DNA from: Bacilli bacterium
Lineage (GTDB): Bacteria > Bacillota_I > Bacilli_A > RF39 > UBA660
DNA: 64,000 nucleotides
Direction of reading: 5' to 3'
Assembly: GCA_017436345.1 (NCBI GenBank)
Contig: JAFSDH010000008.1
Coordinates: 1 to 64,000, forward strand
Made by a program: the position numbers and the translations under genes. Of the stretch, positions 1 to 64,000 are shown one piece after another; the stretch's first letter is position 1, and the number at the start of each line of letters is the position of its first letter. The notes beneath the pieces are model-generated. The model had not been told where the DNA came from. It made no database searches and was given only the letters and a program-made list of their open reading frames with translations.

Positions 1-1
1 A

Positions 2-181
2 TCAGTATATTCTTATAAAGATATAGAGAATATTGCTGAAGATTCAAATATGTTAATTTATGAACATTTGAATCACAATGATATTGATAATACTTATTTT
101 TATGATTACAATACACTTAATCCAAATGATAAGATAATTGCTCCAATAGGAATTAGTTATGCAATGTTAGTAAAACAATAA
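2..181 (+). CDS. 3' end of an unknown protein (partial)
   Basis: An open frame enters from the left edge and runs 59 codons to a TAA at 179-181. It ends in a short run with P-I-G-I-S-Y-A-M-L-V-K-Q. No family is recognisable from this tail. It is followed four bases later by the first copy of the ACAAATTACAATTT motif and then by a strong terminator, so it is the last gene of its transcript. It belongs to the motif-separated gene array covering the first 2.9 kb. Confidence 0.6.
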   Translation, partial: SVYSYKDIENIAEDSNMLIYEHLNHNDIDNTYFYDYNTLNPNDKIIAPIGISYAMLVKQ

Positions 182-184
182 TCA

Positions 185-198
185 ACAAATTACAATTT
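185..198 (+). repeat. Array motif copy 1
   Basis: ACAAATTACAATTT lies directly after the stop of the partial gene and before a terminator. The core CAAATT-AC-AATTTG is an imperfect palindrome. Related copies are at 254, 1041, 1500, 1901 and 2863. Confidence 0.75.
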
Positions 199-201
199 AA
201 C

Positions 202-231
202 AAGCAAATCTATAATTAGATTTGCTTTTTT
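202..231 (+). terminator. Intrinsic terminator after the partial gene
   Basis: AAGCAAATCTA (202-212) pairs perfectly with TAGATTTGCTT (217-227) around a TAAT loop and runs into a T tract. Confidence 0.85.
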
Positions 232-233
232 CA

Positions 234-242
234 TGGTATAAT
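234..242 (+). promoter_or_regulatory. Extended -10 promoter of the nitroreductase gene
   Basis: TGGTATAAT fits an extended -10 (TG-n-TATAAT). It lies directly behind the preceding terminator. No good -35 is visible, as is common for extended -10 promoters. Confidence 0.55.
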
Positions 243-253
243 ATAAATGAAAG

Positions 254-268
254 ACAAATAGTAATTTG
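254..268 (+). repeat. Array motif copy 2 (variant centre)
   Basis: ACAAATAGTAATTTG keeps both arms of the motif but has AGT instead of TAC in the centre. Read on the other strand it is one mismatch from the consensus. It sits between promoter and ribosome-binding site of the next gene. Confidence 0.6.
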
Positions 269-281
269 TTGAGGTGATTAA

Positions 282-1037
282 ATGAATAATAATTTATATG
301 ATATGATCTTTAAAAGAAAGTCTTTTCATTTATTTAGAAACATTGGTAATGAACATATTACAGAAGAAGAACTAAAAGACATTGAAAATGAGTTTAATAA
401 TTTTAAACCATTAGTTGAAGATATTAAAGTAAAAATGAAGATAGTAAAAGATTCAACTACATGCAAAAGAGGTCAAGAGTATTGCATACTTTTATATTCT
501 GAAAAGAAAGATAATTACTTACAAAATATAGGTTATATTGGACAACAATTAGATTTATATTTAGTATCTAAAAACATTGGTACACTTTGGTTTGGTATCG
601 GTAAAGTAGAAGAAAAACAATTAGATGGTTTAGATTTTGTAATAATGATTGCGATAGCAAAAATTGATGATGAAACTAAATTTAGAAAAGATATGTATAA
701 AAGTAAAAGAAAAGAATTATCCGAAATTTGGAATGGAGATTACTATTTAGATATAGCAAATATAGTAAGATTTACTCCTAGTGCTTGTAATACTCAACCA
801 TGGTTTGTAGAATCTTCTGAAAAAGAATTAAAAGTTTATAGATATAGAAAACCAGGAAAAAGAGGAATAATACCTGTAGATATGGTTAAACACTATAATC
901 AAATAGATATTGGTATTTTCTTATGTTTCGTAGAACTATGTTTAAATAAAAATAATATCAAATATGAAAGAACATTATATATAGAAGAAAATGTAGATAA
1001 TGAGAAAAATTTAACCGCTACATACAAAATAAAATAA
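282..1037 (+). CDS. Nitroreductase family protein (TM1586-like)
   Basis: This 251-residue protein resembles the TM1586-type putative nitroreductases, FMN-dependent oxidoreductases with two half-domains. The best signature is FTPSACNTQPW at residues 164-174, typical of the flavin-binding region, together with a GYIGQQLDLYL...IGTLWFG stretch around 84-105. The substrate is unknown. The start ATG follows a GAGGTG ribosome site at suitable spacing. The gene stands alone, with an array motif directly upstream of its ribosome site and another directly after its stop. It appears complete; the family call is by motif recognition only. Confidence 0.75.
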   Translation: MNNNLYDMIFKRKSFHLFRNIGNEHITEEELKDIENEFNNFKPLVEDIKVKMKIVKDSTTCKRGQEYCILLYSEKKDNYLQNIGYIGQQLDLYLVSKNIGTLWFGIGKVEEKQLDGLDFVIMIAIAKIDDETKFRKDMYKSKRKELSEIWNGDYYLDIANIVRFTPSACNTQPWFVESSEKELKVYRYRKPGKRGIIPVDMVKHYNQIDIGIFLCFVELCLNKNNIKYERTLYIEENVDNEKNLTATYKIK

Positions 1038-1040
1038 AAA

Positions 1041-1055
1041 ACAAATTACAATTTG
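1041..1055 (+). repeat. Array motif copy 3
   Basis: ACAAATTACAATTTG lies 3 bases after the nitroreductase stop and abuts the TGAGGAG ribosome site of the next gene. Confidence 0.75.
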
Positions 1056-1069
1056 ATGAGGAGTAGTAT

Positions 1070-1498
1070 ATGAAAGAGAAAATAAAAAATTTGTATAATG
1101 AAGATAATAACAGTGCTTATAAAACATTACTAGAACTTGAAACTATAACTACTGAATCAAATGAATTATATAACTATTTTAATGAATTTTTAAAAATGTT
1201 AAATAACGAAAAAACATTTATTAGAGTTCGTGGTTTTAGGCTCATATGTTCTCTTGCAAAATGGGATAATGAAAATAAGATAAATAAAAATATAGATATT
1301 ATTCTAAAAGAGTTAGAAGATGAAAAAGGAACATCAGTAAGACAATGCTTAGAAAAACTTAATTTAATCTTAATGCATAAAATTGAACTTACGGATATTA
1401 TAGAAAACAAAGTAAGAAATTTAGAACTGTCTAAATATAAAGAAAGTATGCAGTTTTTAATCAAGAAGGATATAGATTATATTTTGAAACATCTATAA
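1070..1498 (+). CDS. Small HEAT-repeat-like protein
   Basis: This 142-residue, helix-rich soluble protein has no signal peptide or membrane segment. The RVRGFRLICSLAKWD stretch (53-67) and the later S-V-R-Q-C-L-E-K-L segment resemble a small HEAT-like family in clostridia that automatic pipelines often label SufBD protein. That label is probably misleading; a role in Fe-S assembly is not supported here. A GAGGAG ribosome site lies about 8 bases before the ATG. It probably shares a transcript with the nitroreductase gene, since only a motif copy lies between them, and it is followed by another motif copy and a terminator. Confidence 0.6.
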   Translation: MKEKIKNLYNEDNNSAYKTLLELETITTESNELYNYFNEFLKMLNNEKTFIRVRGFRLICSLAKWDNENKINKNIDIILKELEDEKGTSVRQCLEKLNLILMHKIELTDIIENKVRNLELSKYKESMQFLIKKDIDYILKHL

Positions 1499-1499
1499 T

Positions 1500-1513
1500 A
1501 CAAATTACAATTT
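1500..1513 (+). repeat. Array motif copy 4
   Basis: ACAAATTACAATTT begins one base after the stop of the HEAT-like gene and precedes a terminator. Confidence 0.75.
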
Positions 1514-1526
1514 AACTATTTAAATA

Positions 1527-1550
1527 AAAGAACAGAAATCTGTTCTTTTT
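1527..1550 (+). terminator. Intrinsic terminator
   Basis: AAAGAACAG pairs with CTGTTCTTT around an AAAT loop, with a T tract following. Confidence 0.85.
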
Positions 1551-1553
1551 ATA

Positions 1554-1582
1554 TTGTGTTATTTTTCAATACGATATATAAT
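1554..1582 (+). promoter_or_regulatory. Promoter of the AbrB-type gene
   Basis: TTGTGT (1554-1559), a 17-base spacer and TATAAT (1577-1582). The -10 is a perfect match; the -35 is weak. Confidence 0.6.
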
Positions 1583-1593
1583 AAGTATGAAAA

Positions 1594-1609
1594 GTATAAC
1601 CAGTTATAC
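1594..1609 (+). promoter_or_regulatory. Palindromic operator candidate upstream of the AbrB-type gene
   Basis: GTATAAC-CA-GTTATAC is a perfect 7-2-7 inverted repeat between the -10 and the ribosome site. Its place over the start of the transcript suits repression, perhaps by the encoded AbrB-type protein (inference). Confidence 0.5.
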
Positions 1610-1627
1610 ACAAAAGGAGAAGATAAT

Positions 1628-1828
1628 ATGAAAGAAAAATTTGTAGGAATTGCAAAAGTAGGAGAGAAAGGACAAATAGTAATACCTAAAGAAGCAAGAG
1701 ATATGTTTGATATAAATCCAGGAGATTCTATTATTGTATTATGTGATAAAACAAAAGGAATAGCACTTCTTAAAGCAGATGAAATAGAAGATATGGCAGA
1801 TAAAGTTTTTCCAAAAGGAGAAAAATAA
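1628..1828 (+). CDS. AbrB/SpoVT-type transcription regulator
   Basis: This 66-residue protein is a swapped-hairpin AbrB-like DNA-binding domain. Its core V-G-E-K-G-Q-I-V-I-P-K-E-A-R (11-24), followed by M-F-D-I-N-P-G-D (26-33), is the family signature. The family acts as dimeric repressors or transition-state regulators. The ATG at 1628 is chosen because AAAGGAG lies about 8 bases upstream; a longer in-frame start at 1556 would overlap the promoter. In related genomes such short AbrB genes often sit directly before an ABC exporter like the one at 3415. Here a hydrolase gene and about 550 bases of non-coding DNA intervene. Confidence 0.85.
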   Translation: MKEKFVGIAKVGEKGQIVIPKEARDMFDINPGDSIIVLCDKTKGIALLKADEIEDMADKVFPKGEK

Positions 1829-1900
1829 AATATATTCTATGAAACTAGAGAACTTACATTAAAGATACAAATAAAGTTTTAAAATTATTAAATAAGTAAT

Positions 1901-1916
1901 ACAAAATTACAATTTG
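1901..1916 (+). repeat. Array motif copy 5
   Basis: ACAAAATTACAATTTG, with one extra A, lies directly before the ribosome site of the hydrolase gene. Confidence 0.7.
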
Positions 1917-1933
1917 AAAGTGAGTTGAAGAAT

Positions 1934-2863
1934 ATGAAAATTAGTAACGATCAATTTAAAATAGATGATAAGAGCATTCTTAATTATTATGAAATAAAAT
2001 CAAATAAACCAAAGTTATTATTACTTCATGCTCAGGGAACTAATTCATTAAGTTTTATGAGTGTGATTAATAAATTATCAAAGTATTTTCATATATATTT
2101 AGTTGATTATTATGGACATGGAAAAAGTTCTTTTAATAGAGAGAAATATAATTTAATTGATATTGGAAATGACATTATTAAATTTTTAGAAGAAGTTATT
2201 AAAGATAATGTTTCAGTTTTAGGGCATTCTTCTGGTGGACTTATTGCTTCATACATTGCATCAAATTGCGAATTGTGTTCAGGGCTTATATTAGAAGATC
2301 CACCATTTTTTGCAAGCGTTGGAGATAGAAGATTTAATACATACAATTATGTAGATTTATCGACTGTATGTCATAATTTCATATCTCAAGACGAAATAAA
2401 AGATTTTGTATATTATTATTTTATAAATCAATATTGTTGGAACTTCTTTCCCGATGATTCCAGAGAAATGATTAGAACAAAGTTAGGAGAACTTGCATTA
2501 AAATATAGAGAAAAACACCCGGATAAAAATTTAAAAGTAATGTTTTGGCCTAAGAAATTTTTAGAAGGATTTAGAGGATTGCAAAATTATGATCCTTATT
2601 TTGGAGAAAGTTTTTATAATGATTCGTTTAATGCAAATGTTGATTATGAAAAGCTATTATCAAATATAAAATGTGAAACATTATTTTTGAAAGCAAAAAC
2701 TACTATTAGTGAAGATGGTTTAATTCAAGGTGCTTTAACTGATGAAGATTTAGAACAAGTAAATAAATTAATTAGTAATATGATTATAGAGCAATTTGAT
2801 TGTGGTCATGGTATTCATATTGATAAACCAAAACAATTTGTAAAAGCATTAACAAGAAAATAA
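1934..2863 (+). CDS. Alpha/beta hydrolase
   Basis: This 309-residue soluble protein has the alpha/beta-hydrolase fold. An LHAQGT oxyanion segment lies at 31-36, a D-Y-Y-G-H-G-K-S strand at 58-65, the nucleophile elbow G-H-S-S-G with Ser99, and a late histidine in D-C-G-H-G-I-H (289-295). The substrate cannot be told from the sequence. A TTG nine bases earlier is in frame but overlaps the GTGAG ribosome site, so the ATG is preferred. The gene is a separate unit between two motif copies, and its stop overlaps the downstream copy. Confidence 0.8.
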   Translation: MKISNDQFKIDDKSILNYYEIKSNKPKLLLLHAQGTNSLSFMSVINKLSKYFHIYLVDYYGHGKSSFNREKYNLIDIGNDIIKFLEEVIKDNVSVLGHSSGGLIASYIASNCELCSGLILEDPPFFASVGDRRFNTYNYVDLSTVCHNFISQDEIKDFVYYYFINQYCWNFFPDDSREMIRTKLGELALKYREKHPDKNLKVMFWPKKFLEGFRGLQNYDPYFGESFYNDSFNANVDYEKLLSNIKCETLFLKAKTTISEDGLIQGALTDEDLEQVNKLISNMIIEQFDCGHGIHIDKPKQFVKALTRK

Positions 2864-2876
2864 CAAATTACAATTT
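2863..2876 (+). repeat. Array motif copy 6
   Basis: ACAAATTACAATTT overlaps the last base of the hydrolase stop codon and precedes a terminator. It is the last copy in the window. Confidence 0.75.
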
Positions 2877-2879
2877 ATA

Positions 2880-2908
2880 GGGTAGATAGAAAACATCTAT
2901 TCTTTTTT
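2880..2908 (+). terminator. Intrinsic terminator after the hydrolase gene
   Basis: GGGTAGAT (2880-2887) pairs with ATCTATTC (2895-2902), including G-U pairs, followed by T6. Confidence 0.75.
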
Positions 2909-3414
2909 ATTATATAAGAAATGCCATATGACCTGGCAACTATATATTAAAGGTTGATGTTGATTTATCTAACCCTAAATAAATAATATAAAAATGTGAT
3001 AGATTGTTAAAAAAATATCCTTTTTATGGTATCATTTTATTAGTTTTAACTTTGAGGAAGTGATTTTATGAATGAAAATAAAACAAACATCAACTGACTG
3101 ATATCGATTTATTGCACACTTTCACAAAAAACTTATATATAAAGGATTTTAGAAGATTTAGATCTTACATGTTTTTAATAAAAAATAGAAAAAATCATAA
3201 AAATTAGCATTTTTTGTTCAAAATACATCATTTTGGTGTTAGGAATTATATGACTGAGGTCGACATTGAACACTTTAAATTATGTACATATCATTATGTG
3301 TTTTTTTTGTAATAAAGGAGTTGAAATATTTTTTGTCTTATAAATAAAGGTGCTTTTAATATTATAAGATAGAAAATATGATATAATAATATATATGATA
3401 GAAAGGATTTATTT
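2909..3414. other. Long non-coding or decayed stretch
   Basis: About 500 bases hold no convincing gene, the longest such gap in the window. A weak extended -10 (TGGTATCAT near 3028) precedes GAGGAAGTG and an ATG at 3068, but that frame stops after nine codons (3068-3097). The next frame then stays open from about 3084 for roughly 40 codons with a plausible amino-acid mix, so this may be a frameshifted gene remnant. GTTGATGTT near 2953 and AACATCAAC near 3086 form a distant inverted pair. AT-rich promoter-like sequence just before 3415 probably serves the ABC genes. Confidence 0.4.
3068..3311 (+). pseudogene. Possible frameshifted gene remnant
   Basis: A ribosome-site-like GAGGAAGTG and ATG (3068) start a frame ending at TGA 3095-3097. 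Shifting frame continues an open stretch to a TAG near 3207, and the same frame is open again to a stop near 3310. No family was recognised, so this is a weak call based on reading-frame continuity only. Confidence 0.25.
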
Positions 3415-4326
3415 ATGGAATATATATTAAAAACTAAGAACTTAAGAAAAACTTATGGCAAAACAATTGCTTTAGATGAGTTAAGTATGAATGTACCAAA
3501 AGGTTCAATATATGGTTTTGTTGGCAAGAATGGTGCTGGTAAAACAACTCTTATTAGATTAGTATGTGGTTTACAATATCCAATAGATGGAGAATTAAAA
3601 ATATATAATGTTAAACACGATGATATAAAAATAAATAATATACGTAAAAAGATGGGAGCTGTTGTTGAGACTCCATCAATATATCCAGATAAAACAGCAT
3701 ATGAAAACTTAAAAATTCAATTCGATATCTTAGGACTTAAAAACTATGAAAAAATAGATGAATTATTAAAACTAGTTAAACTTGATGATACTGGCAAAAA
3801 AATAGCTAAAGATTTTTCTTTAGGAATGCGACAAAGATTAGGTATCGCAGTTGCACTTTGTGGCAATTCAGAGTTTCTAATATTAGATGAACCAACAAAT
3901 GGCTTAGATCCTGAAGGGATAGTGGAAATGCGCAATCTACTTACTAAATTAAACAAAGAAAGAAACATAACAATACTAATATCTAGTCATATTTTAGATG
4001 AATTATCTCGTGTTGCTACGCATTATGGATTTATTAAAGATGGTAAAATGGTAAAAGAAATAAGTGCTGAAGAGTTTGAAAAAGAATGTAAACATACAAT
4101 TAAATTAGAAGTAGATAGTAAAGATTTAGAAAAAGTCTTAAAAAAAGAAAAATATAATTATAAACTAATTTCTTCTACACAAGCTGAACTTTATGGCAAT
4201 ATTGAAATAACACCATTAGTTTTAAATCTTCATAAAGAAAATATAAATGTAATAAAACTTACCGAAAGTGAAGAAAGTCTAGAAAATTACTTCTTTAACT
4301 TATTAGGAGGTGATAATAATGATTAA
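3415..4326 (+). CDS. ABC transporter ATP-binding protein (BcrA/CcmA type)
   Basis: This 303-residue cytoplasmic ATPase powers an ABC-2 exporter. Walker A GKNGAGKTT is at 37-45, the signature FSLGMRQR at 134-141 and Walker B FLILDEP at 154-160, with TNGLDP following. The sequence resembles the BcrA/bacitracin and lantibiotic-immunity group, so export of a peptide or lipid-active compound is likely but unproven. It overlaps the permease gene by 8 bases, showing translational coupling. An AbrB-type gene that commonly partners this kind of transporter lies 1.6 kb upstream. Confidence 0.9.
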   Translation: MEYILKTKNLRKTYGKTIALDELSMNVPKGSIYGFVGKNGAGKTTLIRLVCGLQYPIDGELKIYNVKHDDIKINNIRKKMGAVVETPSIYPDKTAYENLKIQFDILGLKNYEKIDELLKLVKLDDTGKKIAKDFSLGMRQRLGIAVALCGNSEFLILDEPTNGLDPEGIVEMRNLLTKLNKERNITILISSHILDELSRVATHYGFIKDGKMVKEISAEEFEKECKHTIKLEVDSKDLEKVLKKEKYNYKLISSTQAELYGNIEITPLVLNLHKENINVIKLTESEESLENYFFNLLGGDNND

Positions 4327-5035
4327 TCTATTAAAAGTAGAATTAAAAACATTATTTGGCAAATCTCTTTCTAAAATTTCGATAGTATTAACAATTGTAA
4401 TAGGTATCTTTTTTGGACTAATGAACATGTTAAATGAAGAACCATCATGTGCTGGGGTATTTGAATATACATTAATGTTACTTGCTTATTTACCAGCAAT
4501 TCCAGGTTTTTATTTAAGTAAAGATTATACTAACAATACAATAAGAAATAAGATCATAGTAGGAAATAAAAGAATAAATATATATTTATCTAAATTAATA
4601 GCAGTAATAATATTTTGCTTTTTATGTACAATATTATTTTTATCTTCATCAATTATAAGTAATATTATATTCATAGGGACTGAAGGTATTAATACAAAGG
4701 CTTTAATATATGGAATTATTTTAACATTATTTGGAGTTATATCTGTTGCATCAATTACAACATTTATTTCTATGTCTATTAAATCAGAAGCAGGAGGATT
4801 AGCACCTGTTTTGATAATTTATTTAACACTAATGTTTTATATAGTAGGAATGGAATTTTTTGATGAAAATATTATGAATGTATTAAATAATATATTACCA
4901 TTTGGTCAAGTAATGACATTAAATGTATTTGAAGTACCAAAAGATGTATTATTTAAAACAATATGTATGATTGGTCAAGTACTAGTAACATCATCACTAG
5001 GTTATGCTATATTTAGAAAGACTGATTTAAAATAG
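4319..5035 (+). CDS. ABC-2 type permease
   Basis: This 238-residue integral membrane protein has about six hydrophobic segments (around 16-34, 50-68, 95-117, 130-155, 162-180 and 213-230). It is the membrane partner of the preceding ATPase. The ATG at 4319 is chosen because AGGAGG lies at 4305-4310; an in-frame GTG at 4310 overlaps that site. The stop codon TAG lies in the 5' arm of the terminator, so the operon ends here. Confidence 0.85.
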   Translation: MINLLKVELKTLFGKSLSKISIVLTIVIGIFFGLMNMLNEEPSCAGVFEYTLMLLAYLPAIPGFYLSKDYTNNTIRNKIIVGNKRINIYLSKLIAVIIFCFLCTILFLSSSIISNIIFIGTEGINTKALIYGIILTLFGVISVASITTFISMSIKSEAGGLAPVLIIYLTLMFYIVGMEFFDENIMNVLNNILPFGQVMTLNVFEVPKDVLFKTICMIGQVLVTSSLGYAIFRKTDLK

Positions 5036-5056
5036 AGTAGAGAAACCTACTCTTTT
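5034..5056 (+). terminator. Terminator overlapping the permease stop codon
   Basis: AGAGTAG pairs with CTACTCT. The permease TAG (5033-5035) overlaps the 5' arm. A TGTTATAAT extended -10 for rbgA follows at 5058-5066. Confidence 0.85.
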
Positions 5057-5089
5057 ATGTTATAATGTAGAGGAATTGGAAGTGATATT

Positions 5090-5992
5090 ATGTCAAAAAC
5101 AGATAATGTTAAAGGATATGAAGATAAAAAGACAATCAACTGGTATCCCGGTCATATGGCTAAAACTAAAAGAGAAATAGCCGAAAAGATTAATTTAATT
5201 GATGTAATCTACGAAGTAATAGATAGTCGTATGCCTTTAAGTAGTAAAATAATTGATATTGATAACTTAATAAAAAATAAACCTAGAATAGTAGTATTTA
5301 CTAAATATGATTTATGTGATCAAGAAGAAACTAATAAATTTGTTTTATACTATGAGTCTTTAGGGTATAAAGTTATTTGTTGTGATCTTATTAATAATAA
5401 GAACGTTGTTAATAAAATTATTGAAGAGAGTAATGTTATTCTAAAAGAAATGAATGAAAAAAGAAAAGCAAAAGGTATGAAACCTAGAAGTATTCGAGCT
5501 CTTGTAGTAGGAGTACCAAACGCTGGTAAATCAACTTTAATAAATCGATTAGTTGGTAAAAAAGCAGCAGTAATAGGTGATAAACCAGGTGTTACTAAAG
5601 CTTTAAGTTGGATTAGAATTAATAAAGATATTGAATTATTAGATACACCAGGTATTTTATGGCCTAAAATTGAAAATCAAAATCATGCTTTCAATTTAGC
5701 GGCCTTATCTTCAATTAAAGAAGAAATAGTTGATCCATATCTATTAAGTCTACACATACTAAAAACTATGTATCGTCTTTATCCTAATAATTTAAAAGAA
5801 CGTTATGGGATTGAAGAAATAGATTTTGAAGATATAACACCAACCTTAGATACTATTGCTAACAAAAGAGGGGCTTTACTAAAGGGTGGCGAAAAAGATT
5901 ACGATAAAGTATATTCAATAATCATTCGTGATTTAAAAGAAAACTTATTAGGAAAAATAACTTTTGATCGTATCGAAGAAATAGAAGCATAA
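5090..5992 (+). CDS. rbgA: Ribosome biogenesis GTPase RbgA (YlqF)
   Basis: RbgA acts late in 50S subunit assembly, helping incorporation of proteins such as L16. The 300-residue protein begins with the family hallmark INWYPGHMAK (16-25). It shows the circularly permuted GTPase order: G4 TKYDL (71-75) precedes G1 GVPNAGKST (140-148) and G3 DTPG (184-187). The C-terminal helical domain follows. Length is normal for the family. Its own extended -10 promoter lies 24 bases before the ATG. rnhB lies two genes downstream; in Bacillus ylqF and rnhB are adjacent, so the membrane-protein gene between them is an insertion relative to that order. Confidence 0.95.
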   Translation: MSKTDNVKGYEDKKTINWYPGHMAKTKREIAEKINLIDVIYEVIDSRMPLSSKIIDIDNLIKNKPRIVVFTKYDLCDQEETNKFVLYYESLGYKVICCDLINNKNVVNKIIEESNVILKEMNEKRKAKGMKPRSIRALVVGVPNAGKSTLINRLVGKKAAVIGDKPGVTKALSWIRINKDIELLDTPGILWPKIENQNHAFNLAALSSIKEEIVDPYLLSLHILKTMYRLYPNNLKERYGIEEIDFEDITPTLDTIANKRGALLKGGEKDYDKVYSIIIRDLKENLLGKITFDRIEEIEA

Positions 5993-6004
5993 GCTTCTTT
6001 TTTA
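5983..6004 (+). terminator. Terminator with the rbgA stop codon in its loop
   Basis: AGAAGC pairs with GCTTCT. The TAA of rbgA (5990-5992) lies in the four-base loop; a T tract follows. Confidence 0.75.
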
Positions 6005-6074
6005 TTTTTATTATCTTGTTATTATTTTAAAATATTAGTATAATTAAAAATGTAATAATAGGAGGAGTACTTAT

Positions 6075-7193
6075 ATGAAAGAATTAAAAAAAATCTTAAA
6101 TAAATCATCAACAATCATCTATAATTTTCTTGCTAAATTAGCAACTTTTATAAAAGATGAAAAACACGCATTATTAATCAAAGCGATAATTAAACTAATA
6201 ATGTTAATATTAATTTTCTTCTTAGGAGGTTTAATTGCAGAAGGATTAGTTCAAATTGGAACTTATATGATATATAAAGTAGGAACATCAGCTAGAGCTA
6301 TATTAAGCAATATATGGACAGCTGTAGTTAACTTTACTTACTTCTTATTTATAGTAGTATCTATTTATCAATTAACTGAAGTAGCAGAAAAAGATAATAG
6401 TTTTTTAACTTTATATAAAAACAAAAAGAAAGATAAAAAAGTAAAAGAAAAAATATTTTCAACATTAGATGTAATTATAAAAATACTTAAAACAATAATA
6501 TTAATACCTTTATTTATAGTTGTTATAGCTTTATTATTTGTTTTAGGACTAATGATTGGTTATTTAAATCAAGGAATATACTTAATTAGTTTCTTTGTAG
6601 CAGACATTGCTCTAATTATATTCTTTACTACAATCGTTCTTTTGATAAAAGAATTTTTATCTCCTGGAGATTCTAAAGTAAAAAGATATTTATATATAAT
6701 TATAACATCAGGATTAATAGTATCTATAAGTAGTATTACTGTTTTATTTGAAACAAATAACTATAAAACAAATCAATATTTAACATCTGATTTTAGTACA
6801 TCTAAAATAAAATATGAATATAAAATAGACACAACAAAAGAATATATTATTACTAATAATAAAACTGATAAGAATATAAATTTAGTTATAGATGATGATT
6901 TAGGTAGTTATATTGAAGTTGTAATTACTCATACAGATACTAATGAAGTAAATTCATACTTAAAAGAAGAAAAAGATAAAGTAAAAATTATGTATGATGA
7001 AGAATTAGATATTGAACTACAAGACTTAGAAAAACTACTTAATCTAGGTCTAACATGTTTAAAAGAAAAAACTATTTACAATTATACTTTATTAAAATAT
7101 GCAGATATTGAAGTAAGAGTAAGTAGTGATTATCTAGAATATATAAAATTTGTTGATGAAAAAGGGAAAAAATATACACCAGAAGAACAATAA
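6075..7193 (+). CDS. Multi-pass membrane protein of unknown function
   Basis: This 372-residue protein is not recognised. It has hydrophobic segments around 38-58, 80-102, 138-162, 168-198 and 208-226, and a hydrophilic C-terminal part of about 145 residues after the last segment. That tail is rich in lysine and acidic residues and has no cysteine cluster or catalytic motif that I can see, apart from one cysteine. AGGAGG lies at a good distance before the ATG. It sits between rbgA and rnhB and is probably co-transcribed with rnhB, 14 bases downstream. Confidence 0.7.
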
Positions 7194-7207
7194 AAAAGAG
7201 GGACAGC

Positions 7208-7852
7208 ATGAAAGAACAAATAAATAATCGTGAATACGAAGATGAATTAATAAAAAAAGGAATAAAATATATAGCTGGAGTTGATGAAGTAGGAAGAGGT
7301 CCACTTGTTGGACCTGTTGTTACAGCATGTGTGATACTACCAGAAAATTATCAGTTAGATGGACTAACTGATAGTAAGAAGTTGTCTTTGAAGAAAAGAG
7401 AGATGTATTACGATATCATCATGAGAGATGCCCTAAGTGTAAGTATTGGTATAAAAGATGAAAAAGTAATAGATGAAGTAAATATCTACGAAGCAACAAA
7501 ACTAGCTATGTATGAGGCTATAAATAATTCAAAAATAAAACCAGAACATGTTTTGATAGATGCCATGAAACTTGAAGAATTATCTATTCCATCTACTTCA
7601 ATAATAAAAGGTGATCTGAAAAGTATTACCATTTCAGCAGCAAGTGTTATTGCTAAAGTAACGCGAGATAGAATGCTCGTTGAACTGGATAAGAAATATC
7701 CTGAATATGGTTTTGCTAAAAATGCTGGATACGGAACAAAACAACATGTTGAAGCAATAGAAAAATTTGGAATTATTCCTGAACACAGAAAAACATTTAA
7801 ACCCGTAAGTGATCATTTAAACCATTTATATAAAAATGAAAGGAGCAATTAA
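7208..7852 (+). CDS. rnhB: Ribonuclease HII
   Basis: RNase HII cleaves RNA in RNA-DNA hybrids and starts removal of single ribonucleotides from DNA. The 214-residue protein has the type 2 signature [17 protein letters not shown] (21-37) with catalytic D26 and E27. LTDSKKLS follows (53-60), and a further aspartate lies in V-L-I-D-A-M at 118. Length is normal. A second, type 3 enzyme (RNase HIII) is encoded at 32822 on the other strand, so this genome has both, as in Bacillus. Confidence 0.95.
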
Positions 7853-7853
7853 T

Positions 7854-8789
7854 ATGGCGATAAAATTTCCATGGACAAAAAAAGATAAAAAAGAAGTTGA
7901 ACAACCTAAAGTTGAAGAAAAAATTGAGGATGTAGTTGATGAAGTTTATGACAAAGTAGAAGAAGTTTTTCAAAGTGACGAACTTGCTGCGTATGTTATT
8001 GGTGCAGAAAATGAATTTGAACAAATACAACAAAAGATAGGAACATCAACTGAAAAATCTATAGATATTGATGAAATTTTAAACAATCTACTAGAAATCG
8101 AAAAAAAACGTTTTAGTGCAAGTTGTCCAAGTAATATGATAGAAACATATGATTTAGAACTTGAACAAGCGGCTAGACAATTACATGCATATTTACAAAC
8201 AAATGATATAAATGCATTAATGGAACAATATCGAAATACAGACTATGTCAAATATAGCATTATTGATTTAGAACAACATTTAATAAATGAACCAAATAGT
8301 TTTATAAAAAAAGCTTGTCGTGAAGAACAATATTCAGATCAAGTAGTAAATGCTATGTATAAAAAAGGAAGCGATATCTATGAAATTAATAAAAGAGTCT
8401 TTGGCGGAGTCACATCACCTGATAAAGGAGAATGGTTAGTTACTCGACTAATGCAACAAAATGCTATTGAAAATGCATATTTTACTTCTGAAAAGAAAAA
8501 AATAGAAGTATTAGAACGTGCACAAATAAGTATGAATAGTTCACAAACTGGTCTTCCAACAATTGATGTTGATAATGCCATAAAAGAAGTCGCAAGTAAA
8601 GATTTTGATAGAGGATATTGGGTTCAAACAGAAATTGATATGTTAACATTACCACTAGAACAAAAACAAGCAATTCGAAATTTTAGAGATCAAAATCAAA
8701 AAGAAGGAAACTATTTTGAACCTGGTACAATAGTAAATCAATATACTGAAAGTACTGGAAAAAGTTTTGAAGGTGGAGCTAAAAAATAA
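7854..8789 (+). CDS. Unknown soluble protein
   Basis: This 311-residue protein is not recognised. It starts with basic and then strongly acidic, lysine/glutamate-rich sequence (about 8-45), followed by a mostly helical body without signal peptide or membrane segment. The ATG at 7854 is used because AAGGAG lies about 10 bases upstream; an in-frame ATG at 7836 would overlap rnhB. It is translated directly behind rnhB and ends at a terminator before priA. The genes around it (rnhB, priA, parE) all work on DNA, but that alone does not fix a function. Confidence 0.65.
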   Translation: MAIKFPWTKKDKKEVEQPKVEEKIEDVVDEVYDKVEEVFQSDELAAYVIGAENEFEQIQQKIGTSTEKSIDIDEILNNLLEIEKKRFSASCPSNMIETYDLELEQAARQLHAYLQTNDINALMEQYRNTDYVKYSIIDLEQHLINEPNSFIKKACREEQYSDQVVNAMYKKGSDIYEINKRVFGGVTSPDKGEWLVTRLMQQNAIENAYFTSEKKKIEVLERAQISMNSSQTGLPTIDVDNAIKEVASKDFDRGYWVQTEIDMLTLPLEQKQAIRNFRDQNQKEGNYFEPGTIVNQYTESTGKSFEGGAKK

Positions 8790-8792
8790 AAT

Positions 8793-8817
8793 AAAAGAAG
8801 AGAAATCTTCTTTTTTT
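8793..8817 (+). terminator. Intrinsic terminator before priA
   Basis: AAAGAAGA pairs with TCTTCTTT around a GAAA tetraloop, then T's. Confidence 0.85.
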
Positions 8818-8855
8818 ATGTTATTATATTAATATATGTATTAAGGAGGGATAAT

Positions 8856-11015
8856 ATGATCGTTAACGTTTTAATAGAATTATCAAATAAAAATATAGAT
8901 AAAACTTTTGATTATTTAGTTCCTTCACATTTAGAATCTAAAATAAAAGTTGGAAAAAGGGTAACAGTTCCATTTGGTCATCAAACTCTTGAGGGATTTA
9001 TTCTAGGAACAAATGCTACTGAATATGAAAGCTTAAAAGAAATAATTGATGTAGTAGATGAAGATATTGTTTTAACAGAAGAACTACTTGAATTAGGAAA
9101 ATATGTTAGTAATACAACTTTATCAACATTAATTTCAGCTTATCAAGTAATGTTACCTAAGGCGCTTAAAGCTCAAAAAGGTACCAATATAAATAAAAAA
9201 ATAGTTAAGTATGTCGAAATAGATAATGAAGATGTAGATACAATTAAATTAACTGAAAAACAAATAAATATATATAATCTAGTAAAAGAGAAAAAATCAG
9301 TTTTAAAATCAGAATTAAATAAATTATCGTTATCGAGTACTAATACTTTAATAAAAAAAGGATTTTTAAAAGAAATAGAAAAAGAAGAATATCGTTTAGA
9401 TGATAATACTGATTTGGTTGAAAAATATCCACTAACTACCGACCAAGAAAGAGTAGTAAACGAAATCTTAAACGAACAAGAAAAAAATATTTTTTTACTT
9501 CATGGTGTAACTGGTAGTGGTAAAACAGAAGTATACATGGAAATAATTGAAAAGATGAAAGAAAAAGGAAAAACAAGTATTGTTCTAGTGCCTGAAATAT
9601 CTTTAACACCTCAAATAGTTAATCGTTTTAGAAAGAGATTTGGTAAAACAATCGCCATTCTTCACAGCCGACTATCCGAGGGAGAAAAATATGATGAATA
9701 TCGTAAAATTTCAAGAAAAGAAGTTGATATAGTAATAGGTGCAAGAAGTGCAATTTTTGCTCCTCTAACAAACATTGGAACAATTATTATCGATGAAGAA
9801 CATTCTACTAGTTATAAACAAGAATCAAATCCCAAATATAACGCGATTGATGTTGCAATTGAAAGAAGTAAATATCATAATGCCAAAGTAATATTAGGAA
9901 GTGCAACACCATCACTTGAGGCTTATGCAAGGGCTAAAAAAGATGTTTATCGACTTGTTGAATTAAAAAATCGTGTAAATAACAAGGAATTACCTAAAGT
10001 AGAAATAATTGATATGAATAAAGAAAAAAATAAAACTAGTTACTTCTCAAATAAATTATCTAAAGAAATACAAGATAGATTAGCTAAAAAAGAGCAAATT
10101 ATTCTTTTGTTAAATAGAAGAGGATATGCGTCGTTTATTACCTGTAGTAATTGTGGTTATGTAGAAAAGTGTCCAAATTGTGATATAACATTAACGTATC
10201 ATAAGAGTAGTAATACTCTTCGATGTCATTACTGCGGATATGGAAATAAAAGAATTGATACCTGTCCAGAATGTAAAGAAAAAGCCATTAAAGAACTAGG
10301 TGTTGGAACCGAAAAAGTAGAAGAAGAAATTAAATCCTTATTTAATTGTCGTGTTGTAAGAATGGATTTTGATACAACTAGTAGAAAAGGAGCACACGAA
10401 AAGATAATCGAAGACTTTAAAAATCATCAGTATGATATTCTTTTAGGAACACAAATGATTGCTAAAGGGTTAGATTTTGAAAATGTAACACTCGTTGGTG
10501 TAATAAATAGTGATACCGCTTTAATGATACCCAATTTTAGGAGTAGCGAATATACATTCCAATTACTATCACAAGTTTCTGGAAGAAGTGGACGTGGGAA
10601 TAAAACAGGAAGTGTAATTATTCAAACACACAATCCTGACCACTATGCTATTGATTTATCAAAAAATCATGATTATATAAGTTTTTATAATAAAGAAATG
10701 CAAATTAGAAGAGAATTATCTTATTCCCCATATTATTATATGGCAACAATAAAAGTTATAAGTAAAGACTATGATAAAGCAAGAGACGAAAGTAATAAAG
10801 TAGGAAGCATCCTAAGAAATAAATTAGTAAATAGCATTATTTTAGGACCTACCGTATGTAGTGTATTTAAAATGAATAATCTATATCGTTTTAATATCAT
10901 AATTAAATATAAAAAAGAAGAAAATTTATATAAAACCTTACTAGAGTTACAAGAACACTATAAAAATACTAATAATATAAAAATAGATATTGATTTAAGT
11001 CCGATTAACATTTAG
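8856..11015 (+). CDS. priA: Primosomal protein N' (replication restart helicase PriA)
   Basis: PriA recognises stalled forks and loads the replicative helicase. The 719-residue protein has Walker A GVTGSGKT (217-224), the DEEH box (313-316), and eight zinc-binding cysteines at about 430, 433, 439, 442, 457, 460, 470 and 473, which split helicase domain 2 as in known PriA. Length is normal to slightly short. AAGGAGGG lies before the ATG. In many Bacillota priA sits near def, fmt and coaBC; here it stands between two unknown proteins. Confidence 0.95.
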   Translation: MIVNVLIELSNKNIDKTFDYLVPSHLESKIKVGKRVTVPFGHQTLEGFILGTNATEYESLKEIIDVVDEDIVLTEELLELGKYVSNTTLSTLISAYQVMLPKALKAQKGTNINKKIVKYVEIDNEDVDTIKLTEKQINIYNLVKEKKSVLKSELNKLSLSSTNTLIKKGFLKEIEKEEYRLDDNTDLVEKYPLTTDQERVVNEILNEQEKNIFLLHGVTGSGKTEVYMEIIEKMKEKGKTSIVLVPEISLTPQIVNRFRKRFGKTIAILHSRLSEGEKYDEYRKISRKEVDIVIGARSAIFAPLTNIGTIIIDEEHSTSYKQESNPKYNAIDVAIERSKYHNAKVILGSATPSLEAYARAKKDVYRLVELKNRVNNKELPKVEIIDMNKEKNKTSYFSNKLSKEIQDRLAKKEQIILLLNRRGYASFITCSNCGYVEKCPNCDITLTYHKSSNTLRCHYCGYGNKRIDTCPECKEKAIKELGVGTEKVEEEIKSLFNCRVVRMDFDTTSRKGAHEKIIEDFKNHQYDILLGTQMIAKGLDFENVTLVGVINSDTALMIPNFRSSEYTFQLLSQVSGRSGRGNKTGSVIIQTHNPDHYAIDLSKNHDYISFYNKEMQIRRELSYSPYYYMATIKVISKDYDKARDESNKVGSILRNKLVNSIILGPTVCSVFKMNNLYRFNIIIKYKKEENLYKTLLELQEHYKNTNNIKIDIDLSPINI

Positions 11016-11081
11016 TGACAAAACTTGATTTTTTAAGCATTTTATGGTATAATTAGCCAAATAAGAGGGGGAATGGTTATT

Positions 11082-11987
11082 ATGGCAAATAAAAATATTC
11101 CAAAAAAATATATGTTAATTTTACAAAAAAGATATGGTGGACAAGAAGCAGTAGAGTTTTTAGAAACAGGAGACGCATATACAGTTCCTGTTAAAGCATT
11201 TACTGATGAAAAATACCAATCTAGAACTAAAAAAGATAGTAAAGTTCAAAAAAACACTTTGGCTTTTTATGATGCAATAACAAATAAATTTAAAAGTTTT
11301 GATCAATTTTTAGCAGTAGTAGGTAAAAATATATATCCTTTTGATTATAAAGCAGATACATCATATATAGGATTTTTAAACAAAGGATTTATGCACACTG
11401 TATCACTTTCATTTAATGATCCAACGTTAGCTCATATTGCATTATCAGCTGATGGAAATAATATCAATAAAAAAGATAAAACAACGATTAATATTGTTAC
11501 TGATATAGTTGATATGATTGAAGATAGTAGTTGTGATTTTGTTGCGCGATTAAAAAATGCGTATGATATGGATGATAAAAGATTTAATTTTTCACGTAGT
11601 TTTATAGATAATGTTATAACATATCATTCTGCTAAAAAAGCCATGGATGCAAGAAATAAATATAGTCATATCATGAGCGATGAAATGACTGAAGATTTAG
11701 AAATATTTAAAAGAGACTTTTTAGACAAGATGCAAAGTTATAAAAACTTTAGAGAATTATATCGTTTTAGAAGACAATATTTATATGACAAGAAAATGGC
11801 TGAGCATATAAGTGTTGTATCACCAGTAGAAAAAAAGGAAGAAAAAGAACCAGTAGACAACTTTGAAGCGTTTAGAGCTCATTATGAAGAAGTAAGACAA
11901 AAGGAATATCCAAGACAAAAACAAAAAACAAAATCAGATCAAATTCCTGGGCAATTATCTTTATTTGATTTACCAAAAACAAGATAA
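11082..11987 (+). CDS. Unknown protein with a C-terminal sliding-clamp-binding-like motif
   Basis: This 301-residue soluble protein is not recognised by family. The last residues, GQLSLFDLPKTR, contain QLSLF, which matches the known bacterial beta-clamp-binding pentapeptide (QL[S/D]LF). It is preceded by a basic, flexible-looking linker of about 45 residues. Placement between priA and parE suggests a role at or near replication forks (inference). The ATG at 11082 is chosen because GAGGGGG lies about 10 bases upstream; the ATG at 11073 is too close. An extended -10 (TGGTATAAT, about 11044-11052) precedes it. Confidence 0.65.
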   Translation: MANKNIPKKYMLILQKRYGGQEAVEFLETGDAYTVPVKAFTDEKYQSRTKKDSKVQKNTLAFYDAITNKFKSFDQFLAVVGKNIYPFDYKADTSYIGFLNKGFMHTVSLSFNDPTLAHIALSADGNNINKKDKTTINIVTDIVDMIEDSSCDFVARLKNAYDMDDKRFNFSRSFIDNVITYHSAKKAMDARNKYSHIMSDEMTEDLEIFKRDFLDKMQSYKNFRELYRFRRQYLYDKKMAEHISVVSPVEKKEEKEPVDNFEAFRAHYEEVRQKEYPRQKQKTKSDQIPGQLSLFDLPKTR

Positions 11988-12005
11988 AAAGCTTATAAAT
12001 AAAGG

Positions 12006-12040
12006 AAATATGGCAAAAAAAGCCATATTTTCTTTTTTTT
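12006..12040 (+). terminator. Intrinsic terminator before parE
   Basis: AAATATGGC (12006-12014) pairs with GCCATATTT (12022-12030), then TCTTTTTTTT. A TTATAAT -10 for parE follows near 12054. Confidence 0.85.
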
Positions 12041-12080
12041 GAAAAAATTTTTTGTTATAATGGATTAGGAGATGATAGTC

Positions 12081-13994
12081 ATGGCAGTAAAATATGATGA
12101 GAGTTCGATTAAAATACTAGAAGGATTAGATGCTGTAAGAAAAAGACCTGGTATGTACATTGGGTCAACTGATAAAAGGGGATTACATCATTTAGTATGG
12201 GAAATAGTCGATAATGCAATAGATGAAGCTATCAATGGTTTTGGTGATTACATAAAAGTAACGATTCATAAAGATAAAAGTATTAGTATAGAAGACCATG
12301 GAAGAGGAGTTCCTACCGGGATGCATTCATCAGGTAGATCAACACCAGAAGTTATCTATACTATTTTACACGCTGGAGGAAAATTTGAAGAATCTGGATA
12401 TAAAGTATCTGGTGGGCTTCATGGAGTAGGTGCAAGCGTTGTAAATGCTTTAAGCAAATGGATGGAAGTTAATATAAAAAAAGATAAAGAAGAGTACGTA
12501 ATTATCTTTGAAAATGGTGGAAAAGTAAAACACCCACTAAAAAAGATTGGAACAACTACAAAAACAGGTACAACAGTTAGATTTTTACCTGACGAAGAAA
12601 TATTTTCAACTACAACATTTTCTTTCTCAACAATTTGTGAAAGAATGCAAGAGTCTGCTTTTCTTATAAAAGGATTAACAATTGAAGTAGTAGATGAAGA
12701 AACAACAAGAAGTAATAAATATTTATATGAAAAAGGTGTTACGCAGTTTGTAGAGTATTTAAATGAGGATAAAAACACATTACATAACGTTATAACATTT
12801 GAAGGTAATAAAGATAGTATTGAGATGGAAATTGCTCTTCAATATACTGATACATATAACGAAAATATTGTGTCATTTGTAAATAATGTTAAAACTGGTG
12901 ATGGTGGAACACATGAAGTTGGTTTTAAAACAGCTTTAACTAGGGTATTTAATGATTACGCTAAAAACAATGGTTATATAAAAGGAAAAGATAAGACATT
13001 CGAAGGTAGTGATGTTCGTGAAGGCTTAACTGCTATTGTATCTTTAAAAATACCAGAAGCGTTATTACAATTCGAAGGTCAAACAAAAGGAAAACTTGGT
13101 TCACCTGCTGCAAGAGTTGCAGTAGAATCATTTGTAAGCGAAAAGTTACAATTTTTCTTAGAGGAAAATAAAAAAATAGCAACTGATATTATTGAGAAGT
13201 CTCTTCGTAGTAAAACAGCAAGAGAAGCCGCAAGAAAAGCTCGTGAGGATGCTCGTAAAGGGAAAAATACAGGTAAAAAAGAAAGATCTTTATCTGGTAA
13301 ATTAACTCCAGCCCAAACTAAAAATAAGAAAAAAAATGAATTATTCTTAGTCGAAGGGGATTCTGCGGGTGGTTCTGCTAAACAAGGAAGAGACCGAAAA
13401 TTTCAAGCTATCTTGCCATTAAGAGGTAAAGTTATTAATACCGAAAAAGCCAAATTAGAAGACATCTTTAAAAATGAAGAAATAAATACAATGATTTATA
13501 CAATAGGTGCTGGAATAACACCTAACTTTGAATTAGATGATTGTGAATATGATAAAGTTATAATAATGACCGATGCTGATGATGATGGAGCACATATTCA
13601 ATGTCTATTACTAACATTCTTCTATAGATATATGAAACCGCTTATTGAAGCAGGAAAAGTATATATTGCATTACCTCCATTATTCAAAATAACTCATGGT
13701 AAAAATGTTGACTATGCTTATTCTATTGAAGAAATGAAAGAAAAAACAAAAGATAAAAAATGTGAAATTCAAAGATATAAAGGGTTAGGGGAAATGAATG
13801 CAGAACAACTAGCTGAAACAACAATGAACCCTGGTACTCGTTCTTTAATCAGGGTAACAATCGAAGACGCAGCTCTAGTTGAAAAAAGAGTAAGTGTTTT
13901 AATGGGAGATGTTGTTGAACCACGTAAAGCTTGGATTGAACAAAACGTTATTTTCTCTTTAGAAGATGACTATGATATAAAAAAGAATAATTAG
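12081..13994 (+). CDS. parE: DNA topoisomerase IV subunit B
   Basis: ParE is the ATPase subunit of topoisomerase IV, which unlinks replicated chromosomes. The 637-residue protein has the GHKL ATPase motifs E-I-V-D-N-A-I-D-E-A (41-50) and DHGRGVP, and the TOPRIM motifs LVEGDSAGG and DADDDGAHI. It is short and paired with a ParC-type subunit, favouring ParE over GyrB. The ATG at 12081 is preferred since AGGAG at 12067-12071 abuts the upstream ATG at 12072. parC follows after two unrelated small genes. Confidence 0.92.
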   Translation: MAVKYDESSIKILEGLDAVRKRPGMYIGSTDKRGLHHLVWEIVDNAIDEAINGFGDYIKVTIHKDKSISIEDHGRGVPTGMHSSGRSTPEVIYTILHAGGKFEESGYKVSGGLHGVGASVVNALSKWMEVNIKKDKEEYVIIFENGGKVKHPLKKIGTTTKTGTTVRFLPDEEIFSTTTFSFSTICERMQESAFLIKGLTIEVVDEETTRSNKYLYEKGVTQFVEYLNEDKNTLHNVITFEGNKDSIEMEIALQYTDTYNENIVSFVNNVKTGDGGTHEVGFKTALTRVFNDYAKNNGYIKGKDKTFEGSDVREGLTAIVSLKIPEALLQFEGQTKGKLGSPAARVAVESFVSEKLQFFLEENKKIATDIIEKSLRSKTAREAARKAREDARKGKNTGKKERSLSGKLTPAQTKNKKKNELFLVEGDSAGGSAKQGRDRKFQAILPLRGKVINTEKAKLEDIFKNEEINTMIYTIGAGITPNFELDDCEYDKVIIMTDADDDGAHIQCLLLTFFYRYMKPLIEAGKVYIALPPLFKITHGKNVDYAYSIEEMKEKTKDKKCEIQRYKGLGEMNAEQLAETTMNPGTRSLIRVTIEDAALVEKRVSVLMGDVVEPRKAWIEQNVIFSLEDDYDIKKNN

Positions 13995-14003
13995 GAGAAA
14001 GAT

Positions 14004-14489
14004 ATGAAAGTAAGTAGAAACAAAGTAATTTTGATTGTTTTAATAGTTATAATGCTAGGTGGTACTATTATTTATAAAATAGTATCAAACAAATCAGAAG
14101 AGAATGTTAAAGAAAATAAAAAATGTGATGAAAAAAATTTCTTTTTAGGTGATTATTCATACGATTATGATTTGGAAAAAGAAGATAATTACTTTTTAGT
14201 TACATCAAAAAAAGAATATCAAGCTAAAAAGGAATTAGTAGAATTTAGTGATGAAGAAAAACTAGATTTTGAAAATCATGATTATTTAATTTATATATTA
14301 CCAGCACAACACGGGTGTGATCGTTCATATCGCTTAAATTGCTTCGAACAAAGAGATAAAGAAGTATATTTAAACTTTGATAAGAATGAAGCTGACCAAA
14401 TGTGTGATGCCATTTTCTTTGATAGTATTATTATTGAATTAGAAAAAGATAAATATGATAATAAATTAGAAGTAAAAACAAATATTTAA
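14004..14489 (+). CDS. Small membrane-anchored extracytoplasmic protein (paralog 1)
   Basis: This 161-residue protein has one N-terminal membrane segment (about 8-27) and an exported, charged domain. It is not a known family. Its C-terminal half, with N-H-D-Y-L-I-Y-I-L, G-C-D-R-S and later Q-M-C-D-A-I-F-F, aligns by eye with the next gene product (N-D-Y-L-F-Y-F-M, N-C-S-R-S, S-E-C-N-N-E-I-F-Y). Both conserve two cysteines that could form a disulfide outside the cell. It starts 9 bases after parE and is clearly in the same transcript, between the two topoisomerase IV genes. Confidence 0.65.
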   Translation: MKVSRNKVILIVLIVIMLGGTIIYKIVSNKSEENVKENKKCDEKNFFLGDYSYDYDLEKEDNYFLVTSKKEYQAKKELVEFSDEEKLDFENHDYLIYILPAQHGCDRSYRLNCFEQRDKEVYLNFDKNEADQMCDAIFFDSIIIELEKDKYDNKLEVKTNI

Positions 14490-14502
14490 AAGAGGGATAA
14501 AT

Positions 14503-15072
14503 ATGAGTAAAAAGAATAAAAGAACAATTGCATGTATCTGTGTAATTGCAGGGGCTTTAGCAATAATTGGTGGAATTGTATTAGAAATATTTATTTCAGA
14601 TGATACTAATAAAAATAGTGATAATAAAAAACATCAACCTGAAAAAGTAGAAATTTGTAAAAGTATAGACTACAAAGAAAAAACAACTTTTGTTTTAAAT
14701 AGTTATGATGAGATGATAAAAGATAAAAAACCAATTCTCTTAACAAGTGATGAAAACTTTTATAATGAATTAAGTGCTTTTGAAATGCCGGAAGGTATAG
14801 AAGAAAACTTTAATTTTACTGAGAATGATTATTTGTTTTATTTCATGAGTGATAATAAAAATTGTTCAAGAAGTAAATATTTAACTAATTATACATTCGA
14901 AAACAATATTTTAAATATCGAATTTACTAATTCTGAATTTAATATATCAGAATGTAATAATGAAATATTTTACGCTTATGTGCTTGCATTTGATAAAAAC
15001 ACGATAAATTTAGAAAATCTTACAATAAATGTAACAAATAAAGAGGATCCATTTAAAGATTGCTATAAATAA
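14503..15072 (+). CDS. Small membrane-anchored extracytoplasmic protein (paralog 2)
   Basis: This 189-residue protein is built like its upstream neighbour: an N-terminal membrane segment (about 8-30), then a hydrophilic exported domain with paired cysteines. The two probably arose by tandem duplication and then diverged strongly. Function is unknown. AGAGGG lies before the ATG; parC follows 22 bases after the stop, so parE, the two paralogs and parC look like one operon. Confidence 0.65.
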   Translation: MSKKNKRTIACICVIAGALAIIGGIVLEIFISDDTNKNSDNKKHQPEKVEICKSIDYKEKTTFVLNSYDEMIKDKKPILLTSDENFYNELSAFEMPEGIEENFNFTENDYLFYFMSDNKNCSRSKYLTNYTFENNILNIEFTNSEFNISECNNEIFYAYVLAFDKNTINLENLTINVTNKEDPFKDCYK

Positions 15073-15094
15073 AAAATAGAAAAAAGGTGATAAC

Positions 15095-17611
15095 ATGGAA
15101 AATATAATTGACAAGATATATGAATATTCACTGGAAGAAATAATGGGGGAACGTTTTGGAAGATACTCAAAATATATCATTCAAGACCGTGCTATTCCTG
15201 ATGTAAGAGATGGATTAAAACCAGTACAAAGAAGAATACTATATGGAATGTATCGTGAAAAAAATACATATGATCATCCATATCGTAAAAGTGCTAAGTC
15301 TGTAGGGGTAATCATGGGAAATTATCACCCACATGGTGATAGTTCTATTTATGATGCCATGGTAAGAATGAGTCAGTGGTGGAAGCAAAATACAACATAC
15401 ATTGACATGCATGGTAATAATGGTTCAATGGATGGAGATAGTCCAGCTGCTATGCGTTATACTGAGGCAAGACTATCTAAAATAAGTAATGAATTATTAA
15501 AAGATTTAGATCGTAATACAGTAGCAATGGCTCCTAACTTTGATGATACAGAATTAGAACCAACAGTATTACCAGCCAAATTTCCCAATTTATTAGTAAA
15601 TGGAACAATGGGGATTTCAGCTGGATATGCAACAAATATACCACCTCATAATCTAGGCGAAGCAATTGATGCAACGATTAAACGTATCGATTCACCTAAT
15701 TGTCGTTTGGAAACAATTATGGAAATTGTTAAAGGTCCAGATTTTCCAACGGGTGGAATTATTGAAGGAATAGATGAAATTAAAAAAGCTTATACAACAG
15801 GTCGCGGACGAATCATAGTAAAATCACGTACGAAATGGGAAGACGAAAAAGGAAAACTTACTCTTGCCGTTAGTGAAATACCTTATGAAGTAAATAAAGC
15901 CCTTTTAGTTAAAAAAATTGATGAAATTCGTATCGATAAAAAAATAGAAGGAATGATTGAAGTTCGTGATGAATCCGATAAAGATGGTTTAAGAATTGCA
16001 ATTGATTGTAAAAAAGATGCTAATCGTGAATTAATTTTAAATTATTTATTAAAAAATACTGATTTACAAGTAACATATAACTTTAATATGGTTGCAATTG
16101 TTAATCGTTGTCCTAAACAATTAGGAATAATAGAAATGCTTGATGCATATATTGCTCATCATAAAGAAGTTGTATTACGAAGAACAGAATTTGATTTAGA
16201 ACACGCTAAATCAAGATATCATATAGTAGAAGGTTTAATAAAATGTTTATCAATTCTTGATGAAGTAATTCGTGTAATTCGTGCTAGTAAAAACAAAAGC
16301 GATGCTAAAGATAATTTAGTAAAAGAGTTTGATTTTACTGAAAAACAAGCTGAAGCAATTGTAATGTTACAATTATATAGATTAACAAATACAGATGTTG
16401 TTTCACTAGAAGAAGAAATGGAAAACTTAAGGAAAATGATAAAAGGTCTAGAGTTGATTTTAAGTGATGAAAACGTTCTAAAAACTGTTATGAAAGAAGA
16501 ATTACGAAGAGTAAAGAAAGAATATGCAACTCCTCGTAAAACAGATATAAAAGATGAAATTACTGAAATAAAAATTGATACAACAGTAATGATTCCAAAA
16601 GAAGATGTTATTGTATCGGTTACTAAAGATGGCTATATCAAACGTACATCATTAAGAAGTTATCAAGCCTCTTCAGAAGATACTACTTTAAAAGATGGAG
16701 ATTATTTAATTGGCTTATTTGAATTAAATACACTAGATACATTATTAGTATTTACAAATAAAGGAAATTATTTCCACCTACCAGTTCATGAATTACCTAT
16801 TTGTGTATGGAAGGACATGGGAAAACACTTAAGCAACGTTGTAAGACTAGATAGTGGAGAAGAAATAATTAGTGTAATACCAGTAACTGACTTTAATCAA
16901 AAATTAGACATCTTAATTGCAACTAAAAATGGTATGATTAAAAGAACAGCGCTTGAAGAATTTAAAACAAGTCGTAGTCTAAAACCAATTACATGTATCA
17001 AATTAAAGGATAATGATACACTAATTGCTGCAATGATTACTAAATACAATGACTTATTTATAGGTACTAATAAATCATATGGTTTGTGGTACGATGTTAG
17101 TGAAATACCAGTTGTTGGTTTAAGAACTAGTGGAGTTAAATCAATTAATTTAAAAGATGATTACGTTGTAGGTGTATCAAATTTCGATGAATCAGCTGAA
17201 TATATTTCAATATTGACTGATAAAGGAACTGGAAAACGTATCAAGTTAAGCGATTTTGAAAAAACATCACGCGCTAAGAGAGGACTATTAATTCTTCGTG
17301 AAGTTAAGACTAATCCATATCGAATTATTAAAACATTTGTAGTAAACAGTAAAGAATTTATTGGTATTAAAAATGGTGAAATAAAAATAATAAAATCTAC
17401 TGAATTACCAATACTTGATCGTTATTCAACAGGTTCTCAAATAATAAAAGGAAAGATTGATACTTGCTTCATTAATGTCGAATTAATAAAAAAAGAAGAT
17501 TTAACAGGTGAAGTTAAAATTACTGAAGAAAAAGAAGTAAAAAAAGTATCATTGAAAGAAATTGATGATCGTTTAATGACTATAGATGATTTTATAAATA
17601 TTGACGAGTAA
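15095..17611 (+). CDS. parC: DNA topoisomerase IV subunit A
   Basis: ParC carries the DNA cleavage and religation activity of topoisomerase IV. The 838-residue protein starts with the breakage-reunion domain. The quinolone-determining region N-Y-H-P-H-G-D-S-S-I-Y-D-A lies at 76-88 with the serine and acidic residue of sensitive enzymes, and the catalytic tyrosine is Y122 in A-A-M-R-Y-T-E-A-R-L-S. A long coiled-coil region and beta-pinwheel repeats follow from about 500. A ParC rather than GyrA assignment is based on co-location with parE. Confidence 0.93.
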   Translation: MENIIDKIYEYSLEEIMGERFGRYSKYIIQDRAIPDVRDGLKPVQRRILYGMYREKNTYDHPYRKSAKSVGVIMGNYHPHGDSSIYDAMVRMSQWWKQNTTYIDMHGNNGSMDGDSPAAMRYTEARLSKISNELLKDLDRNTVAMAPNFDDTELEPTVLPAKFPNLLVNGTMGISAGYATNIPPHNLGEAIDATIKRIDSPNCRLETIMEIVKGPDFPTGGIIEGIDEIKKAYTTGRGRIIVKSRTKWEDEKGKLTLAVSEIPYEVNKALLVKKIDEIRIDKKIEGMIEVRDESDKDGLRIAIDCKKDANRELILNYLLKNTDLQVTYNFNMVAIVNRCPKQLGIIEMLDAYIAHHKEVVLRRTEFDLEHAKSRYHIVEGLIKCLSILDEVIRVIRASKNKSDAKDNLVKEFDFTEKQAEAIVMLQLYRLTNTDVVSLEEEMENLRKMIKGLELILSDENVLKTVMKEELRRVKKEYATPRKTDIKDEITEIKIDTTVMIPKEDVIVSVTKDGYIKRTSLRSYQASSEDTTLKDGDYLIGLFELNTLDTLLVFTNKGNYFHLPVHELPICVWKDMGKHLSNVVRLDSGEEIISVIPVTDFNQKLDILIATKNGMIKRTALEEFKTSRSLKPITCIKLKDNDTLIAAMITKYNDLFIGTNKSYGLWYDVSEIPVVGLRTSGVKSINLKDDYVVGVSNFDESAEYISILTDKGTGKRIKLSDFEKTSRAKRGLLILREVKTNPYRIIKTFVVNSKEFIGIKNGEIKIIKSTELPILDRYSTGSQIIKGKIDTCFINVELIKKEDLTGEVKITEEKEVKKVSLKEIDDRLMTIDDFINIDE

Positions 17612-17655
17612 ATATAAAATAAATCACTTGCATATAATAATGTAGGTGATTTTTT

Positions 17656-17982
17656 ATGTCTAAAGAAAGTTTTAAAAAGTTTGTGAAAAAAAATCCTTCT
17701 TTAATAAACTATGTAACATCTAATAAAATATCATGGCAAAGTCTATACGAAATATATGAATTATATGGCGAAAATGATTCAATATGGAATGAATATAAAA
17801 TATCAAATAAATATAATTATTCTCTTAATGAAATATTCAATACAATAAAAAATATTGATTTAAAAAAATTACAATCAGGAATAGAAAATATTCAAAGTAC
17901 TATAAATTTGATTCAAAATTTTGGAGCACCAAAACAAAATAATTACGAACCAAACAGAAAATATCAACACATTGATGATTAA
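17656..17982 (+). CDS. ylbD: YlbD-like protein
   Basis: This 108-residue protein matches the YlbD coat-protein family by its start: F-K-K-F-V-K-K-N-P-S-L (6-16) and S-W-Q-S-L-Y-E-I-Y-E-L-Y-G-E-N-D (26-41). In Bacillus YlbD is listed as a putative spore coat protein. The stop overlaps the next start as TAATG, and the next gene is ylbE-like, the Bacillus order. Its AGGTGAT ribosome site lies in the 3' arm of a hairpin (AAATCAC...GTGATTT, about 17623-17655) that may also terminate parC transcription. Confidence 0.75.
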   Translation: MSKESFKKFVKKNPSLINYVTSNKISWQSLYEIYELYGENDSIWNEYKISNKYNYSLNEIFNTIKNIDLKKLQSGIENIQSTINLIQNFGAPKQNNYEPNRKYQHIDD

Positions 17983-18203
17983 TGAATAAAGATATTATTT
18001 TAAAAATAAGAGAAAATAACGAACTATATACATTTTTAAAATATAATTCCTATCTATATAAAAGTATTTTTAGAGGAGATATTTCAATAAAAGTTCTAGA
18101 CAAAATGAAAAAAGAATTTTTTAATCAAACTCCAGAGCAAAAATTACATAAATTTGCTGATAAAATTGAAACTATAAATACAATTCTAGAAATATTTAAA
18201 TAA
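17982..18203 (+). CDS. ylbE: YlbE-like protein
   Basis: This 73-residue protein resembles the YlbE-like family: an N-terminal N-N-E-L-Y-T-F-L segment (13-20), an S-Y-L-Y-K-S-I-F-R-G motif (23-32) equivalent to the W-Y-R-x-L-x-R-x-P of Bacillus YlbE, and a helical C-terminus. Function is unknown in general. It is translationally coupled to ylbD by a one-base overlap. ylbF and rsmD, which directly follow ylbE in Bacillus (with ylbG), are 7.4 kb downstream here. Confidence 0.7.
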   Translation: MNKDIILKIRENNELYTFLKYNSYLYKSIFRGDISIKVLDKMKKEFFNQTPEQKLHKFADKIETINTILEIFK

Positions 18204-18209
18204 TTAATA

Positions 18210-18237
18210 TTGACAATATAAGAATTAAAGTTATAAT
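18210..18237 (+). promoter_or_regulatory. Promoter of the VWA surface-protein gene
   Basis: TTGACA (18210-18215), 16-base spacer, TATAAT (18232-18237). Both boxes are perfect. Confidence 0.85.
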
Positions 18238-18268
18238 AATCGGTACACTTTATAAAAGACGGAGGTTT

Positions 18269-20593
18269 ATGGTTAAAATGAAAAAGAAAGTGATTTTAAT
18301 AATAATGTTGTTATTTCTTGTGCTAACGCAAATACCAATAAACACGTTTGCTCAAGTATCAATTGGAAAATTAACAGCAACAAAAGAAGCAATAAAAACT
18401 AATAAAGTAGGGGAATATGATATAAATATTAGCGTTCCAGGACAAGAACATGAAGAAGTATCAAGTTACAATGTATTATTTGTAATCGATGCATCTGAAA
18501 GTATGGCTAACAGCTCAAAATGGACAAGCACTAGAAATGCTTTACTAGAAATGGTAGATATTTTGCTACCAGAAAATCAAGAAAGTAATGTAAACAAAAT
18601 AGGACTAGTATCATTTGGTATCGATTGGCATTTAAATATAGAATTAACAAATAATAGAACAGAATTTTACAATTTACCAGAAAATTATTATGATGCAAGC
18701 GAAAAATTATTAGCACCAGGAAGAAGTGCTACTAATACAGAAGCTGCTTTATCTGGGGCTAATCAATACTTAAGAAGTCTAAGTAATAGTAGTAAAAAAG
18801 ATAAAGAACATACTTATGTAGTATTTTTAACAGATGGTGCTGCAAATTACAGCGAAGCTAAATATAATTTTTATGAATTATCACGTACAAAAGATAGTAA
18901 TGGAAATTATCCTAGCTATAGAGGAATTGTAATAATGCAACATGTAAGAGATACATATGCTGAAGTATTATATGTATTAGAAAACAATAAAAACATAACT
19001 GCACCATCATTCTTCTATGAATCCATTTCTGAAATAAAAAATTTATATACCGAGTCGAATCCAGAATCAACAGAAGTAGATTTTATGACAATGTTGCAAT
19101 CATTTGAAAATAACGAAAAATATGAGGCAATAATTGATGCGGGAGTTGTAAAATATTATGACTATAAAGGAATCGATATAAAAAAATCTTATTCAATAAA
19201 TGAAATGGAAAGGGCATATTTTTCAAATAAGACAACGAATGATGCCGGATTAGAAGCAATGTTAGAAAACGCTTGGTATGTTCAAATGATTACAAAACAT
19301 CCTACATCTAATACGTTAGAGATAGAAAGAACAATCGAAGCAGGAAAAAAACTTGCCGAAATATCAACAGTATTTACAATTGGATTCAATGCATCGGGTG
19401 ACGAATCTCAACAAATATTAAATCCAGAATATTACTCAAATAAAACTGGAAAGGAACACTATAGTTCTGGCTATTCAAATGCAAGTACAGCAACACTTAA
19501 AGAAAAGTTTGAAGAAATAACACAAGAAATAGTACAAATTAAATATAAAAATGCTACAGTAGTTGATTACACAAGCAAATGGGTTCAACCACTAGATGTA
19601 AATGGCGACAATATTTTTGACGAAAATGATATAACTATTTATAACAATAATCAAAAAGTAGAAGTAGCTGGCATAAAAGTAGAGAAATTATCAAAAGAAG
19701 AAATCGAAGTATTAAACGATCCTGAATTAATAGAAAATACAAATGGTGATATTTATAGAATTACTTGGAATATAACAGAATATTTACGTTCTTGGGATAA
19801 ATTTACACTTTCTTATAAAGTAAAAGTTGATACCCAAGAAAACGAATTTATCAGTGAAAATGAATATAAAGCAAATGGAACAACAATATTAACATATGAT
19901 ATAATAAGCAAAAGTAATATTCATGACGAAGAAACAATTTTAAAAGAAAATGAAGAATATGATATCGTTGTACCAGTTGTAAAACAAAAAGAAAATATTA
20001 TTATTATTCAAAAAAATGATGAAGATAATAAGTTATTAGCTGGGGCTGACTTTGAAATAGAAGAAAACTCATCAACAGCCAATCTAAAAAAAGAATATTC
20101 AACAGACGGCCAAACTTGGACAAATAACAAAGAAAATGCAACATATTTTAAATTTAGTGGATTGTATAATGATTTATATTCTTTAAATGAAATCAATACC
20201 CCTGACGGATACAAAACAACAAACAATCAATTAATAAATTTCTTTAATCAAGAAGGAGAAATTAAATATATTGAATTAGTAAATGAAAGACTACGCGGTA
20301 AAGTTATCGTACATTTCATAGATGATGCAGGAAACGTTTTAGTCGAAGAAATAATTATGGATGAAATAGTAGGAGAAAAATATACGACTACTCCGAAAGA
20401 TATAAATAATTTTGAATTAATAAAAGTTGAAGGTAACGAAAATGGATTATATATAGATGGAGAAATTCACATAACTTATATATATCAAGCAAATAAAGAA
20501 ATAACACCACCACATACAAATGTTGAAAGTATAGATATACAAAATTATTTTATTCCAGCGATAATAGAGAAGAGAAAAAAATACTATAATTAG
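18269..20593 (+). CDS. Secreted VWA-domain surface protein with SpaA-like and MucBP-like domains
   Basis: This 774-residue protein has a signal peptide (about 1-28), then a von Willebrand A domain with the MIDAS motif D-A-S-E-S (74-78) and later F-L-T-D-G. A Cna-B/SpaA-type domain lies around 590-665 and a MucBP-like segment (G-K-V-I-V-H-F-I-D-D-A-G-N) from about 672. The architecture suits an adhesin or pilin tip. The C-terminus has T-P-P-H-T-N and a KRKKYYN tail but almost no hydrophobic stretch between them, so a sortase signal, if that is its origin, looks degenerate. An alternative ATG at 18278 is equally possible. Confidence 0.85.
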   Translation: MVKMKKKVILIIMLLFLVLTQIPINTFAQVSIGKLTATKEAIKTNKVGEYDINISVPGQEHEEVSSYNVLFVIDASESMANSSKWTSTRNALLEMVDILLPENQESNVNKIGLVSFGIDWHLNIELTNNRTEFYNLPENYYDASEKLLAPGRSATNTEAALSGANQYLRSLSNSSKKDKEHTYVVFLTDGAANYSEAKYNFYELSRTKDSNGNYPSYRGIVIMQHVRDTYAEVLYVLENNKNITAPSFFYESISEIKNLYTESNPESTEVDFMTMLQSFENNEKYEAIIDAGVVKYYDYKGIDIKKSYSINEMERAYFSNKTTNDAGLEAMLENAWYVQMITKHPTSNTLEIERTIEAGKKLAEISTVFTIGFNASGDESQQILNPEYYSNKTGKEHYSSGYSNASTATLKEKFEEITQEIVQIKYKNATVVDYTSKWVQPLDVNGDNIFDENDITIYNNNQKVEVAGIKVEKLSKEEIEVLNDPELIENTNGDIYRITWNITEYLRSWDKFTLSYKVKVDTQENEFISENEYKANGTTILTYDIISKSNIHDEETILKENEEYDIVVPVVKQKENIIIIQKNDEDNKLLAGADFEIEENSSTANLKKEYSTDGQTWTNNKENATYFKFSGLYNDLYSLNEINTPDGYKTTNNQLINFFNQEGEIKYIELVNERLRGKVIVHFIDDAGNVLVEEIIMDEIVGEKYTTTPKDINNFELIKVEGNENGLYIDGEIHITYIYQANKEITPPHTNVESIDIQNYFIPAIIEKRKKYYN

Positions 20594-20603
20594 TATTTTT
20601 TTT
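20576..20603 (+). terminator. Terminator containing the VWA gene stop codon
   Basis: AATACTA pairs with TAGTATT around TAAT. The TAG stop (20591-20593) starts the 3' arm; T8 follows. Confidence 0.85.
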
Positions 20604-20661
20604 CGTATTTCATTATGATATAATTTAGAAGATAGAAAAGAATAAAGTAGTGGAGATGTAT

Positions 20662-21765
20662 ATGAATAATAAAATTAAATTAATTATGATTTTATTTACT
20701 ATTTTTCTGATACCTGGTTGTGCTAAGTATAGTATTGAAATGGAAATTAGTGATGATAAAAGTGTCTCTATTGAAATAATAACAGCGTATCAAGATGGTT
20801 ATGAAGAGGATTCTTATGTAGAGGAAGATCGTGAAGCTGCCGAAGATAAGGGCTTTAGAACTGAACTATATAATAAAGATGATTATATGGGATATCGATT
20901 AATAAAGACTTATGATAACATTGACGATATAAGTAGTGATCAAAATGTAACAGTTGAACTTCGTGATATATTAAATATTGATAAAAAAGAACCAACATAT
21001 TATTTCCAAAAGAAAGAAACATTTTTTTATACAATATATATCGCTAATTTCACAGTAGATACACACGATTCATTAGCATCATATGTAAATAGTATGGAAT
21101 ACAAAGTTATTTTACCTAGTAAAGCTATTAATAGTAATGCTTCAACTACTAGTTCTGATGGGAAAACACTAAAATGGAATTTAAAATCGGATTCAAATAA
21201 TAAAATAACTTATGAATTTCAAATAAAAAATAAAACTGTCCCAATTGTTATTGGTGGAATAATTGGTTTAGCAGCCATTGTATTAATAATATTAAAAGTA
21301 AATGAAAAAAAGAGAAATTTGTATAATCCATACAACAACCAAAATATGTATCAAAATTATATGAATAATATGAATACTAATCAAAACAATATTCAAATTG
21401 GAAATATGGATGCAGCAGACATAAGTATGAAAGATAACTACGTAAATAATTTGTTACCAACTCAAAATATGATGTATAACAATATGAATAATATGATGTA
21501 TCCAACTAATATAAATAGTATGATGTATGATAATAATAATCAAAATATGAATTACAATTTTAATAATCAATTTCAAAATAATAATACAATGAATAATATA
21601 TATGATAATCAAATCTATGATAATCAGCAAATAACCTATAATAATTATGTAGAAGATGAAATTCCTGATATTGATAAACCTAATTTAAATAACAATACGG
21701 GATCTAACTCTTTACCAGATGAAAAACATTATGAATTATCATCAAATAAAGATATATATAATTGA
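20662..21765 (+). CDS. LppM-like lipoprotein with Asn-rich tail
   Basis: This 367-residue protein has a lipoprotein signal with lipobox L-I-P-G-C (Cys20), an LppM-like extracellular domain (about 21-190; it begins C-A-K-Y-S-I-E-M-E-I-S-D-D-K-S), a membrane segment near 193-213, and a low-complexity Asn/Met/Gln/Tyr-rich tail. It would be anchored by lipid and by the membrane segment, placing the Asn-rich tail in the cytoplasm. The ATG at 20662 has GTGGAG about 6 bases upstream; nearer upstream starts overlap that site. The next gene is a paralog. Confidence 0.75.
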   Translation: MNNKIKLIMILFTIFLIPGCAKYSIEMEISDDKSVSIEIITAYQDGYEEDSYVEEDREAAEDKGFRTELYNKDDYMGYRLIKTYDNIDDISSDQNVTVELRDILNIDKKEPTYYFQKKETFFYTIYIANFTVDTHDSLASYVNSMEYKVILPSKAINSNASTTSSDGKTLKWNLKSDSNNKITYEFQIKNKTVPIVIGGIIGLAAIVLIILKVNEKKRNLYNPYNNQNMYQNYMNNMNTNQNNIQIGNMDAADISMKDNYVNNLLPTQNMMYNNMNNMMYPTNINSMMYDNNNQNMNYNFNNQFQNNNTMNNIYDNQIYDNQQITYNNYVEDEIPDIDKPNLNNNTGSNSLPDEKHYELSSNKDIYN

Positions 21766-21777
21766 TGGAGGAATAAA

Positions 21778-22656
21778 ATGAAAAAAATAAAATTATTATT
21801 AATATTTATTGGAATATTTATATTAACAGGATGCGTAAAATATAATTTAGATATGAGTGTAGGCGCTGACAAAAGTTTTACTTTATCAATGATTGATGCA
21901 GTTCAAAATGAATATTATACTGAAAATGACAATAATAACAGTAAAGCCGAATATGAAGCTCTCGGCTATGAAGTAGAAGATTATAAAACAAATACTCATA
22001 CTGGTTTTAAAATAACAAAAAAATTTGACAATATTGATCTATTAAGTAGCAGTGATTGTGGGCAAGTAGAACTAACAAACATTTTAGAATTAGAAACAAG
22101 CAAGCTAATCTTATTTAAATCAACAAAGAAAGATAATATCACTACTTACACAGCAGATTTTACTTATGATTTAACAATTGATACAACCAGTGAAGAAGCT
22201 GATCAAGTTGATTATAGTGAATACTCATCGACAATGGAGTTTACATATTCAATTGCCTTACCAACAAATGCAACTATACTAAGCAACAATGCTGATGATG
22301 TATCTAGTGACGGTTATATCCTTACATGGACTATGGAGTATGGAAGTAAAAAAGATATTGATTTTGTTTTTGAAATAGATGAATCCAAAAAAGGTGAAAC
22401 AACAATAAAAGAAGATGAAACACCAAAAAAAGAAGAAGTAATCGATGAAGAAGAACCAGTAGATGAAGCAGAAGATAAAATTAAAGAAGAAAAAGAGTTT
22501 TCTTTCAAAACGCTTATTTTTGCATTGATAGCTATTGCTCTTGTTTTAGGATTAGTTTTATTAAAAATAAAAACATATACTAATACAAAATTCACATCAA
22601 AAAATAATGGAGATTCAGCTTTTAATCATACAGCGCCTCCTAATATAAAAAAATAA
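21778..22656 (+). CDS. LppM-like lipoprotein (paralog)
   Basis: This 292-residue protein is a diverged copy of its upstream neighbour. Lipobox L-T-G-C gives Cys19, followed by V-K-Y-N-L-D-M-S-V-G-A-D-K-S, then the same conserved beta-rich domain. An acidic, lysine-rich linker (about 205-240) and one membrane segment (about 243-262) follow, but the Asn-rich tail is missing. The two genes are 12 bases apart and co-transcribed. Function is unknown; LppM-type domains are thought to act at the cell envelope. Confidence 0.75.
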   Translation: MKKIKLLLIFIGIFILTGCVKYNLDMSVGADKSFTLSMIDAVQNEYYTENDNNNSKAEYEALGYEVEDYKTNTHTGFKITKKFDNIDLLSSSDCGQVELTNILELETSKLILFKSTKKDNITTYTADFTYDLTIDTTSEEADQVDYSEYSSTMEFTYSIALPTNATILSNNADDVSSDGYILTWTMEYGSKKDIDFVFEIDESKKGETTIKEDETPKKEEVIDEEEPVDEAEDKIKEEKEFSFKTLIFALIAIALVLGLVLLKIKTYTNTKFTSKNNGDSAFNHTAPPNIKK

Positions 22657-22681
22657 AAAAGAATAGATTTATTCTTTTTTT
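22656..22681 (+). terminator. Intrinsic terminator after the lipoprotein pair
   Basis: AAAGAATA pairs with TATTCTTT around GATT, then T's. Confidence 0.8.
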
Positions 22682-22683
22682 AT

Positions 22684-22712
22684 TTGTCAAATTAATTAAA
22701 ATATGATATAAT
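22684..22712 (+). promoter_or_regulatory. Promoter of the gene at 22739
   Basis: TTGTCA (22684-22689), 17-base spacer, TATAAT (22707-22712). Confidence 0.75.
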
Positions 22713-22738
22713 AACCCCGGCGAAAGGGAGGAATGTTT

Positions 22739-23266
22739 ATGAAAAATTTAAGAATAAGAAAAGCTATGACTATGTTAGCGATGGCATCTCTTACATTAGT
22801 TACTATAAATGAAATGGCACCACTTCCCGTATATAATACTAATTATTCAATTAACCAATCTTATAGTAGAGAAGATAACATTCCTCTTCCATATGCAACT
22901 TGTGAAAGTGGAGATATTTATATTGGAAAAGAAAAAGATTTAAAAAGATTAGATGAAAAAGTAAAACGAAATAGTGTATTAATTATTGATGAAAGATTTT
23001 GTGATGATCCAAATATGAAAATTATGAAATCTTATAACATAACTAGTAAAAGAGAAATGGCATCGATCGCAGGAATAATGCAAGAATATAACGAAGAATA
23101 TCCATCAAAATGGAATCGTTCTACTGATTCAATAATTAATGAATGGGAAATTCATAATATATGTTCTGATTTTTCTTTTATGCCATCACATACCGATGAT
23201 GTAGACTTAAATAATGGTGATGAAATAATATATAAATCAAAACTCCTTTCAAAAGTATTACGTTAA
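22739..23266 (+). CDS. Unknown exported or membrane-anchored protein
   Basis: This 175-residue protein has a basic start and a weakly hydrophobic stretch (about 9-27) that may be a signal or anchor. No family is recognised. Two cysteines (in A-T-C-E-S and R-F-C-D-D) and one more near the C-terminus (N-I-C-S-D) are the only notable residues. The start at 22739 is chosen because AGGGAGG lies 7 bases upstream. It is a single-gene unit with its own promoter and a terminator directly after its stop. Confidence 0.6.
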   Translation: MKNLRIRKAMTMLAMASLTLVTINEMAPLPVYNTNYSINQSYSREDNIPLPYATCESGDIYIGKEKDLKRLDEKVKRNSVLIIDERFCDDPNMKIMKSYNITSKREMASIAGIMQEYNEEYPSKWNRSTDSIINEWEIHNICSDFSFMPSHTDDVDLNNGDEIIYKSKLLSKVLR

Positions 23267-23290
23267 TAAGAAGTTATATCTTCTTTTTTA
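23267..23290 (+). terminator. Intrinsic terminator
   Basis: AAGAAG pairs with CTTCTT around a six-base loop, then T's, starting just after the stop of the gene at 22739. Confidence 0.75.
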
Positions 23291-23335
23291 TTTTAAATAT
23301 ATATGATATTATTTAAATAGATTTTAGGTGATAAT

Positions 23336-25591
23336 ATGAAAAAAGTAGAATTATTAAGTCCAGTTGGAAATATGGAAACATTACCATTTGCAATCCATAA
23401 TGGATGTGATGCTGTATATTTTGCTGGCAAAAAATTTGGTGCAAGAAAATTCGCAAATAATTTTGACGAAGAAGAAATTGTTGAAGCAATCAAATACTGT
23501 CATTTATATGGCGTAAAAGCTTATATAACAGTTAATACACTAATGTTTGATGATGAATTAGATGAAGTGTTGGAATATATTGATTTTCTTCATAAATCAA
23601 ATGTAGATGCTATAATAATGCAAGATATCGGACTAATAAAAAAAGTACACGAAATATTTCCTAATTTAGAAATTCATATTTCTACACAAAGTCATAATCA
23701 TAATGATGAAGGAATAAAATTTTTTGAAAATTTAGGGGCTACTAGAGTAGTATTAGATCGTGAAATGTCATTAGATGAAATTAAAAGATTGGATACTAAA
23801 CTAGAAAAAGAAGTATTTGTTCATGGTGCGTTATGTGTATCATATTCTGGTTGTTGCCTATTTAGTAGTATGAATGGTGGTAGAAGTGGAAATAGAGGCG
23901 AATGTGTTGCATCATGCCGTTTAAAATATGAACTTTATAAAAATGATGAAAAAATTAAAACTAATGGAGAATATCTTTTAAGTACAAAAGAATTAAATAC
24001 ACTAAATCATATAAAAGAACTAATAGAAGCTGGAATTGCTAGTTTTAAAATAGAAGGTCGAATGAAATCACCTGAATATGTTGGATTTGTAACAAGACTA
24101 TATCGAATGATAATAGATAAATACTATAACAATGAAGACATGACTTTGAATGAAGAAGATTTATATAATTTAAAAAAACTTTATAATCGTGAATTTACCG
24201 AAGGATATCTATTTAATAAGTTTGGAAAAGAATTAATGAATATTAAAAGTCCAAATCATTTAGGAGTTGAACTTGGGCAAGTAATCGAATATAACAAGAA
24301 ATATATAACTATTAAATTAACAGATGATGTTAAACAAGAAGACGGGATAAGACTTCCTAATAATGAAGGAATGATATTAAACCGTATTTATAATAAAAAA
24401 TTATTACTAGTAAATAAACTTCAAAAAGGAGATATTTTAGTAATTGATAATAAAGTTAATTTAAAAGAAAAAGGTACCGTCTTAAAAACAATTGATAAAA
24501 ACTTAATGGATGAATTAAAAAAATATGATGAAAAGAAAATACCAGTAGATATAAGAATAGAGTGCAAAATAAACAAGCCAATTAAGATAAGAATAGATGA
24601 TTGTTGGATTAATAATTATGAAACAAATGTTGAAAAAGAATATTCTATGGTAGAAAAAGCAACATCATCTCCAACAAGCGTAGAAACAATAATTAAACAA
24701 GTATCTAAATTAGGTAATACCCCATTAAGTGTTAATGATGTAATAATAGAAGCTGATGATGATATATTTGTACCTATAAAAGATTTAAATGAATTAAGAA
24801 GAATGCTTGCTGATGAATTTGTTGAATTAAAAAGAAATAAGAAAAAAGATTATCTAAAAAAAGAGTTTGAAGAAAATATTGTTACTTTGAAGAAAGAAAA
24901 AGTAAAAATAAATGCCCTAGTAAGAAATGAAGAACAATTAAAAACATGTTTAGATAATGGCATTAATTATATATATACTGATAATAAAGATTTATATGAA
25001 AAATATAAAGAAAAAGGAAATATATACTTAAAATTACCACGAGTAATCTTAAAGCATTCAGAATATAATAATGAAAATCTTTTAATAACTGAAATAGGAG
25101 CATTAGAAAAATATAAAGATAATAATAATATAATAGCGGATTATACTATAAACATAACTAATAATGAAACTATTTCTTTATTAAATGAAAAACATGCAAA
25201 GTTAATTACTTTGTCTCCTGAAATAACTATAGATCGATTAAATAATTTAATACCTAATAATAACCTAGAATATATCATATATGGCACAATTGAACTTATG
25301 ATTATGAAATATTGTCCGTTAAAAATGTTAGTTAATAAAGATCAAGATAAATGTAATTTATGTTCTTTAAATGATAAATATTATTTAAAAGATCAAAATG
25401 ATAATTATTATCCAGTTCTAAATACAAAACATTATACTCATATAATGCATAAAGAACCTTTAGATAATATAAATAATATTAAATTATGCTTAGATAAAAA
25501 TATTAATAATTTTAGAATAGAATTATTAGATGAAACAAAAGAAGAAATTGAATATATAATAAAAAAGATAAAAAAAGAATTAGGTGAGTAA
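23336..25591 (+). CDS. U32 family protein (RlhA/TrhP-like)
   Basis: U32 proteins were first named collagenases, but characterised members are prephenate-dependent RNA hydroxylases of tRNA (TrhP) or 23S rRNA (RlhA). This 751-residue protein has the N-terminal barrel (V-E-L-L-S-P-V-G-N-M-E-T; C-D-A-V-Y-F-A-G), the conserved cysteines in G-A-L-C-V-S-Y-S-G-C-C and G-E-C-V-A-S-C (about 165-200), and a long C-terminal region like that of RlhA, with further cysteines near 665-680. The RlhA-like assignment rests on length. It is directly followed by ylbF with no gap. Confidence 0.8.
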   Translation: MKKVELLSPVGNMETLPFAIHNGCDAVYFAGKKFGARKFANNFDEEEIVEAIKYCHLYGVKAYITVNTLMFDDELDEVLEYIDFLHKSNVDAIIMQDIGLIKKVHEIFPNLEIHISTQSHNHNDEGIKFFENLGATRVVLDREMSLDEIKRLDTKLEKEVFVHGALCVSYSGCCLFSSMNGGRSGNRGECVASCRLKYELYKNDEKIKTNGEYLLSTKELNTLNHIKELIEAGIASFKIEGRMKSPEYVGFVTRLYRMIIDKYYNNEDMTLNEEDLYNLKKLYNREFTEGYLFNKFGKELMNIKSPNHLGVELGQVIEYNKKYITIKLTDDVKQEDGIRLPNNEGMILNRIYNKKLLLVNKLQKGDILVIDNKVNLKEKGTVLKTIDKNLMDELKKYDEKKIPVDIRIECKINKPIKIRIDDCWINNYETNVEKEYSMVEKATSSPTSVETIIKQVSKLGNTPLSVNDVIIEADDDIFVPIKDLNELRRMLADEFVELKRNKKKDYLKKEFEENIVTLKKEKVKINALVRNEEQLKTCLDNGINYIYTDNKDLYEKYKEKGNIYLKLPRVILKHSEYNNENLLITEIGALEKYKDNNNIIADYTINITNNETISLLNEKHAKLITLSPEITIDRLNNLIPNNNLEYIIYGTIELMIMKYCPLKMLVNKDQDKCNLCSLNDKYYLKDQNDNYYPVLNTKHYTHIMHKEPLDNINNIKLCLDKNINNFRIELLDETKEEIEYIIKKIKKELGE

Positions 25592-25909
25592 ATGGACTTA
25601 GAACTAATTAATAAAATAGATGATTTAATAACCATTTTTGATACTAGTGAAGAAATAAAAAAACTAAAAGAACTTAAAGAAAAAATATATACCAGCAAAG
25701 AATTAAAACAAAAACTAGAACATTTTAATAAAATAAAAGATAATTCCTATAGTAATGAATATATAACTTTAAAAAAAGAGATATTGAATTTCCCTGAAAT
25801 AAAGGAATATAAAACAATTGAAAATGAATTATTACTGTTAACATTATCTATTAATCAAAAATTAAATACACCTACAAAAAAGAAGGGGTGTAATCATGAA
25901 AATAATTAG
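25592..25909 (+). CDS. ylbF: YlbF/YmcA family protein
   Basis: This 105-residue helical protein resembles the YlbF/YmcA (Com_YlbF) family. In Bacillus YlbF, YmcA and YaaT form the Y-complex that directs RNase Y. The pattern of short helices with K-E-L-K-E-K-I and a P-E-I-K-E-Y motif around 71-76 fits the family. It starts right after the U32 stop and its 3' end overlaps rsmD by 14 bases. Neighbouring rsmD supports the call, since ylbF and rsmD (ylbH) are near neighbours in Bacillus. Confidence 0.65.
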   Translation: MDLELINKIDDLITIFDTSEEIKKLKELKEKIYTSKELKQKLEHFNKIKDNSYSNEYITLKKEILNFPEIKEYKTIENELLLLTLSINQKLNTPTKKKGCNHENN

Positions 25910-26444
25910 TGGTACATTAAAAGGAAGAACAATAGATGGATTTAATATAGAAGGCACTAGGCCTACTATGGATAGAGTAAAAGAGTCGCTATTTGGAATG
26001 ATACAAATGTATATTAAAGATAGTATCTGTTTAGATTTATTTGCTGGTAGTGGTAATTTAGGTTTTGAAGCTATTAGTAATGGTGCCAAAATGTGTTATT
26101 TTAATGATAAAAATCCTAAATGTATACATATAATTAATAAAAATATAAGAAATTTTAATATCGAGAAAAATGCTAAAGCATTAAATTTAGATTACAAGAA
26201 ATGTTTAAAATTCTTTAAAGAACAAAAAATAAAACTAGATATTATTTTTTTAGATCCTCCATATAAAAATGAATGTTTAAATGAGGTAATTGAATTTATT
26301 ATAAATGAAGATTTATTAACTGATTCAGGTATAATAATTTGTGAAGTGGATAATAATTATTTAAAAGAAGAATATAAAAAGCTAAAGATGATAAAAAATC
26401 GTAAATATGGTGATAAGTTCATTATTATTTATGAAAAAAACTAG
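25896..26444 (+). CDS. rsmD: 16S rRNA (guanine(966)-N(2))-methyltransferase RsmD
   Basis: RsmD methylates G966 of 16S rRNA using S-adenosylmethionine. The 182-residue protein begins with the family start M-K-I-I-S-G-T-L-K-G-R, has T-R-P-T-M-D-R-V-K-E (21-30), the SAM site DLFAGSGNLG (47-56) and the catalytic DPPY (120-123). Length is normal. The usual downstream partner coaD is not present here. Confidence 0.93.
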   Translation: MKIISGTLKGRTIDGFNIEGTRPTMDRVKESLFGMIQMYIKDSICLDLFAGSGNLGFEAISNGAKMCYFNDKNPKCIHIINKNIRNFNIEKNAKALNLDYKKCLKFFKEQKIKLDIIFLDPPYKNECLNEVIEFIINEDLLTDSGIIICEVDNNYLKEEYKKLKMIKNRKYGDKFIIIYEKN

Positions 26445-26458
26445 TCTTTAGTTTTTTT
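26435..26458 (+). terminator. Terminator containing the rsmD stop codon
   Basis: AAAAAACTA pairs with TAGTTTTTT. The stop TAG (26442-26444) spans the arm-loop junction. Confidence 0.8.
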
Positions 26459-26486
26459 ATGTTGTATAATTACAATAGGTGATACT

Positions 26487-27545
26487 ATGAAAAAGCTAAA
26501 CAATAAAGGGTTTGCAATTTCAACCATGTTATATGGTATATTAACGATGGTTTTATTAATATTAACTTTATTATTAACTATAATGCAAAGTTCGTATAAT
26601 AAAGAAAATGCAGCTATTGAAAATATAACTTATTACATGAATAAATGTATGGCTAAACAAGTAGCTGTTGAAGAATGTTTTAGAACTTACAATGATAATC
26701 CTAGTAATCCAATAAGTTGCTATGATGAATATGAAGCTTACACTTCTTGTTTAGGAAGTGAATCAACTATTATATCAACAAGTAAATCTGAAAAACTAAA
26801 TCAACTAATATCAACTAATTCAGAAGGTACAGCTAATTTTATAGAAGATGAAAATATGCCTGGTAGATTTGTTTTTGTCGGAAGTTCACCAAATAATTAC
26901 TTAAAATTTGGTAATAAATTAGCTCGAATAATATCTGTTGAATCAGATGGAAAAATAAAAGCAATATTTGTTGATAAATATAGTAATCTTCAATTTGATG
27001 TCGATGCTGATATTACTGCAAACAGTGGTAAAACAGCTTGGTCAAATTCATCACTAATAGCGGCTTTAAAAAATAAAACAACTGGAATATCATATTCAGA
27101 CTTATTTGTCCAAGGAAAGTTCTATACTGGTACAATAACTGAAAGTAATACTCCACAAGATGCTATTACAGCAATTATTTCAGAGTTCTATGAAAATAAT
27201 ACGTATAAAGTAGGTGTAGTAAGTTTATATGATTATGTAATTGCATCATCAGCTGGAACTTGTAATCCTAATAGTACTTCGGATACTTTTTTAAATATGA
27301 TATCAAAATGTAAAGATAATAACTGGATTACCGCCGAAAATACAAATTGTTCTTGGACTACTACAGGGATCGTATCTTCTGGAAAAATAGATAAATATGT
27401 AACAATAGATAAAACTAATATATATAATAAAACAGAGCCTAATAGTAGATGTGAAGCTGGATTAGTCTTCTATTTATCATCTAATACTGTTGTTGATAAA
27501 TCAGGAACTGGTACAAATACTAATCCATATATAGTTGTTTTTTGA
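26487..27545 (+). CDS. Type IV pilin-like exported protein
   Basis: This 352-residue protein starts M-K-K-L-N-N-K-G-F-A-I-S-T-M-L-Y-G, a prepilin-like leader with a Gly-Phe processing site, followed by a hydrophobic helix (about 9-32). The usual glutamate at +5 after the Gly is replaced by Thr. The rest is extracellular, with paired cysteines at about 45/55, 70/80 and more near the C-terminus, and a C-terminal G-T-G-T-N-T-N-P-Y-I-V pattern. No pilin assembly genes are nearby. It ends in TGA, which shows UGA is a stop codon here. Confidence 0.65.
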   Translation: MKKLNNKGFAISTMLYGILTMVLLILTLLLTIMQSSYNKENAAIENITYYMNKCMAKQVAVEECFRTYNDNPSNPISCYDEYEAYTSCLGSESTIISTSKSEKLNQLISTNSEGTANFIEDENMPGRFVFVGSSPNNYLKFGNKLARIISVESDGKIKAIFVDKYSNLQFDVDADITANSGKTAWSNSSLIAALKNKTTGISYSDLFVQGKFYTGTITESNTPQDAITAIISEFYENNTYKVGVVSLYDYVIASSAGTCNPNSTSDTFLNMISKCKDNNWITAENTNCSWTTTGIVSSGKIDKYVTIDKTNIYNKTEPNSRCEAGLVFYLSSNTVVDKSGTGTNTNPYIVVF

Positions 27546-27571
27546 TAAATACTTTTGTATTTATCTTTTTT
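27544..27571 (+). terminator. Terminator overlapping the pilin-like gene stop
   Basis: GATAAATAC pairs perfectly with GTATTTATC around TTTT, then T6. The TGA stop overlaps the 5' arm. Confidence 0.9.
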
Positions 27572-27575
27572 ATTG

Positions 27576-27604
27576 TTTACAAAGAAATAAAAATATATTA
27601 AAAT
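27576..27604 (+). promoter_or_regulatory. Promoter of the mini-gene at 27642
   Basis: TTTACA (27576-27581), 17-base spacer, TAAAAT (27599-27604). Confidence 0.55.
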
Positions 27605-27641
27605 CAAATTATAAGATGATAGAAAGATAACAGGTGATAAC

Positions 27642-27710
27642 ATGAAGAAGTCATTCGTAAAATTAAATAGAATCACAAATTATCTTAGTGAAAAGAAGAT
27701 GCTTTTTTAG
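27642..27710 (+). CDS. 22-codon mini-protein or leader peptide
   Basis: A short reading frame beginning M-K-K-S-F-V-K-L-N-R-I has a strong AGGTGAT ribosome site, its own candidate promoter and a terminator whose loop holds its TAG. The peptide is basic. It is either a stand-alone mini-protein or a leader peptide for the phosphoesterase gene that follows 33 bases later. No run of a single regulatory codon is seen. Confidence 0.5.
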   Translation: MKKSFVKLNRITNYLSEKKMLF

Positions 27711-27724
27711 TATCTTCTTTTTTA
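27691..27724 (+). terminator. Terminator at the end of the mini-gene
   Basis: AAAAGAAGAT (27691-27700) pairs with ATCTTCTTTT (27712-27721). The mini-gene stop lies in the 11-base loop. Confidence 0.85.
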
Positions 27725-27743
27725 TGTATTTAGGGAGGGTAAT

Positions 27744-29798
27744 ATGGCAATTGAAGAAATAAGAGAAGATTTATTAGAATATATCAAAAAAGAAAGAAGT
27801 CTAGAAGATGCTAGTAAACATTTCAATGTATCAACAAATGAAATAATGGGACTTGTTAAAGAATTAACTGATGAAGGATTTATGATATCAACAGTAATAA
27901 AAGATAACCAAATTCAAATAATGAATAAAGGTACGACAGACTTTACGGCAGACAATAGCTATACAATAGAAGTTGATAGTAATGGTTTAAAAACGTTAGT
28001 TATATCTGATTTAAACTTAGGAAGTAAATACCAACAACTATCATTTATTAACGAAGTATATAAAAAAGCATATGCTGAAGGAGTGAGAAATGTTATCGTT
28101 TGCGGTGATATTTCAGCAGGACTAATTTCACCAAAAAATATTTATTATAATAGCTTATTTAAGTACGACACACAAAGTCAAGCAGAATATATAATTGATA
28201 ATTTTCCTAAATTAGAAGGAATGACAACATATTTTATTACTGGTGAAAAAGATCATACTCATGATATAAAAAATTCTGAGTCAATTGGTAAAATGATTAG
28301 TGATCGCAGAAAAGATATGATTTACTTAGGACCTAATCATTGTACAGTTAATTTAGTTCATAAAGATAAAGAAACTGGTAAAATATTAGAACAAGCTAAA
28401 GTACTTGTGCGCCATCCAAAAGGTAAAGTAGCGTATACATTATCATATAAACCACAACAATATATTTCATCAATGCGTAGTGAAGACAAAGTCGATATGA
28501 TTTTACATGGTCATTACTTACAATGTGAAAAAATGCATTTTAGAGGAGTTGAAGAAATATCTGTTCCTGGTATGACTGCAACTACACCAAAAATGAAAGA
28601 TGATGGAGTAAATAATTCTGTTGGAGCTTGGATATTAGATATTACATTAAAGAAAAAAGGAATCGAACATGTTGTTCCAACATTTATTCCTTGTTATCAA
28701 ACAATTCAAAATGATTATTTGACAGCTAAGCCACTAAGTACCACAAAGGAAAAAACAGTTCATGTTCAAAGCGAAACAGAAAAATATATTAATAGAATTT
28801 ATAAGTTTATCAAAAATGGAGAACGCTTAGAAGACTTTGTATCAGGTCTTGGAATTAATATGAATGAAGCTTATGGTTTAATTGAAACAATGAAATTGTA
28901 TGGTAAACCAATTGATTTAAACATAGACGAAAATGGTGTAATAACAATTCAAAAGAAAAAAGTAAGAAATCCAAAACAAAGCACAACAAAAGATAAAGAA
29001 GGATTAATCGAAACAAATCTTTGTGTTATATCTGATACTCATTTAGGGACAAAAGAACAACAATTAACGTTAATTAACGAAGTATACAAAGAAGCACATC
29101 GAAGAGGAATAGATACAGTTCTACATATCGGAGATGTATTAGATGGAGATTATACTCAAGTAAGAAAAGAACAAAATTATCAACTATTTTTACGTGGTTT
29201 TGACGAACAAGTGGGATATGTAATTGAGATGTATCCACATATTGATGGTATAACAACATATTTTATTCAAGGTTCACATGATGAAACCCATTTAAAAAAT
29301 GGTGGAGCGACTGCTGGTAAATGGATTGATCGTTGTCGTGATGATATGATTTATTTAGGTCAAGATAAAGCAACATTTAAAATAAACAATTTAAGAATAT
29401 TGATGGATCACCCAGGTGGAGGTAATGCTAAATCTTACTCATACAAACCGCAACAAGCAATAGAAGGACTTAACCCTGGAGAAAAACCAAATATTTTACT
29501 TCAAGGACATTATCATAAGAGTTATTACATGTTCTATCGAAATGTTCACTCTTTATTAGTTCCTTGTCTTGTAAATCAGTCTCAATTTATGAAAAAGATG
29601 AATTTACAAAATGTTGTAGGAGCATATTTCTTAAAAATCTATTCTGATGAAAAAGGAAATATTCATTATTTCGAACCCGAAGAACATTTATTCTCTAGTA
29701 AAGACATAATAGAAAATGACTACATCAAATGTAAAAAACTAGATATTAGAAATCCAAAGAAAACTAAGAACAATAAAAGTAATAATCAAGATAAATAA
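27744..29798 (+). CDS. Tandem metallophosphoesterase with two HTH-like segments
   Basis: This 684-residue protein has a duplicated layout: a helix-turn-helix-like segment (about 5-60), a calcineurin-like phosphoesterase domain (about 83-335), a second HTH-like segment (about 350-405) and a second phosphoesterase domain (about 425-665). The second copy has S-D-T-H-L-G (about 430), G-D-V-L-D-G-D, G-S-H-D-E and Q-G-H-Y-H-K, a full metal-binding set. The first has S-D-L-N-L-G (88-93), G-D-I-S-A-G and H-G-H-Y-L-Q, with several ligands lost, so it is probably inactive. The substrate is unknown; some related proteins are annotated as archaeal DNA polymerase II small-subunit-like. Confidence 0.8.
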   Translation: MAIEEIREDLLEYIKKERSLEDASKHFNVSTNEIMGLVKELTDEGFMISTVIKDNQIQIMNKGTTDFTADNSYTIEVDSNGLKTLVISDLNLGSKYQQLSFINEVYKKAYAEGVRNVIVCGDISAGLISPKNIYYNSLFKYDTQSQAEYIIDNFPKLEGMTTYFITGEKDHTHDIKNSESIGKMISDRRKDMIYLGPNHCTVNLVHKDKETGKILEQAKVLVRHPKGKVAYTLSYKPQQYISSMRSEDKVDMILHGHYLQCEKMHFRGVEEISVPGMTATTPKMKDDGVNNSVGAWILDITLKKKGIEHVVPTFIPCYQTIQNDYLTAKPLSTTKEKTVHVQSETEKYINRIYKFIKNGERLEDFVSGLGINMNEAYGLIETMKLYGKPIDLNIDENGVITIQKKKVRNPKQSTTKDKEGLIETNLCVISDTHLGTKEQQLTLINEVYKEAHRRGIDTVLHIGDVLDGDYTQVRKEQNYQLFLRGFDEQVGYVIEMYPHIDGITTYFIQGSHDETHLKNGGATAGKWIDRCRDDMIYLGQDKATFKINNLRILMDHPGGGNAKSYSYKPQQAIEGLNPGEKPNILLQGHYHKSYYMFYRNVHSLLVPCLVNQSQFMKKMNLQNVVGAYFLKIYSDEKGNIHYFEPEEHLFSSKDIIENDYIKCKKLDIRNPKKTKNNKSNNQDK

Positions 29799-29804
29799 AA
29801 ATTA

Positions 29805-29847
29805 ATATAATGTTGTAGTTATTTTCATATAACATTATATTTTTTTA
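29805..29847 (+). terminator. Intrinsic terminator
   Basis: TATAATGTT (29806-29814) pairs with AACATTATA (29831-29839), followed by T7. An extended -10 TGTTATAAT follows at once. Confidence 0.7.
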
Positions 29848-29879
29848 TGTTATAATTAGTATAGTAGTGAGGTGATAGA

Positions 29880-30803
29880 GTGAAGAGGAAAATCGATTAT
29901 AAAAAAATACTAAAATTTGTACTAGTATTTGTAGGTATAATAACAGTATTACTTTTAATAACAAATCAACCTGTCTTTGCTGATGTAGGTAATAACAATA
30001 GTTATGATACTAGTGGCGATTATAGTAGTAGCGGTGATGGTGATGGATTTTGGTTAATCGTACTATTATTTGATTTATTTGGTCCATTTGGAGCAATAAT
30101 AATTTTATTAATAGTAGGTGCTGTCTTTATGTATTTAAAGAAAACAGGAAAATTAAAAGCTATACAAACAGAACAACAAAACGTTATAGCTCAACAACAA
30201 GCAAATTATAGTAGTCAAATGAATGATAATGGATTAAGTCATGCGGTAGCCGATAATATTCGCGTAAATGATCCAAACTTCTCAGAAGATGCATTTATCG
30301 GTTGGTCAAGAGAAGTATTTATGAAAATCCAACAAGCTTGGAATGATCGTAATTGGAAAATTATTCGTCCATTTGAATCACAAGAATTATTTAATCAACA
30401 TAATCAACAATTAAATGAATATATCAATAATAATAAAATTAATAAAGTTGAAAAAATATGTGTTAGATATTGTGGTTTGAACAGTTATCGAGTAGATGGT
30501 GATAAAGAAGTTGTAGTTGTAGAACTTCATGCTACAATGCGTGATTATGTAGTAGATGCTAAAACAAATCAAGTCTTAGAAAGTGATCCAAATCGTGATT
30601 GGTTCATGAAATATCATATGACATTTAATCGTAAAAAAGGTGTTTTAACAGAAGCTGGAAAAAGTAACAAGTCAACAACAAATTGTCCAAATTGTGGAGC
30701 ACCAACAGAAATTACATCTGCTGGGCAATGTGAATATTGTAAGAGTATAATTACAACAGGAGAACACGATTGGGTTTTATCAAATATCGTATCAATAAAG
30801 TAA
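29880..30803 (+). CDS. Membrane-anchored Tim44-like protein with zinc ribbon
   Basis: This 307-residue protein has two hydrophobic segments (about 12-32 and 58-83), separated by a short Ser/Gly/Asp-rich loop. It then has a Tim44-like domain (about 135-260; F-S-E-D-A-F-I-G-W-S-R-E-V-F, N-W-K-I-I-R-P-F) and a zinc ribbon C-P-N-C...C-E-Y-C near 269-285. The start is GTG, well spaced behind AGGTG. It is the first of three co-transcribed genes, all with zinc ribbons. Tim44-like domains bind membranes in mitochondria; the bacterial role is unknown. Confidence 0.75.
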   Translation: MKRKIDYKKILKFVLVFVGIITVLLLITNQPVFADVGNNNSYDTSGDYSSSGDGDGFWLIVLLFDLFGPFGAIIILLIVGAVFMYLKKTGKLKAIQTEQQNVIAQQQANYSSQMNDNGLSHAVADNIRVNDPNFSEDAFIGWSREVFMKIQQAWNDRNWKIIRPFESQELFNQHNQQLNEYINNNKINKVEKICVRYCGLNSYRVDGDKEVVVVELHATMRDYVVDAKTNQVLESDPNRDWFMKYHMTFNRKKGVLTEAGKSNKSTTNCPNCGAPTEITSAGQCEYCKSIITTGEHDWVLSNIVSIK

Positions 30804-30804
30804 G

Positions 30805-31569
30805 ATGATTAAAGGTATAATAGGCGGAGCTCTTGGGGTTATATTAGGTTTCTTAATAGTAATTGGACTTATATATTTACTAATTAGATCTCTTATGAAC
30901 AAATTTGGATTTGGAGATAAAAGTCTAATGTCATTATATAAAGAAACGCAAGAAGCTGCGGCTTTAGAAAAAACAAGACACAAACAAGTAAGTGGAATGA
31001 CAAAAATGTTACTACCAGAAGTACAAAGAGATTTTAAAGATTTTAATGAAAAAGAAATATATTTATTAGTAGAAAAAAGTTTAAGAGCTATCTTTAATGC
31101 TTTAGAAAATGAAAATATTGATTATTTAAAAGATGATGACTTTAATTTAATTAGGCAAAAAATAAGTGATCAAATAACTGATTTACAAACTAATAATGTT
31201 TCATATAAATATGATGATGTTATTTTTCATAAGCATGCAATAAAAAGTTATAAAAAACAAAAAGATGTTGCAACACTTGAAATATCTACGTCATTGGAGT
31301 ATTATTATAATAAGAGAAAAGATAACAAAGATATTTCTCATGACAATGTAAAGAAACAAACAAGGTACACAACCCAATTAGTATATATAATTGATAATAC
31401 AAAAACAGGATTTGATATTGATATACTTGGACTTCATTGTCCAAACTGTGGTAGCCCAGTTCAGTCTTTACAAGATGAAAAATGTAGCTACTGTAAAGGA
31501 GCTATTAACATTCAAGTAGCAAGTTTACTTAAATGTTGGAAAATAATTAATTATAAGGAAGATTATTAA
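30805..31569 (+). CDS. Second Tim44-like membrane protein with zinc ribbon
   Basis: This 254-residue protein has one N-terminal membrane segment (about 6-28), a Tim44-like domain (about 65-205) and a zinc ribbon C-P-N-C-G-S-P...C-S-Y-C near 211-227. It is a paralog of the upstream product. It begins one base after that gene's stop, so the two are translationally coupled. Together with the SPFH gene downstream they form a likely membrane complex (inference). Confidence 0.7.
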   Translation: MIKGIIGGALGVILGFLIVIGLIYLLIRSLMNKFGFGDKSLMSLYKETQEAAALEKTRHKQVSGMTKMLLPEVQRDFKDFNEKEIYLLVEKSLRAIFNALENENIDYLKDDDFNLIRQKISDQITDLQTNNVSYKYDDVIFHKHAIKSYKKQKDVATLEISTSLEYYYNKRKDNKDISHDNVKKQTRYTTQLVYIIDNTKTGFDIDILGLHCPNCGSPVQSLQDEKCSYCKGAINIQVASLLKCWKIINYKEDY

Positions 31570-31588
31570 TCTAAAGGAGGAAATAAAA

Positions 31589-32779
31589 ATGGGATTAATT
31601 AAAGCAGCTGTTGGCGCAATTGGTTCAACATTTGGTGATCAATGGCAAGATCTGATTTCATGCGAAAACATGGATGAAAACACACTAATGGTTAAAAAAA
31701 CAACTGAAAGTGGACAAATTTCAAAAGGGAGTAGAATAATTGTTGCGCCTGGTCAAGTAGCCGTTATCTATGATTCAGGTAACGTTGTTGATGCAACTGC
31801 TGAAGAAGGTACATATAACTTCGATCAATCTACATCTCCATCATTCTTTGGTGGTCAATTTGGTGCAGTTTTCAAAGAAATGTGGACTCGTTTCAAATAT
31901 AATGGAACACCAAATAAAGAACAAGCAGTATTTTACTTTAATGTAAAAGAAATATTAAATAATAAGTTTGGTACAGGTACTCCAATTCCTTTCCAAGATT
32001 GGTCACATGCTATACCTAACCAAATGACTGGATCTTTAATGCCATTAAGTGTTAAAGTTAGATGCTATGGAAAATATACATTCCAAATTTTTGATCCAGC
32101 AGTATTTATGAGAATGTATGCAGGAACTGCAAACATTGTTACAAAAGATACTTTAACTGATCAAATGACTTCAGAAGTAATCGCATCATTCCAAAACATT
32201 TTAAATGAATTAGGAACAAGCGAACATCGTATACCAGTATTAGAATTACCAAGTAATACTGATGAAATTAAAAAAGTAATGGATGAAAAAGTATTTGATG
32301 AACCAATTAGAAATAGGGGAGTTAAATTAATTGGATTTGCTGTTGAATCTGTTACATTAGATGAAGAATCTAACCGTAAGATTGAAGAATACGAACATAA
32401 CTCTAACGCTATGATGCAACAAGGACGTGTTCTTAATGTTATGGAAGCTGCTGCAAACAATGCAAATGGAGCTGCAAATGGATTTATGGGACTAGGTGTT
32501 ATGAATATGGCTACTGGCGGAATGACTGGTGGAGTAATGGCAAATGCTTTCGGTGGACAACAAGCACCACAACAACAATATGATCCATATCAACCAGCAC
32601 CAGCAGAACAACCAGCTGCAAATGTATGCTCAAAATGCGGAGCTACAGTAAATGGAAAATTCTGCAGTGAATGCGGAACTCCAGTAGGACCTAAAACATG
32701 TGCTAAATGTGGAGCTGAAGTTACTGGAAAATTCTGTAGTGAATGTGGAACTCCAGTAGATGGAAAAAAAGGTAAATAA
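31589..32779 (+). CDS. SPFH-domain protein with double zinc ribbon (YdjI-like)
   Basis: This 396-residue protein resembles the YdjI/virion-core type SPFH proteins. An N-terminal SPFH domain (about 25-265; I-V-A-P-G-Q-V-A-V-I-Y) is followed by an Ala/Gly/Met-rich segment, a Gln/Pro-rich linker and two zinc ribbons of the form C-x2-C-G...C-x2-C-G-x-P (about 347-390). SPFH proteins scaffold membrane microdomains. AAAGGAGG gives strong translation. It is the last gene of the operon. Confidence 0.85.
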   Translation: MGLIKAAVGAIGSTFGDQWQDLISCENMDENTLMVKKTTESGQISKGSRIIVAPGQVAVIYDSGNVVDATAEEGTYNFDQSTSPSFFGGQFGAVFKEMWTRFKYNGTPNKEQAVFYFNVKEILNNKFGTGTPIPFQDWSHAIPNQMTGSLMPLSVKVRCYGKYTFQIFDPAVFMRMYAGTANIVTKDTLTDQMTSEVIASFQNILNELGTSEHRIPVLELPSNTDEIKKVMDEKVFDEPIRNRGVKLIGFAVESVTLDEESNRKIEEYEHNSNAMMQQGRVLNVMEAAANNANGAANGFMGLGVMNMATGGMTGGVMANAFGGQQAPQQQYDPYQPAPAEQPAANVCSKCGATVNGKFCSECGTPVGPKTCAKCGAEVTGKFCSECGTPVDGKKGK

Positions 32780-32780
32780 T

Positions 32781-32816
32781 AAAAAAGAAAAAGTAGAGTA
32801 AATCTCTACTTTTTTA
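32781..32816. terminator. Bidirectional terminator between the SPFH gene and rnhC
   Basis: AAGTAGAG pairs with CTCTACTT; an A tract lies on the left and a T tract on the right, so it can end transcripts from both sides. Confidence 0.85.
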
Positions 32817-32821
32817 TTATA

Positions 32822-33769
32822 TTAAAATATCATCGTATGTAAAATTCTTTCGGTATTTTTAAAATTAAGCTTAGCTACTTCTTTTAATTTTTCTTCCCCA
32901 TATTTTTCTACAACTTCTTCACCAATCTTATCTACTTGAGGACCAGCTCCTTTAGGAAGAGGAATGTGTAAATTATCACTTATTTTATCAAATTCTTTTA
33001 AAAAGATATATCTACTTATAACAGATGCACATGCAACAGCTAAATTTTTATCTTCAGCTTTAGTCATAAATGTAATCCCTCTTTGAACATTAGGACTTTC
33101 ATTTATATATTCATAATATCTTTGTTCTCTTGCAAATTCATCAATAATTATATAATCATATTCCAAATTTTCTTCATGAACCATTTGCCATAATACTTTA
33201 TTATGCATAATAGCTTTTAATTTATTAATATTATAGCCAACACCATATTTTTCATTATATTCACTATTATTTAAAATTATACTCTTATATTTAATACGTT
33301 TTACAAGTTGAGGAGCAATTTTTAATATCTTATCATCATCTAATTTTTTAGAATCACGAATTCCTAATTCTTCTAAAAAAGTAATATCATCTTTATTAAC
33401 ATAACTACTAGTCACAACGATAGGTCCAAAATAATCACCTGTACCAACTTCATCAGAACCAATTGAAGAACAATTATAATATTTAGAATAATCTATAGCT
33501 TTCTCTTTTTTACTAGTTTCAATAGCTGTTTCTTCCATGGCCCAAACAGAAGCTTCAACATCAGCAGATGTACCTTGGAACATAACTTTATTTTCACCTT
33601 TTTTATTTTTGTCATAAATAGTTATAACAACATCTTCATTAACTGCCTGCATTGTTACATAAGGAATAACTTTACCACGATCTTGGTCTTTATAAAAAAC
33701 AAGCATTTTATTACGAGTTTCATCATCAACTTTTAAAACGATACAATTATTATTGTTATTATTAGACAT
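32822..33769 (-). CDS. rnhC: Ribonuclease HIII
   Basis: RNase HIII degrades RNA in RNA-DNA hybrids. The 315-residue protein has an N-terminal TBP-like substrate-binding domain (about 8-85) and a catalytic domain starting S-I-G-S-D-E-V-G-T-G-D-Y-F-G-P (about 101-115), the type 3 form of the D-E motif. GAGGTG lies before the ATG on the minus strand. It is the only minus-strand gene in the window and converges with the SPFH operon on a shared terminator. Confidence 0.93.
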   Translation of the reverse strand: MSNNNNNNCIVLKVDDETRNKMLVFYKDQDRGKVIPYVTMQAVNEDVVITIYDKNKKGENKVMFQGTSADVEASVWAMEETAIETSKKEKAIDYSKYYNCSSIGSDEVGTGDYFGPIVVTSSYVNKDDITFLEELGIRDSKKLDDDKILKIAPQLVKRIKYKSIILNNSEYNEKYGVGYNINKLKAIMHNKVLWQMVHEENLEYDYIIIDEFAREQRYYEYINESPNVQRGITFMTKAEDKNLAVACASVISRYIFLKEFDKISDNLHIPLPKGAGPQVDKIGEEVVEKYGEEKLKEVAKLNFKNTERILHTMIF

Positions 33770-33864
33770 ATTAACACCTCAAATTAATTATAACATTTAA
33801 ATAGAAAAAACACTATTAAACATGGCAATAAATAATAAATTTATAAAAAAATTAAAATTAAATA

Positions 33865-33893
33865 TTGAATTTATAAAATATATATGTTATTAT
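33865..33893 (+). promoter_or_regulatory. Promoter of the tRNA pair
   Basis: TTGAAT (33865-33870), 17-base spacer, TATTAT (33888-33893), just before the tRNA-Met gene. Confidence 0.65.
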
Positions 33894-33904
33894 TAAAAAG
33901 TCAT

Positions 33905-33981
33905 GGACCCTTAGCTCAGTTGGTTAGAGCATCCGGCTCATAACCGGACGGTCATAGGTTCGAGTCCTATAGGGTCCACCA
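33905..33981 (+). tRNA. tRNA-Met (CAT)
   Basis: The cloverleaf is complete: acceptor GGACCCT/AGGGTCC, D-arm, anticodon stem TCCGG/CCGGA with loop CTCATAA (CAT at 33939-33941), T-arm TAGGTTCGAGTCCTA, and an encoded CCA. G1 pairs with C72, so it is not an initiator tRNA. CAT could also be a lysidine-modified tRNA-Ile; elongator Met is the default call. Confidence 0.93.
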
Positions 33982-33985
33982 TATC

Positions 33986-34070
33986 GCGGGTATGGCGGAA
34001 TTGGCAGACGCACTAGACTTAGGATCTAGCGCCGCAAGGCTTGCAGGTTCAACTCCTGTTACCCGCACCA
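33986..34070 (+). tRNA. tRNA-Leu (TAG)
   Basis: This 85-base gene has acceptor GCGGGTA/TACCCGC, a long variable arm typical of class II tRNAs (GCGCCGCAAGGCTT), and anticodon loop CTTAGGA with TAG at 34020-34022. CCA is encoded. It lies 4 bases after tRNA-Met. Confidence 0.95.
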
Positions 34071-34080
34071 TTATAAAATT

Positions 34081-34105
34081 ACGAACTAGAAATAGTTCGT
34101 TTTTT
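34081..34105 (+). terminator. Terminator of the tRNA operon
   Basis: ACGAACTA pairs with TAGTTCGT around GAAA, then T's; an extended -10 TGTTATAAT follows at 34107-34115. Confidence 0.9.
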
Positions 34106-34138
34106 GTGTTATAATTAATAAACAAGGAGATAATTAAT

Positions 34139-34513
34139 ATGGTTAATAAAAAGAAAAATATAACAATATTAGTTGTATGTATAGTATCTTTTTGGATTAT
34201 ATCAGGTTTTATTTTATATTTTTCGTATATGAATAGAGTAGAAAGGCTATTCAAACCTGTAAAAGAAGCAGTATTAGAATCAGAAGTATTAAATAAAGAA
34301 CTTGGTACAATAAAAAAAGCAAAATTTAATAATTTCATGCAATGGATCAGCCAAAAGAATAATGAAAAATGTATTAAGATGAAAATTACAACGAAAAAAG
34401 GAAAAGAAAACATATGTGTAATTCTATATACTGATAAAATCGAAAACGAAAGTGATTTAAAAGTAATAGGATATTATATAAACGATAAACGATATGAGGA
34501 AGAAAACAAATAG
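34139..34513 (+). CDS. Small membrane-anchored protein of unknown function
   Basis: This 124-residue protein has one N-terminal membrane segment (about 8-28) and an extracytoplasmic domain. The stretch N-K-E-L-G-T-I-K-K-A-K-F resembles proteins annotated as Coa1-like (cytochrome oxidase assembly), but the match is loose and no oxidase genes are near. It heads a run of small genes and starts 24 bases after an extended -10. Confidence 0.6.
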   Translation: MVNKKKNITILVVCIVSFWIISGFILYFSYMNRVERLFKPVKEAVLESEVLNKELGTIKKAKFNNFMQWISQKNNEKCIKMKITTKKGKENICVILYTDKIENESDLKVIGYYINDKRYEEENK

Positions 34514-34521
34514 GTGATATT

Positions 34522-34926
34522 ATGAACGTAGTAGGTACAATGTTTTTTAAAGATAAAAAAATACTTATAGATAAACCAAGAAAAAGGCCAACTTATCAAA
34601 TGATAGGTGGAAGAGTAGAAGAAAATGAAACTCCACTTGAAGCAGCTATTAGAGAATGTCATGAAGAATTGGGGACTAAAGTAATATTTGATGATAATAA
34701 TTTTAGATTAGTAATGGAATTCAATGAAATAGCAACAAGTGACGGTAAAACACCTATTCATTTTTATGTTTTTGAGTATCAAGGCCTATTTAAAGGAGAA
34801 CCAGAGGTATCAGAAGAAATCGAAGAGTTTTCTTGGTATGATAGTAGTAATAATGAAATAAAACTATCTAACACCCTAAAAAACAAAGTAATTCCATACT
34901 GTAAGAAAAATAACTTAATAAATTAA
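34522..34926 (+). CDS. Nudix hydrolase
   Basis: This 134-residue protein has a full Nudix box G-x5-E-x7-R-E-x2-E-E-x-G (residues 30-51), which binds metal and hydrolyses nucleoside diphosphates linked to another group. The substrate is unknown. It overlaps no gene but starts 8 bases after the previous stop with AGGTGAT, so it is in the same transcript as the genes around it. Confidence 0.9.
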   Translation: MNVVGTMFFKDKKILIDKPRKRPTYQMIGGRVEENETPLEAAIRECHEELGTKVIFDDNNFRLVMEFNEIATSDGKTPIHFYVFEYQGLFKGEPEVSEEIEEFSWYDSSNNEIKLSNTLKNKVIPYCKKNNLIN

Positions 34927-34939
34927 AGTGAGTGATAAA

Positions 34940-35482
34940 ATGAAAGAAGAGTTAATGTTAATTATTCCAAATAAAGAATATATGAATCAAGCTAAGGAAT
35001 TAATAAAAGAAACTATTGAACTGGATAATGATAATCCAGACAAATGGGCCGGTTTTTCTAGGTTAAATGAGTTTGAAAATTATGATGAATGGCTACAAAA
35101 AATCGCTGATGAATTACACCAAGAAAAACTTGAGCCTGGAAGAGTAACTGCTAGCACATATTTTACAATTAGAAAAAATGATAATCGTATTGTTGGCATT
35201 ATAAACATTAGGCACGAATTAAATGATTATTTATTAAATTACGCGGGACACATTGGATATTCTATAAGACCAACCGAAAGAAGAAAAGGTTATGGAAAAA
35301 AACAACTTCTGTTAGGGTTAGAAAAATGTCTTGATCTAAATATAAAAGATATTTTAGTAACTTGTCGCAAAAATAATATTGGAAGTGCTAAAACTATTGA
35401 AAGTTGTAACGGAAAATTAGAAAACATTATTTATAATCCCCACGATGAAGATAATCATAAAAGATATTGGATTAAATTATAG
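34940..35482 (+). CDS. GNAT family N-acetyltransferase
   Basis: This 180-residue protein has the acetyl-CoA-binding signature of GNAT enzymes, I-G-Y-S-I-R-P-T-E-R-R-K-G-Y-G (about 110-124), and a following helix. The acceptor is unknown. The ATG at 34940 is chosen since AGTGAG precedes it; an upstream in-frame GTG overlaps that site. It follows the Nudix gene closely. Confidence 0.88.
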   Translation: MKEELMLIIPNKEYMNQAKELIKETIELDNDNPDKWAGFSRLNEFENYDEWLQKIADELHQEKLEPGRVTASTYFTIRKNDNRIVGIINIRHELNDYLLNYAGHIGYSIRPTERRKGYGKKQLLLGLEKCLDLNIKDILVTCRKNNIGSAKTIESCNGKLENIIYNPHDEDNHKRYWIKL

Positions 35483-35581
35483 ATAAAAAGTTTGTTATTT
35501 ATAAAAAGTACCATGTATAAATCCTTGCAAAAATAAATATTTTTGATATACTTGTATTACTTCAAAAAAGAGGTGAAGAGT

Positions 35582-36157
35582 ATGAAAAAGAAAATTATGA
35601 TTGATATGGATGATGTTATTACATCGGGTGGTTTTTTATATTTAATAAACAAATTTTTAAACAAAAATTATACAATTGAAGATTTTTCTGAATTCTATAT
35701 GCAGGATATGTTACCAGATAAAAAAGCTTTTTTCGACTGGTTTGTAACTCAAAATCAATATGATTACTGTGAGTTATTGCCAGGGGCAAAAGAAATAATA
35801 GAAAAATTAAATAAAGAATACGATGTTTATATAGGAACATCTTATGTTTTTCGAGATATTCCAGAAGAATCAAGCATTATATTAAAACAAAAATGTGATT
35901 ATTTAACAAAAGAATTACCATTTATATCACCATTTCAATATATATTTATATATGACAAATCATTATTAAATGTAGATATTAAAATCGATGATAAACCAGA
36001 TAATTTATCTAATTGCGAAAGAAAGTTGTTATTTAGTGCTTGGCATAACAATAAAATTACTGATGAAGAACTAAAAAAACAAGGAATTGAAAGAGTAAAT
36101 AACTGGTATGAAATAGGAGATAAATTGCTTAATAAAAATAATCAAAACATAAAGTAG
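35582..36157 (+). CDS. 5'-nucleotidase-like HAD protein (NT5C type)
   Basis: This 191-residue protein resembles the 5'(3')-deoxyribonucleotidase family. The HAD nucleophile motif D-M-D-D-V-I-T lies at 8-14, a threonine in Y-I-G-T-S-Y, and a late aspartate pair in D-I-K-I-D-D-K-P. The family removes phosphate from (deoxy)nucleoside monophosphates. The ATG at 35582 has AGAGGTG upstream. A promoter-like TTGCAA / TATACT pair lies about 35 bases before it. Its TAG lies inside the following terminator. Confidence 0.75.
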   Translation: MKKKIMIDMDDVITSGGFLYLINKFLNKNYTIEDFSEFYMQDMLPDKKAFFDWFVTQNQYDYCELLPGAKEIIEKLNKEYDVYIGTSYVFRDIPEESSIILKQKCDYLTKELPFISPFQYIFIYDKSLLNVDIKIDDKPDNLSNCERKLLFSAWHNNKITDEELKKQGIERVNNWYEIGDKLLNKNNQNIK

Positions 36158-36177
36158 ATTTCTATATCTACTTTTTA
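36151..36177 (+). terminator. Terminator overlapping the NT5C-type gene stop
   Basis: AAAGTAGAT pairs with ATCTACTTT; the stop TAG (36155-36157) is in the 5' arm. Confidence 0.85.
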
Positions 36178-36213
36178 TTATTTATGTTAAAATTAATACA
36201 TTGGAGTGATATT

Positions 36214-36513
36214 ATGAGTTTAGAAGATCAATTTCGCTATTTTGTTAGTGCATATTATGGAGTTATCGAGATGGATGAATATGATTTAAAAGTCTATGTA
36301 TTAAAAGATATAGAAAACTATATAAAAGATTTTATTGAAGTATACCCAATTGATAATTTTAACTACAAAAAAGAAGCTGAATTAGTAGAGACAAATACAT
36401 CACTAAAAACAAAACTGCAAGATGCTTTATTAGTCATAAACAAAATAAATGGTCCAATAGAGTTATCTTTATTAATTAAGAAAAGATTAAAAGAACTAAA
36501 AGATAAAAAATAA
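36214..36513 (+). CDS. Unknown small soluble protein
   Basis: This 99-residue protein is acidic and mostly helical, with no signal peptide, membrane segment or recognised motif. The ATG at 36214 is used since GGAGTGAT lies upstream; earlier in-frame starts would run into the promoter region. It is followed by a cation transporter gene 25 bases later and is probably co-transcribed with it. Confidence 0.55.
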   Translation: MSLEDQFRYFVSAYYGVIEMDEYDLKVYVLKDIENYIKDFIEVYPIDNFNYKKEAELVETNTSLKTKLQDALLVINKINGPIELSLLIKKRLKELKDKK

Positions 36514-36538
36514 CATATAATTATTTAGGAGTGAAACA

Positions 36539-37429
36539 ATGGAACGATACAACCAAGTTAAAATTGCCAGTATTTTAGGTATAGTTGGCAATATATTCTT
36601 ATTAATAATAAAAGCTATTATTGGATTTATTACAAATAGCCAAGCAATGATTGCTGATGCCTTTAACAGTGCTGGGGACATATTTTCATCTGCTATGACA
36701 TATATTGGTAATAAAATAGCTAGTAAACCAGGCGATGAAGATCATAACTTAGGTCATGGAAAAGCTGAATACATCTTTTCGATGCTAATAAGTCTTGTTA
36801 TGATTGTAATGGCATTAAAAATATTTATGGATTCATTATTATCAATTATTAATAAAACGACTTACACATTCTCAATATGGTTAACTATTGTTTGTATAAT
36901 AACAATTATTATTAAAATAGCATTATATATTTATACTCATTCATTATCAAAAAAATATAATAACTTATTAATAGAAGCTAACGCATGTGATCATAAAAAT
37001 GATTGTGTTTTAACAACATTTAATCTAATATCAGGCCTATTAGCATTAAATGGAATATATTGGTTTGATGGTTTTGTTGGTTTAAGTATTTCAATATGGA
37101 TAATTTATACATCTATAAAAATATTTAAAGAAAGTTATGATGTTTTAATGGATAAATCTATTTCTACTAAAGTAAAAAATAAAGTATACAAAATAATTGA
37201 AAAACATAAAGAAATAAAAGGATTTAGACATTTTAATTCAACTCCTGTTGGTTATAAGTATCAAATATCACTAACGATATTTGTAGATGGAAATTTATCG
37301 ACATACGAAAGTCATCGAATTGCTGATAACTTAGAAAAAGAAATTATAAAAAAAATAGATGAAATATATCTAGCTGTAATACATGTAAATCCTACTGAAA
37401 AAAAAGATAAAGATATTAGCAAAAACTAA
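36539..37429 (+). CDS. Cation diffusion facilitator family transporter
   Basis: This 296-residue membrane protein exports divalent metals (zinc, manganese or iron) in exchange for protons. Six membrane segments are seen. D40 and D47 in I-A-D-A-F-N-S-A-G-D form the transport-site motif of the second segment, and H69/H73 in D-H-N-L-G-H-G-K-A-E follow. A cytoplasmic C-terminal domain begins near 205. The metal cannot be told. Its stop is inside the terminator loop. Confidence 0.9.
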   Translation: MERYNQVKIASILGIVGNIFLLIIKAIIGFITNSQAMIADAFNSAGDIFSSAMTYIGNKIASKPGDEDHNLGHGKAEYIFSMLISLVMIVMALKIFMDSLLSIINKTTYTFSIWLTIVCIITIIIKIALYIYTHSLSKKYNNLLIEANACDHKNDCVLTTFNLISGLLALNGIYWFDGFVGLSISIWIIYTSIKIFKESYDVLMDKSISTKVKNKVYKIIEKHKEIKGFRHFNSTPVGYKYQISLTIFVDGNLSTYESHRIADNLEKEIIKKIDEIYLAVIHVNPTEKKDKDISKN

Positions 37430-37438
37430 TATCTTTTT
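37411..37438 (+). terminator. Terminator containing the CDF gene stop
   Basis: AGATATTAG pairs with CTAATATCT. The TAA stop (37427-37429) is in the 3' arm. Confidence 0.88.
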
Positions 37439-37498
37439 ATTTAGTTTTTAAAAATAAAGAGGTATAATATAAATGGATAAAATAGAAAGAGGTGTTCT

Positions 37499-38032
37499 AT
37501 GAGTGAAATAAAAGAAACTAATAATATATTATATCGAGTTGAAAAAAATTTTCCTGTTAATGGCGTAAATTTTATTGACTTAACACCAACTTTAACCGAA
37601 AATAATCATTTTTTTGAAGTGTCTAAAGCTTTAAAAGAACTAATATTAAGTAAAGAACAAGAAATTGATTATATAGTTTCTCCTGATGCTAGAGGATTCT
37701 TATGGGGAACATATATAGCTTCGTTACTACACAAACCATTAATACCAATTAGAAAACATGGTAAATTACCACCAAGTAGTGTAATGGCTACAACTAGTGA
37801 TACTACTGAATATTCAAATATCAAGCTTGATTTGCCGATAGTTAATATTAAAAATAAAAGATGTATTTTTATAGATGATGTTTTTGCAACAGGAGGAACA
37901 TTTAAGGCTTGCAAAAAATTAATAAATGATAATGGTGGAATTTTAGAAGAAGCATATGTAATTTTAGATATTGAAATTTCTTTAGAAAAAGTAAATTCCC
38001 TAATAAAAAGTAAAGATATAAAAATTGACTAA
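37499..38032 (+). CDS. apt: Adenine phosphoribosyltransferase
   Basis: Apt salvages adenine to AMP with PRPP. The 177-residue protein has the PRPP-binding motif C-I-F-I-D-D-V-F-A-T-G-G-T (122-134) and I-V-S-P-D-A-R-G-F-L-W-G (59-70), where Apt proteins have S-x-x-A-R-G-F. R-K-x-G-K-L-P (85-91) is also an Apt feature. It is a single gene with AGAGGTG before the ATG. Confidence 0.85.
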   Translation: MSEIKETNNILYRVEKNFPVNGVNFIDLTPTLTENNHFFEVSKALKELILSKEQEIDYIVSPDARGFLWGTYIASLLHKPLIPIRKHGKLPPSSVMATTSDTTEYSNIKLDLPIVNIKNKRCIFIDDVFATGGTFKACKKLINDNGGILEEAYVILDIEISLEKVNSLIKSKDIKID

Positions 38033-38093
38033 TTATAATTGTAAGATAAAAATATTGATGTTATAATTAAGATATAAAATGGGAGGCTAGAAG

Positions 38094-39074
38094 ATGGAAA
38101 ATAATAGCGAAAAAGAGACAAAAAACAAAGTAGAAAAAGCCAAAATATCACCAATGGATGCTGACATTATGAATTTAAATAATGATGATTCATTTGCACC
38201 AATTGGTGAAGAAGAAGAAAGAGTTCCTCTTACAGAAGAAGAAAAAGAAGAAGTAAGAAAAAAATTATTAATTTTACTAGTTGTAATTTTCTTATCACTT
38301 GTCTTACTAGTAGTAATACTAATATTTGATCCTTTCTCAAAAGATGAACCAAAAAAAGAAAATAAAAAAGAAGAAAATGTAGAAGAAACACCACAAGTTA
38401 ATCAAAAGAAATTAATAGAGTATGAAGACGGAGAAATTGATTTAACAAATGATGAAATATCTATTTTAATGGAAGAAATAGTATTTAAAGATCAAGATCA
38501 TTATGAAAATAATGCATTAACATTATTTGTAAATGATATTAACGTTACTAATTTATCTGATAACTACAAACTATTTTTATTAGGAAAAACAAGTGATTTT
38601 AATTCAGCTATATTACAAAATGCGAAAGATACTGATTTCTGTAATAATGAATTTAAGATATCAAAAGATCAAGTTGATAAATTGTTAATGGATAGATTTA
38701 ACACTAATGTAACAAAATATGAAAATTTCTTATATCACTACTATGACTATGATGGATATAATAGTACTTTAAGATTTACATATTTTAATGATGAATATAC
38801 TGGTAAATGCTATCATCCAAATAATATAGTTAAATCTGCTATTCAACAAGAAGTAATAAAAGCAACTAAAGAAGGAGATAAATTATATTTAGATTGCAAA
38901 GTAATTTTTATAAATGAAAATGGCGTATATAAAGATCCTAATTTCAAAGAAGTGATTTCAACAGGACAAACTAGTAGTCCTAAAACATATATTGGAAAAG
39001 GAAATATTTATAGATATACATATGATATAAGCCAAAACAATTATTCTCTAATAAGTATATCTTTACAAAAATAG
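38094..39074 (+). CDS. Single-pass membrane protein of unknown function
   Basis: This 326-residue protein has an acidic cytoplasmic N-terminus (about 1-55), one membrane segment (about 57-79), a lysine/glutamate-rich stalk and an exported domain of about 220 residues. The domain has two isolated cysteines in F-C-N-N-E and K-C-Y-H and one in D-C-K-V. No family was recognised. The stop lies inside the following terminator. Confidence 0.6.
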   Translation: MENNSEKETKNKVEKAKISPMDADIMNLNNDDSFAPIGEEEERVPLTEEEKEEVRKKLLILLVVIFLSLVLLVVILIFDPFSKDEPKKENKKEENVEETPQVNQKKLIEYEDGEIDLTNDEISILMEEIVFKDQDHYENNALTLFVNDINVTNLSDNYKLFLLGKTSDFNSAILQNAKDTDFCNNEFKISKDQVDKLLMDRFNTNVTKYENFLYHYYDYDGYNSTLRFTYFNDEYTGKCYHPNNIVKSAIQQEVIKATKEGDKLYLDCKVIFINENGVYKDPNFKEVISTGQTSSPKTYIGKGNIYRYTYDISQNNYSLISISLQK

Positions 39075-39091
39075 GCTTTGCCTATTTTTTT
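39067..39091 (+). terminator. Terminator containing the stop of the gene at 38094
   Basis: AAAAATAGGC pairs with GCCTATTTTT around TTT; the TAG stop (39072-39074) is in the 5' arm. Confidence 0.88.
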
Positions 39092-39107
39092 AATTAGGAG
39101 GGTTAAA

Positions 39108-39920
39108 ATGAAAAAATACATATTTTTGGATATAGATGGAACTCTATTAGATTCTAAAAAACAAGTATCCTGTGAAAATATTAAAGCAATGAATGAATTA
39201 AAAAAAGATGAGTTTGAAATAGTTTTTTGTTCCGGAAGAAACAATGATTATTTAATTAATCTATCTAAAAAGACTAATACATCTAACTATATAATATCTT
39301 CTAATGGTAGTATGATATATAACCAAAAAGAAAATAAAATTATTCATGCCGATTGTATTCCTTTTCATATACTAAAAAATATTTATAATTATTGTAAAAA
39401 AAATAAACTAGCAATAACTTTCAATACTGATAAATATCGATATTATAATGATTTTTATCATCAAGAAAAAAAAGATATAAAAATAATTAATAATATAAAT
39501 GATATAAATAATATCATAGTAACACAATTTGTTGTAGGAAGTTATAATTATCAAAAAATGATTGAAGTAAAAGAATATATTGATAATATAGAAGAATTAG
39601 AAATAGTTAATATTTCAACAACAATGAAATTCAAACAAATAAATAGTAAAGATGGTTTTTTCTATGATGTTGTTTTAAAAGGTATAAATAAGGGAACAGG
39701 AATAGATAGTTTTATAAAATATATGAATATTAGTAAAAAAGACTGTATAGCTATCGGAGATCATATTAATGACGTTGATATGTTTAATGCTACTGAGTAT
39801 AAAATAGCTATGGGAAATGGTTATGAAGAATTAAAAAAACAAGCTGATTATATTGCTAAAACAAATGATGATAATGGAGTAGTTGATGCTTTAGAACATC
39901 TACAAAAGAAATTTTTATAA
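39108..39920 (+). CDS. Cof-type HAD hydrolase
   Basis: This 270-residue protein is a HAD-superfamily phosphatase of the Cof/IIB type: D-I-D-G-T-L-L-D (8-15) with the nucleophile, S-S-N-G-S (about 65), and G-D-H-I-N-D-V-D-M near 217. Members dephosphorylate sugar phosphates or pyridoxal phosphate; the substrate is open. The ATG at 39108 has AGGAGGG upstream; starting earlier would overlap the terminator of the previous gene. Confidence 0.9.
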   Translation: MKKYIFLDIDGTLLDSKKQVSCENIKAMNELKKDEFEIVFCSGRNNDYLINLSKKTNTSNYIISSNGSMIYNQKENKIIHADCIPFHILKNIYNYCKKNKLAITFNTDKYRYYNDFYHQEKKDIKIINNINDINNIIVTQFVVGSYNYQKMIEVKEYIDNIEELEIVNISTTMKFKQINSKDGFFYDVVLKGINKGTGIDSFIKYMNISKKDCIAIGDHINDVDMFNATEYKIAMGNGYEELKKQADYIAKTNDDNGVVDALEHLQKKFL

Positions 39921-39962
39921 AAAAATAAATAATATGTTATAATATATAATAGGTGATAAAAT

Positions 39963-41939
39963 ATGATGATTGGATTTAAAAAAGAAAATACATCAATTGA
40001 TAAAAGAATAATTGATAATATAAGAGGGTTATCTATAGATATGATTGATGCTGCAAGTAGTGGACATCCAGGTATTGCTTTAGGAGCAGCACCTATTTTA
40101 ACAACACTTTATGGAAATCATTTAATTGTTAATCCTAAAGATGATAAATGGATCAATCGTGATCGTTTTGTTATGTCTGCAGGTCATGGTTCAAGTTTAC
40201 TATATGCAACATTATATATGTCAGGATATGATATAACTTTAGATGACTTAAAAGACTTTAGAAAAATAGATTCCAAAACGCCAGGTCATCCTGAAGTAAA
40301 TGTAACTCCAGGGGTTGACGTATCTACTGGCCCTTTAGGACAAGGAATTTCAACTGCCGTAGGTATTGCAATTGGTGAAAAATACTTAGAAAAATATTTT
40401 GGAGAAGAAATTATTAACTACAATACTTATGTTTTATGTGGAGAAGGCGATTTAATGGAAGGAATTTCCTACGAAGCATGTTCTTTAGCTGGAAAACTCG
40501 GTTTAAACAAATTAATTGTATTATTTGATTCAAACGGAATAACTTTAGATGGTAGTCTAGATAATAGTTTCAATGAAAATATTAAAATGCGTTTTGAATC
40601 TCAAGGATGGAATTATCTACATGTTGCTGATGGTGAACAAACACAAGATATTGATAGTGCAATAGAAAAAGCAAAACAATCAGACAAACCAACCATCATT
40701 GAAATTAAAACAACAATTGGTAAGTATTCTGAATTACAAGGAACTTCTGATGTCCATGGTGCACCATTAACAAAAGAAGATATTACAAACGTTAAAAACA
40801 AATTATCTCTAAGAGATGTTACCTTTCAACCAACTGCTGAATCTCTTGAAATAATGCAACAATCTATAAATAATAGAACACTAGAAATATATGATGCATG
40901 GCAAAAGAAATATGAGTCTCTTGATAAAAATACTAAAAAAGATCTTGATTCAATAATAAACTATAAAAACCCTATCAATTTAAAAGATATAATTTATGAT
41001 TTACCAACTGAAATGAAAGAAGCAACAAGACAATCTAGTGGTAAAGTATTAAATTCTATAAGTGATATTTATCCTTTCTTAATAGGGGGAAGTGCTGATG
41101 TGTGTAAATCAACAAATGCAAAGATTAAAAGTAGTAGCGCCTTCTCAAATAATTATCCTTTAGGAAGAAATATAAATTTTGGAATTAGAGAACATGCAAT
41201 GGGAGCAATTGCAAATGGTATTGCCTTAACTGGATTAACACCTTTTGCATCAACATTCTTCTCATTTTCGGATTATTTAAAACCAGCAATTAGAATGAGT
41301 GCATTAATGGATTTACCAGTCGTATATGTTTTTACCCATGATTCAATCACTGTTGGTGAAGATGGACCAACTCATCAACCGGTTGAACAACTAATCGCAC
41401 TTAGAAGTATTCCTAACTTAGATGTATATCGTCCAGCTGATGCGAATGAAGTTATTGGTTCTTACAAAGCGATTTTCGAAAAAAGAAAACCAGCTGCATT
41501 AGTTTTAGGAAGAAATAAAGTTGAAATAAACGAGCTAACTAATATAAATGAAACTATGAAAGGTGCTTATATATTAGATAAAGAGCATAAAAAACTAGAT
41601 GCTATAATTGTAACAACAGGCGAAGAACTTAATCTTACATGCCGAATAAAAAAAGAATTAGAAAGCAAAGGATATGATATAAGAATTGTATCAATGCCAT
41701 CAATAGAAGTATTTGAACGACAAGAAAAAGAATACAAAGAGGAAATACTTCCAAAACAAACAAAAACATTTGTTATTGAGGCATCATCATCATATTCATG
41801 GTATAAATATGTAAACGATGAAAATTATCTATTTACAGTTGATAACTTTGGTTATAGCGGTAAAAAGGATGATATATTAAATAAGTTCAATTTAACAGAA
41901 GAATATATAATTAAAAAAATAGAAGAATTATTAAATTAA
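39963..41939 (+). CDS. tkt: Transketolase
   Basis: Transketolase moves two-carbon units in the pentose phosphate pathway with thiamine diphosphate. The 658-residue protein has the cofactor motif G-E-G-D-L-M-E-G-I-S-Y-E (about 161-172), G-H-G-S-S-L (about 74), G-P-L-G-Q-G (about 122) and the C-terminal T-H-D-S-I-T-V-G-E-D-G-P-T-H-Q-P. Length is normal. The order tkt, sirA-like, yneF equals that of Bacillus. Confidence 0.96.
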   Translation: MMIGFKKENTSIDKRIIDNIRGLSIDMIDAASSGHPGIALGAAPILTTLYGNHLIVNPKDDKWINRDRFVMSAGHGSSLLYATLYMSGYDITLDDLKDFRKIDSKTPGHPEVNVTPGVDVSTGPLGQGISTAVGIAIGEKYLEKYFGEEIINYNTYVLCGEGDLMEGISYEACSLAGKLGLNKLIVLFDSNGITLDGSLDNSFNENIKMRFESQGWNYLHVADGEQTQDIDSAIEKAKQSDKPTIIEIKTTIGKYSELQGTSDVHGAPLTKEDITNVKNKLSLRDVTFQPTAESLEIMQQSINNRTLEIYDAWQKKYESLDKNTKKDLDSIINYKNPINLKDIIYDLPTEMKEATRQSSGKVLNSISDIYPFLIGGSADVCKSTNAKIKSSSAFSNNYPLGRNINFGIREHAMGAIANGIALTGLTPFASTFFSFSDYLKPAIRMSALMDLPVVYVFTHDSITVGEDGPTHQPVEQLIALRSIPNLDVYRPADANEVIGSYKAIFEKRKPAALVLGRNKVEINELTNINETMKGAYILDKEHKKLDAIIVTTGEELNLTCRIKKELESKGYDIRIVSMPSIEVFERQEKEYKEEILPKQTKTFVIEASSSYSWYKYVNDENYLFTVDNFGYSGKKDDILNKFNLTEEYIIKKIEELLN

Positions 41940-41997
41940 TTCTTTTTTTCTACATTTTTCAATTAATAATTAATCTATACTCATAATAGGTGATTAA

Positions 41998-42423
41998 ATG
42001 AAAATATATTATATATTTAAAATTAAAAATGATTTCTATGATTTATATAAAAATTATCCTAATGCATTATATAATCTTTTTTTAGAAATATATGAATTAA
42101 AAAAAAATGAAATTGATTATGGATTAAATTTATTTAATCAAATATCTACCTCATTTAATAAAAAAAGATTAGACTACAAAATAACTAGTTTTTTATCTGA
42201 TAAGTTACGATATTCAAAAAATAAAGATGAACATATTATAAATAATATATTTAGAGAAGAAGTAAGTATTATGAAAATAAAGAATACTCATATTATAATA
42301 AATACTATTTCCTCTAATACAGAATTTTTTGAAATATTAGAAAAAAATGATAAAAACTTATTTGCATGTGATTTTAAAAATAATGATTATTTTTTCTTAT
42401 CAGGAATCAAAACACTTGTCTAA
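41998..42423 (+). CDS. sirA: SirA-like protein (YneE)
   Basis: In Bacillus SirA binds DnaA and blocks new replication rounds during sporulation. This 141-residue protein is only weakly similar: a start M-K-I-Y-Y-I-F-K-I (1-9) where SirA has a Y-x-I-Y-x-V/I strand, and a paired I-x-Y motif in the middle. The call leans on synteny, since it lies between tkt and yneF exactly as sirA does in Bacillus. It starts with AGGTGATTAA-ATG. Confidence 0.6.
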   Translation: MKIYYIFKIKNDFYDLYKNYPNALYNLFLEIYELKKNEIDYGLNLFNQISTSFNKKRLDYKITSFLSDKLRYSKNKDEHIINNIFREEVSIMKIKNTHIIINTISSNTEFFEILEKNDKNLFACDFKNNDYFFLSGIKTLV

Positions 42424-42465
42424 ACATATTATTTTTAGTAAAATGTCATTAGGGAGATGAATAAT

Positions 42466-42675
42466 ATGTGGATGAATATACTATGGTTAGTAATTGGTTT
42501 AATATTAGGTGCAGTTATTGGTTTCTTTTTATGCAAAAAATTTATGACAAGTTATTTAAAAAAGAACCCACCTATAAATGAAGAAATGATAAAAACATTA
42601 ATGTTACAAATGGGAAGAAAACCTTCTCAAAAACAAATAAATCAAATTATGAAACAAATGGAGAGATTTAAATAA
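42466..42675 (+). CDS. yneF: YneF family protein
   Basis: This 69-residue single-pass membrane protein has the YneF layout: an N-terminal membrane helix (about 4-24), then [19 protein letters not shown] (25-43) and [11 protein letters not shown] (50-60), which are family hallmarks. Function is unknown. GGGAG at 42451-42456 fits the ATG at 42466 better than the ATG at 42457. Confidence 0.9.
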
Positions 42676-42685
42676 TCTCTTTTTT
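42661..42685 (+). terminator. Terminator with the yneF stop codon
   Basis: AGAGATT pairs with AATCTCT; TAA (42673-42675) spans loop and 3' arm; T6 follows. Confidence 0.82.
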
Positions 42686-42735
42686 ATTGACTAAATTCTA
42701 AATATATATAAAATAAATACATAAGAGGTGAAACC

Positions 42736-43503
42736 ATGATTAACTTAAAAAGATTAGCTATAAGACAAGTATTAGAATCATCTGATATAACAAAACCAAT
42801 CCTATTTCCATTTACGGAAGAAGAAATGAAAGAATTACTATTTGATTCAGGTAAAGATAACGAAGGGAACCAATTTTATTCTTTTAATAATATTTTATAC
42901 GCAGAAAGATCAAAAATAGATTTCAGTAATGTAAGTTTTGAAGGAGTTTTTTTAAGAGGTATAGATTTATCAAAAACTCATGGTATTAAATTTAATCCAC
43001 AACTAATATATAATAAAGATTTAAGTGGTACTAAATTAAATGAAAATATTGAAATAATAGGAAATGAAAGAATGAATCAAATAGATTTATTTGAGGGAGT
43101 ATGTATAAAAGGAACCGAATTTAATGGATGTAAAAATGTAATAATTAATCCTCAAACTATTGCCGAAAAAGAGTTTTCTGATGCATCATTAAAAGGTGTA
43201 AGATTTAATGGTTCATTTGATGGAGTAAAATTATGGAAAACTAACTTTAGTGGTAGTATTGGTGCCCAAATAGACCCTAAAACAGTAAGACACCTAGATT
43301 ATTGTGTTTCAACTGATGCTATTTTATTAGATTTACCAGCAGAAAGAGGTGGTTATGGAGCCAAAAACTACAATGAATTATTAAAAAAAAGAGATGAATA
43401 TAAAGAAGCGTTTAAAGAATTAATTTTAGATCAATTACCACCCAAAAAAGAAGAACCTAAAGAAGTAATAGAACAACCAAAACAAAAAAGAAAATGGTTT
43501 TAA
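42736..43503 (+). CDS. Pentapeptide-repeat-like protein with long-period repeats
   Basis: This 255-residue protein carries degenerate pentapeptide-like segments (F-S-N-V-S-F-E-G-V-F-L-R-G-I-D-L, F-N-G-S-F-D-G-V-K-L). On top of these is a longer repeat, seen as F-N-P-Q-L-I, I-N-P-Q-T-I and I-D-P-K-T-V, each followed by a D/E-L/F-S-G/D-like step. The C-terminus is charged and ends in K-R-K-W-F. The fold is probably a right-handed beta helix; function is unknown. Confidence 0.65.
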   Translation: MINLKRLAIRQVLESSDITKPILFPFTEEEMKELLFDSGKDNEGNQFYSFNNILYAERSKIDFSNVSFEGVFLRGIDLSKTHGIKFNPQLIYNKDLSGTKLNENIEIIGNERMNQIDLFEGVCIKGTEFNGCKNVIINPQTIAEKEFSDASLKGVRFNGSFDGVKLWKTNFSGSIGAQIDPKTVRHLDYCVSTDAILLDLPAERGGYGAKNYNELLKKRDEYKEAFKELILDQLPPKKEEPKEVIEQPKQKRKWF

Positions 43504-43531
43504 TTGACAAATAAAAAATAAATAGTATAAT
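43504..43531 (+). promoter_or_regulatory. Promoter of the cysteine synthase leader
   Basis: TTGACA (43504-43509), 16-base spacer, TATAAT (43526-43531). Both boxes are perfect; the -35 starts one base after the upstream gene's stop codon. Confidence 0.92.
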
Positions 43532-43556
43532 TCAAATAAAGAAAGAGGTGCTTAAT

Positions 43557-43616
43557 ATGAAGAAATGTTGTTGTAGCATTATCAAAACTAACAAAATATT
43601 TTTTCATATGGGCTAA
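43557..43616 (+). CDS. Cysteine-run leader peptide 1
   Basis: The 19-residue frame M-K-K-C-C-C-S-I-I-K... has three consecutive UGU cysteine codons (43566-43574) and a GAAAGAGGTG ribosome site 6 bases upstream. It is the first reading frame after a strong promoter and is followed 12 bases later by a strong terminator, then by a second Cys-containing leader and cysteine synthase. This is the layout of an amino-acid attenuation leader that senses charged tRNA-Cys. I could not find a convincing antiterminator by eye. Confidence 0.8.
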   Translation: MKKCCCSIIKTNKIFFHMG

Positions 43617-43627
43617 TATAAAAAATT

Positions 43628-43672
43628 AAACCTTCTTTTATCATAGTCTATATGATAAGAGGAGGTTTTTTT
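43628..43672 (+). terminator. Attenuator-type terminator between the two leaders
   Basis: Bases 43628-43644 pair with 43652-43668 in a 17-bp stem (two G-U pairs) around a seven-base loop, followed by T's. The ribosome site GAGGAGG of leader 2 lies in the 3' arm, so the hairpin also hides it. Confidence 0.9.
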
Positions 43673-43673
43673 A

Positions 43674-43805
43674 ATGTTTAAAAAATTAGTAAATAATATA
43701 CGATGTTGTCTCCTAATAAAAGCAAAAGACAAATATATAAATAAATTAAAAGGAGACAAATATGATAAAGAATTTAATAGGGAATACGCCCTTAATACGT
43801 ATTAA
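43674..43805 (+). CDS. Cysteine-codon leader peptide 2
   Basis: A 43-residue frame starts after GAGGAGG with a 43674 ATG and carries adjacent UGU UGU codons at 43704-43709 (residues 11-12). It runs into the cysteine synthase gene in another frame and stops at 43805. The Cys codons overlap the 5' arm of a hairpin that masks the cysteine synthase ribosome site. A ribosome stalled there would open the hairpin. The layout fits translational attenuation as known for erm and cat leaders; the peptide itself may have no function. Confidence 0.7.
   Translation: MFKKLVNNIRCCLLIKAKDKYINKLKGDKYDKEFNREYALNTY
43706..43759 (+). promoter_or_regulatory. Hairpin sequestering the cysteine synthase ribosome site
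   Basis: TTGTCTCCT (43706-43714) is the exact reverse complement of AGGAGACAA (43751-43759). The 3' arm contains the AAGGAG ribosome site of the gene starting at 43762. The 5' arm begins at the tandem Cys codons of leader 2. Confidence 0.85.
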
Positions 43806-44712
43806 ATTTAAATATAAAAATGTAACTAGAGAAATGTATGTCAAACTAGAATATTATAATTATACAGGAAGCATAAAAGATCGAATAATATATTATATCT
43901 TAAATAAAGCTAAAAAAGAAAAAAGGTTATATGATAATCAACCAATTGTTGAAGCTACAAGTGGTAATACGGGGATATCATTAGCAGCAATTGGAACATT
44001 ATTAAAACATAAAGTACATATTTTTATGCCAGATTGGGCAAGTAAAGAACGAATAGAACTAATGAAATTGTATGGAGCAGAAGTTCATCTCATAACTAAA
44101 GAAGAAGGTGGCTTTCAAGAAGCCATAAAACAAGCAGATGAACTAGCTAAAAAAATAAATGGTTTTAGAACTGATCAATTTAATAATAAAGAGAATGTAG
44201 AAGCGCATTACAACACTACAGGACAAGAAATAGTTGACAAATTACAAAATATAAGTGCATTTATCAGTGGTATAGGTACTGGTGGAACATTAATTGGAAT
44301 AGCAAAAAGATTAAAAGAAAGTAATAAAAATATAAAAATAATCGCATTAGAACCAGAAAATATGAGTTTATTATCAAAAAAGAAAAGAATAGGTTCTCAT
44401 AAAATTGAAGGAATAGGTGATGATTTTATTCCTGATATAGTAGATAAAAACATTATTGATAAGGTTATAACTATACCTGATGAAGACGCTATATATTTAA
44501 GTAGTTTACTAGCTAAAAAATTAGGTCTAGCTGTTGGAATATCATCCGGTGCTAATTTTGCAGCCATAATAAAAAGCAAAATAGATAAAGCTGTAACAAT
44601 ATTCCCAGATGATGCAAAAAAATATTTATCAACAGACTTAATTAGAGATATAAAACCGAAAACGAAAAGTCTTTTAACTGACTTAGAACTGATTAATATA
44701 GAAGTAATATAG
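43762..44712 (+). CDS. cysK: Cysteine synthase
   Basis: This PLP enzyme makes cysteine from O-acetylserine (or a related activated serine) and sulfide. The 316-residue protein has the lysine in T-G-S-I-K-D-R (Lys39), S-G-N-T-G (67-71) that binds the substrate carboxylate, G-I-G-T-G-G-T for the PLP phosphate, and G-I-S-S-G-A-N near the C-terminus. The family includes cystathionine beta-synthase, but the two Cys-codon leaders upstream support cysteine synthesis. No other sulfur gene is adjacent. Confidence 0.9.
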   Translation: MIKNLIGNTPLIRIKFKYKNVTREMYVKLEYYNYTGSIKDRIIYYILNKAKKEKRLYDNQPIVEATSGNTGISLAAIGTLLKHKVHIFMPDWASKERIELMKLYGAEVHLITKEEGGFQEAIKQADELAKKINGFRTDQFNNKENVEAHYNTTGQEIVDKLQNISAFISGIGTGGTLIGIAKRLKESNKNIKIIALEPENMSLLSKKKRIGSHKIEGIGDDFIPDIVDKNIIDKVITIPDEDAIYLSSLLAKKLGLAVGISSGANFAAIIKSKIDKAVTIFPDDAKKYLSTDLIRDIKPKTKSLLTDLELINIEVI

Positions 44713-44717
44713 ATATC

Positions 44718-44746
44718 TTGACTAAAATACGTAATTATGTTACAAT
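44718..44746 (+). promoter_or_regulatory. Promoter of the rplU operon
   Basis: TTGACT (44718-44723), 17-base spacer, TACAAT (44741-44746). Confidence 0.8.
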
Positions 44747-44752
44747 TACTAC

Positions 44753-44845
44753 GTTTGTAGCCTTTATAGCTCAAACCGCATTAAAAAGGTTTTAAAACAC
44801 ATATGTGTACCTTAAGAGCGAGTCTAGAATTATTATAAAGGAGGA
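44753..44845 (+). promoter_or_regulatory. rplU 5' leader, probable L21 leader
   Basis: About 90 bases separate the promoter from rplU. They contain GTTTG...CAAAC, AAGGT...ACCTT enclosing the palindrome ACACATATGTGT, and GCTC...GAGC pairings. A structured leader before rplU is known in Bacillota as the L21 leader, thought to mediate feedback by the ribosomal protein. The match is by position and structure, not by a model search. Confidence 0.65.
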
Positions 44846-44851
44846 ATGTTC

Positions 44852-45154
44852 ATGAAAGCAGTTATTAAAACTGGTGGTAAACAATACTACGTTAGTGAAG
44901 GTGACTTTATCTATGTTGAAAAATTAGATGGAGAAGCTGGAGACAAAGTTGTTTTTAATGAAGTATTAATGTGCGATAACAAAGTAGGTAATCCTTATCT
45001 TGATGGAGCATCTGTTGAAGGGGAAATCGTTAAAAACGGTAAAGGTAAAAAAATTAAAATTTTTACTTATAAATCTAAAGACAGAAGTAACCGTCGTACT
45101 ATGGGTCATAGACAACCTTATACTAAAGTTGAAATTAAAAAAATTAAGGCTTAA
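44852..45154 (+). CDS. rplU: 50S ribosomal protein L21
   Basis: This 100-residue protein starts M-K-A-V-I-K-T-G-G-K-Q-Y-Y-V, the canonical L21 start, and ends with M-G-H-R-Q-P-Y-T-K-V-E-I, also conserved. L21 binds 23S rRNA in the large subunit. AAAGGAGG lies 7 bases before the ATG at 44852; the ATG at 44846 is too close. It is followed by prp and rpmA as in Bacillus. Confidence 0.97.
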   Translation: MKAVIKTGGKQYYVSEGDFIYVEKLDGEAGDKVVFNEVLMCDNKVGNPYLDGASVEGEIVKNGKGKKIKIFTYKSKDRSNRRTMGHRQPYTKVEIKKIKA

Positions 45155-45156
45155 TT

Positions 45157-45468
45157 ATGATTAAAGTACAAATTACAGCAAAAGATAATAATATTAAAAA
45201 AATTAATATTAAAGGTCATGCTGATTATGATGATTATGGCAAAGATATAGTATGTAGTAGTGTATCTAGTATAACTATTACTACTGTAAATGCAATTCTT
45301 ATGTTTGATAAGAATTATATAAGCTATAATGAAAAAAAAGATAATTTTGAAATTATTATTAATGAAAATAACGATATAACAAATAAGTTAATTGATAATA
45401 TGATTAATATGATAACTGAATTAAGTCAAGATTATCCTAAAAATATTAAGATAGAGGAGGAAGACTAA
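45157..45468 (+). CDS. prp: Ribosomal-processing cysteine protease Prp
   Basis: Prp removes the N-terminal extension of ribosomal protein L27 in bacteria that carry one. The 103-residue protein has the catalytic pair His21 and Cys33 in [18 protein letters not shown]. It sits between rplU and rpmA and its stop overlaps the rpmA start by one base. The downstream L27 has the matching cleavage motif. Confidence 0.93.
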
Positions 45469-45758
45469 TGAGCTTTTTAAGATTAAATATACAATTATTC
45501 GCTCACCATAAAGGACAAGGTTCTACATCTAATGGTCGTGATTCTGCTGGTCGTAGATTAGGAGCTAAAGTTGGAGATGGACAAACAGCTACTGCTGGAT
45601 CTATTTTATATCGTCAAAGAGGAACTAAAATTTTCCCAGGTGTAAATGTTAGACGTGGAAGCGATGATACTTTATACACAACTGTTACAGGTGTTGTTAA
45701 ATATGAACGTGTTGGAAGAGACAAAACTCAAGTTAGTTGCTATCCAACAGCTGAATAA
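45468..45758 (+). CDS. rpmA: 50S ribosomal protein L27 with cleavable extension
   Basis: L27 reaches the peptidyl transferase centre with its N-terminus. The 96-residue protein starts [12 protein letters not shown] before H-H-K-G-Q-G-S-T. The first 12 residues form the Prp-cleaved extension known from Staphylococcus and relatives; cleavage after Ala12 exposes the functional N-terminus. The rest is typical L27. Confidence 0.97.
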
Positions 45759-45791
45759 TAAGAAAGAGTCAATCTCTTTCTTATTTTTTTT
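45757..45791 (+). terminator. Terminator of the rplU operon
   Basis: AATAAGAAAGAG pairs with CTCTTTCTTATT, then T7. The rpmA TAA overlaps the 5' arm. Confidence 0.9.
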
Positions 45792-45870
45792 GATTTATTT
45801 ATGATATAATGAATATTGTAAATAATATAAATATGTGCTATAATATGCTAGATTTTAAAGAGGTGATACT

Positions 45871-47148
45871 ATGTTTATAGATGAAACAAAAATAAAAGTT
45901 ATCGCAGGTAATGGAGGAGACGGATGTCTTGCTTTCCGTCGTGAAAAATATATTCCAATGGGTGGACCATTTGGTGGAAACGGTGGAAATGGTGCTAATA
46001 TCAAATTTGTTGTTGATGAAGGACTACGTACACTAGTAGACTTAAGATACATGAAAATAATCAAAGGCGATAAAGGTGAAAATGGACGTGGGAAGAATCA
46101 AAATGGTGCTAACGCTAAAGATATAATTATTAAAGTACCACAAGGAACTGTTATCACAGATATTGATACTGGATTAATTGTAGCCGATTTAAAAGGTAAA
46201 AATGATGAAGTAGTTGTTGCATATGGTGGTCGTGGAGGAAGAGGAAACACTGCTTTCAAAACACAATCAAACCCTGCGCCAAACTATGCTGAAAACGGTG
46301 AACCGGGTGAAGAAAAAGAATTAAAAGTTGAATTAAAATTAATGGCTGACGTTGGTCTTGTTGGAATGCCAAGTGTTGGTAAATCTACAATCATTTCTTG
46401 CGTTTCAAAAGCAAAACCAAAAATTGCTGCTTATCATTTCACAACTCTTGCTCCTAATCTAGGAGTATGTAAATCAAGAAATGGAAAAAGTTTTGTCCTA
46501 GCTGACCTACCAGGATTAATCGAAGGAGCTAGTCAAGGTGAAGGTTTAGGAGACCGTTTCTTAAGACACATTGAAAGAACTAGAATGATAGCTCACGTTA
46601 TTGACATGAGTGCTTTTGAAGGAAGAAATCCATATGAAGATTATGTAACAATTAATAACGAACTAAAAGAATTTAATGAAAAGATTCTTAATAAACCACA
46701 AATAATTATTGCTAATAAAATGGATATGGAATCATCTCGTGAAAACCTAGAAGAATTTAAAAAGCAATTAAATAATAAAGATATAAAAATATTTGAAGTA
46801 AGTGCTATGACTAATACAGGTTTAGAAGATGTAGTAGACTATTTAGCTGATACTCTTGAAACTATACCAGTAACACCACTATATGAAGAAGATGCATTTG
46901 AGTCTCATGTACTTTATAAATTTAAAAAAGAAGAACCATATACAATTGAAAAAGAAGACGATGTATGGGTAATTAAAGGTGAAGAAGTAGAAAAATTGTT
47001 TAAAATGACTAAATTTAACACTGATGAAAGTATCACTAGATTTGCTAAACGTCTAAGAAGAATGGGAATTGATGATAAATTAGCAGAACTTGGTGCTGAA
47101 GAAGGAGATCAAGTTCGTATTTTAGACTTCTACTTTGATTATAAATAA
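45871..47148 (+). CDS. obgE: GTPase ObgE
   Basis: Obg is an essential GTPase in 50S maturation and stress control. The 425-residue protein has the glycine-rich Obg fold (1-158), the G domain with G1 GMPSVGKST (165-173), D-L-P-G-L-I-E-G and N-K-M-D, and a C-terminal OCT domain (about 345-425). The rplU-prp-rpmA-obgE order is conserved in Bacillota. Separate -10 boxes (GATATAATG and GCTATAATA) lie between the terminator and the gene. Confidence 0.96.
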   Translation: MFIDETKIKVIAGNGGDGCLAFRREKYIPMGGPFGGNGGNGANIKFVVDEGLRTLVDLRYMKIIKGDKGENGRGKNQNGANAKDIIIKVPQGTVITDIDTGLIVADLKGKNDEVVVAYGGRGGRGNTAFKTQSNPAPNYAENGEPGEEKELKVELKLMADVGLVGMPSVGKSTIISCVSKAKPKIAAYHFTTLAPNLGVCKSRNGKSFVLADLPGLIEGASQGEGLGDRFLRHIERTRMIAHVIDMSAFEGRNPYEDYVTINNELKEFNEKILNKPQIIIANKMDMESSRENLEEFKKQLNNKDIKIFEVSAMTNTGLEDVVDYLADTLETIPVTPLYEEDAFESHVLYKFKKEEPYTIEKEDDVWVIKGEEVEKLFKMTKFNTDESITRFAKRLRRMGIDDKLAELGAEEGDQVRILDFYFDYK

Positions 47149-47155
47149 AAAAGTG

Positions 47156-47183
47156 TTGACAAAATAAAAAAAGTGATTATAAT
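47156..47183 (+). promoter_or_regulatory. Promoter of the structured RNA
   Basis: TTGACA (47156-47161), 16-base spacer, TATAAT (47178-47183). The perfect inverted repeat GTGATTA-TAAT-TAATCAC (47173-47190) covers the -10, a possible operator. Confidence 0.85.
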
Positions 47184-47189
47184 TAATCA

Positions 47190-47295
47190 CATCGGTGAGT
47201 ATGCATAAGATTTATATCGAGCTGCATAGGGGAAACTTACACGTGAAAACACGGAGTCACAGATTTTAATCAGTGATTTGCCGTGTTTTTTTCAT
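47190..47295 (+). ncRNA. Structured RNA with terminator, identity unknown
   Basis: A perfect promoter leads into about 100 non-coding bases with two folds. The first pairs GTGAGT (47195-47200) with ACTTAC, enclosing ATGCA/TGCAT, with an AGGGGAA bulge between the inner and outer 3' strands. The second is a terminator with ACACGG/CCGTGT as outer stem, GTCAC/GTGAT as inner stem, and T7. It could be a riboswitch or attenuator for the peptidase and ABC genes, or a small RNA. The next gene has its own TATAAT near 47318. It did not match a riboswitch class I know. Confidence 0.6.
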
Positions 47296-47347
47296 TGGTT
47301 AAATATAAAAGATGAGATATAATGATTAAGAGAATAGGAGTGATAAA

Positions 47348-48055
47348 ATGCGTAAATTAATGTTAATTGGAGGCGGTAGTAATGGTCATGGTACATCTCC
47401 ATATGAAACAAAAGAAATTGATGAAGAAATAGTAAAAATGACAAATAAAGCTAATCCAGTATTTCTATTTATTGGTCTAGCAAGTAAATTTTCTGATTCA
47501 TATTACGACATAATGAAGAATATTTATCAAAAACTAGGATGTAAAACAACGTATCTAAAAAAGAAAAATATTATTAATAATCCTGATTTAGTTGAAAAAA
47601 AGATTTCTTCAGCTGATATCATCTATATGAGTGGCGGCGATACAACAAAGTTAGTTAATACTTTGAAAAAATATCATATTGATGAATTATTATTTAAAGC
47701 GGTAGATAACGGGTGTGTTTTATCTGGAATTTCAGCAGGAGCAATAGCTATTTCAAAATCAGGTTTATCAGATTATCAAATTACACAAAATATTTCTGAT
47801 AAATATGCTTTTACCGATGGCCTAGGAATTCTTAATATCGATATTTCACCTCACGCAAACGACTTGAAAAGAATAGAAGATTTGAAAGAGTCGTTAAAAA
47901 ACACAAATAAAAAAGTCCTTTGTTTAGATGAAGGAACTGCTTTAAAAGTAGAAAACAATAAATTTACTATCGTAAAAAGTATTCCAAGTGCTAAAGCTCG
48001 TTATATGTACATGGATAACAATACTTTTATAGAAGAAGAATATCAAGGAAATTAA
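47348..48055 (+). CDS. Peptidase S51 family protein (dipeptidase E-like)
   Basis: S51 serine peptidases cleave Asp-X dipeptides (PepE) or cyanophycin. This 235-residue protein has the nucleophile in G-I-S-A-G-A-I-A-I (Ser129), the I-Y-M-S-G-G-D-T motif (92-99) and a C-terminal acidic segment. GGAGTGAT precedes the ATG. It is followed after 19 bases by an ABC exporter operon, so they may share a transcript. Confidence 0.85.
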   Translation: MRKLMLIGGGSNGHGTSPYETKEIDEEIVKMTNKANPVFLFIGLASKFSDSYYDIMKNIYQKLGCKTTYLKKKNIINNPDLVEKKISSADIIYMSGGDTTKLVNTLKKYHIDELLFKAVDNGCVLSGISAGAIAISKSGLSDYQITQNISDKYAFTDGLGILNIDISPHANDLKRIEDLKESLKNTNKKVLCLDEGTALKVENNKFTIVKSIPSAKARYMYMDNNTFIEEEYQGN

Positions 48056-48074
48056 AAAAAGAAGGAGGGATATT

Positions 48075-49052
48075 ATGAATGCTATAGAGGTAAAGAAACT
48101 TAATAAAACATTTAAAGTAAAATTAAAAGAAAAAGGATTCAAAGGTAGTCTAAAATCAATTTTTAAACCAAAATATAAAGAAATTAAAGCAGTAAATAAT
48201 ATTTCCTTCAATGTTGAAAAAGGGGAAGTTCTGGCTTTTATTGGACCAAATGGAGCTGGTAAATCAACTACAATTAAAATGTTAACTGGAATACTATATC
48301 CAAATAAAGGCGAAGTAAAAGTAATGGGAATAGACCCATCAAAAGAAAGAAAAAAACTAGCATATAAAATTGGTACAGTGTTTGGTCAAAAAGAACAATT
48401 ATGGACACATTTAACACCCTACGATAACTTTAAATTCTTTGGTGCTATATATGATTTAGATGATTATACAACGGAAAAACGCATCAAAGAATTAATAGAA
48501 ATATTTGAATTAGAAGAAATAATAAATACGCCAGTTAGAAATCTTTCTTTAGGTCAAAGAATACGTTGTGAAATAGCAGCAAGTTTAATACATAAACCTG
48601 ATATATTATTCTTAGATGAACCAACAATTGGACTTGATCCAGTCGTTAAAGAAAAAATTCGTATTTTAATAAAGAGACTAAATAAAGAACAAAAAACAAC
48701 TATCTTCTTAACTAGCCACGACATAGGAGATATAGAAAAACTATGTAAACGTATCATAATAGTTAATAATGGTAAAATAGTTATGGATGACTCAATGGAA
48801 AACTTAAAATACCATTACTTAAATAAAAAAATAGTAGAAGTAAAATTAAATGCAACAATAAATTTAAAAGAAGAAGAAGGAATTGAAGTAATAAAAGCAA
48901 AAGAACATAATTTAAAAATAAGTGTAGATACAAGTAAAAGAAAAATAAGTGAAGTTATAGACTTAATTGGTACTGATAAAATTATAGATATGAATATTTC
49001 CAATGAACCTCTAGAAAATATAATAACTGAAATATATAAAGAGAAAAAATAA
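48075..49052 (+). CDS. ABC transporter ATP-binding protein
   Basis: This 325-residue ATPase has Walker A GPNGAGKST (57-65), the signature N-L-S-L-G-Q-R-I-R and Walker B I-L-F-L-D-E-P-T-I-G-L-D-P. A basic N-terminal insertion (about 18-38, F-K-G-S-L-K-S-I-F-K-P) and a C-terminal extension after 230 are typical of the ATPases paired with PF06182-type permeases. The substrate is unknown. AAGGAGGG precedes the ATG. Confidence 0.9.
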   Translation: MNAIEVKKLNKTFKVKLKEKGFKGSLKSIFKPKYKEIKAVNNISFNVEKGEVLAFIGPNGAGKSTTIKMLTGILYPNKGEVKVMGIDPSKERKKLAYKIGTVFGQKEQLWTHLTPYDNFKFFGAIYDLDDYTTEKRIKELIEIFELEEIINTPVRNLSLGQRIRCEIAASLIHKPDILFLDEPTIGLDPVVKEKIRILIKRLNKEQKTTIFLTSHDIGDIEKLCKRIIIVNNGKIVMDDSMENLKYHYLNKKIVEVKLNATINLKEEEGIEVIKAKEHNLKISVDTSKRKISEVIDLIGTDKIIDMNISNEPLENIITEIYKEKK

Positions 49053-49053
49053 T

Positions 49054-49845
49054 ATGAAGAAATATTTATCTATATACAAAATGACTTTTCTAGAAAGTAT
49101 ACAATACATAAGTAATATATTATTTGGATTTATTGCATATTCAGTAACAATATATATATTCTTATGTTTATGGAAATATTTATACCAAGATCCATCTAGT
49201 TTAATAGAAGGATACTCTATAACACAAATGATTTGGTATGTATTAGTTACTGAATGTATGTGGTATGGAAATAGAAATAGAACTTTAACAGAACAAATAT
49301 GTAATGATATCAAAAGTGGTAGTATAGCATATAACTTAAATAAACCATATAATTACTTATCATTCATTGTATTTAAACACTTTGGAGATATTACATTTAA
49401 ATTTATATGTTATTCAATAATGAGTGTTATATTAGGACTAATATTTGTAGGACCATTAGATGGATTCTTTATCCAAAACATACCATTTATTATAATAAGT
49501 GTAATACTTGGTTCTATAATAAATAGCCTAATTAGAATAGCTATAAGTTTATTCTCATTTTGGATAGAAGATACAACTCCTTTCCAATGGATATATGATA
49601 AAATAATTTTGGTAATAGGTACATTATTCCCAGTTGAATTATTCCCAAAAATCTTACAACCAATAATGAAATGTACTCCAATATTTGTAGTAAATTATGG
49701 ACCAGCTAAATTATTTGTTGATTTCTCATTCTCTATGTTTAAAAAAGTATTGTTAAGTCAAATTATCTATATCGTAGTTATTTTATTAATAGCTACAATT
49801 ATATATAGAAAGGGAGTGAAGAAATTGAATGTTAATGGAGGTTAA
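49054..49845 (+). CDS. ABC-2 family permease (first subunit)
   Basis: This 263-residue protein has six hydrophobic segments (for example about 20-38, 108-135, 140-160, 215-250). It fits the ABC-2 family transporter type (PF06182), which occurs as two different permeases after one ATPase. It starts one base after the ATPase stop and overlaps the next permease by 17 bases. Confidence 0.82.
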   Translation: MKKYLSIYKMTFLESIQYISNILFGFIAYSVTIYIFLCLWKYLYQDPSSLIEGYSITQMIWYVLVTECMWYGNRNRTLTEQICNDIKSGSIAYNLNKPYNYLSFIVFKHFGDITFKFICYSIMSVILGLIFVGPLDGFFIQNIPFIIISVILGSIINSLIRIAISLFSFWIEDTTPFQWIYDKIILVIGTLFPVELFPKILQPIMKCTPIFVVNYGPAKLFVDFSFSMFKKVLLSQIIYIVVILLIATIIYRKGVKKLNVNGG

Positions 49846-50623
49846 AAAAGAATTAAAAAGTGCATCTCTTGCAGTAAAATATAATATAATGAGAGAAATG
49901 CTTAACCCTATAACTTTTATTACTAATGTAACTTTTATGATATTAAATAATGCCAGTTTTATTGTCCAATGGATCATTTTATATTCAATAAAAGATTCTA
50001 TTGGAGGTTATAGTTTTTCACAAGTAATGCTACTATGGGCATTATCTGCAACAACTTATGGTATATCACATATATTATTTCATAATGCTTATAAAATGTC
50101 AGATTTAATCACTAATGGTAAATTAGATAGTTATATTGTACAACCAAAAAACATCTTACTAAACGTTATAACTTCTTCTACATCAATTTCTGCACTTGGA
50201 GATTTGATCTATGGAATAATTGTAACTATCATAGTAGGATTAAGTTTTAAAGGTTGGCTATTATTTATATTATTTAGTGTCTTAGGAGCAATTATATTAA
50301 CTAATATTTCAATTATAAGTGGTTCAACATCATTTTATATAACAAAAGGGGATATGATTCAACAAAATATGAATAGTATGGCAATTCACTTTTCAACATA
50401 CCCAGAAGGAATATTTAATAAAACAGTAAAAACATTATTCTATACATTATTACCAATAGGATATATGGTATATTTACCAATTCAAGTAATTACTGAATTT
50501 AATCTTTTATATACATTAATAATTATAGTAATAACAATTTTAACAACAATTTTAGCATTTCTATTTTTTAATAAAGGACTTAAAAGATACTCATCTAGTA
50601 ATTTGATGAGTGCTAGAATATAA
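49829..50623 (+). CDS. ABC-2 family permease (second subunit)
   Basis: This 264-residue permease is the second membrane subunit, with six hydrophobic segments and a family-like N-Q-N-M-N-S pattern near 185. The start at 49829 overlaps the upstream gene and has AGGGAGTG about 11 bases before it; a later in-frame ATG at 49835 is possible. It ends the exporter operon with a strong terminator. Confidence 0.8.
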   Translation: MLMEVKKELKSASLAVKYNIMREMLNPITFITNVTFMILNNASFIVQWIILYSIKDSIGGYSFSQVMLLWALSATTYGISHILFHNAYKMSDLITNGKLDSYIVQPKNILLNVITSSTSISALGDLIYGIIVTIIVGLSFKGWLLFILFSVLGAIILTNISIISGSTSFYITKGDMIQQNMNSMAIHFSTYPEGIFNKTVKTLFYTLLPIGYMVYLPIQVITEFNLLYTLIIIVITILTTILAFLFFNKGLKRYSSSNLMSARI

Positions 50624-50654
50624 AATAAGAAAGAAGAATCTTTCTTATTTTTTT
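50623..50654 (+). terminator. Terminator of the exporter operon
   Basis: AAATAAGAAAGA pairs perfectly with TCTTTCTTATTT around AGAA, then T's. Confidence 0.92.
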
Positions 50655-50689
50655 AAGTTATACTAATAATAAGTGATAAAAGTAAAATA

Positions 50690-50720
50690 AAACAAAGTAA
50701 CTAATGACTTTGTTTTTCTT
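50690..50720 (+). terminator. Second terminator before nusB
   Basis: AAACAAAGT (50690-50698) pairs with ACTTTGTTT (50707-50715), then CTTTT. A TATACT box near 50660 lies between the two terminators, so a very short transcript may be made here. Confidence 0.75.
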
Positions 50721-50750
50721 TTATGATAAAATCTATACAGGTGATTTATT

Positions 50751-51152
50751 ATGAAAAACAGAAGCGAATTAAGAGAAATAGCTATGAAAGCATTATACCA
50801 AGTATATATTTATGAAAATACAAAAACTGAGTATAGTGTAAAAAACATTATTAAAGAATTACTTGAAGTAGAAAATGATTTTGTTAATCAATTAGTTAAT
50901 GGTGTTATTGAAAAACAAGAAGAAATTTCTAAATTAGCAAATGAATATTTAGTTGAATGGAATATAGATAGATTATCTAAAGTAGATAAAGCTATTATTT
51001 CAATTGGTATTTATGAACTAAAATATACTGATACTCCAAGTGTTGTTTCAATAAATGAAGCTATTGAATTATCTAAAAAGTATAGCGATGAAAAAGTAAC
51101 TAAAATGATTAATGCAACATTAGATAAAATATTTCATAGTGAGGAAAAATAA
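50751..51152 (+). CDS. nusB: Transcription antitermination protein NusB
   Basis: NusB with NusE/S10 binds boxA RNA and supports rRNA transcription. The 133-residue protein has R-S-E-L-R-E-I-A-M-K-A-L-Y-Q (3-16), a NusB start, and D-R-L-S-K-V-D-K-A-I-I-S-I-G-I-Y-E-L near 73-90. Its stop overlaps the xseA start (TAATG), and xseA-xseB follow as in Bacillus. Confidence 0.94.
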   Translation: MKNRSELREIAMKALYQVYIYENTKTEYSVKNIIKELLEVENDFVNQLVNGVIEKQEEISKLANEYLVEWNIDRLSKVDKAIISIGIYELKYTDTPSVVSINEAIELSKKYSDEKVTKMINATLDKIFHSEEK

Positions 51153-52471
51153 TGAATGAAAATTATATAACAGTTACACAGTTAACTAGATATATAAAAT
51201 ATAAAATAGATAATGATTCTAATTTAAACAGAGTTTGTTTAAAGGGAGAAATATCTAATTTTAAAGCTCATTCCAGAGGTCATTTATATTTTACTATTAA
51301 AGATGAAAACACAAGAATAAATGCGGTTATGTTTGCTACAAATGCCTCTAAATTGAAATTTACACCAGTTGATGGGAGTAAAGTCTTAATAATTGGGAAA
51401 GTAAGTGTTTATGAAGCAACTGGTGGCTATCAAATATATGTTACAGATATGATAGAAGATGGTATTGGTAATTTATATATTGAATTTGAAAAATTAAAAA
51501 AGAAATTAGAACTAGAAGGTTTATTCGACGAATCAAAAAAGAAAAAAATTCCCAAAATGCCTAAAAAAATTGGTATTATTACAGCACCAACCGGAGCAGC
51601 TATCAAAGATATATTATCAACAATAAAAAGACGTTGGCCAATCGCTGAAACTATACTTTTTCCTAGTCTTGTTCAAGGAAAAGAAGCAGCAGAAGACATT
51701 GTAAGAAACATAAATTTAACTAAAAACTTTGATTTAGATGTTTTAATTGTTGGCCGTGGTGGGGGATCTATTGAAGATATGTGGTGTTTTAATGAAGAAA
51801 TCGTAGCAAGAGCTATATATGCTTTAGATGTACCAGTAATATCAGCGGTAGGACATGAAATAGATTTCACAATTTGTGATTTTGTAAGTGATTTAAGAGC
51901 CCCAACACCAACTGGTGCTGCTGAAATGGCGGTACCTAATATAAGTGACTTTTATAATTATTTAAATCAAATATATATAAGATTAAATAAAAGTACTACG
52001 AATATTATCAAAAATAAAAAAGAAAAACTAGATAATTTAATTAATAGCTACGTATTAAAAAATCCTTTGAATATATATGAAACAAAAGAACAAAAATTTG
52101 ATAATTTATTAGAAAGATTACAATTAAATATAATTAATATAATTAATTTAAATAAAGATCGATTAAGAAATTTAAAATCAAGCTATATACTTAATAATCC
52201 TGAATTAATTTATAAGCAAAAACAAGAACAATATAATAATTTAATCGATAAATTAAATATAAATATAAAAAATAATTTAAATAATAATACAAATAAATAT
52301 TTATTACTTATTAATAAATTAGAAACACTAAATCCATTATCAACAATAAAAAGAGGATATTCTATTACTAGAAAGAATGATAAAGTAATTTCTAGTATCA
52401 AGGATATTAAAAAAGATGATTTATTAGAAATAGAGTTAGTTGATGGAAAAATAAATTCAAAAGTATTATAA
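51152..52471 (+). CDS. xseA: Exodeoxyribonuclease VII large subunit
   Basis: XseA with XseB degrades single-stranded DNA. The 439-residue protein starts with an OB-fold (V-C-L-K-G-E-I-S-N-F; G-H-L-Y-F-T-I-K-D), followed by the catalytic region K-I-G-I-I-T-A-P-T-G-A-A, R-G-G-G-S-I-E-D-M-W and D-L-R-A-P-T-P-T-G-A-A-E. A long coiled coil with visible repeats (L-K-N-P-L-N-I-Y-E and L-N-N-P-E-L-I-Y-K) comes next. Length is normal. Confidence 0.96.
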   Translation: MNENYITVTQLTRYIKYKIDNDSNLNRVCLKGEISNFKAHSRGHLYFTIKDENTRINAVMFATNASKLKFTPVDGSKVLIIGKVSVYEATGGYQIYVTDMIEDGIGNLYIEFEKLKKKLELEGLFDESKKKKIPKMPKKIGIITAPTGAAIKDILSTIKRRWPIAETILFPSLVQGKEAAEDIVRNINLTKNFDLDVLIVGRGGGSIEDMWCFNEEIVARAIYALDVPVISAVGHEIDFTICDFVSDLRAPTPTGAAEMAVPNISDFYNYLNQIYIRLNKSTTNIIKNKKEKLDNLINSYVLKNPLNIYETKEQKFDNLLERLQLNIINIINLNKDRLRNLKSSYILNNPELIYKQKQEQYNNLIDKLNINIKNNLNNNTNKYLLLINKLETLNPLSTIKRGYSITRKNDKVISSIKDIKKDDLLEIELVDGKINSKVL

Positions 52472-52490
52472 AAATTTATAAGGAGATTTT

Positions 52491-52721
52491 ATGGCAAAAG
52501 AAAAAGAATTAAGTTTTGAAGAAAATTTAAATAATTTAGAAGCAATTGTAAAAGATTTAGAAAGTGGTAATGTACCACTTGATGATGCAATTAATAAATT
52601 TACTGAAGCTATGAAAATAGCTAAAACATGTGATGAAAAATTAAAAAATGCAGAAGAAAATGTAAATAAAATTTTAAATAAAGATGGTTCTTTAAGTGAA
52701 TTTAAAATAGAAGAAGAATAA
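52491..52721 (+). CDS. xseB: Exodeoxyribonuclease VII small subunit
   Basis: This 76-residue helical protein has the XseB pattern S-F-E-E-N-L-N-N-L-E-A-I-V-K-D-L-E-S-G (8-26) and V-P-L-D-D-A. Several copies coat the coiled coil of XseA. It is 19 bases after xseA. Its stop codon TAA is exactly the loop of the following terminator. Confidence 0.95.
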   Translation: MAKEKELSFEENLNNLEAIVKDLESGNVPLDDAINKFTEAMKIAKTCDEKLKNAEENVNKILNKDGSLSEFKIEEE

Positions 52722-52736
52722 TTCTTCTTTTTTTTG
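52710..52736 (+). terminator. Terminator whose loop is the xseB stop codon
   Basis: AAGAAGAA (52711-52718) pairs with TTCTTCTT (52722-52729); the three-base loop is TAA, the stop itself. Confidence 0.85.
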
Positions 52737-52817
52737 TAAAAAATAGTAAAGTAATATTTAAAAAATATTTATTTAAAAACATTTATGTTATAATTTAATT
52801 AGAATAGGAGTGGTAAA

Positions 52818-53093
52818 ATGTTTAATAATGGTTTTGGAGGTTATGGTCAAAATAATTTTAATCCAGCATCAAAAAATTTACAAAGTGGTAATATAGCCGG
52901 AATAAATAGAGGACCAAGCAGTATTGCTGGAGTAAGTAATCAACCAAGTAATGTAGCTGGAATGAGTAAAATGCCAACACAACAAGATAGATTTAAATCA
53001 GTTGTAAGAGATAATAGTGGTCCAGCTAAACAAATCATGAATTCTCAAGGTCAAAATATGATTCATAATGAATTTAGAGGAATAAAGAATTAA
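52818..53093 (+). CDS. Small Asn/Gln/Gly-rich repeat protein
   Basis: This 91-residue protein is not recognised. It contains three short repeats of the type S/N-I/V-A-G-x-x-x-x-P: N-I-A-G-I-N-R-G-P, S-I-A-G-V-S-N-Q-P and N-V-A-G-M-S-K-M-P. It has no signal peptide and looks largely unstructured. It has its own extended -10 (TGTTATAAT, about 52788-52796) and a terminator overlapping its stop, so it is expressed alone. Confidence 0.6.
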   Translation: MFNNGFGGYGQNNFNPASKNLQSGNIAGINRGPSSIAGVSNQPSNVAGMSKMPTQQDRFKSVVRDNSGPAKQIMNSQGQNMIHNEFRGIKN

Positions 53094-53118
53094 TTACCAG
53101 TTATGGTAATTTTTTTTA
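53092..53118 (+). terminator. Terminator overlapping the stop of the repeat protein gene
   Basis: AATTACCA pairs with TGGTAATT around GTTA, then T's. The TAA stop (53091-53093) overlaps the 5' arm. Confidence 0.88.
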
Positions 53119-53164
53119 TGATAAAAATAATAATGTAGTTTAATTTTAAAAAAGGAGATGAGAT

Positions 53165-54151
53165 ATGAAAATAAAAAATAAACTACTATTAGTCTTACCA
53201 ATTTTATCTTTATTTATACCAGTACCAATAAAAGCATACTCTAACAAAGTTATACTAGGAGGTGAAAATATTGGTATTGAAATAGAATCAAGCGGAATAA
53301 TAATTGTTGGTTTTTATGAAATAAATAACAAAAACATAAATCTATCTAATAATATAAAACTGGGCGATAAAATAATAAAAATAAATGATAAAAACGTAAA
53401 TAATATTGAGGAAATGATTAATCAAATAAAGATATCATTAAATAAAAATGAAATACCTATTACTATAGAAAGAAATAATAAAGAAATTAAAACTAAACTA
53501 CAAGTAATAAAAGATAAAAATGGAATATATAAAACAGGACTATATGTTAAAGATACAATATCTGGTATTGGAACCTTAACATATATAGATCCAGAAACAA
53601 AAATATATGGAGCTTTAGGTCATGAAGTAATTGAGAGTTATTCTAAATCTAAAGTAAACGTTAAAAACGGAACAATCTTCGAATCAACTATAACAGATAT
53701 AAATAAAACAAATAAAAATAAAACCGGAGAAAAAGAAGCAAGTTTAAACAAATCAAATATATATGGTAACATTAAAGAAAATACAGAAAATGGTATCTTT
53801 GGTAATTACTATTTAAATCGAGAAAAAAATAATTTAATAGAAGTAGCTAAAAACAATGAAATACATGAAGGAAAAGCATATATTTATACTGTTTTAGAAG
53901 AAAATAAAAAAGAAAAATATGAAATTAATATCATAAAAATAGATTCAAATTCTAAAACTAAAAACATTCTATTTGAAATAACCGATAAAAACTTAATAGA
54001 TAAAACTGGAGGAGTAATAAAAGGAATGAGTGGAAGCCCGATAATCCAAGATAATAAATTAATAGGTGCAATAACTCATGCAATTCAAAATAAAAACAAT
54101 ATGGGATATGGTATTTTCATAACTACAATGCTAGAAGAAGGAGAGAATTAA
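53165..54151 (+). CDS. spoIVB: SpoIVB-like serine peptidase
   Basis: In Bacillus SpoIVB is secreted from the forespore and activates the pro-sigmaK protease complex. This 328-residue protein has a signal peptide or anchor (about 5-24), a PDZ domain (about 35-112) and the S55 peptidase domain. The domain includes V-K-D-T-I-S-G-I-G-T-L-T-Y (128-140), catalytic His153 in G-A-L-G-H-E-V and the serine in G-M-S-G-S-P (Ser291 likely). All key residues are present. No other sporulation gene is adjacent. Confidence 0.88.
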   Translation: MKIKNKLLLVLPILSLFIPVPIKAYSNKVILGGENIGIEIESSGIIIVGFYEINNKNINLSNNIKLGDKIIKINDKNVNNIEEMINQIKISLNKNEIPITIERNNKEIKTKLQVIKDKNGIYKTGLYVKDTISGIGTLTYIDPETKIYGALGHEVIESYSKSKVNVKNGTIFESTITDINKTNKNKTGEKEASLNKSNIYGNIKENTENGIFGNYYLNREKNNLIEVAKNNEIHEGKAYIYTVLEENKKEKYEINIIKIDSNSKTKNILFEITDKNLIDKTGGVIKGMSGSPIIQDNKLIGAITHAIQNKNNMGYGIFITTMLEEGEN

Positions 54152-54162
54152 TCTCTCTTTTC
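54139..54162 (+). terminator. Terminator with the spoIVB stop in its loop
   Basis: GAGAGA (54141-54146) pairs with TCTCTC (54152-54157); TAA is in the five-base loop. Confidence 0.75.
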
Positions 54163-54203
54163 TTTATTATTTTTCTTTGGTATACTAATAAAAGGTGATT
54201 ACT

Positions 54204-54884
54204 ATTTATAACATTAAGAAAAATATTGATAAAATTAAGCGCGGTGACTATACTTATTTCTTAGATCAAAAAGAAGCAAATCAAGTAAAAAGTAAATTAA
54301 AGAAGAATGAATACAAAATATTTGAAACATATCCAGAATGCAATAAAATAATCCTATATACTAGCAATATACCTAATATTAAAACATACGAAATAAAAAG
54401 TAAAATAAAACTAAGACATCAAGATATCTTAGGAAGCTTGTTTTCCTTAAATATTACAAACGAAATGTTTGGAGACATAATTGTCAATGAAGATAAATAT
54501 TATATTTTCATTTTAGATGTAATAGATAAGTACATAAAATCTAATCTATTATTCATTAAAAATGCTGAAATAGAATTAATAGAAAAAGACATAAACGAAG
54601 TGAATAACTATAAACAAAAATATGAAGAATATAACATTATCGTATCAAGTTTAAGAATAGATACAATAATCGCTCATATTATTAATACAAATAGAAATAA
54701 TGTAATAGACAAAATTAAAAATAAAGAAATTATTCTAAACTATGAAATATTAAATAAAAATTCATATATATTAAAAGAAAATGATATATTTAGTATTAGA
54801 AAATTTGGTAAATATAAATTTATTGGTGTTGAAAAAACAACTAAAAAAGATAATTTAATTATCAAATATTTGAAATATATCTAG
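54204..54884 (+). CDS. ylmH: YlmH-like S4-domain RNA-binding protein, probable AUU start
   Basis: This protein of about 226 residues resembles YlmH: R-G-D-Y-T-Y-F-L-D near the start, R-H-Q-D-I-L-G-S-L-F-S-L (about 69-80) in the middle and a C-terminal S4-like RNA-binding segment. YlmH family proteins act in ribosome-associated quality control or cell division contexts. No ATG is available at the start. The AAAGGTG ribosome site at 54191-54197 sits correctly for an ATT codon at 54204. A GTG at 54195 lies inside the ribosome site and is unlikely to be used. Confidence 0.75.
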   Translation: MYNIKKNIDKIKRGDYTYFLDQKEANQVKSKLKKNEYKIFETYPECNKIILYTSNIPNIKTYEIKSKIKLRHQDILGSLFSLNITNEMFGDIIVNEDKYYIFILDVIDKYIKSNLLFIKNAEIELIEKDINEVNNYKQKYEEYNIIVSSLRIDTIIAHIINTNRNNVIDKIKNKEIILNYEILNKNSYILKENDIFSIRKFGKYKFIGVEKTTKKDNLIIKYLKYI

Positions 54885-54910
54885 AAAAACGTCAAATAAA
54901 GTCAAATAAA

Positions 54911-54940
54911 AAAGGTAAGTAAACATTATTTATCTTTTTT
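54911..54940 (+). terminator. Terminator after ylmH
   Basis: AAAGGTAAGTAA pairs with TTATTTATCTTT (two G-U pairs), then T's; TGTTATAAT-like -10 follows. Confidence 0.75.
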
Positions 54941-54965
54941 TGTTATAATGATAATAGGTGATAAT

Positions 54966-55601
54966 ATGGCATCAGCAATAATGCATATATGCGTAGCAAA
55001 ACGCGTTAATGAAATATTAAAAAGAAATGAAAAAGAATTCTTCTTAGGAAGTATAGCTCCAGATATAAGTAAACAAATAGGAGAAAGTAAGGCAAAAACA
55101 CACTTTTTAAAACAAGAAGGTGATGTTCCAGAAATAGATGATTTCTTAAAAAAATATCAAGATACTTTAAAAGATAATGACTTTAATTTAGGATATTATT
55201 GTCATTTATTTACTGATATGATTTGGTTCGGAATGTTTTTAAAAAACTACTGTAATTTTGAACTAACAGAAATAAAATACAATACTGGTGAAGTAAAAAA
55301 GACAACACCAGAATTAATTTTAAAAATATTATATAATGATTATACCAATCTAAATATTAAATTAATTGATATATATAATCTTGACTTATCATTATTTTAT
55401 GAAGAATGTCCCAATATAAATACCGAAATAGAAGAAATTGATACTAGTAAATTACAAATAATTATTGATAAAATGGGATTAATAATAGAAGAATCTAAAG
55501 AAAGAAAAAATATTGTTTTTGAAACAGGACCAATCTGTCGTTTTATTGATAAAACAGCAGAAGACTTTGTAATGAATTTGAAAACATTAGGAATAATTTA
55601 G
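54966..55601 (+). CDS. Zinc-dependent phospholipase C-like protein
   Basis: This 211-residue protein resembles the zinc-dependent phospholipase C family (PF00882). Conserved metal-ligand motifs are S-A-I-M-H-I-C-V-A-K (3-12), G-S-I-A-P-D (28-33), K-T-H-F (45-48) and G-Y-Y-C-H-L-F-T-D (about 76-84). It has no signal peptide, so a cytoplasmic hydrolase role is more likely than a secreted toxin. AGGTGATAAT precedes the ATG; the 54948 start would lie inside the promoter. Confidence 0.8.
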   Translation: MASAIMHICVAKRVNEILKRNEKEFFLGSIAPDISKQIGESKAKTHFLKQEGDVPEIDDFLKKYQDTLKDNDFNLGYYCHLFTDMIWFGMFLKNYCNFELTEIKYNTGEVKKTTPELILKILYNDYTNLNIKLIDIYNLDLSLFYEECPNINTEIEEIDTSKLQIIIDKMGLIIEESKERKNIVFETGPICRFIDKTAEDFVMNLKTLGII

Positions 55602-56162
55602 ATGACAGCAACTAATATAGCACATATTTTTGCCTTCATGGCATTTATATTATATACACTAAGCTTTCAATTTAAAAAAAGAGGTAATATTCTAAAAACA
55701 CAAATATTTGCTAATACATTTTATACATTAGAATATATTATGTTAGATGCGTATGCTGGAGTAAACAATAGTTTATTTGGTATAACAAGATCAATAATTT
55801 TTTATATTTTTCATAAAAAAAGAAAAAAATGTCCACCGTATGTTGCTACTATTTTCTTAACATTAGTAGTAATATTTGGATTCATATCATATACTGATGT
55901 ATATAGTATTTTACCAGTTATTATAAGTATTATCTTCTTCGTTGCTTTATATACAGAAGATATGAAACTATATCGTAAAGTAGCTGTTGTAGCATCAATA
56001 TTATGGATAGTATATACATTAGCAGTTGGTGCATATGTAAGTGTATTTGATTATAGTATAGAATTAATATCATCTTTGATTGCAATATATAGATTTGATA
56101 TTAAGAAAAAAACATTTAAAGAAAAAATGCAAGATCGTAAGAAATTTAAAGAGAGAAGATAA
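55602..56162 (+). CDS. YgjV family membrane protein
   Basis: This 186-residue protein has about six hydrophobic segments and the YgjV pattern: A-H-I-F-A-F-M-A-F-I-L-Y (6-17), Q-I-F-A-N-T-F-Y-T-L-E-Y (about 37-48) and G-I-T-R-S-I-I-F-Y near 61-69. The function of the family is unknown. It starts directly after the upstream stop codon and ends in a terminator that contains its stop. Confidence 0.8.
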   Translation: MTATNIAHIFAFMAFILYTLSFQFKKRGNILKTQIFANTFYTLEYIMLDAYAGVNNSLFGITRSIIFYIFHKKRKKCPPYVATIFLTLVVIFGFISYTDVYSILPVIISIIFFVALYTEDMKLYRKVAVVASILWIVYTLAVGAYVSVFDYSIELISSLIAIYRFDIKKKTFKEKMQDRKKFKERR

Positions 56163-56180
56163 TTCTCTTTTCTTTTTTTT
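56150..56180 (+). terminator. Terminator with the ygjV-like gene stop in its loop
   Basis: AGAGAA pairs with TTCTCT around GATAA; the stop TAA lies in the loop. A long T tract follows. Confidence 0.7.
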
Positions 56181-56188
56181 AAAAAAAA

Positions 56189-56215
56189 TTAGCAAACATT
56201 GTTGACAAGTGCTAA
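56189..56215 (+). promoter_or_regulatory. Upstream CIRCE-like operator
   Basis: TTAGCAAAC, 9 bases, AAGTGCTAA: the 9-9-9 layout of CIRCE with TTAGCA/TGCTAA conserved. It overlaps the -35 box of the hrcA promoter. Confidence 0.65.
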
Positions 56216-56230
56216 CAACAATAATATAAT
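56202..56230 (+). promoter_or_regulatory. Promoter of the hrcA operon
   Basis: TTGACA (56202-56207), 17-base spacer, TATAAT (56225-56230). Perfect vegetative promoter between two HrcA operators. Confidence 0.93.
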
Positions 56231-56234
56231 GATA

Positions 56235-56261
56235 TTAGCACTTGGAAGTAAGAAGTGCTAG
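56235..56261 (+). promoter_or_regulatory. CIRCE operator
   Basis: TTAGCACTT, 9 bases, AAGTGCTAG: nearly the consensus HrcA site. It lies at the transcript start and runs into the hrcA ribosome site. Confidence 0.93.
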
Positions 56262-56270
56262 GAGGTAGAA

Positions 56271-57263
56271 ATGCTTACAGAAAGACAAAAAGAAATATTA
56301 AAAATAATAGTTCTAGAATATATTAAATTAGCTAAACCTGTAGGTTCTAATCTAATATGTGATACTCTTAACTGTTCAAGCGCAACAATACGAAGCGAAA
56401 TGGCAGCCTTAGAAGAATTAGGCTTACTTGAAAAAACCCATACATCATCAGGAAGAATACCTAGTGAACAAGGTTATCGCTATTATGTAGACAATCTTAT
56501 GGAATTAAAAAAGATGAACGCTGAAGATATGTTAAAATTACAAATAATTTTTAGAAATAACCAATTACAATTTAGTGATTGTGTATCTGAAAGTTTAAAA
56601 TTAATATCTGAAATGACTAATTACACATCTATAAAATTAGGAACAGCATCTCATTCAAATACTTTAAAAGAAATAAGCATAGTTCCATTAAATACTGATA
56701 GCTTAATTGTTATTGTTGTAACTAATATGGGTTATGTAGAACACAAAAACATAACACTACCTAACGTAGATATTAATGATGTAAAAAAGACAGTTAGTCT
56801 TATCAACAATATGATTGTTGGAACGCCAATTGATGAAGTTGGGCAAAAATTAGAATATGAAATAAAACCAATAATTGCTAATTACGTAGAAGAACATGAA
56901 AAACTTTATAATGCTTTCTATAATGTATTTAATAATTTCACAAGTAAAAACGTTGATATTGTTGGTAAAAAGAACTTACTTAAACATAAGGAATTTGACA
57001 ACATTGAAAAAGTAAGCGAAATTCTCGACAAACTTGAAGATGAAAATATGATTAAATATGTTGATGAAATTAGAAGCGATAATAATGATATAAACATCTA
57101 TATTGGAAAAGAAAACAACTTGGATGAAGATATGACTGTTATAGAAACAAGTTATAAAACACCTAAAGAAGAAGGAAAACTTGTTGTTGTTGGACCAAAA
57201 AGAATGGATTATGATCGTGTCGTAACATTACTTGAATTTATTAAAGAAAACATAGAAAGATAA
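56271..57263 (+). CDS. hrcA: Heat-inducible transcription repressor HrcA
   Basis: HrcA represses heat-shock genes by binding CIRCE and depends on GroEL for activity. The 330-residue protein starts with the winged-helix domain (L-T-E-R-Q-K-E-I-L-K; S-S-A-T-I-R-S-E-M-A; T-S-S-G-R-I-P-S-E-Q-G-Y-R-Y-Y-V) and ends with V-V-G-P-K-R-M-D-Y-D-R-V near 305-316, a family hallmark. The order hrcA-grpE-dnaK is conserved. Confidence 0.96.
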   Translation: MLTERQKEILKIIVLEYIKLAKPVGSNLICDTLNCSSATIRSEMAALEELGLLEKTHTSSGRIPSEQGYRYYVDNLMELKKMNAEDMLKLQIIFRNNQLQFSDCVSESLKLISEMTNYTSIKLGTASHSNTLKEISIVPLNTDSLIVIVVTNMGYVEHKNITLPNVDINDVKKTVSLINNMIVGTPIDEVGQKLEYEIKPIIANYVEEHEKLYNAFYNVFNNFTSKNVDIVGKKNLLKHKEFDNIEKVSEILDKLEDENMIKYVDEIRSDNNDINIYIGKENNLDEDMTVIETSYKTPKEEGKLVVVGPKRMDYDRVVTLLEFIKENIER

Positions 57264-57274
57264 GGAGATATAAA

Positions 57275-57850
57275 ATGAATAATGAAGACTTAGAAAAAAA
57301 AGAGCACGAATGTCATTGCAATGAAGAAAATCATGAATGTGAATGCAAAGGAAATTGTAAATGTAATGAAGAAATAGATGATTTTGAAGAAAGTGAAGAA
57401 GTATTAATACTAAAAAATAATATTCAAAATTTAGAAGAAAAATTAAAAGCTTCTCATGCCGAACTAATAAATTATCGAAAAAGAAAAGATGAAGAAGTTG
57501 CAACAAAGTTGAAATTCGCTAATCAAGATATTATATTGGACATACTACCAGTATTAGATAATTTCGAAAGAGCAATTAAACTTCAAAAATCAGATGACCC
57601 AAATCTAAATAAATTTCTAGATGGTTTTAAAATACTATATACAAGCCTAAACGAAACTTTAAAAAGATATGGGGTAGAAGAAATTGATTGTACAAATAAA
57701 GAATTTGATCCAAATACAATGGAAGCAATGTTAATTGACCAAGATCAAACAAAAGAAGATAATATGGTTCTAGAAGTTCTAATTAAAGGATATATATTAA
57801 AAGGTCGAGTAATTAGAGCTGCTAGTGTTAAAGTAAATAAAATAAATTAA
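57275..57850 (+). CDS. grpE: GrpE nucleotide exchange factor with Cys-rich N-terminus
   Basis: GrpE releases ADP from DnaK. The 191-residue protein has the long helix and the C-terminal beta domain (G-V-E-E-I-D; F-D-P-N-T-M-E-A-M; G-Y-I-L-K-G-R-V-I-R-A-A-S-V-K-V). Its N-terminal tail is unusual: three C-x-C motifs at Cys13/15, Cys22/24 and Cys28/30 with His11, His14 and His20, within an acidic stretch. That could bind metal or sense redox state (inference). Confidence 0.95.
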   Translation: MNNEDLEKKEHECHCNEENHECECKGNCKCNEEIDDFEESEEVLILKNNIQNLEEKLKASHAELINYRKRKDEEVATKLKFANQDIILDILPVLDNFERAIKLQKSDDPNLNKFLDGFKILYTSLNETLKRYGVEEIDCTNKEFDPNTMEAMLIDQDQTKEDNMVLEVLIKGYILKGRVIRAASVKVNKIN

Positions 57851-57886
57851 TGAATAAAAAAATAAAAATAAATAATAATGAAATAA

Positions 57887-59710
<1,824 letters not shown>

Positions 59711-59712
59711 TT

Positions 59713-59741
59713 AAAAAAGTTCTAGGAAACTAGAACTTTTC
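59713..59741 (+). terminator. Terminator after dnaK
   Basis: AAAAGTTCTAG pairs with CTAGAACTTTT around a GAAA tetraloop. Confidence 0.85.
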
Positions 59742-59763
59742 ACTAATATAGAAAGGGAAAAAT

Positions 59764-61572
59764 ATGCAAAAATATAATAATAGAAATGAAGTACCCGAAA
59801 AATATAAATGGGATTTAACGTCTTTTTTCAAAGATGAAAATGATTTTAATAAAAGATTTGAAGAGGTAAAAAAAGATATTGAGTGCCTAAAAGAATATAA
59901 AAATTGTACAAAAAACGCAAAAAAATTATATGAATATCTAAAAAAAGACTTATATATAGAAGCAATTTGTGAAGACTTATATGTATATTCCTATTTAATA
60001 AATGATCAAGAATTAGGCAATGCAACAAGTATAGAACGTAAAAATAAAGTTGAATTATTATGTACAGAATTAGAGTCGAATACAAGTTTCTTTGCTCCTG
60101 AATTATTAAAATTAGACCAAGAAGAATATAATCAGTTGTTTATTAATGAACCAAAGCTAAATGAATATAAAAGTGACTTAGATAAAATATATCGTGAAAA
60201 AAAGCATATTTTAACAGAATCAGAAGAAAAAATCATTACAACTTTATTGAATGCAATGAATAGTTATGATGATATATCATCAAATTTACTGAATAATGAA
60301 CATAATTATGGAACCATTACTTTAGAAGATGGTACTACTCAAGAAATCGCAACAAATAATTACCGTGCTTTAATGCATAACAACAATAGAGAAATAAGAA
60401 AAAACGTATATGAATCTTTCTATAAAGTAATAAACCAATATAGTGCTACAAATGCTGCTTTACTAAATAGCTATGTAAATATGCATGATAAGATGGCTAA
60501 GATAAGACATTTTAATAATTCATGGGAATCTAGATTATTTTCCTTAAATTTAAATAATAACGTATTTGATGCATTAATAAATGCTACAGAAGACAATTTA
60601 GATATATTACAAAAATACTTTAAACTTAGAAAAAAAGTATTAAATTTAGATAATTTACACTTATATGATTTAAATGTAGAAATTGCAAACAGTGATAAAA
60701 AATATTCAATTGAAGAAGCACAACAACTAATACTAGATGCCATCAAACCATTAGGAAAAGAATATACTAAGAAATTTAAAAAGATTTTTGATAATAATTA
60801 TATAGATTATTGTCAATATAAAGGAAAATGTAGTGGAGCCTATTCTTTCTCTACTATAATGCAAGATTCAAGAATTTTAATGAGTTACAATGGCGGATTA
60901 GAAGATGTTTCAACCATTGCACATGAAGGTGGACATAATGTACATCATCAATACATTAAAGAAAACAACCCAATGCAATATAGAAATGCATCTTCAATTA
61001 TTGCAGAAGTAGCATCTTTAACAAATGAATGTTTACTTTCAAGTTATTTATCTGAAAATGGACAAAATAAAGAAGAACGTCTTACAGGAATATCCAATAT
61101 TATGGATGTAATCGTTTCAAACTTATTTGGTTCTGTTCGTGAAGGAAAAATAGAACAGGAAATGTATAAGCACGTTGAAGAAGACAATACAATAACTAAG
61201 GAATTCATGAATAATTTAGTTTATGAATCATTAAAAAAATATTACGGAAATACAGTTGAATTAGATGATGAATACTGCAAAAATAGTTGGGTAAGAAGAA
61301 GTCATTATTATATGCATTTTTATCTATATAGTTATGCAATTTGTATAAGTGTTGCCTGTACAGTAGCATCTAAAATATTAAATGGTGATGAGGCAATGTT
61401 AGATAATTATTTAAAATTTTTAAAAGTAGGATCAGACAAGTGGCCTAAAGAAGCTTTTGATGTCTTAGGAATCAATCTAGAAGATAAAGAAGTATATGAA
61501 AACGCAATTAAATATTTTGATAATTTAATTAATAAATTTGAAAATATATATGATAGTACAGAGGTGAAGTAA
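59764..61572 (+). CDS. pepF: Oligoendopeptidase F
   Basis: PepF is a cytoplasmic M3 zinc metallopeptidase that degrades oligopeptides. The 602-residue protein has the zinc motif H-E-G-G-H near 386-390 ([11 protein letters not shown]), with a downstream glutamate in I-I-A-E-V-A-S. Length is normal. It lies between dnaK and dnaJ: dnaJ starts 3 bases after its stop, so pepF and dnaJ are co-transcribed. No clear promoter is seen between dnaK and pepF, so partial read-through may express both. Confidence 0.92.
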
Positions 61573-61574
61573 AA

Positions 61575-62693
61575 ATGGCAAGTAGTAAAGACTATTATGA
61601 AACGCTAGGCGTAAATAAAAATGCTAGTCAAGCAGAAATAAAAAGTGCTTTTCGTAAACTAGCAAAGCAATATCATCCTGATATATGTAAAGAAGAAAAT
61701 GCAGAGGCTAAATTTAAAGAAGTCCAAGAAGCTTATGCTGTTCTATCTGATGAAAATAAAAGAAAACAATATGATCAATTTGGCCATGATGCCTTTCAAC
61801 AAGCCGCAGGTGGCGCTGGAGGATATGGTGGTTTTAATGCTCAAGATTTTGATTTCTCTGACATCTTTGATAGTATTTTTGGAAATAGTTTTGGATTTGG
61901 TTCAAGCGGTGGAAGTAAATCAAGACAAACTAGAGGTAGTGATAAACTAATCCATATTAATTTAGATTTTGAAGAAGCTGTATTCGGTTGCGAAAAACAA
62001 ATTAAAGTAAATGTAAGTGAAAAATGTGATGAGTGTAAGGGAGAAGGAGGATTCGACTCTGAAACTTGTTCGACTTGTCATGGTAGTGGAACAGTTACTC
62101 AACAACAAAGAAGTTTATTTGGAAGTTTTATGACACGCACTACATGCCCTGACTGTAATGGAGAAGGTAAAACATACAAGAAAAAATGCAATCATTGTCA
62201 TGGAAGAGGAACAATTAATAAAGATAAAACATTAAATGTAACTATCCCTGCTGGTGTAGATACAGGTAATCGCTTACGTCTTAGTGGAAAAGGAGAAGCT
62301 GGAATAAACGGCGGACCAAATGGAGATTTATATTTAGAGTTTACTGTTAAACCTCACGAATTTTTCCAAAGAGATGATGATGATATCTATCTAAAAGTAC
62401 CTATAACAGTCGCAGAAGCAGCCCTAGGATGCAAAAAAACAATCCCAACAATATATGGCAATATAAAACTTACTATTCCATCAGGAACAAATACTGGAGA
62501 CAAACACCGCATTAAAGAAAAAGGAATTAAAAACGCAACGACAAGAAATAAAGGAGATATGTATGTCGTTATCGATGTAAAATTCCCAGAAAAATTAACT
62601 TATGAACAAAAGAAATTATTTGAAAAATTAGAAAAAACTGATTTAGAAGATAAAGAAATAAATAAATTTAATAAATTTGTTAAAAATAATTAA
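61575..62693 (+). CDS. dnaJ: Chaperone DnaJ
   Basis: DnaJ delivers substrates to DnaK and stimulates its ATPase. The 372-residue protein has a J domain with HPD (34-36), a Gly/Phe-rich region (about 75-115), four C-x-x-C-x-G-x-G zinc motifs ([32 protein letters not shown]) and the C-terminal substrate domain. The start is preceded by GAGGTG within the pepF end. Confidence 0.97.
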
Positions 62694-62713
62694 GTAGAGA
62701 AATCTACTTTTTT
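62691..62713 (+). terminator. Terminator after dnaJ
   Basis: AAGTAGA pairs with TCTACTT around GAAA and overlaps the dnaJ TAA. Confidence 0.85.
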
Positions 62714-62739
62714 ATTTTATAATAATATTAGGTGATAAA

Positions 62740-63879
62740 ATGAAAAAAATTATTTTCATACTTCTATGCGCTATAACCTTACTTGTTTCATTAATAAATT
62801 TGAATCATAAATATGATTCAAAAGAAACAGAAAAAATAAATAAAGAAATAATTAAAAATGATAATACAGAATCTAAAGAGGAAAGATTAAAAGAAAATAT
62901 TAGTATTAATATACCTATAATAAAAAATATTTGTGATATCGATGAATGTATTACTAATAGCTTTTATAACAACATAATTAATTACTTTAAAGAAAATAAT
63001 TATGAAGAAATAATTAAAGACTCTTTTAGTTACTACAAAAACGCCTCAAATTTAATTAAATTAACTATAAATGAGGAAAATATTGAAAAGAATGAAAACA
63101 AAGAAAATGAAGGTGTTTCCTATTATGATTTTAATAGATATACAACTTTAAATGACTTAAAAAAAATAATCAACAATCAAAATATAAATGTATATTATGG
63201 TGAAAAAGCAACTAATATAGCTGTATTAAACTATCATTTCTTTTATGATAAAAATACTGAAAAGTGTAATGAATCTATTTGTCTTGACATTAAAGATTTT
63301 GAAAAACAATTAAAATATTTAAAAGATAACAATTTCAAAACTTTAACAATTGAAGAATATCAAAGCTGGATATATAAAGAAATAGATTTACCTAAAAAAT
63401 CAGTTTTATTAACTATTGATGATGGAGCAATGGGAACTAGTACAATAAATGGAAATAAATTAATACCTCTTCTTGAAAAATATGAAATAAACGCAACTTT
63501 ATTTCTAATAACAGGATGGTGGGACTCTAAAAACTATCAATCTAATTATTTAGATATTCAATCACACACCCATTTAATGCATGACGAAAATAAATGTTCA
63601 AATAAAACAAGAGGGGCAGAACTTCTTTGTTCTAATAAAGAAGATATAATAAACGATTTAAATAAATCATTAAAAGAAGTAGATAATAATTTATCATTTT
63701 GTTTTCCCTTTTATTTATATGATGATAAATCAATAGAAGTTTTAAAAGAATTAGATTTTAAAATCGCATTTATTGGTGGAAATAAGAAATCTAATCAAAA
63801 TATTGATAAATATAAATTACCAAGATATATAATATATAAAAACACGTCAATAGAAAGTTTTAAAAAGATGGTGAATTAA
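62740..63879 (+). CDS. Membrane-anchored polysaccharide deacetylase
   Basis: This 379-residue protein has an N-terminal membrane segment (about 3-22), a lysine/glutamate-rich linker and a NodB/CE4 domain. Its motifs are T-I-D-D-G (about 228-232), the metal-binding S-H-T-H (about 269-272) and F-P-F-Y-L-Y-D near 323-329. The enzymes deacetylate peptidoglycan or other surface polysaccharides. AGGTGAT precedes the ATG. It is directly followed by a ROK kinase gene. Confidence 0.88.
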   Translation: MKKIIFILLCAITLLVSLINLNHKYDSKETEKINKEIIKNDNTESKEERLKENISINIPIIKNICDIDECITNSFYNNIINYFKENNYEEIIKDSFSYYKNASNLIKLTINEENIEKNENKENEGVSYYDFNRYTTLNDLKKIINNQNINVYYGEKATNIAVLNYHFFYDKNTEKCNESICLDIKDFEKQLKYLKDNNFKTLTIEEYQSWIYKEIDLPKKSVLLTIDDGAMGTSTINGNKLIPLLEKYEINATLFLITGWWDSKNYQSNYLDIQSHTHLMHDENKCSNKTRGAELLCSNKEDIINDLNKSLKEVDNNLSFCFPFYLYDDKSIEVLKELDFKIAFIGGNKKSNQNIDKYKLPRYIIYKNTSIESFKKMVN

Positions 63880-63880
63880 T

Positions 63881-64000
63881 ATGAAGAAATTAGGTATTGA
63901 TATTGGTGCTAGTCATATCGGACTAGGTCTAATTGAAAACAATAAAATAATAGAAAAAACATATATATTATATAAAAGACCTTCTAAAATATTTAATAAA
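63881..64000 (+). CDS. ROK family sugar kinase (5' end, partial)
   Basis: The frame starts M-K-K-L-G-I-D-I-G-A-S-H-I-G-L-G at 63881 and runs off the right edge after 40 codons. The D-I-G-A-S motif is the N-terminal phosphate-binding loop of ROK glucokinases and N-acetylsugar kinases. It begins 1 base after the deacetylase stop. Substrate and regulator-versus-kinase status cannot be judged from this part. Confidence 0.75.
   Translation, partial: MKKLGIDIGASHIGLGLIENNKIIEKTYILYKRPSKIFNK

Follow-up and report, generated by a model that had tools for sequence, protein, structure and literature searches.

Why would a gene for cysteine synthase be preceded by two short reading frames that each carry cysteine codons, with an intrinsic terminator between them? 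The question is raised by a locus in the window, the whole 64,000-nucleotide stretch of DNA analyzed here, which comes from a MAG of 1.7 Mb and in which a promoter, leader 1, a terminator, leader 2, and cysK (from 43762) follow one another from 5' to 3'. The cysK product is assigned to the CysK/CysM subfamily, with a Pfam PALP match and a TIGR01136 cysKM score of 307 bits that lies below the cut-off of 344 for that model; its named relatives belong to uncultured Bacilli, e.g. Candidatus Onthousia. The features are listed below, the promoter and the leader 1 ribosome binding site being predicted from the sequence.

43504-43531, + strand: sigma-70-type promoter, TTGACA-16-TATAAT, 12/12 consensus matches
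43544-43550, + strand: leader 1 ribosome binding site, AGAGGTG
43550-43613, + strand: 1:2 protector hairpin, arms 43550-43576 and 43588-43613, fold of -17.8 kcal/mol
43557-43616, + strand: leader 1 ORF, MKKCCCSIIKTNKIFFHMG, Cys codons at 43566-43574, with an ORF in relatives
43599-43614, + strand: region 2, the antiterminator 5' arm, overlying the last part of leader 1 as far as the first stop-codon base
43628-43672, + strand: intrinsic terminator from the terminator scan, 18-pair stem (43628-43668) plus T run
43645-43660, + strand: region 3, the antiterminator 3' arm, within the terminator loop and 3' arm
43658-43665, + strand: leader 2 ribosome binding site, AGAGGAGG, inside the terminator 3' arm
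43674-43805, + strand: leader 2 ORF, MFKKLVNNIRCCLL..., overlapping the cysK start in another frame
43701-43709, + strand: CGA-TGT-TGT (Arg, Cys, and a variable second Cys), Cys codons at 43704-43709
43706-43714, + strand: anti-SD arm, TTGTCTCCT, exact complement of the cysK ribosome site
43751-43759, + strand: cysK ribosome site, AGGAGACAA, pairs with the anti-SD arm
43762-44712, + strand: cysK/cysM-type cysteine synthase, 316 aa (TIGR01136 cysKM, Pfam PALP)

A first-pass annotation of this DNA had described the same layout, and its placement of the parts was accurate except for one base pair: the terminator that it reported is present, with a stem of 18 pairs, not 17. The consensus promoter that it named matches TTGACA-N16-TATAAT at 12/12 positions; its 19-codon peptide with three consecutive UGU codons is the ORF running from the ATG at 43557 to the TAA at 43616 (peptide MKKCCC..., TGT TGT TGT at 43566-43574); the second frame, whose UGU-UGU codons were said to overlap the 5' arm of a pairing, does so at 43704-43709 within the ORF at 43674-43805; and the 9-nt complementarity claimed between TTGTCTCCT and AGGAGACAA is exact.

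We propose that the region is a tandem cysteine-responsive leader ahead of the cysteine synthase gene, with transcription attenuation in tier 1 and translation attenuation in tier 2, a reading to which we assign a probability of roughly 0.7; a shortage of cysteine would apparently be sensed at two successive steps ahead of enzyme synthesis. In tier 1, a ribosome that stalls at the run of Cys codons in leader 1 would open the 1:2 hairpin, so that region 2 could pair with region 3 as the 2:3 antiterminator; one that continues to the leader 1 stop codon would cover region 2, whereupon the terminator would form; and if leader 1 goes untranslated the 1:2 hairpin would form and the terminator would again win. 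In the read-through mRNA, the segment that begins at the conserved Cys codon of leader 2 would hide the cysK ribosome site (SD), and a ribosome held at that codon would cover the anti-SD arm and free the site. Taken on sequence grounds, the two-tier device is real and conserved, and it most likely functions as proposed: the ORFs, the helices, their conservation, their partner-specific pairing, and the modularity of the two tiers are features of the sequences themselves, and from this anatomy we infer that the leaders are translated, that ribosomes stall on them, and that Cys-tRNA is the signal.

Leader 2 was found at 15 distinct cysK loci, all in one family of uncultured, gut-type Bacilli and always directly upstream of cysK, and 13 of the 15 also carry leader 1 and the terminator; the cysK relatives that carry both leaders mostly have about 57-63% protein identity. 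An exact leader-2 DNA pattern gave eight matches in 386 genomes of the family, all eight immediately 5' of cysK, and none of the 17 matches to a one-mismatch pattern adjoins cysK, which speaks against a chance arrangement.

The first-pass annotation had seen no clear antiterminator in tier 1, and here our results differ. Region 2, which lies over the end of leader 1 and its stop codon (UUUUUUCAUAUGGGCU, 43599-43614), pairs with region 3 (AGUCUAUAUGAUAAGA, 43645-43660) at 15 of 16 positions, G-U included, and the start of leader 1 pairs with region 2 in the 1:2 protector hairpin. A terminator scan of the region found two sites vs 0.3 expected, and homologous terminators are present in relatives between leader 1 and the gene. 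An ORF with 2-5 Cys occupies the place of leader 1 in 13 of the 15 leader-2 loci, its sequence being without conservation beyond the Cys run. The same three tier-1 structures recur in the relatives, built from other sequences; examples are UAAACUCAU:AUGAGUUUA in G119, G251, and G255, and GUGUAAAC:GUUUACAC in G138. When pairing partners were exchanged between nine loci (20,000 permutations), native 2:3 pairs averaged -16.1 vs -11.8 kcal/mol for swapped ones, and native 1:2 pairs -14.8 vs -9.4 kcal/mol (p<5e-5 for each, no permutation scoring better); the 1:2 hairpin is absent from G186.

Folding of the nascent RNA, cut off 20 nt short of where the terminator region ends and modelled for 13 loci, mostly forms the 2:3 pairing with the ribosome at the Cys codons and reduces or abolishes it with the ribosome at the stop codon; in G255 the gain in 2:3 pairing with the ribosome at Cys is small. 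For 9 of the 13 loci, full-length equilibrium folding favored the terminator wherever the ribosome stood, so tier 1 would have to rely on kinetics. With its tandem Cys codons, its intrinsic terminator, and mutually exclusive hairpins set in the model by ribosome position, tier 1 has the predicted layout of a classical trp/his-type attenuator, and would give such an attenuator to a Bacilli lineage rich in T-boxes. The SD of leader 2 has an unpaired probability of 0.00 with the terminator folded; among the loci folded, the antiterminator clearly releases it in some only, and we therefore do not claim a strict relay between the tiers.

In tier 2, the cysK SD is paired in 15/15 loci with RNA that begins at the first leader-2 Cys codon, the helix often extending to the start codon, so that the SD is sequestered by the segment at the putative stall codon, as in erm/cat-type translation attenuation. 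The pairing is GUUGUCUCCU:AGGAGACAA in the window, UGUUAUC:GAUAACA in G885, UUACCU:AGGUAA in G138, and CUUAU-G-AUACUU:AGGUAUAUAAG in G271, and the window duplex that contains TTGTCTCCT:AGGAGACAA outscores 300/300 shuffles of its partner. RNAalifold run on a MAFFT alignment found no consensus structure for the tier-2 hairpin; because the helix shifts register between loci, column-wise covariation is not demonstrable, and the pairing was assessed by partner-swap tests in its place. Over 13 loci, native anti-SD:SD pairs gave -10.5 vs -8.4 kcal/mol for swapped ones (p=0.0004). The earlier proposal was to align relatives and look for conserved Cys codons and covarying hairpins; in leader 2 the first Cys codon is conserved (15/15) and the second is not. 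Loss of the Cys codon or of the pairing in relatives was named in advance as evidence against the device; all 15 loci that have leader 2 keep the first Cys codon and the pairing.

It had also been suggested that a ribosome at the leader-2 Cys codons would cover the arm and expose the cysK site, and the folding model agrees: the mean unpaired probability of the cysK SD is 0.15 in the free RNA and 0.79 once a ribosome is modelled whose A site holds the Cys codon (0.01 and 0.90 in the window), a rise that shows position and not function, since masking paired bases raises accessibility by construction. The SD is more accessible with a swapped anti-SD arm (0.32) or a shuffled one (0.45), and the mean over 43 other window genes is 0.54, although two unrelated genes there likewise have buried SDs.

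The peptide encoded by leader 2 is conserved as well. Its consensus over the 15 loci is M-F-K-K-x-V-N-[S/T]-I-R-C-[C/Y], with divergence straight after: Val at -5 is present in 15/15 with all four codons in use, and is followed by Asn/Ser, Ser/Thr/Asn, Ile/Val, Arg, and Cys. The pN/pS ratio is 0.25 over V-N-x-I-R-C vs 0.64 downstream, i.e. amino acids are conserved up to the putative stall site with synonymous change, the pattern of an arrest peptide. The conserved stretch of peptide ahead of the Cys suggests that hungry-codon sensing is not the whole mechanism, and since a role in the helix cannot explain Val and Ile with free third bases, it hints that the nascent chain aids the stall, which VN[ST]IR may strengthen. 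The codon after Arg-Cys is Cys in 11 of the 15 loci and Tyr in four, and these four copies have a single Cys codon; the second leader-2 Cys codon is thus, by this comparison, presumably dispensable, and a single Cys codon would be a weak sensor if codon hunger alone mattered. All 15 loci have CGA as the Arg codon (43701-43703 in the window) and TGT as the first Cys codon; the window uses CGA for 8% of its Arg codons and AGA for 61%. Slow decoding and helix formation are possible reasons for the invariant CGA.

These observations lend themselves to two further readings of leader 2. We would entertain, tentatively, that it encodes a new cysteine-specific regulatory arrest peptide, VN[S/T]IRC, downstream of a classical cysteine attenuator, with the nascent chain and the Cys codon sensing jointly; the conserved motif offers a concrete candidate for an amino-acid-responsive arrest peptide. 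Somewhat less probable again is that tier 1 senses cysteine as proposed and leader 2 acts chiefly through arrest by its nascent chain: the VN[ST]IRC sequence, and not a hungry Cys codon, would stall the ribosome, and cysteine or some other ligand would serve as cofactor or signal. The conservation that stops at the Cys, the four-codon Val, the low pN/pS ratio, and the single invariant Cys followed by an alternating Cys or Tyr all speak for it, as does leader 1, a plain codon sensor with no comparable conservation. RNA can explain part of the pattern, however: in several loci, the helix that covers the cysK start takes in the ATGTT of CGA-TGT-T, which can account for part of the CGATGTT conservation, and the low pS of 0.26 indicates nucleotide constraint too. 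To our knowledge, moreover, the motif matches no known arrest peptide. The tandem cysteine-responsive reading, in which the Cys codon of leader 2 also reports on Cys-tRNA, remains the one we prefer.

Leader 2 could instead provide translational coupling only, keeping cysK closed unless the upstream frame is translated and leaving cysteine control wholly to tier 1; its stop codon does lie near the cysK start in several loci, overlapping it in six, and the cysK SD is buried in most loci. The position of the stop is nevertheless unconserved, ranging from -31 to +44 relative to the cysK start; conservation attaches to the Cys codon and to its spacing from the SD helix, the first leader-2 Cys codon lying 42-58 nt upstream of the cysK AUG in every locus. 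Since the distance from Cys to AUG is kept while the stop wanders, what is conserved is the position of the Cys and not the end of the ORF. Leader 2 also persists in G884 and G885, where tier 1 is absent, and coupling alone strikes us as improbable. That cysK is under the control of a known riboswitch or T-box, with merely incidental ORFs, has a negligible probability, for although T-boxes are common in the carrier genomes (12 in the window's own), the ORFs are conserved together with their Cys codons, and an Rfam scan of 43480-43830 returned no family at cut-off, including T-box RF00230, its weak matches being microRNA models. Because the carrier genomes have T-boxes, the device is no substitute for a missing T-box system.

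The two tiers occur together and apart. Among 30 cysK loci from whole genomes of the family, several carry both leaders, one (G186) carries leader 1 and the terminator only, and most carry neither; in a cysK tree of 43 loci, 27 are without any leader. Many family members thus keep cysK without a leader, which makes the device lineage-specific. The leader-2 loci cluster in the tree far beyond shuffled labels and fall into separate lineages (the window; G271/G175; L036/G442/G873/G878; G119 and others). G884 and G885 have leader 2 and lack leader 1 and the terminator, their cysK directly following another gene, and G186 has leader 1 and the terminator and has lost leader 2. These single-tier loci nest inside clades having both tiers, and on the tree would be independent losses of one tier; each tier can evidently be kept without the other, and the natural tier-1-only and tier-2-only loci let each be tested separately.

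A leader-2 sequence model separated true loci (at least 36 bits) from background (at most 24 bits) and recovered further loci in one genus. With 395 genomes sampled from the class and 392 from the phylum, it gave no match beyond the family at E 1e-5, as a sequence-only model that diverged relatives may escape. The genus of G271 contributed the additional leader-2 locus G400. In the window's own genus, a cysK relative was not detected in any of the eight other genomes (G001-G008), so cysK and its leader may have arrived by horizontal transfer, or been lost widely. A search of nine carrier genomes for SD-led poly-Cys ORFs returned only cysK leaders and one collagen-like gene, using a pattern that requires GGAG and so misses weaker ribosome sites, e.g. 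that of the window's own leader 1. The sole other SD-led poly-Cys ORF start, at L075 (G255), belongs to a collagen-like GPTGPT repeat protein beginning MNEDIVLEKNDCCC.

The closest precedent is the rtpA (anti-TRAP) leader of B. subtilis, in which Chen and Yanofsky reportedly described, in articles of 2003 and 2004 that PMC11255114 and PMC4027176 cite, tandem transcription and translation sensing of uncharged tRNA-Trp. Its tier 1 is a T-box and its tier 2 a short leader ORF with Trp codons. The cysK leader would share with rtpA two successive tiers, termination and then SD exposure, both reading one aminoacyl-tRNA, the second through a short leader ORF with codons for the sensed amino acid; it differs in having a second leader peptide and Cys in place of a T-box first tier and Trp, and in that the regulated gene is the biosynthetic enzyme itself. 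Tandem sensing of this kind is thus already known, and the two cysteine leader peptides are new as far as found; two leader peptides in series, one per tier, before an amino-acid biosynthesis gene appear not to have been described in the literature searched.

Individual elements have parallels elsewhere. The Cys-codon attenuator motif uORFC-8-2 before cysS in Rhodobacterales (PMC8632094) and the classical trp/his attenuators share with tier 1 a short ORF with codons for the amino acid (Cys in uORFC-8-2), a terminator, and the 1:2 / 2:3 / 3:4 logic; here, unlike in those systems, a second, translational leader follows, and the setting is Bacilli and cysK. Two articles (PMC13236596, PMC9094748) describe the mycobacterial polycysteine leaderless short ORFs (Canestrari 2020) as translation attenuation, and cys leader peptides without terminators have been reported (PMC1262725). 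The mycobacterial ORFs likewise place Cys codons in a leader ORF controlling cysteine genes, but they are leaderless, actinobacterial, and lack a terminator tier, whereas the ORFs here are SD-led and arranged in two tiers; the ATG of leader 1 lies 26 nt past the -10 element, with an SD, and is not a leaderless start. In B. subtilis, the single tlrB leader attenuates both transcription and translation, and stalled ribosomes lift the attenuation (PMC6851288), as we propose here; unlike the present case, it has one leader peptide, a macrolide signal, and a requirement for NusG pausing. Two leader peptides, ermBL and ermBL2, precede ermB (PMC8274638), where stalling frees a ribosome site as it would at cysK, but there the system is antibiotic-induced and translational only.

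Some neighboring arrangements deserve mention in their own right. At L005, L007, L034, and L035 both leaders upstream of cysK are lost and a hairpin resembling the tier-1 terminator is kept, its 3' arm (AGGAGGTGCT) now acting as ribosome site for a cysK that is extended at its N-terminus, as though the start of leader 2 had turned into that of cysK. A Clostridia contig, L037, was considered as a two-leader cysK locus and rejected, its first leader sitting inside the upstream gene. About 110 nt 5' of its cysK, L037 has an ORF that starts with GTG (VIRSCCNDLKFYK) together with a GC-rich hairpin, which might form an independent cysteine leader of one tier. Just 3' of cysK in the window, at 44764-44835 on the + strand and 5' of rplU, lies a Ribosomal protein L21 leader (RF00559).
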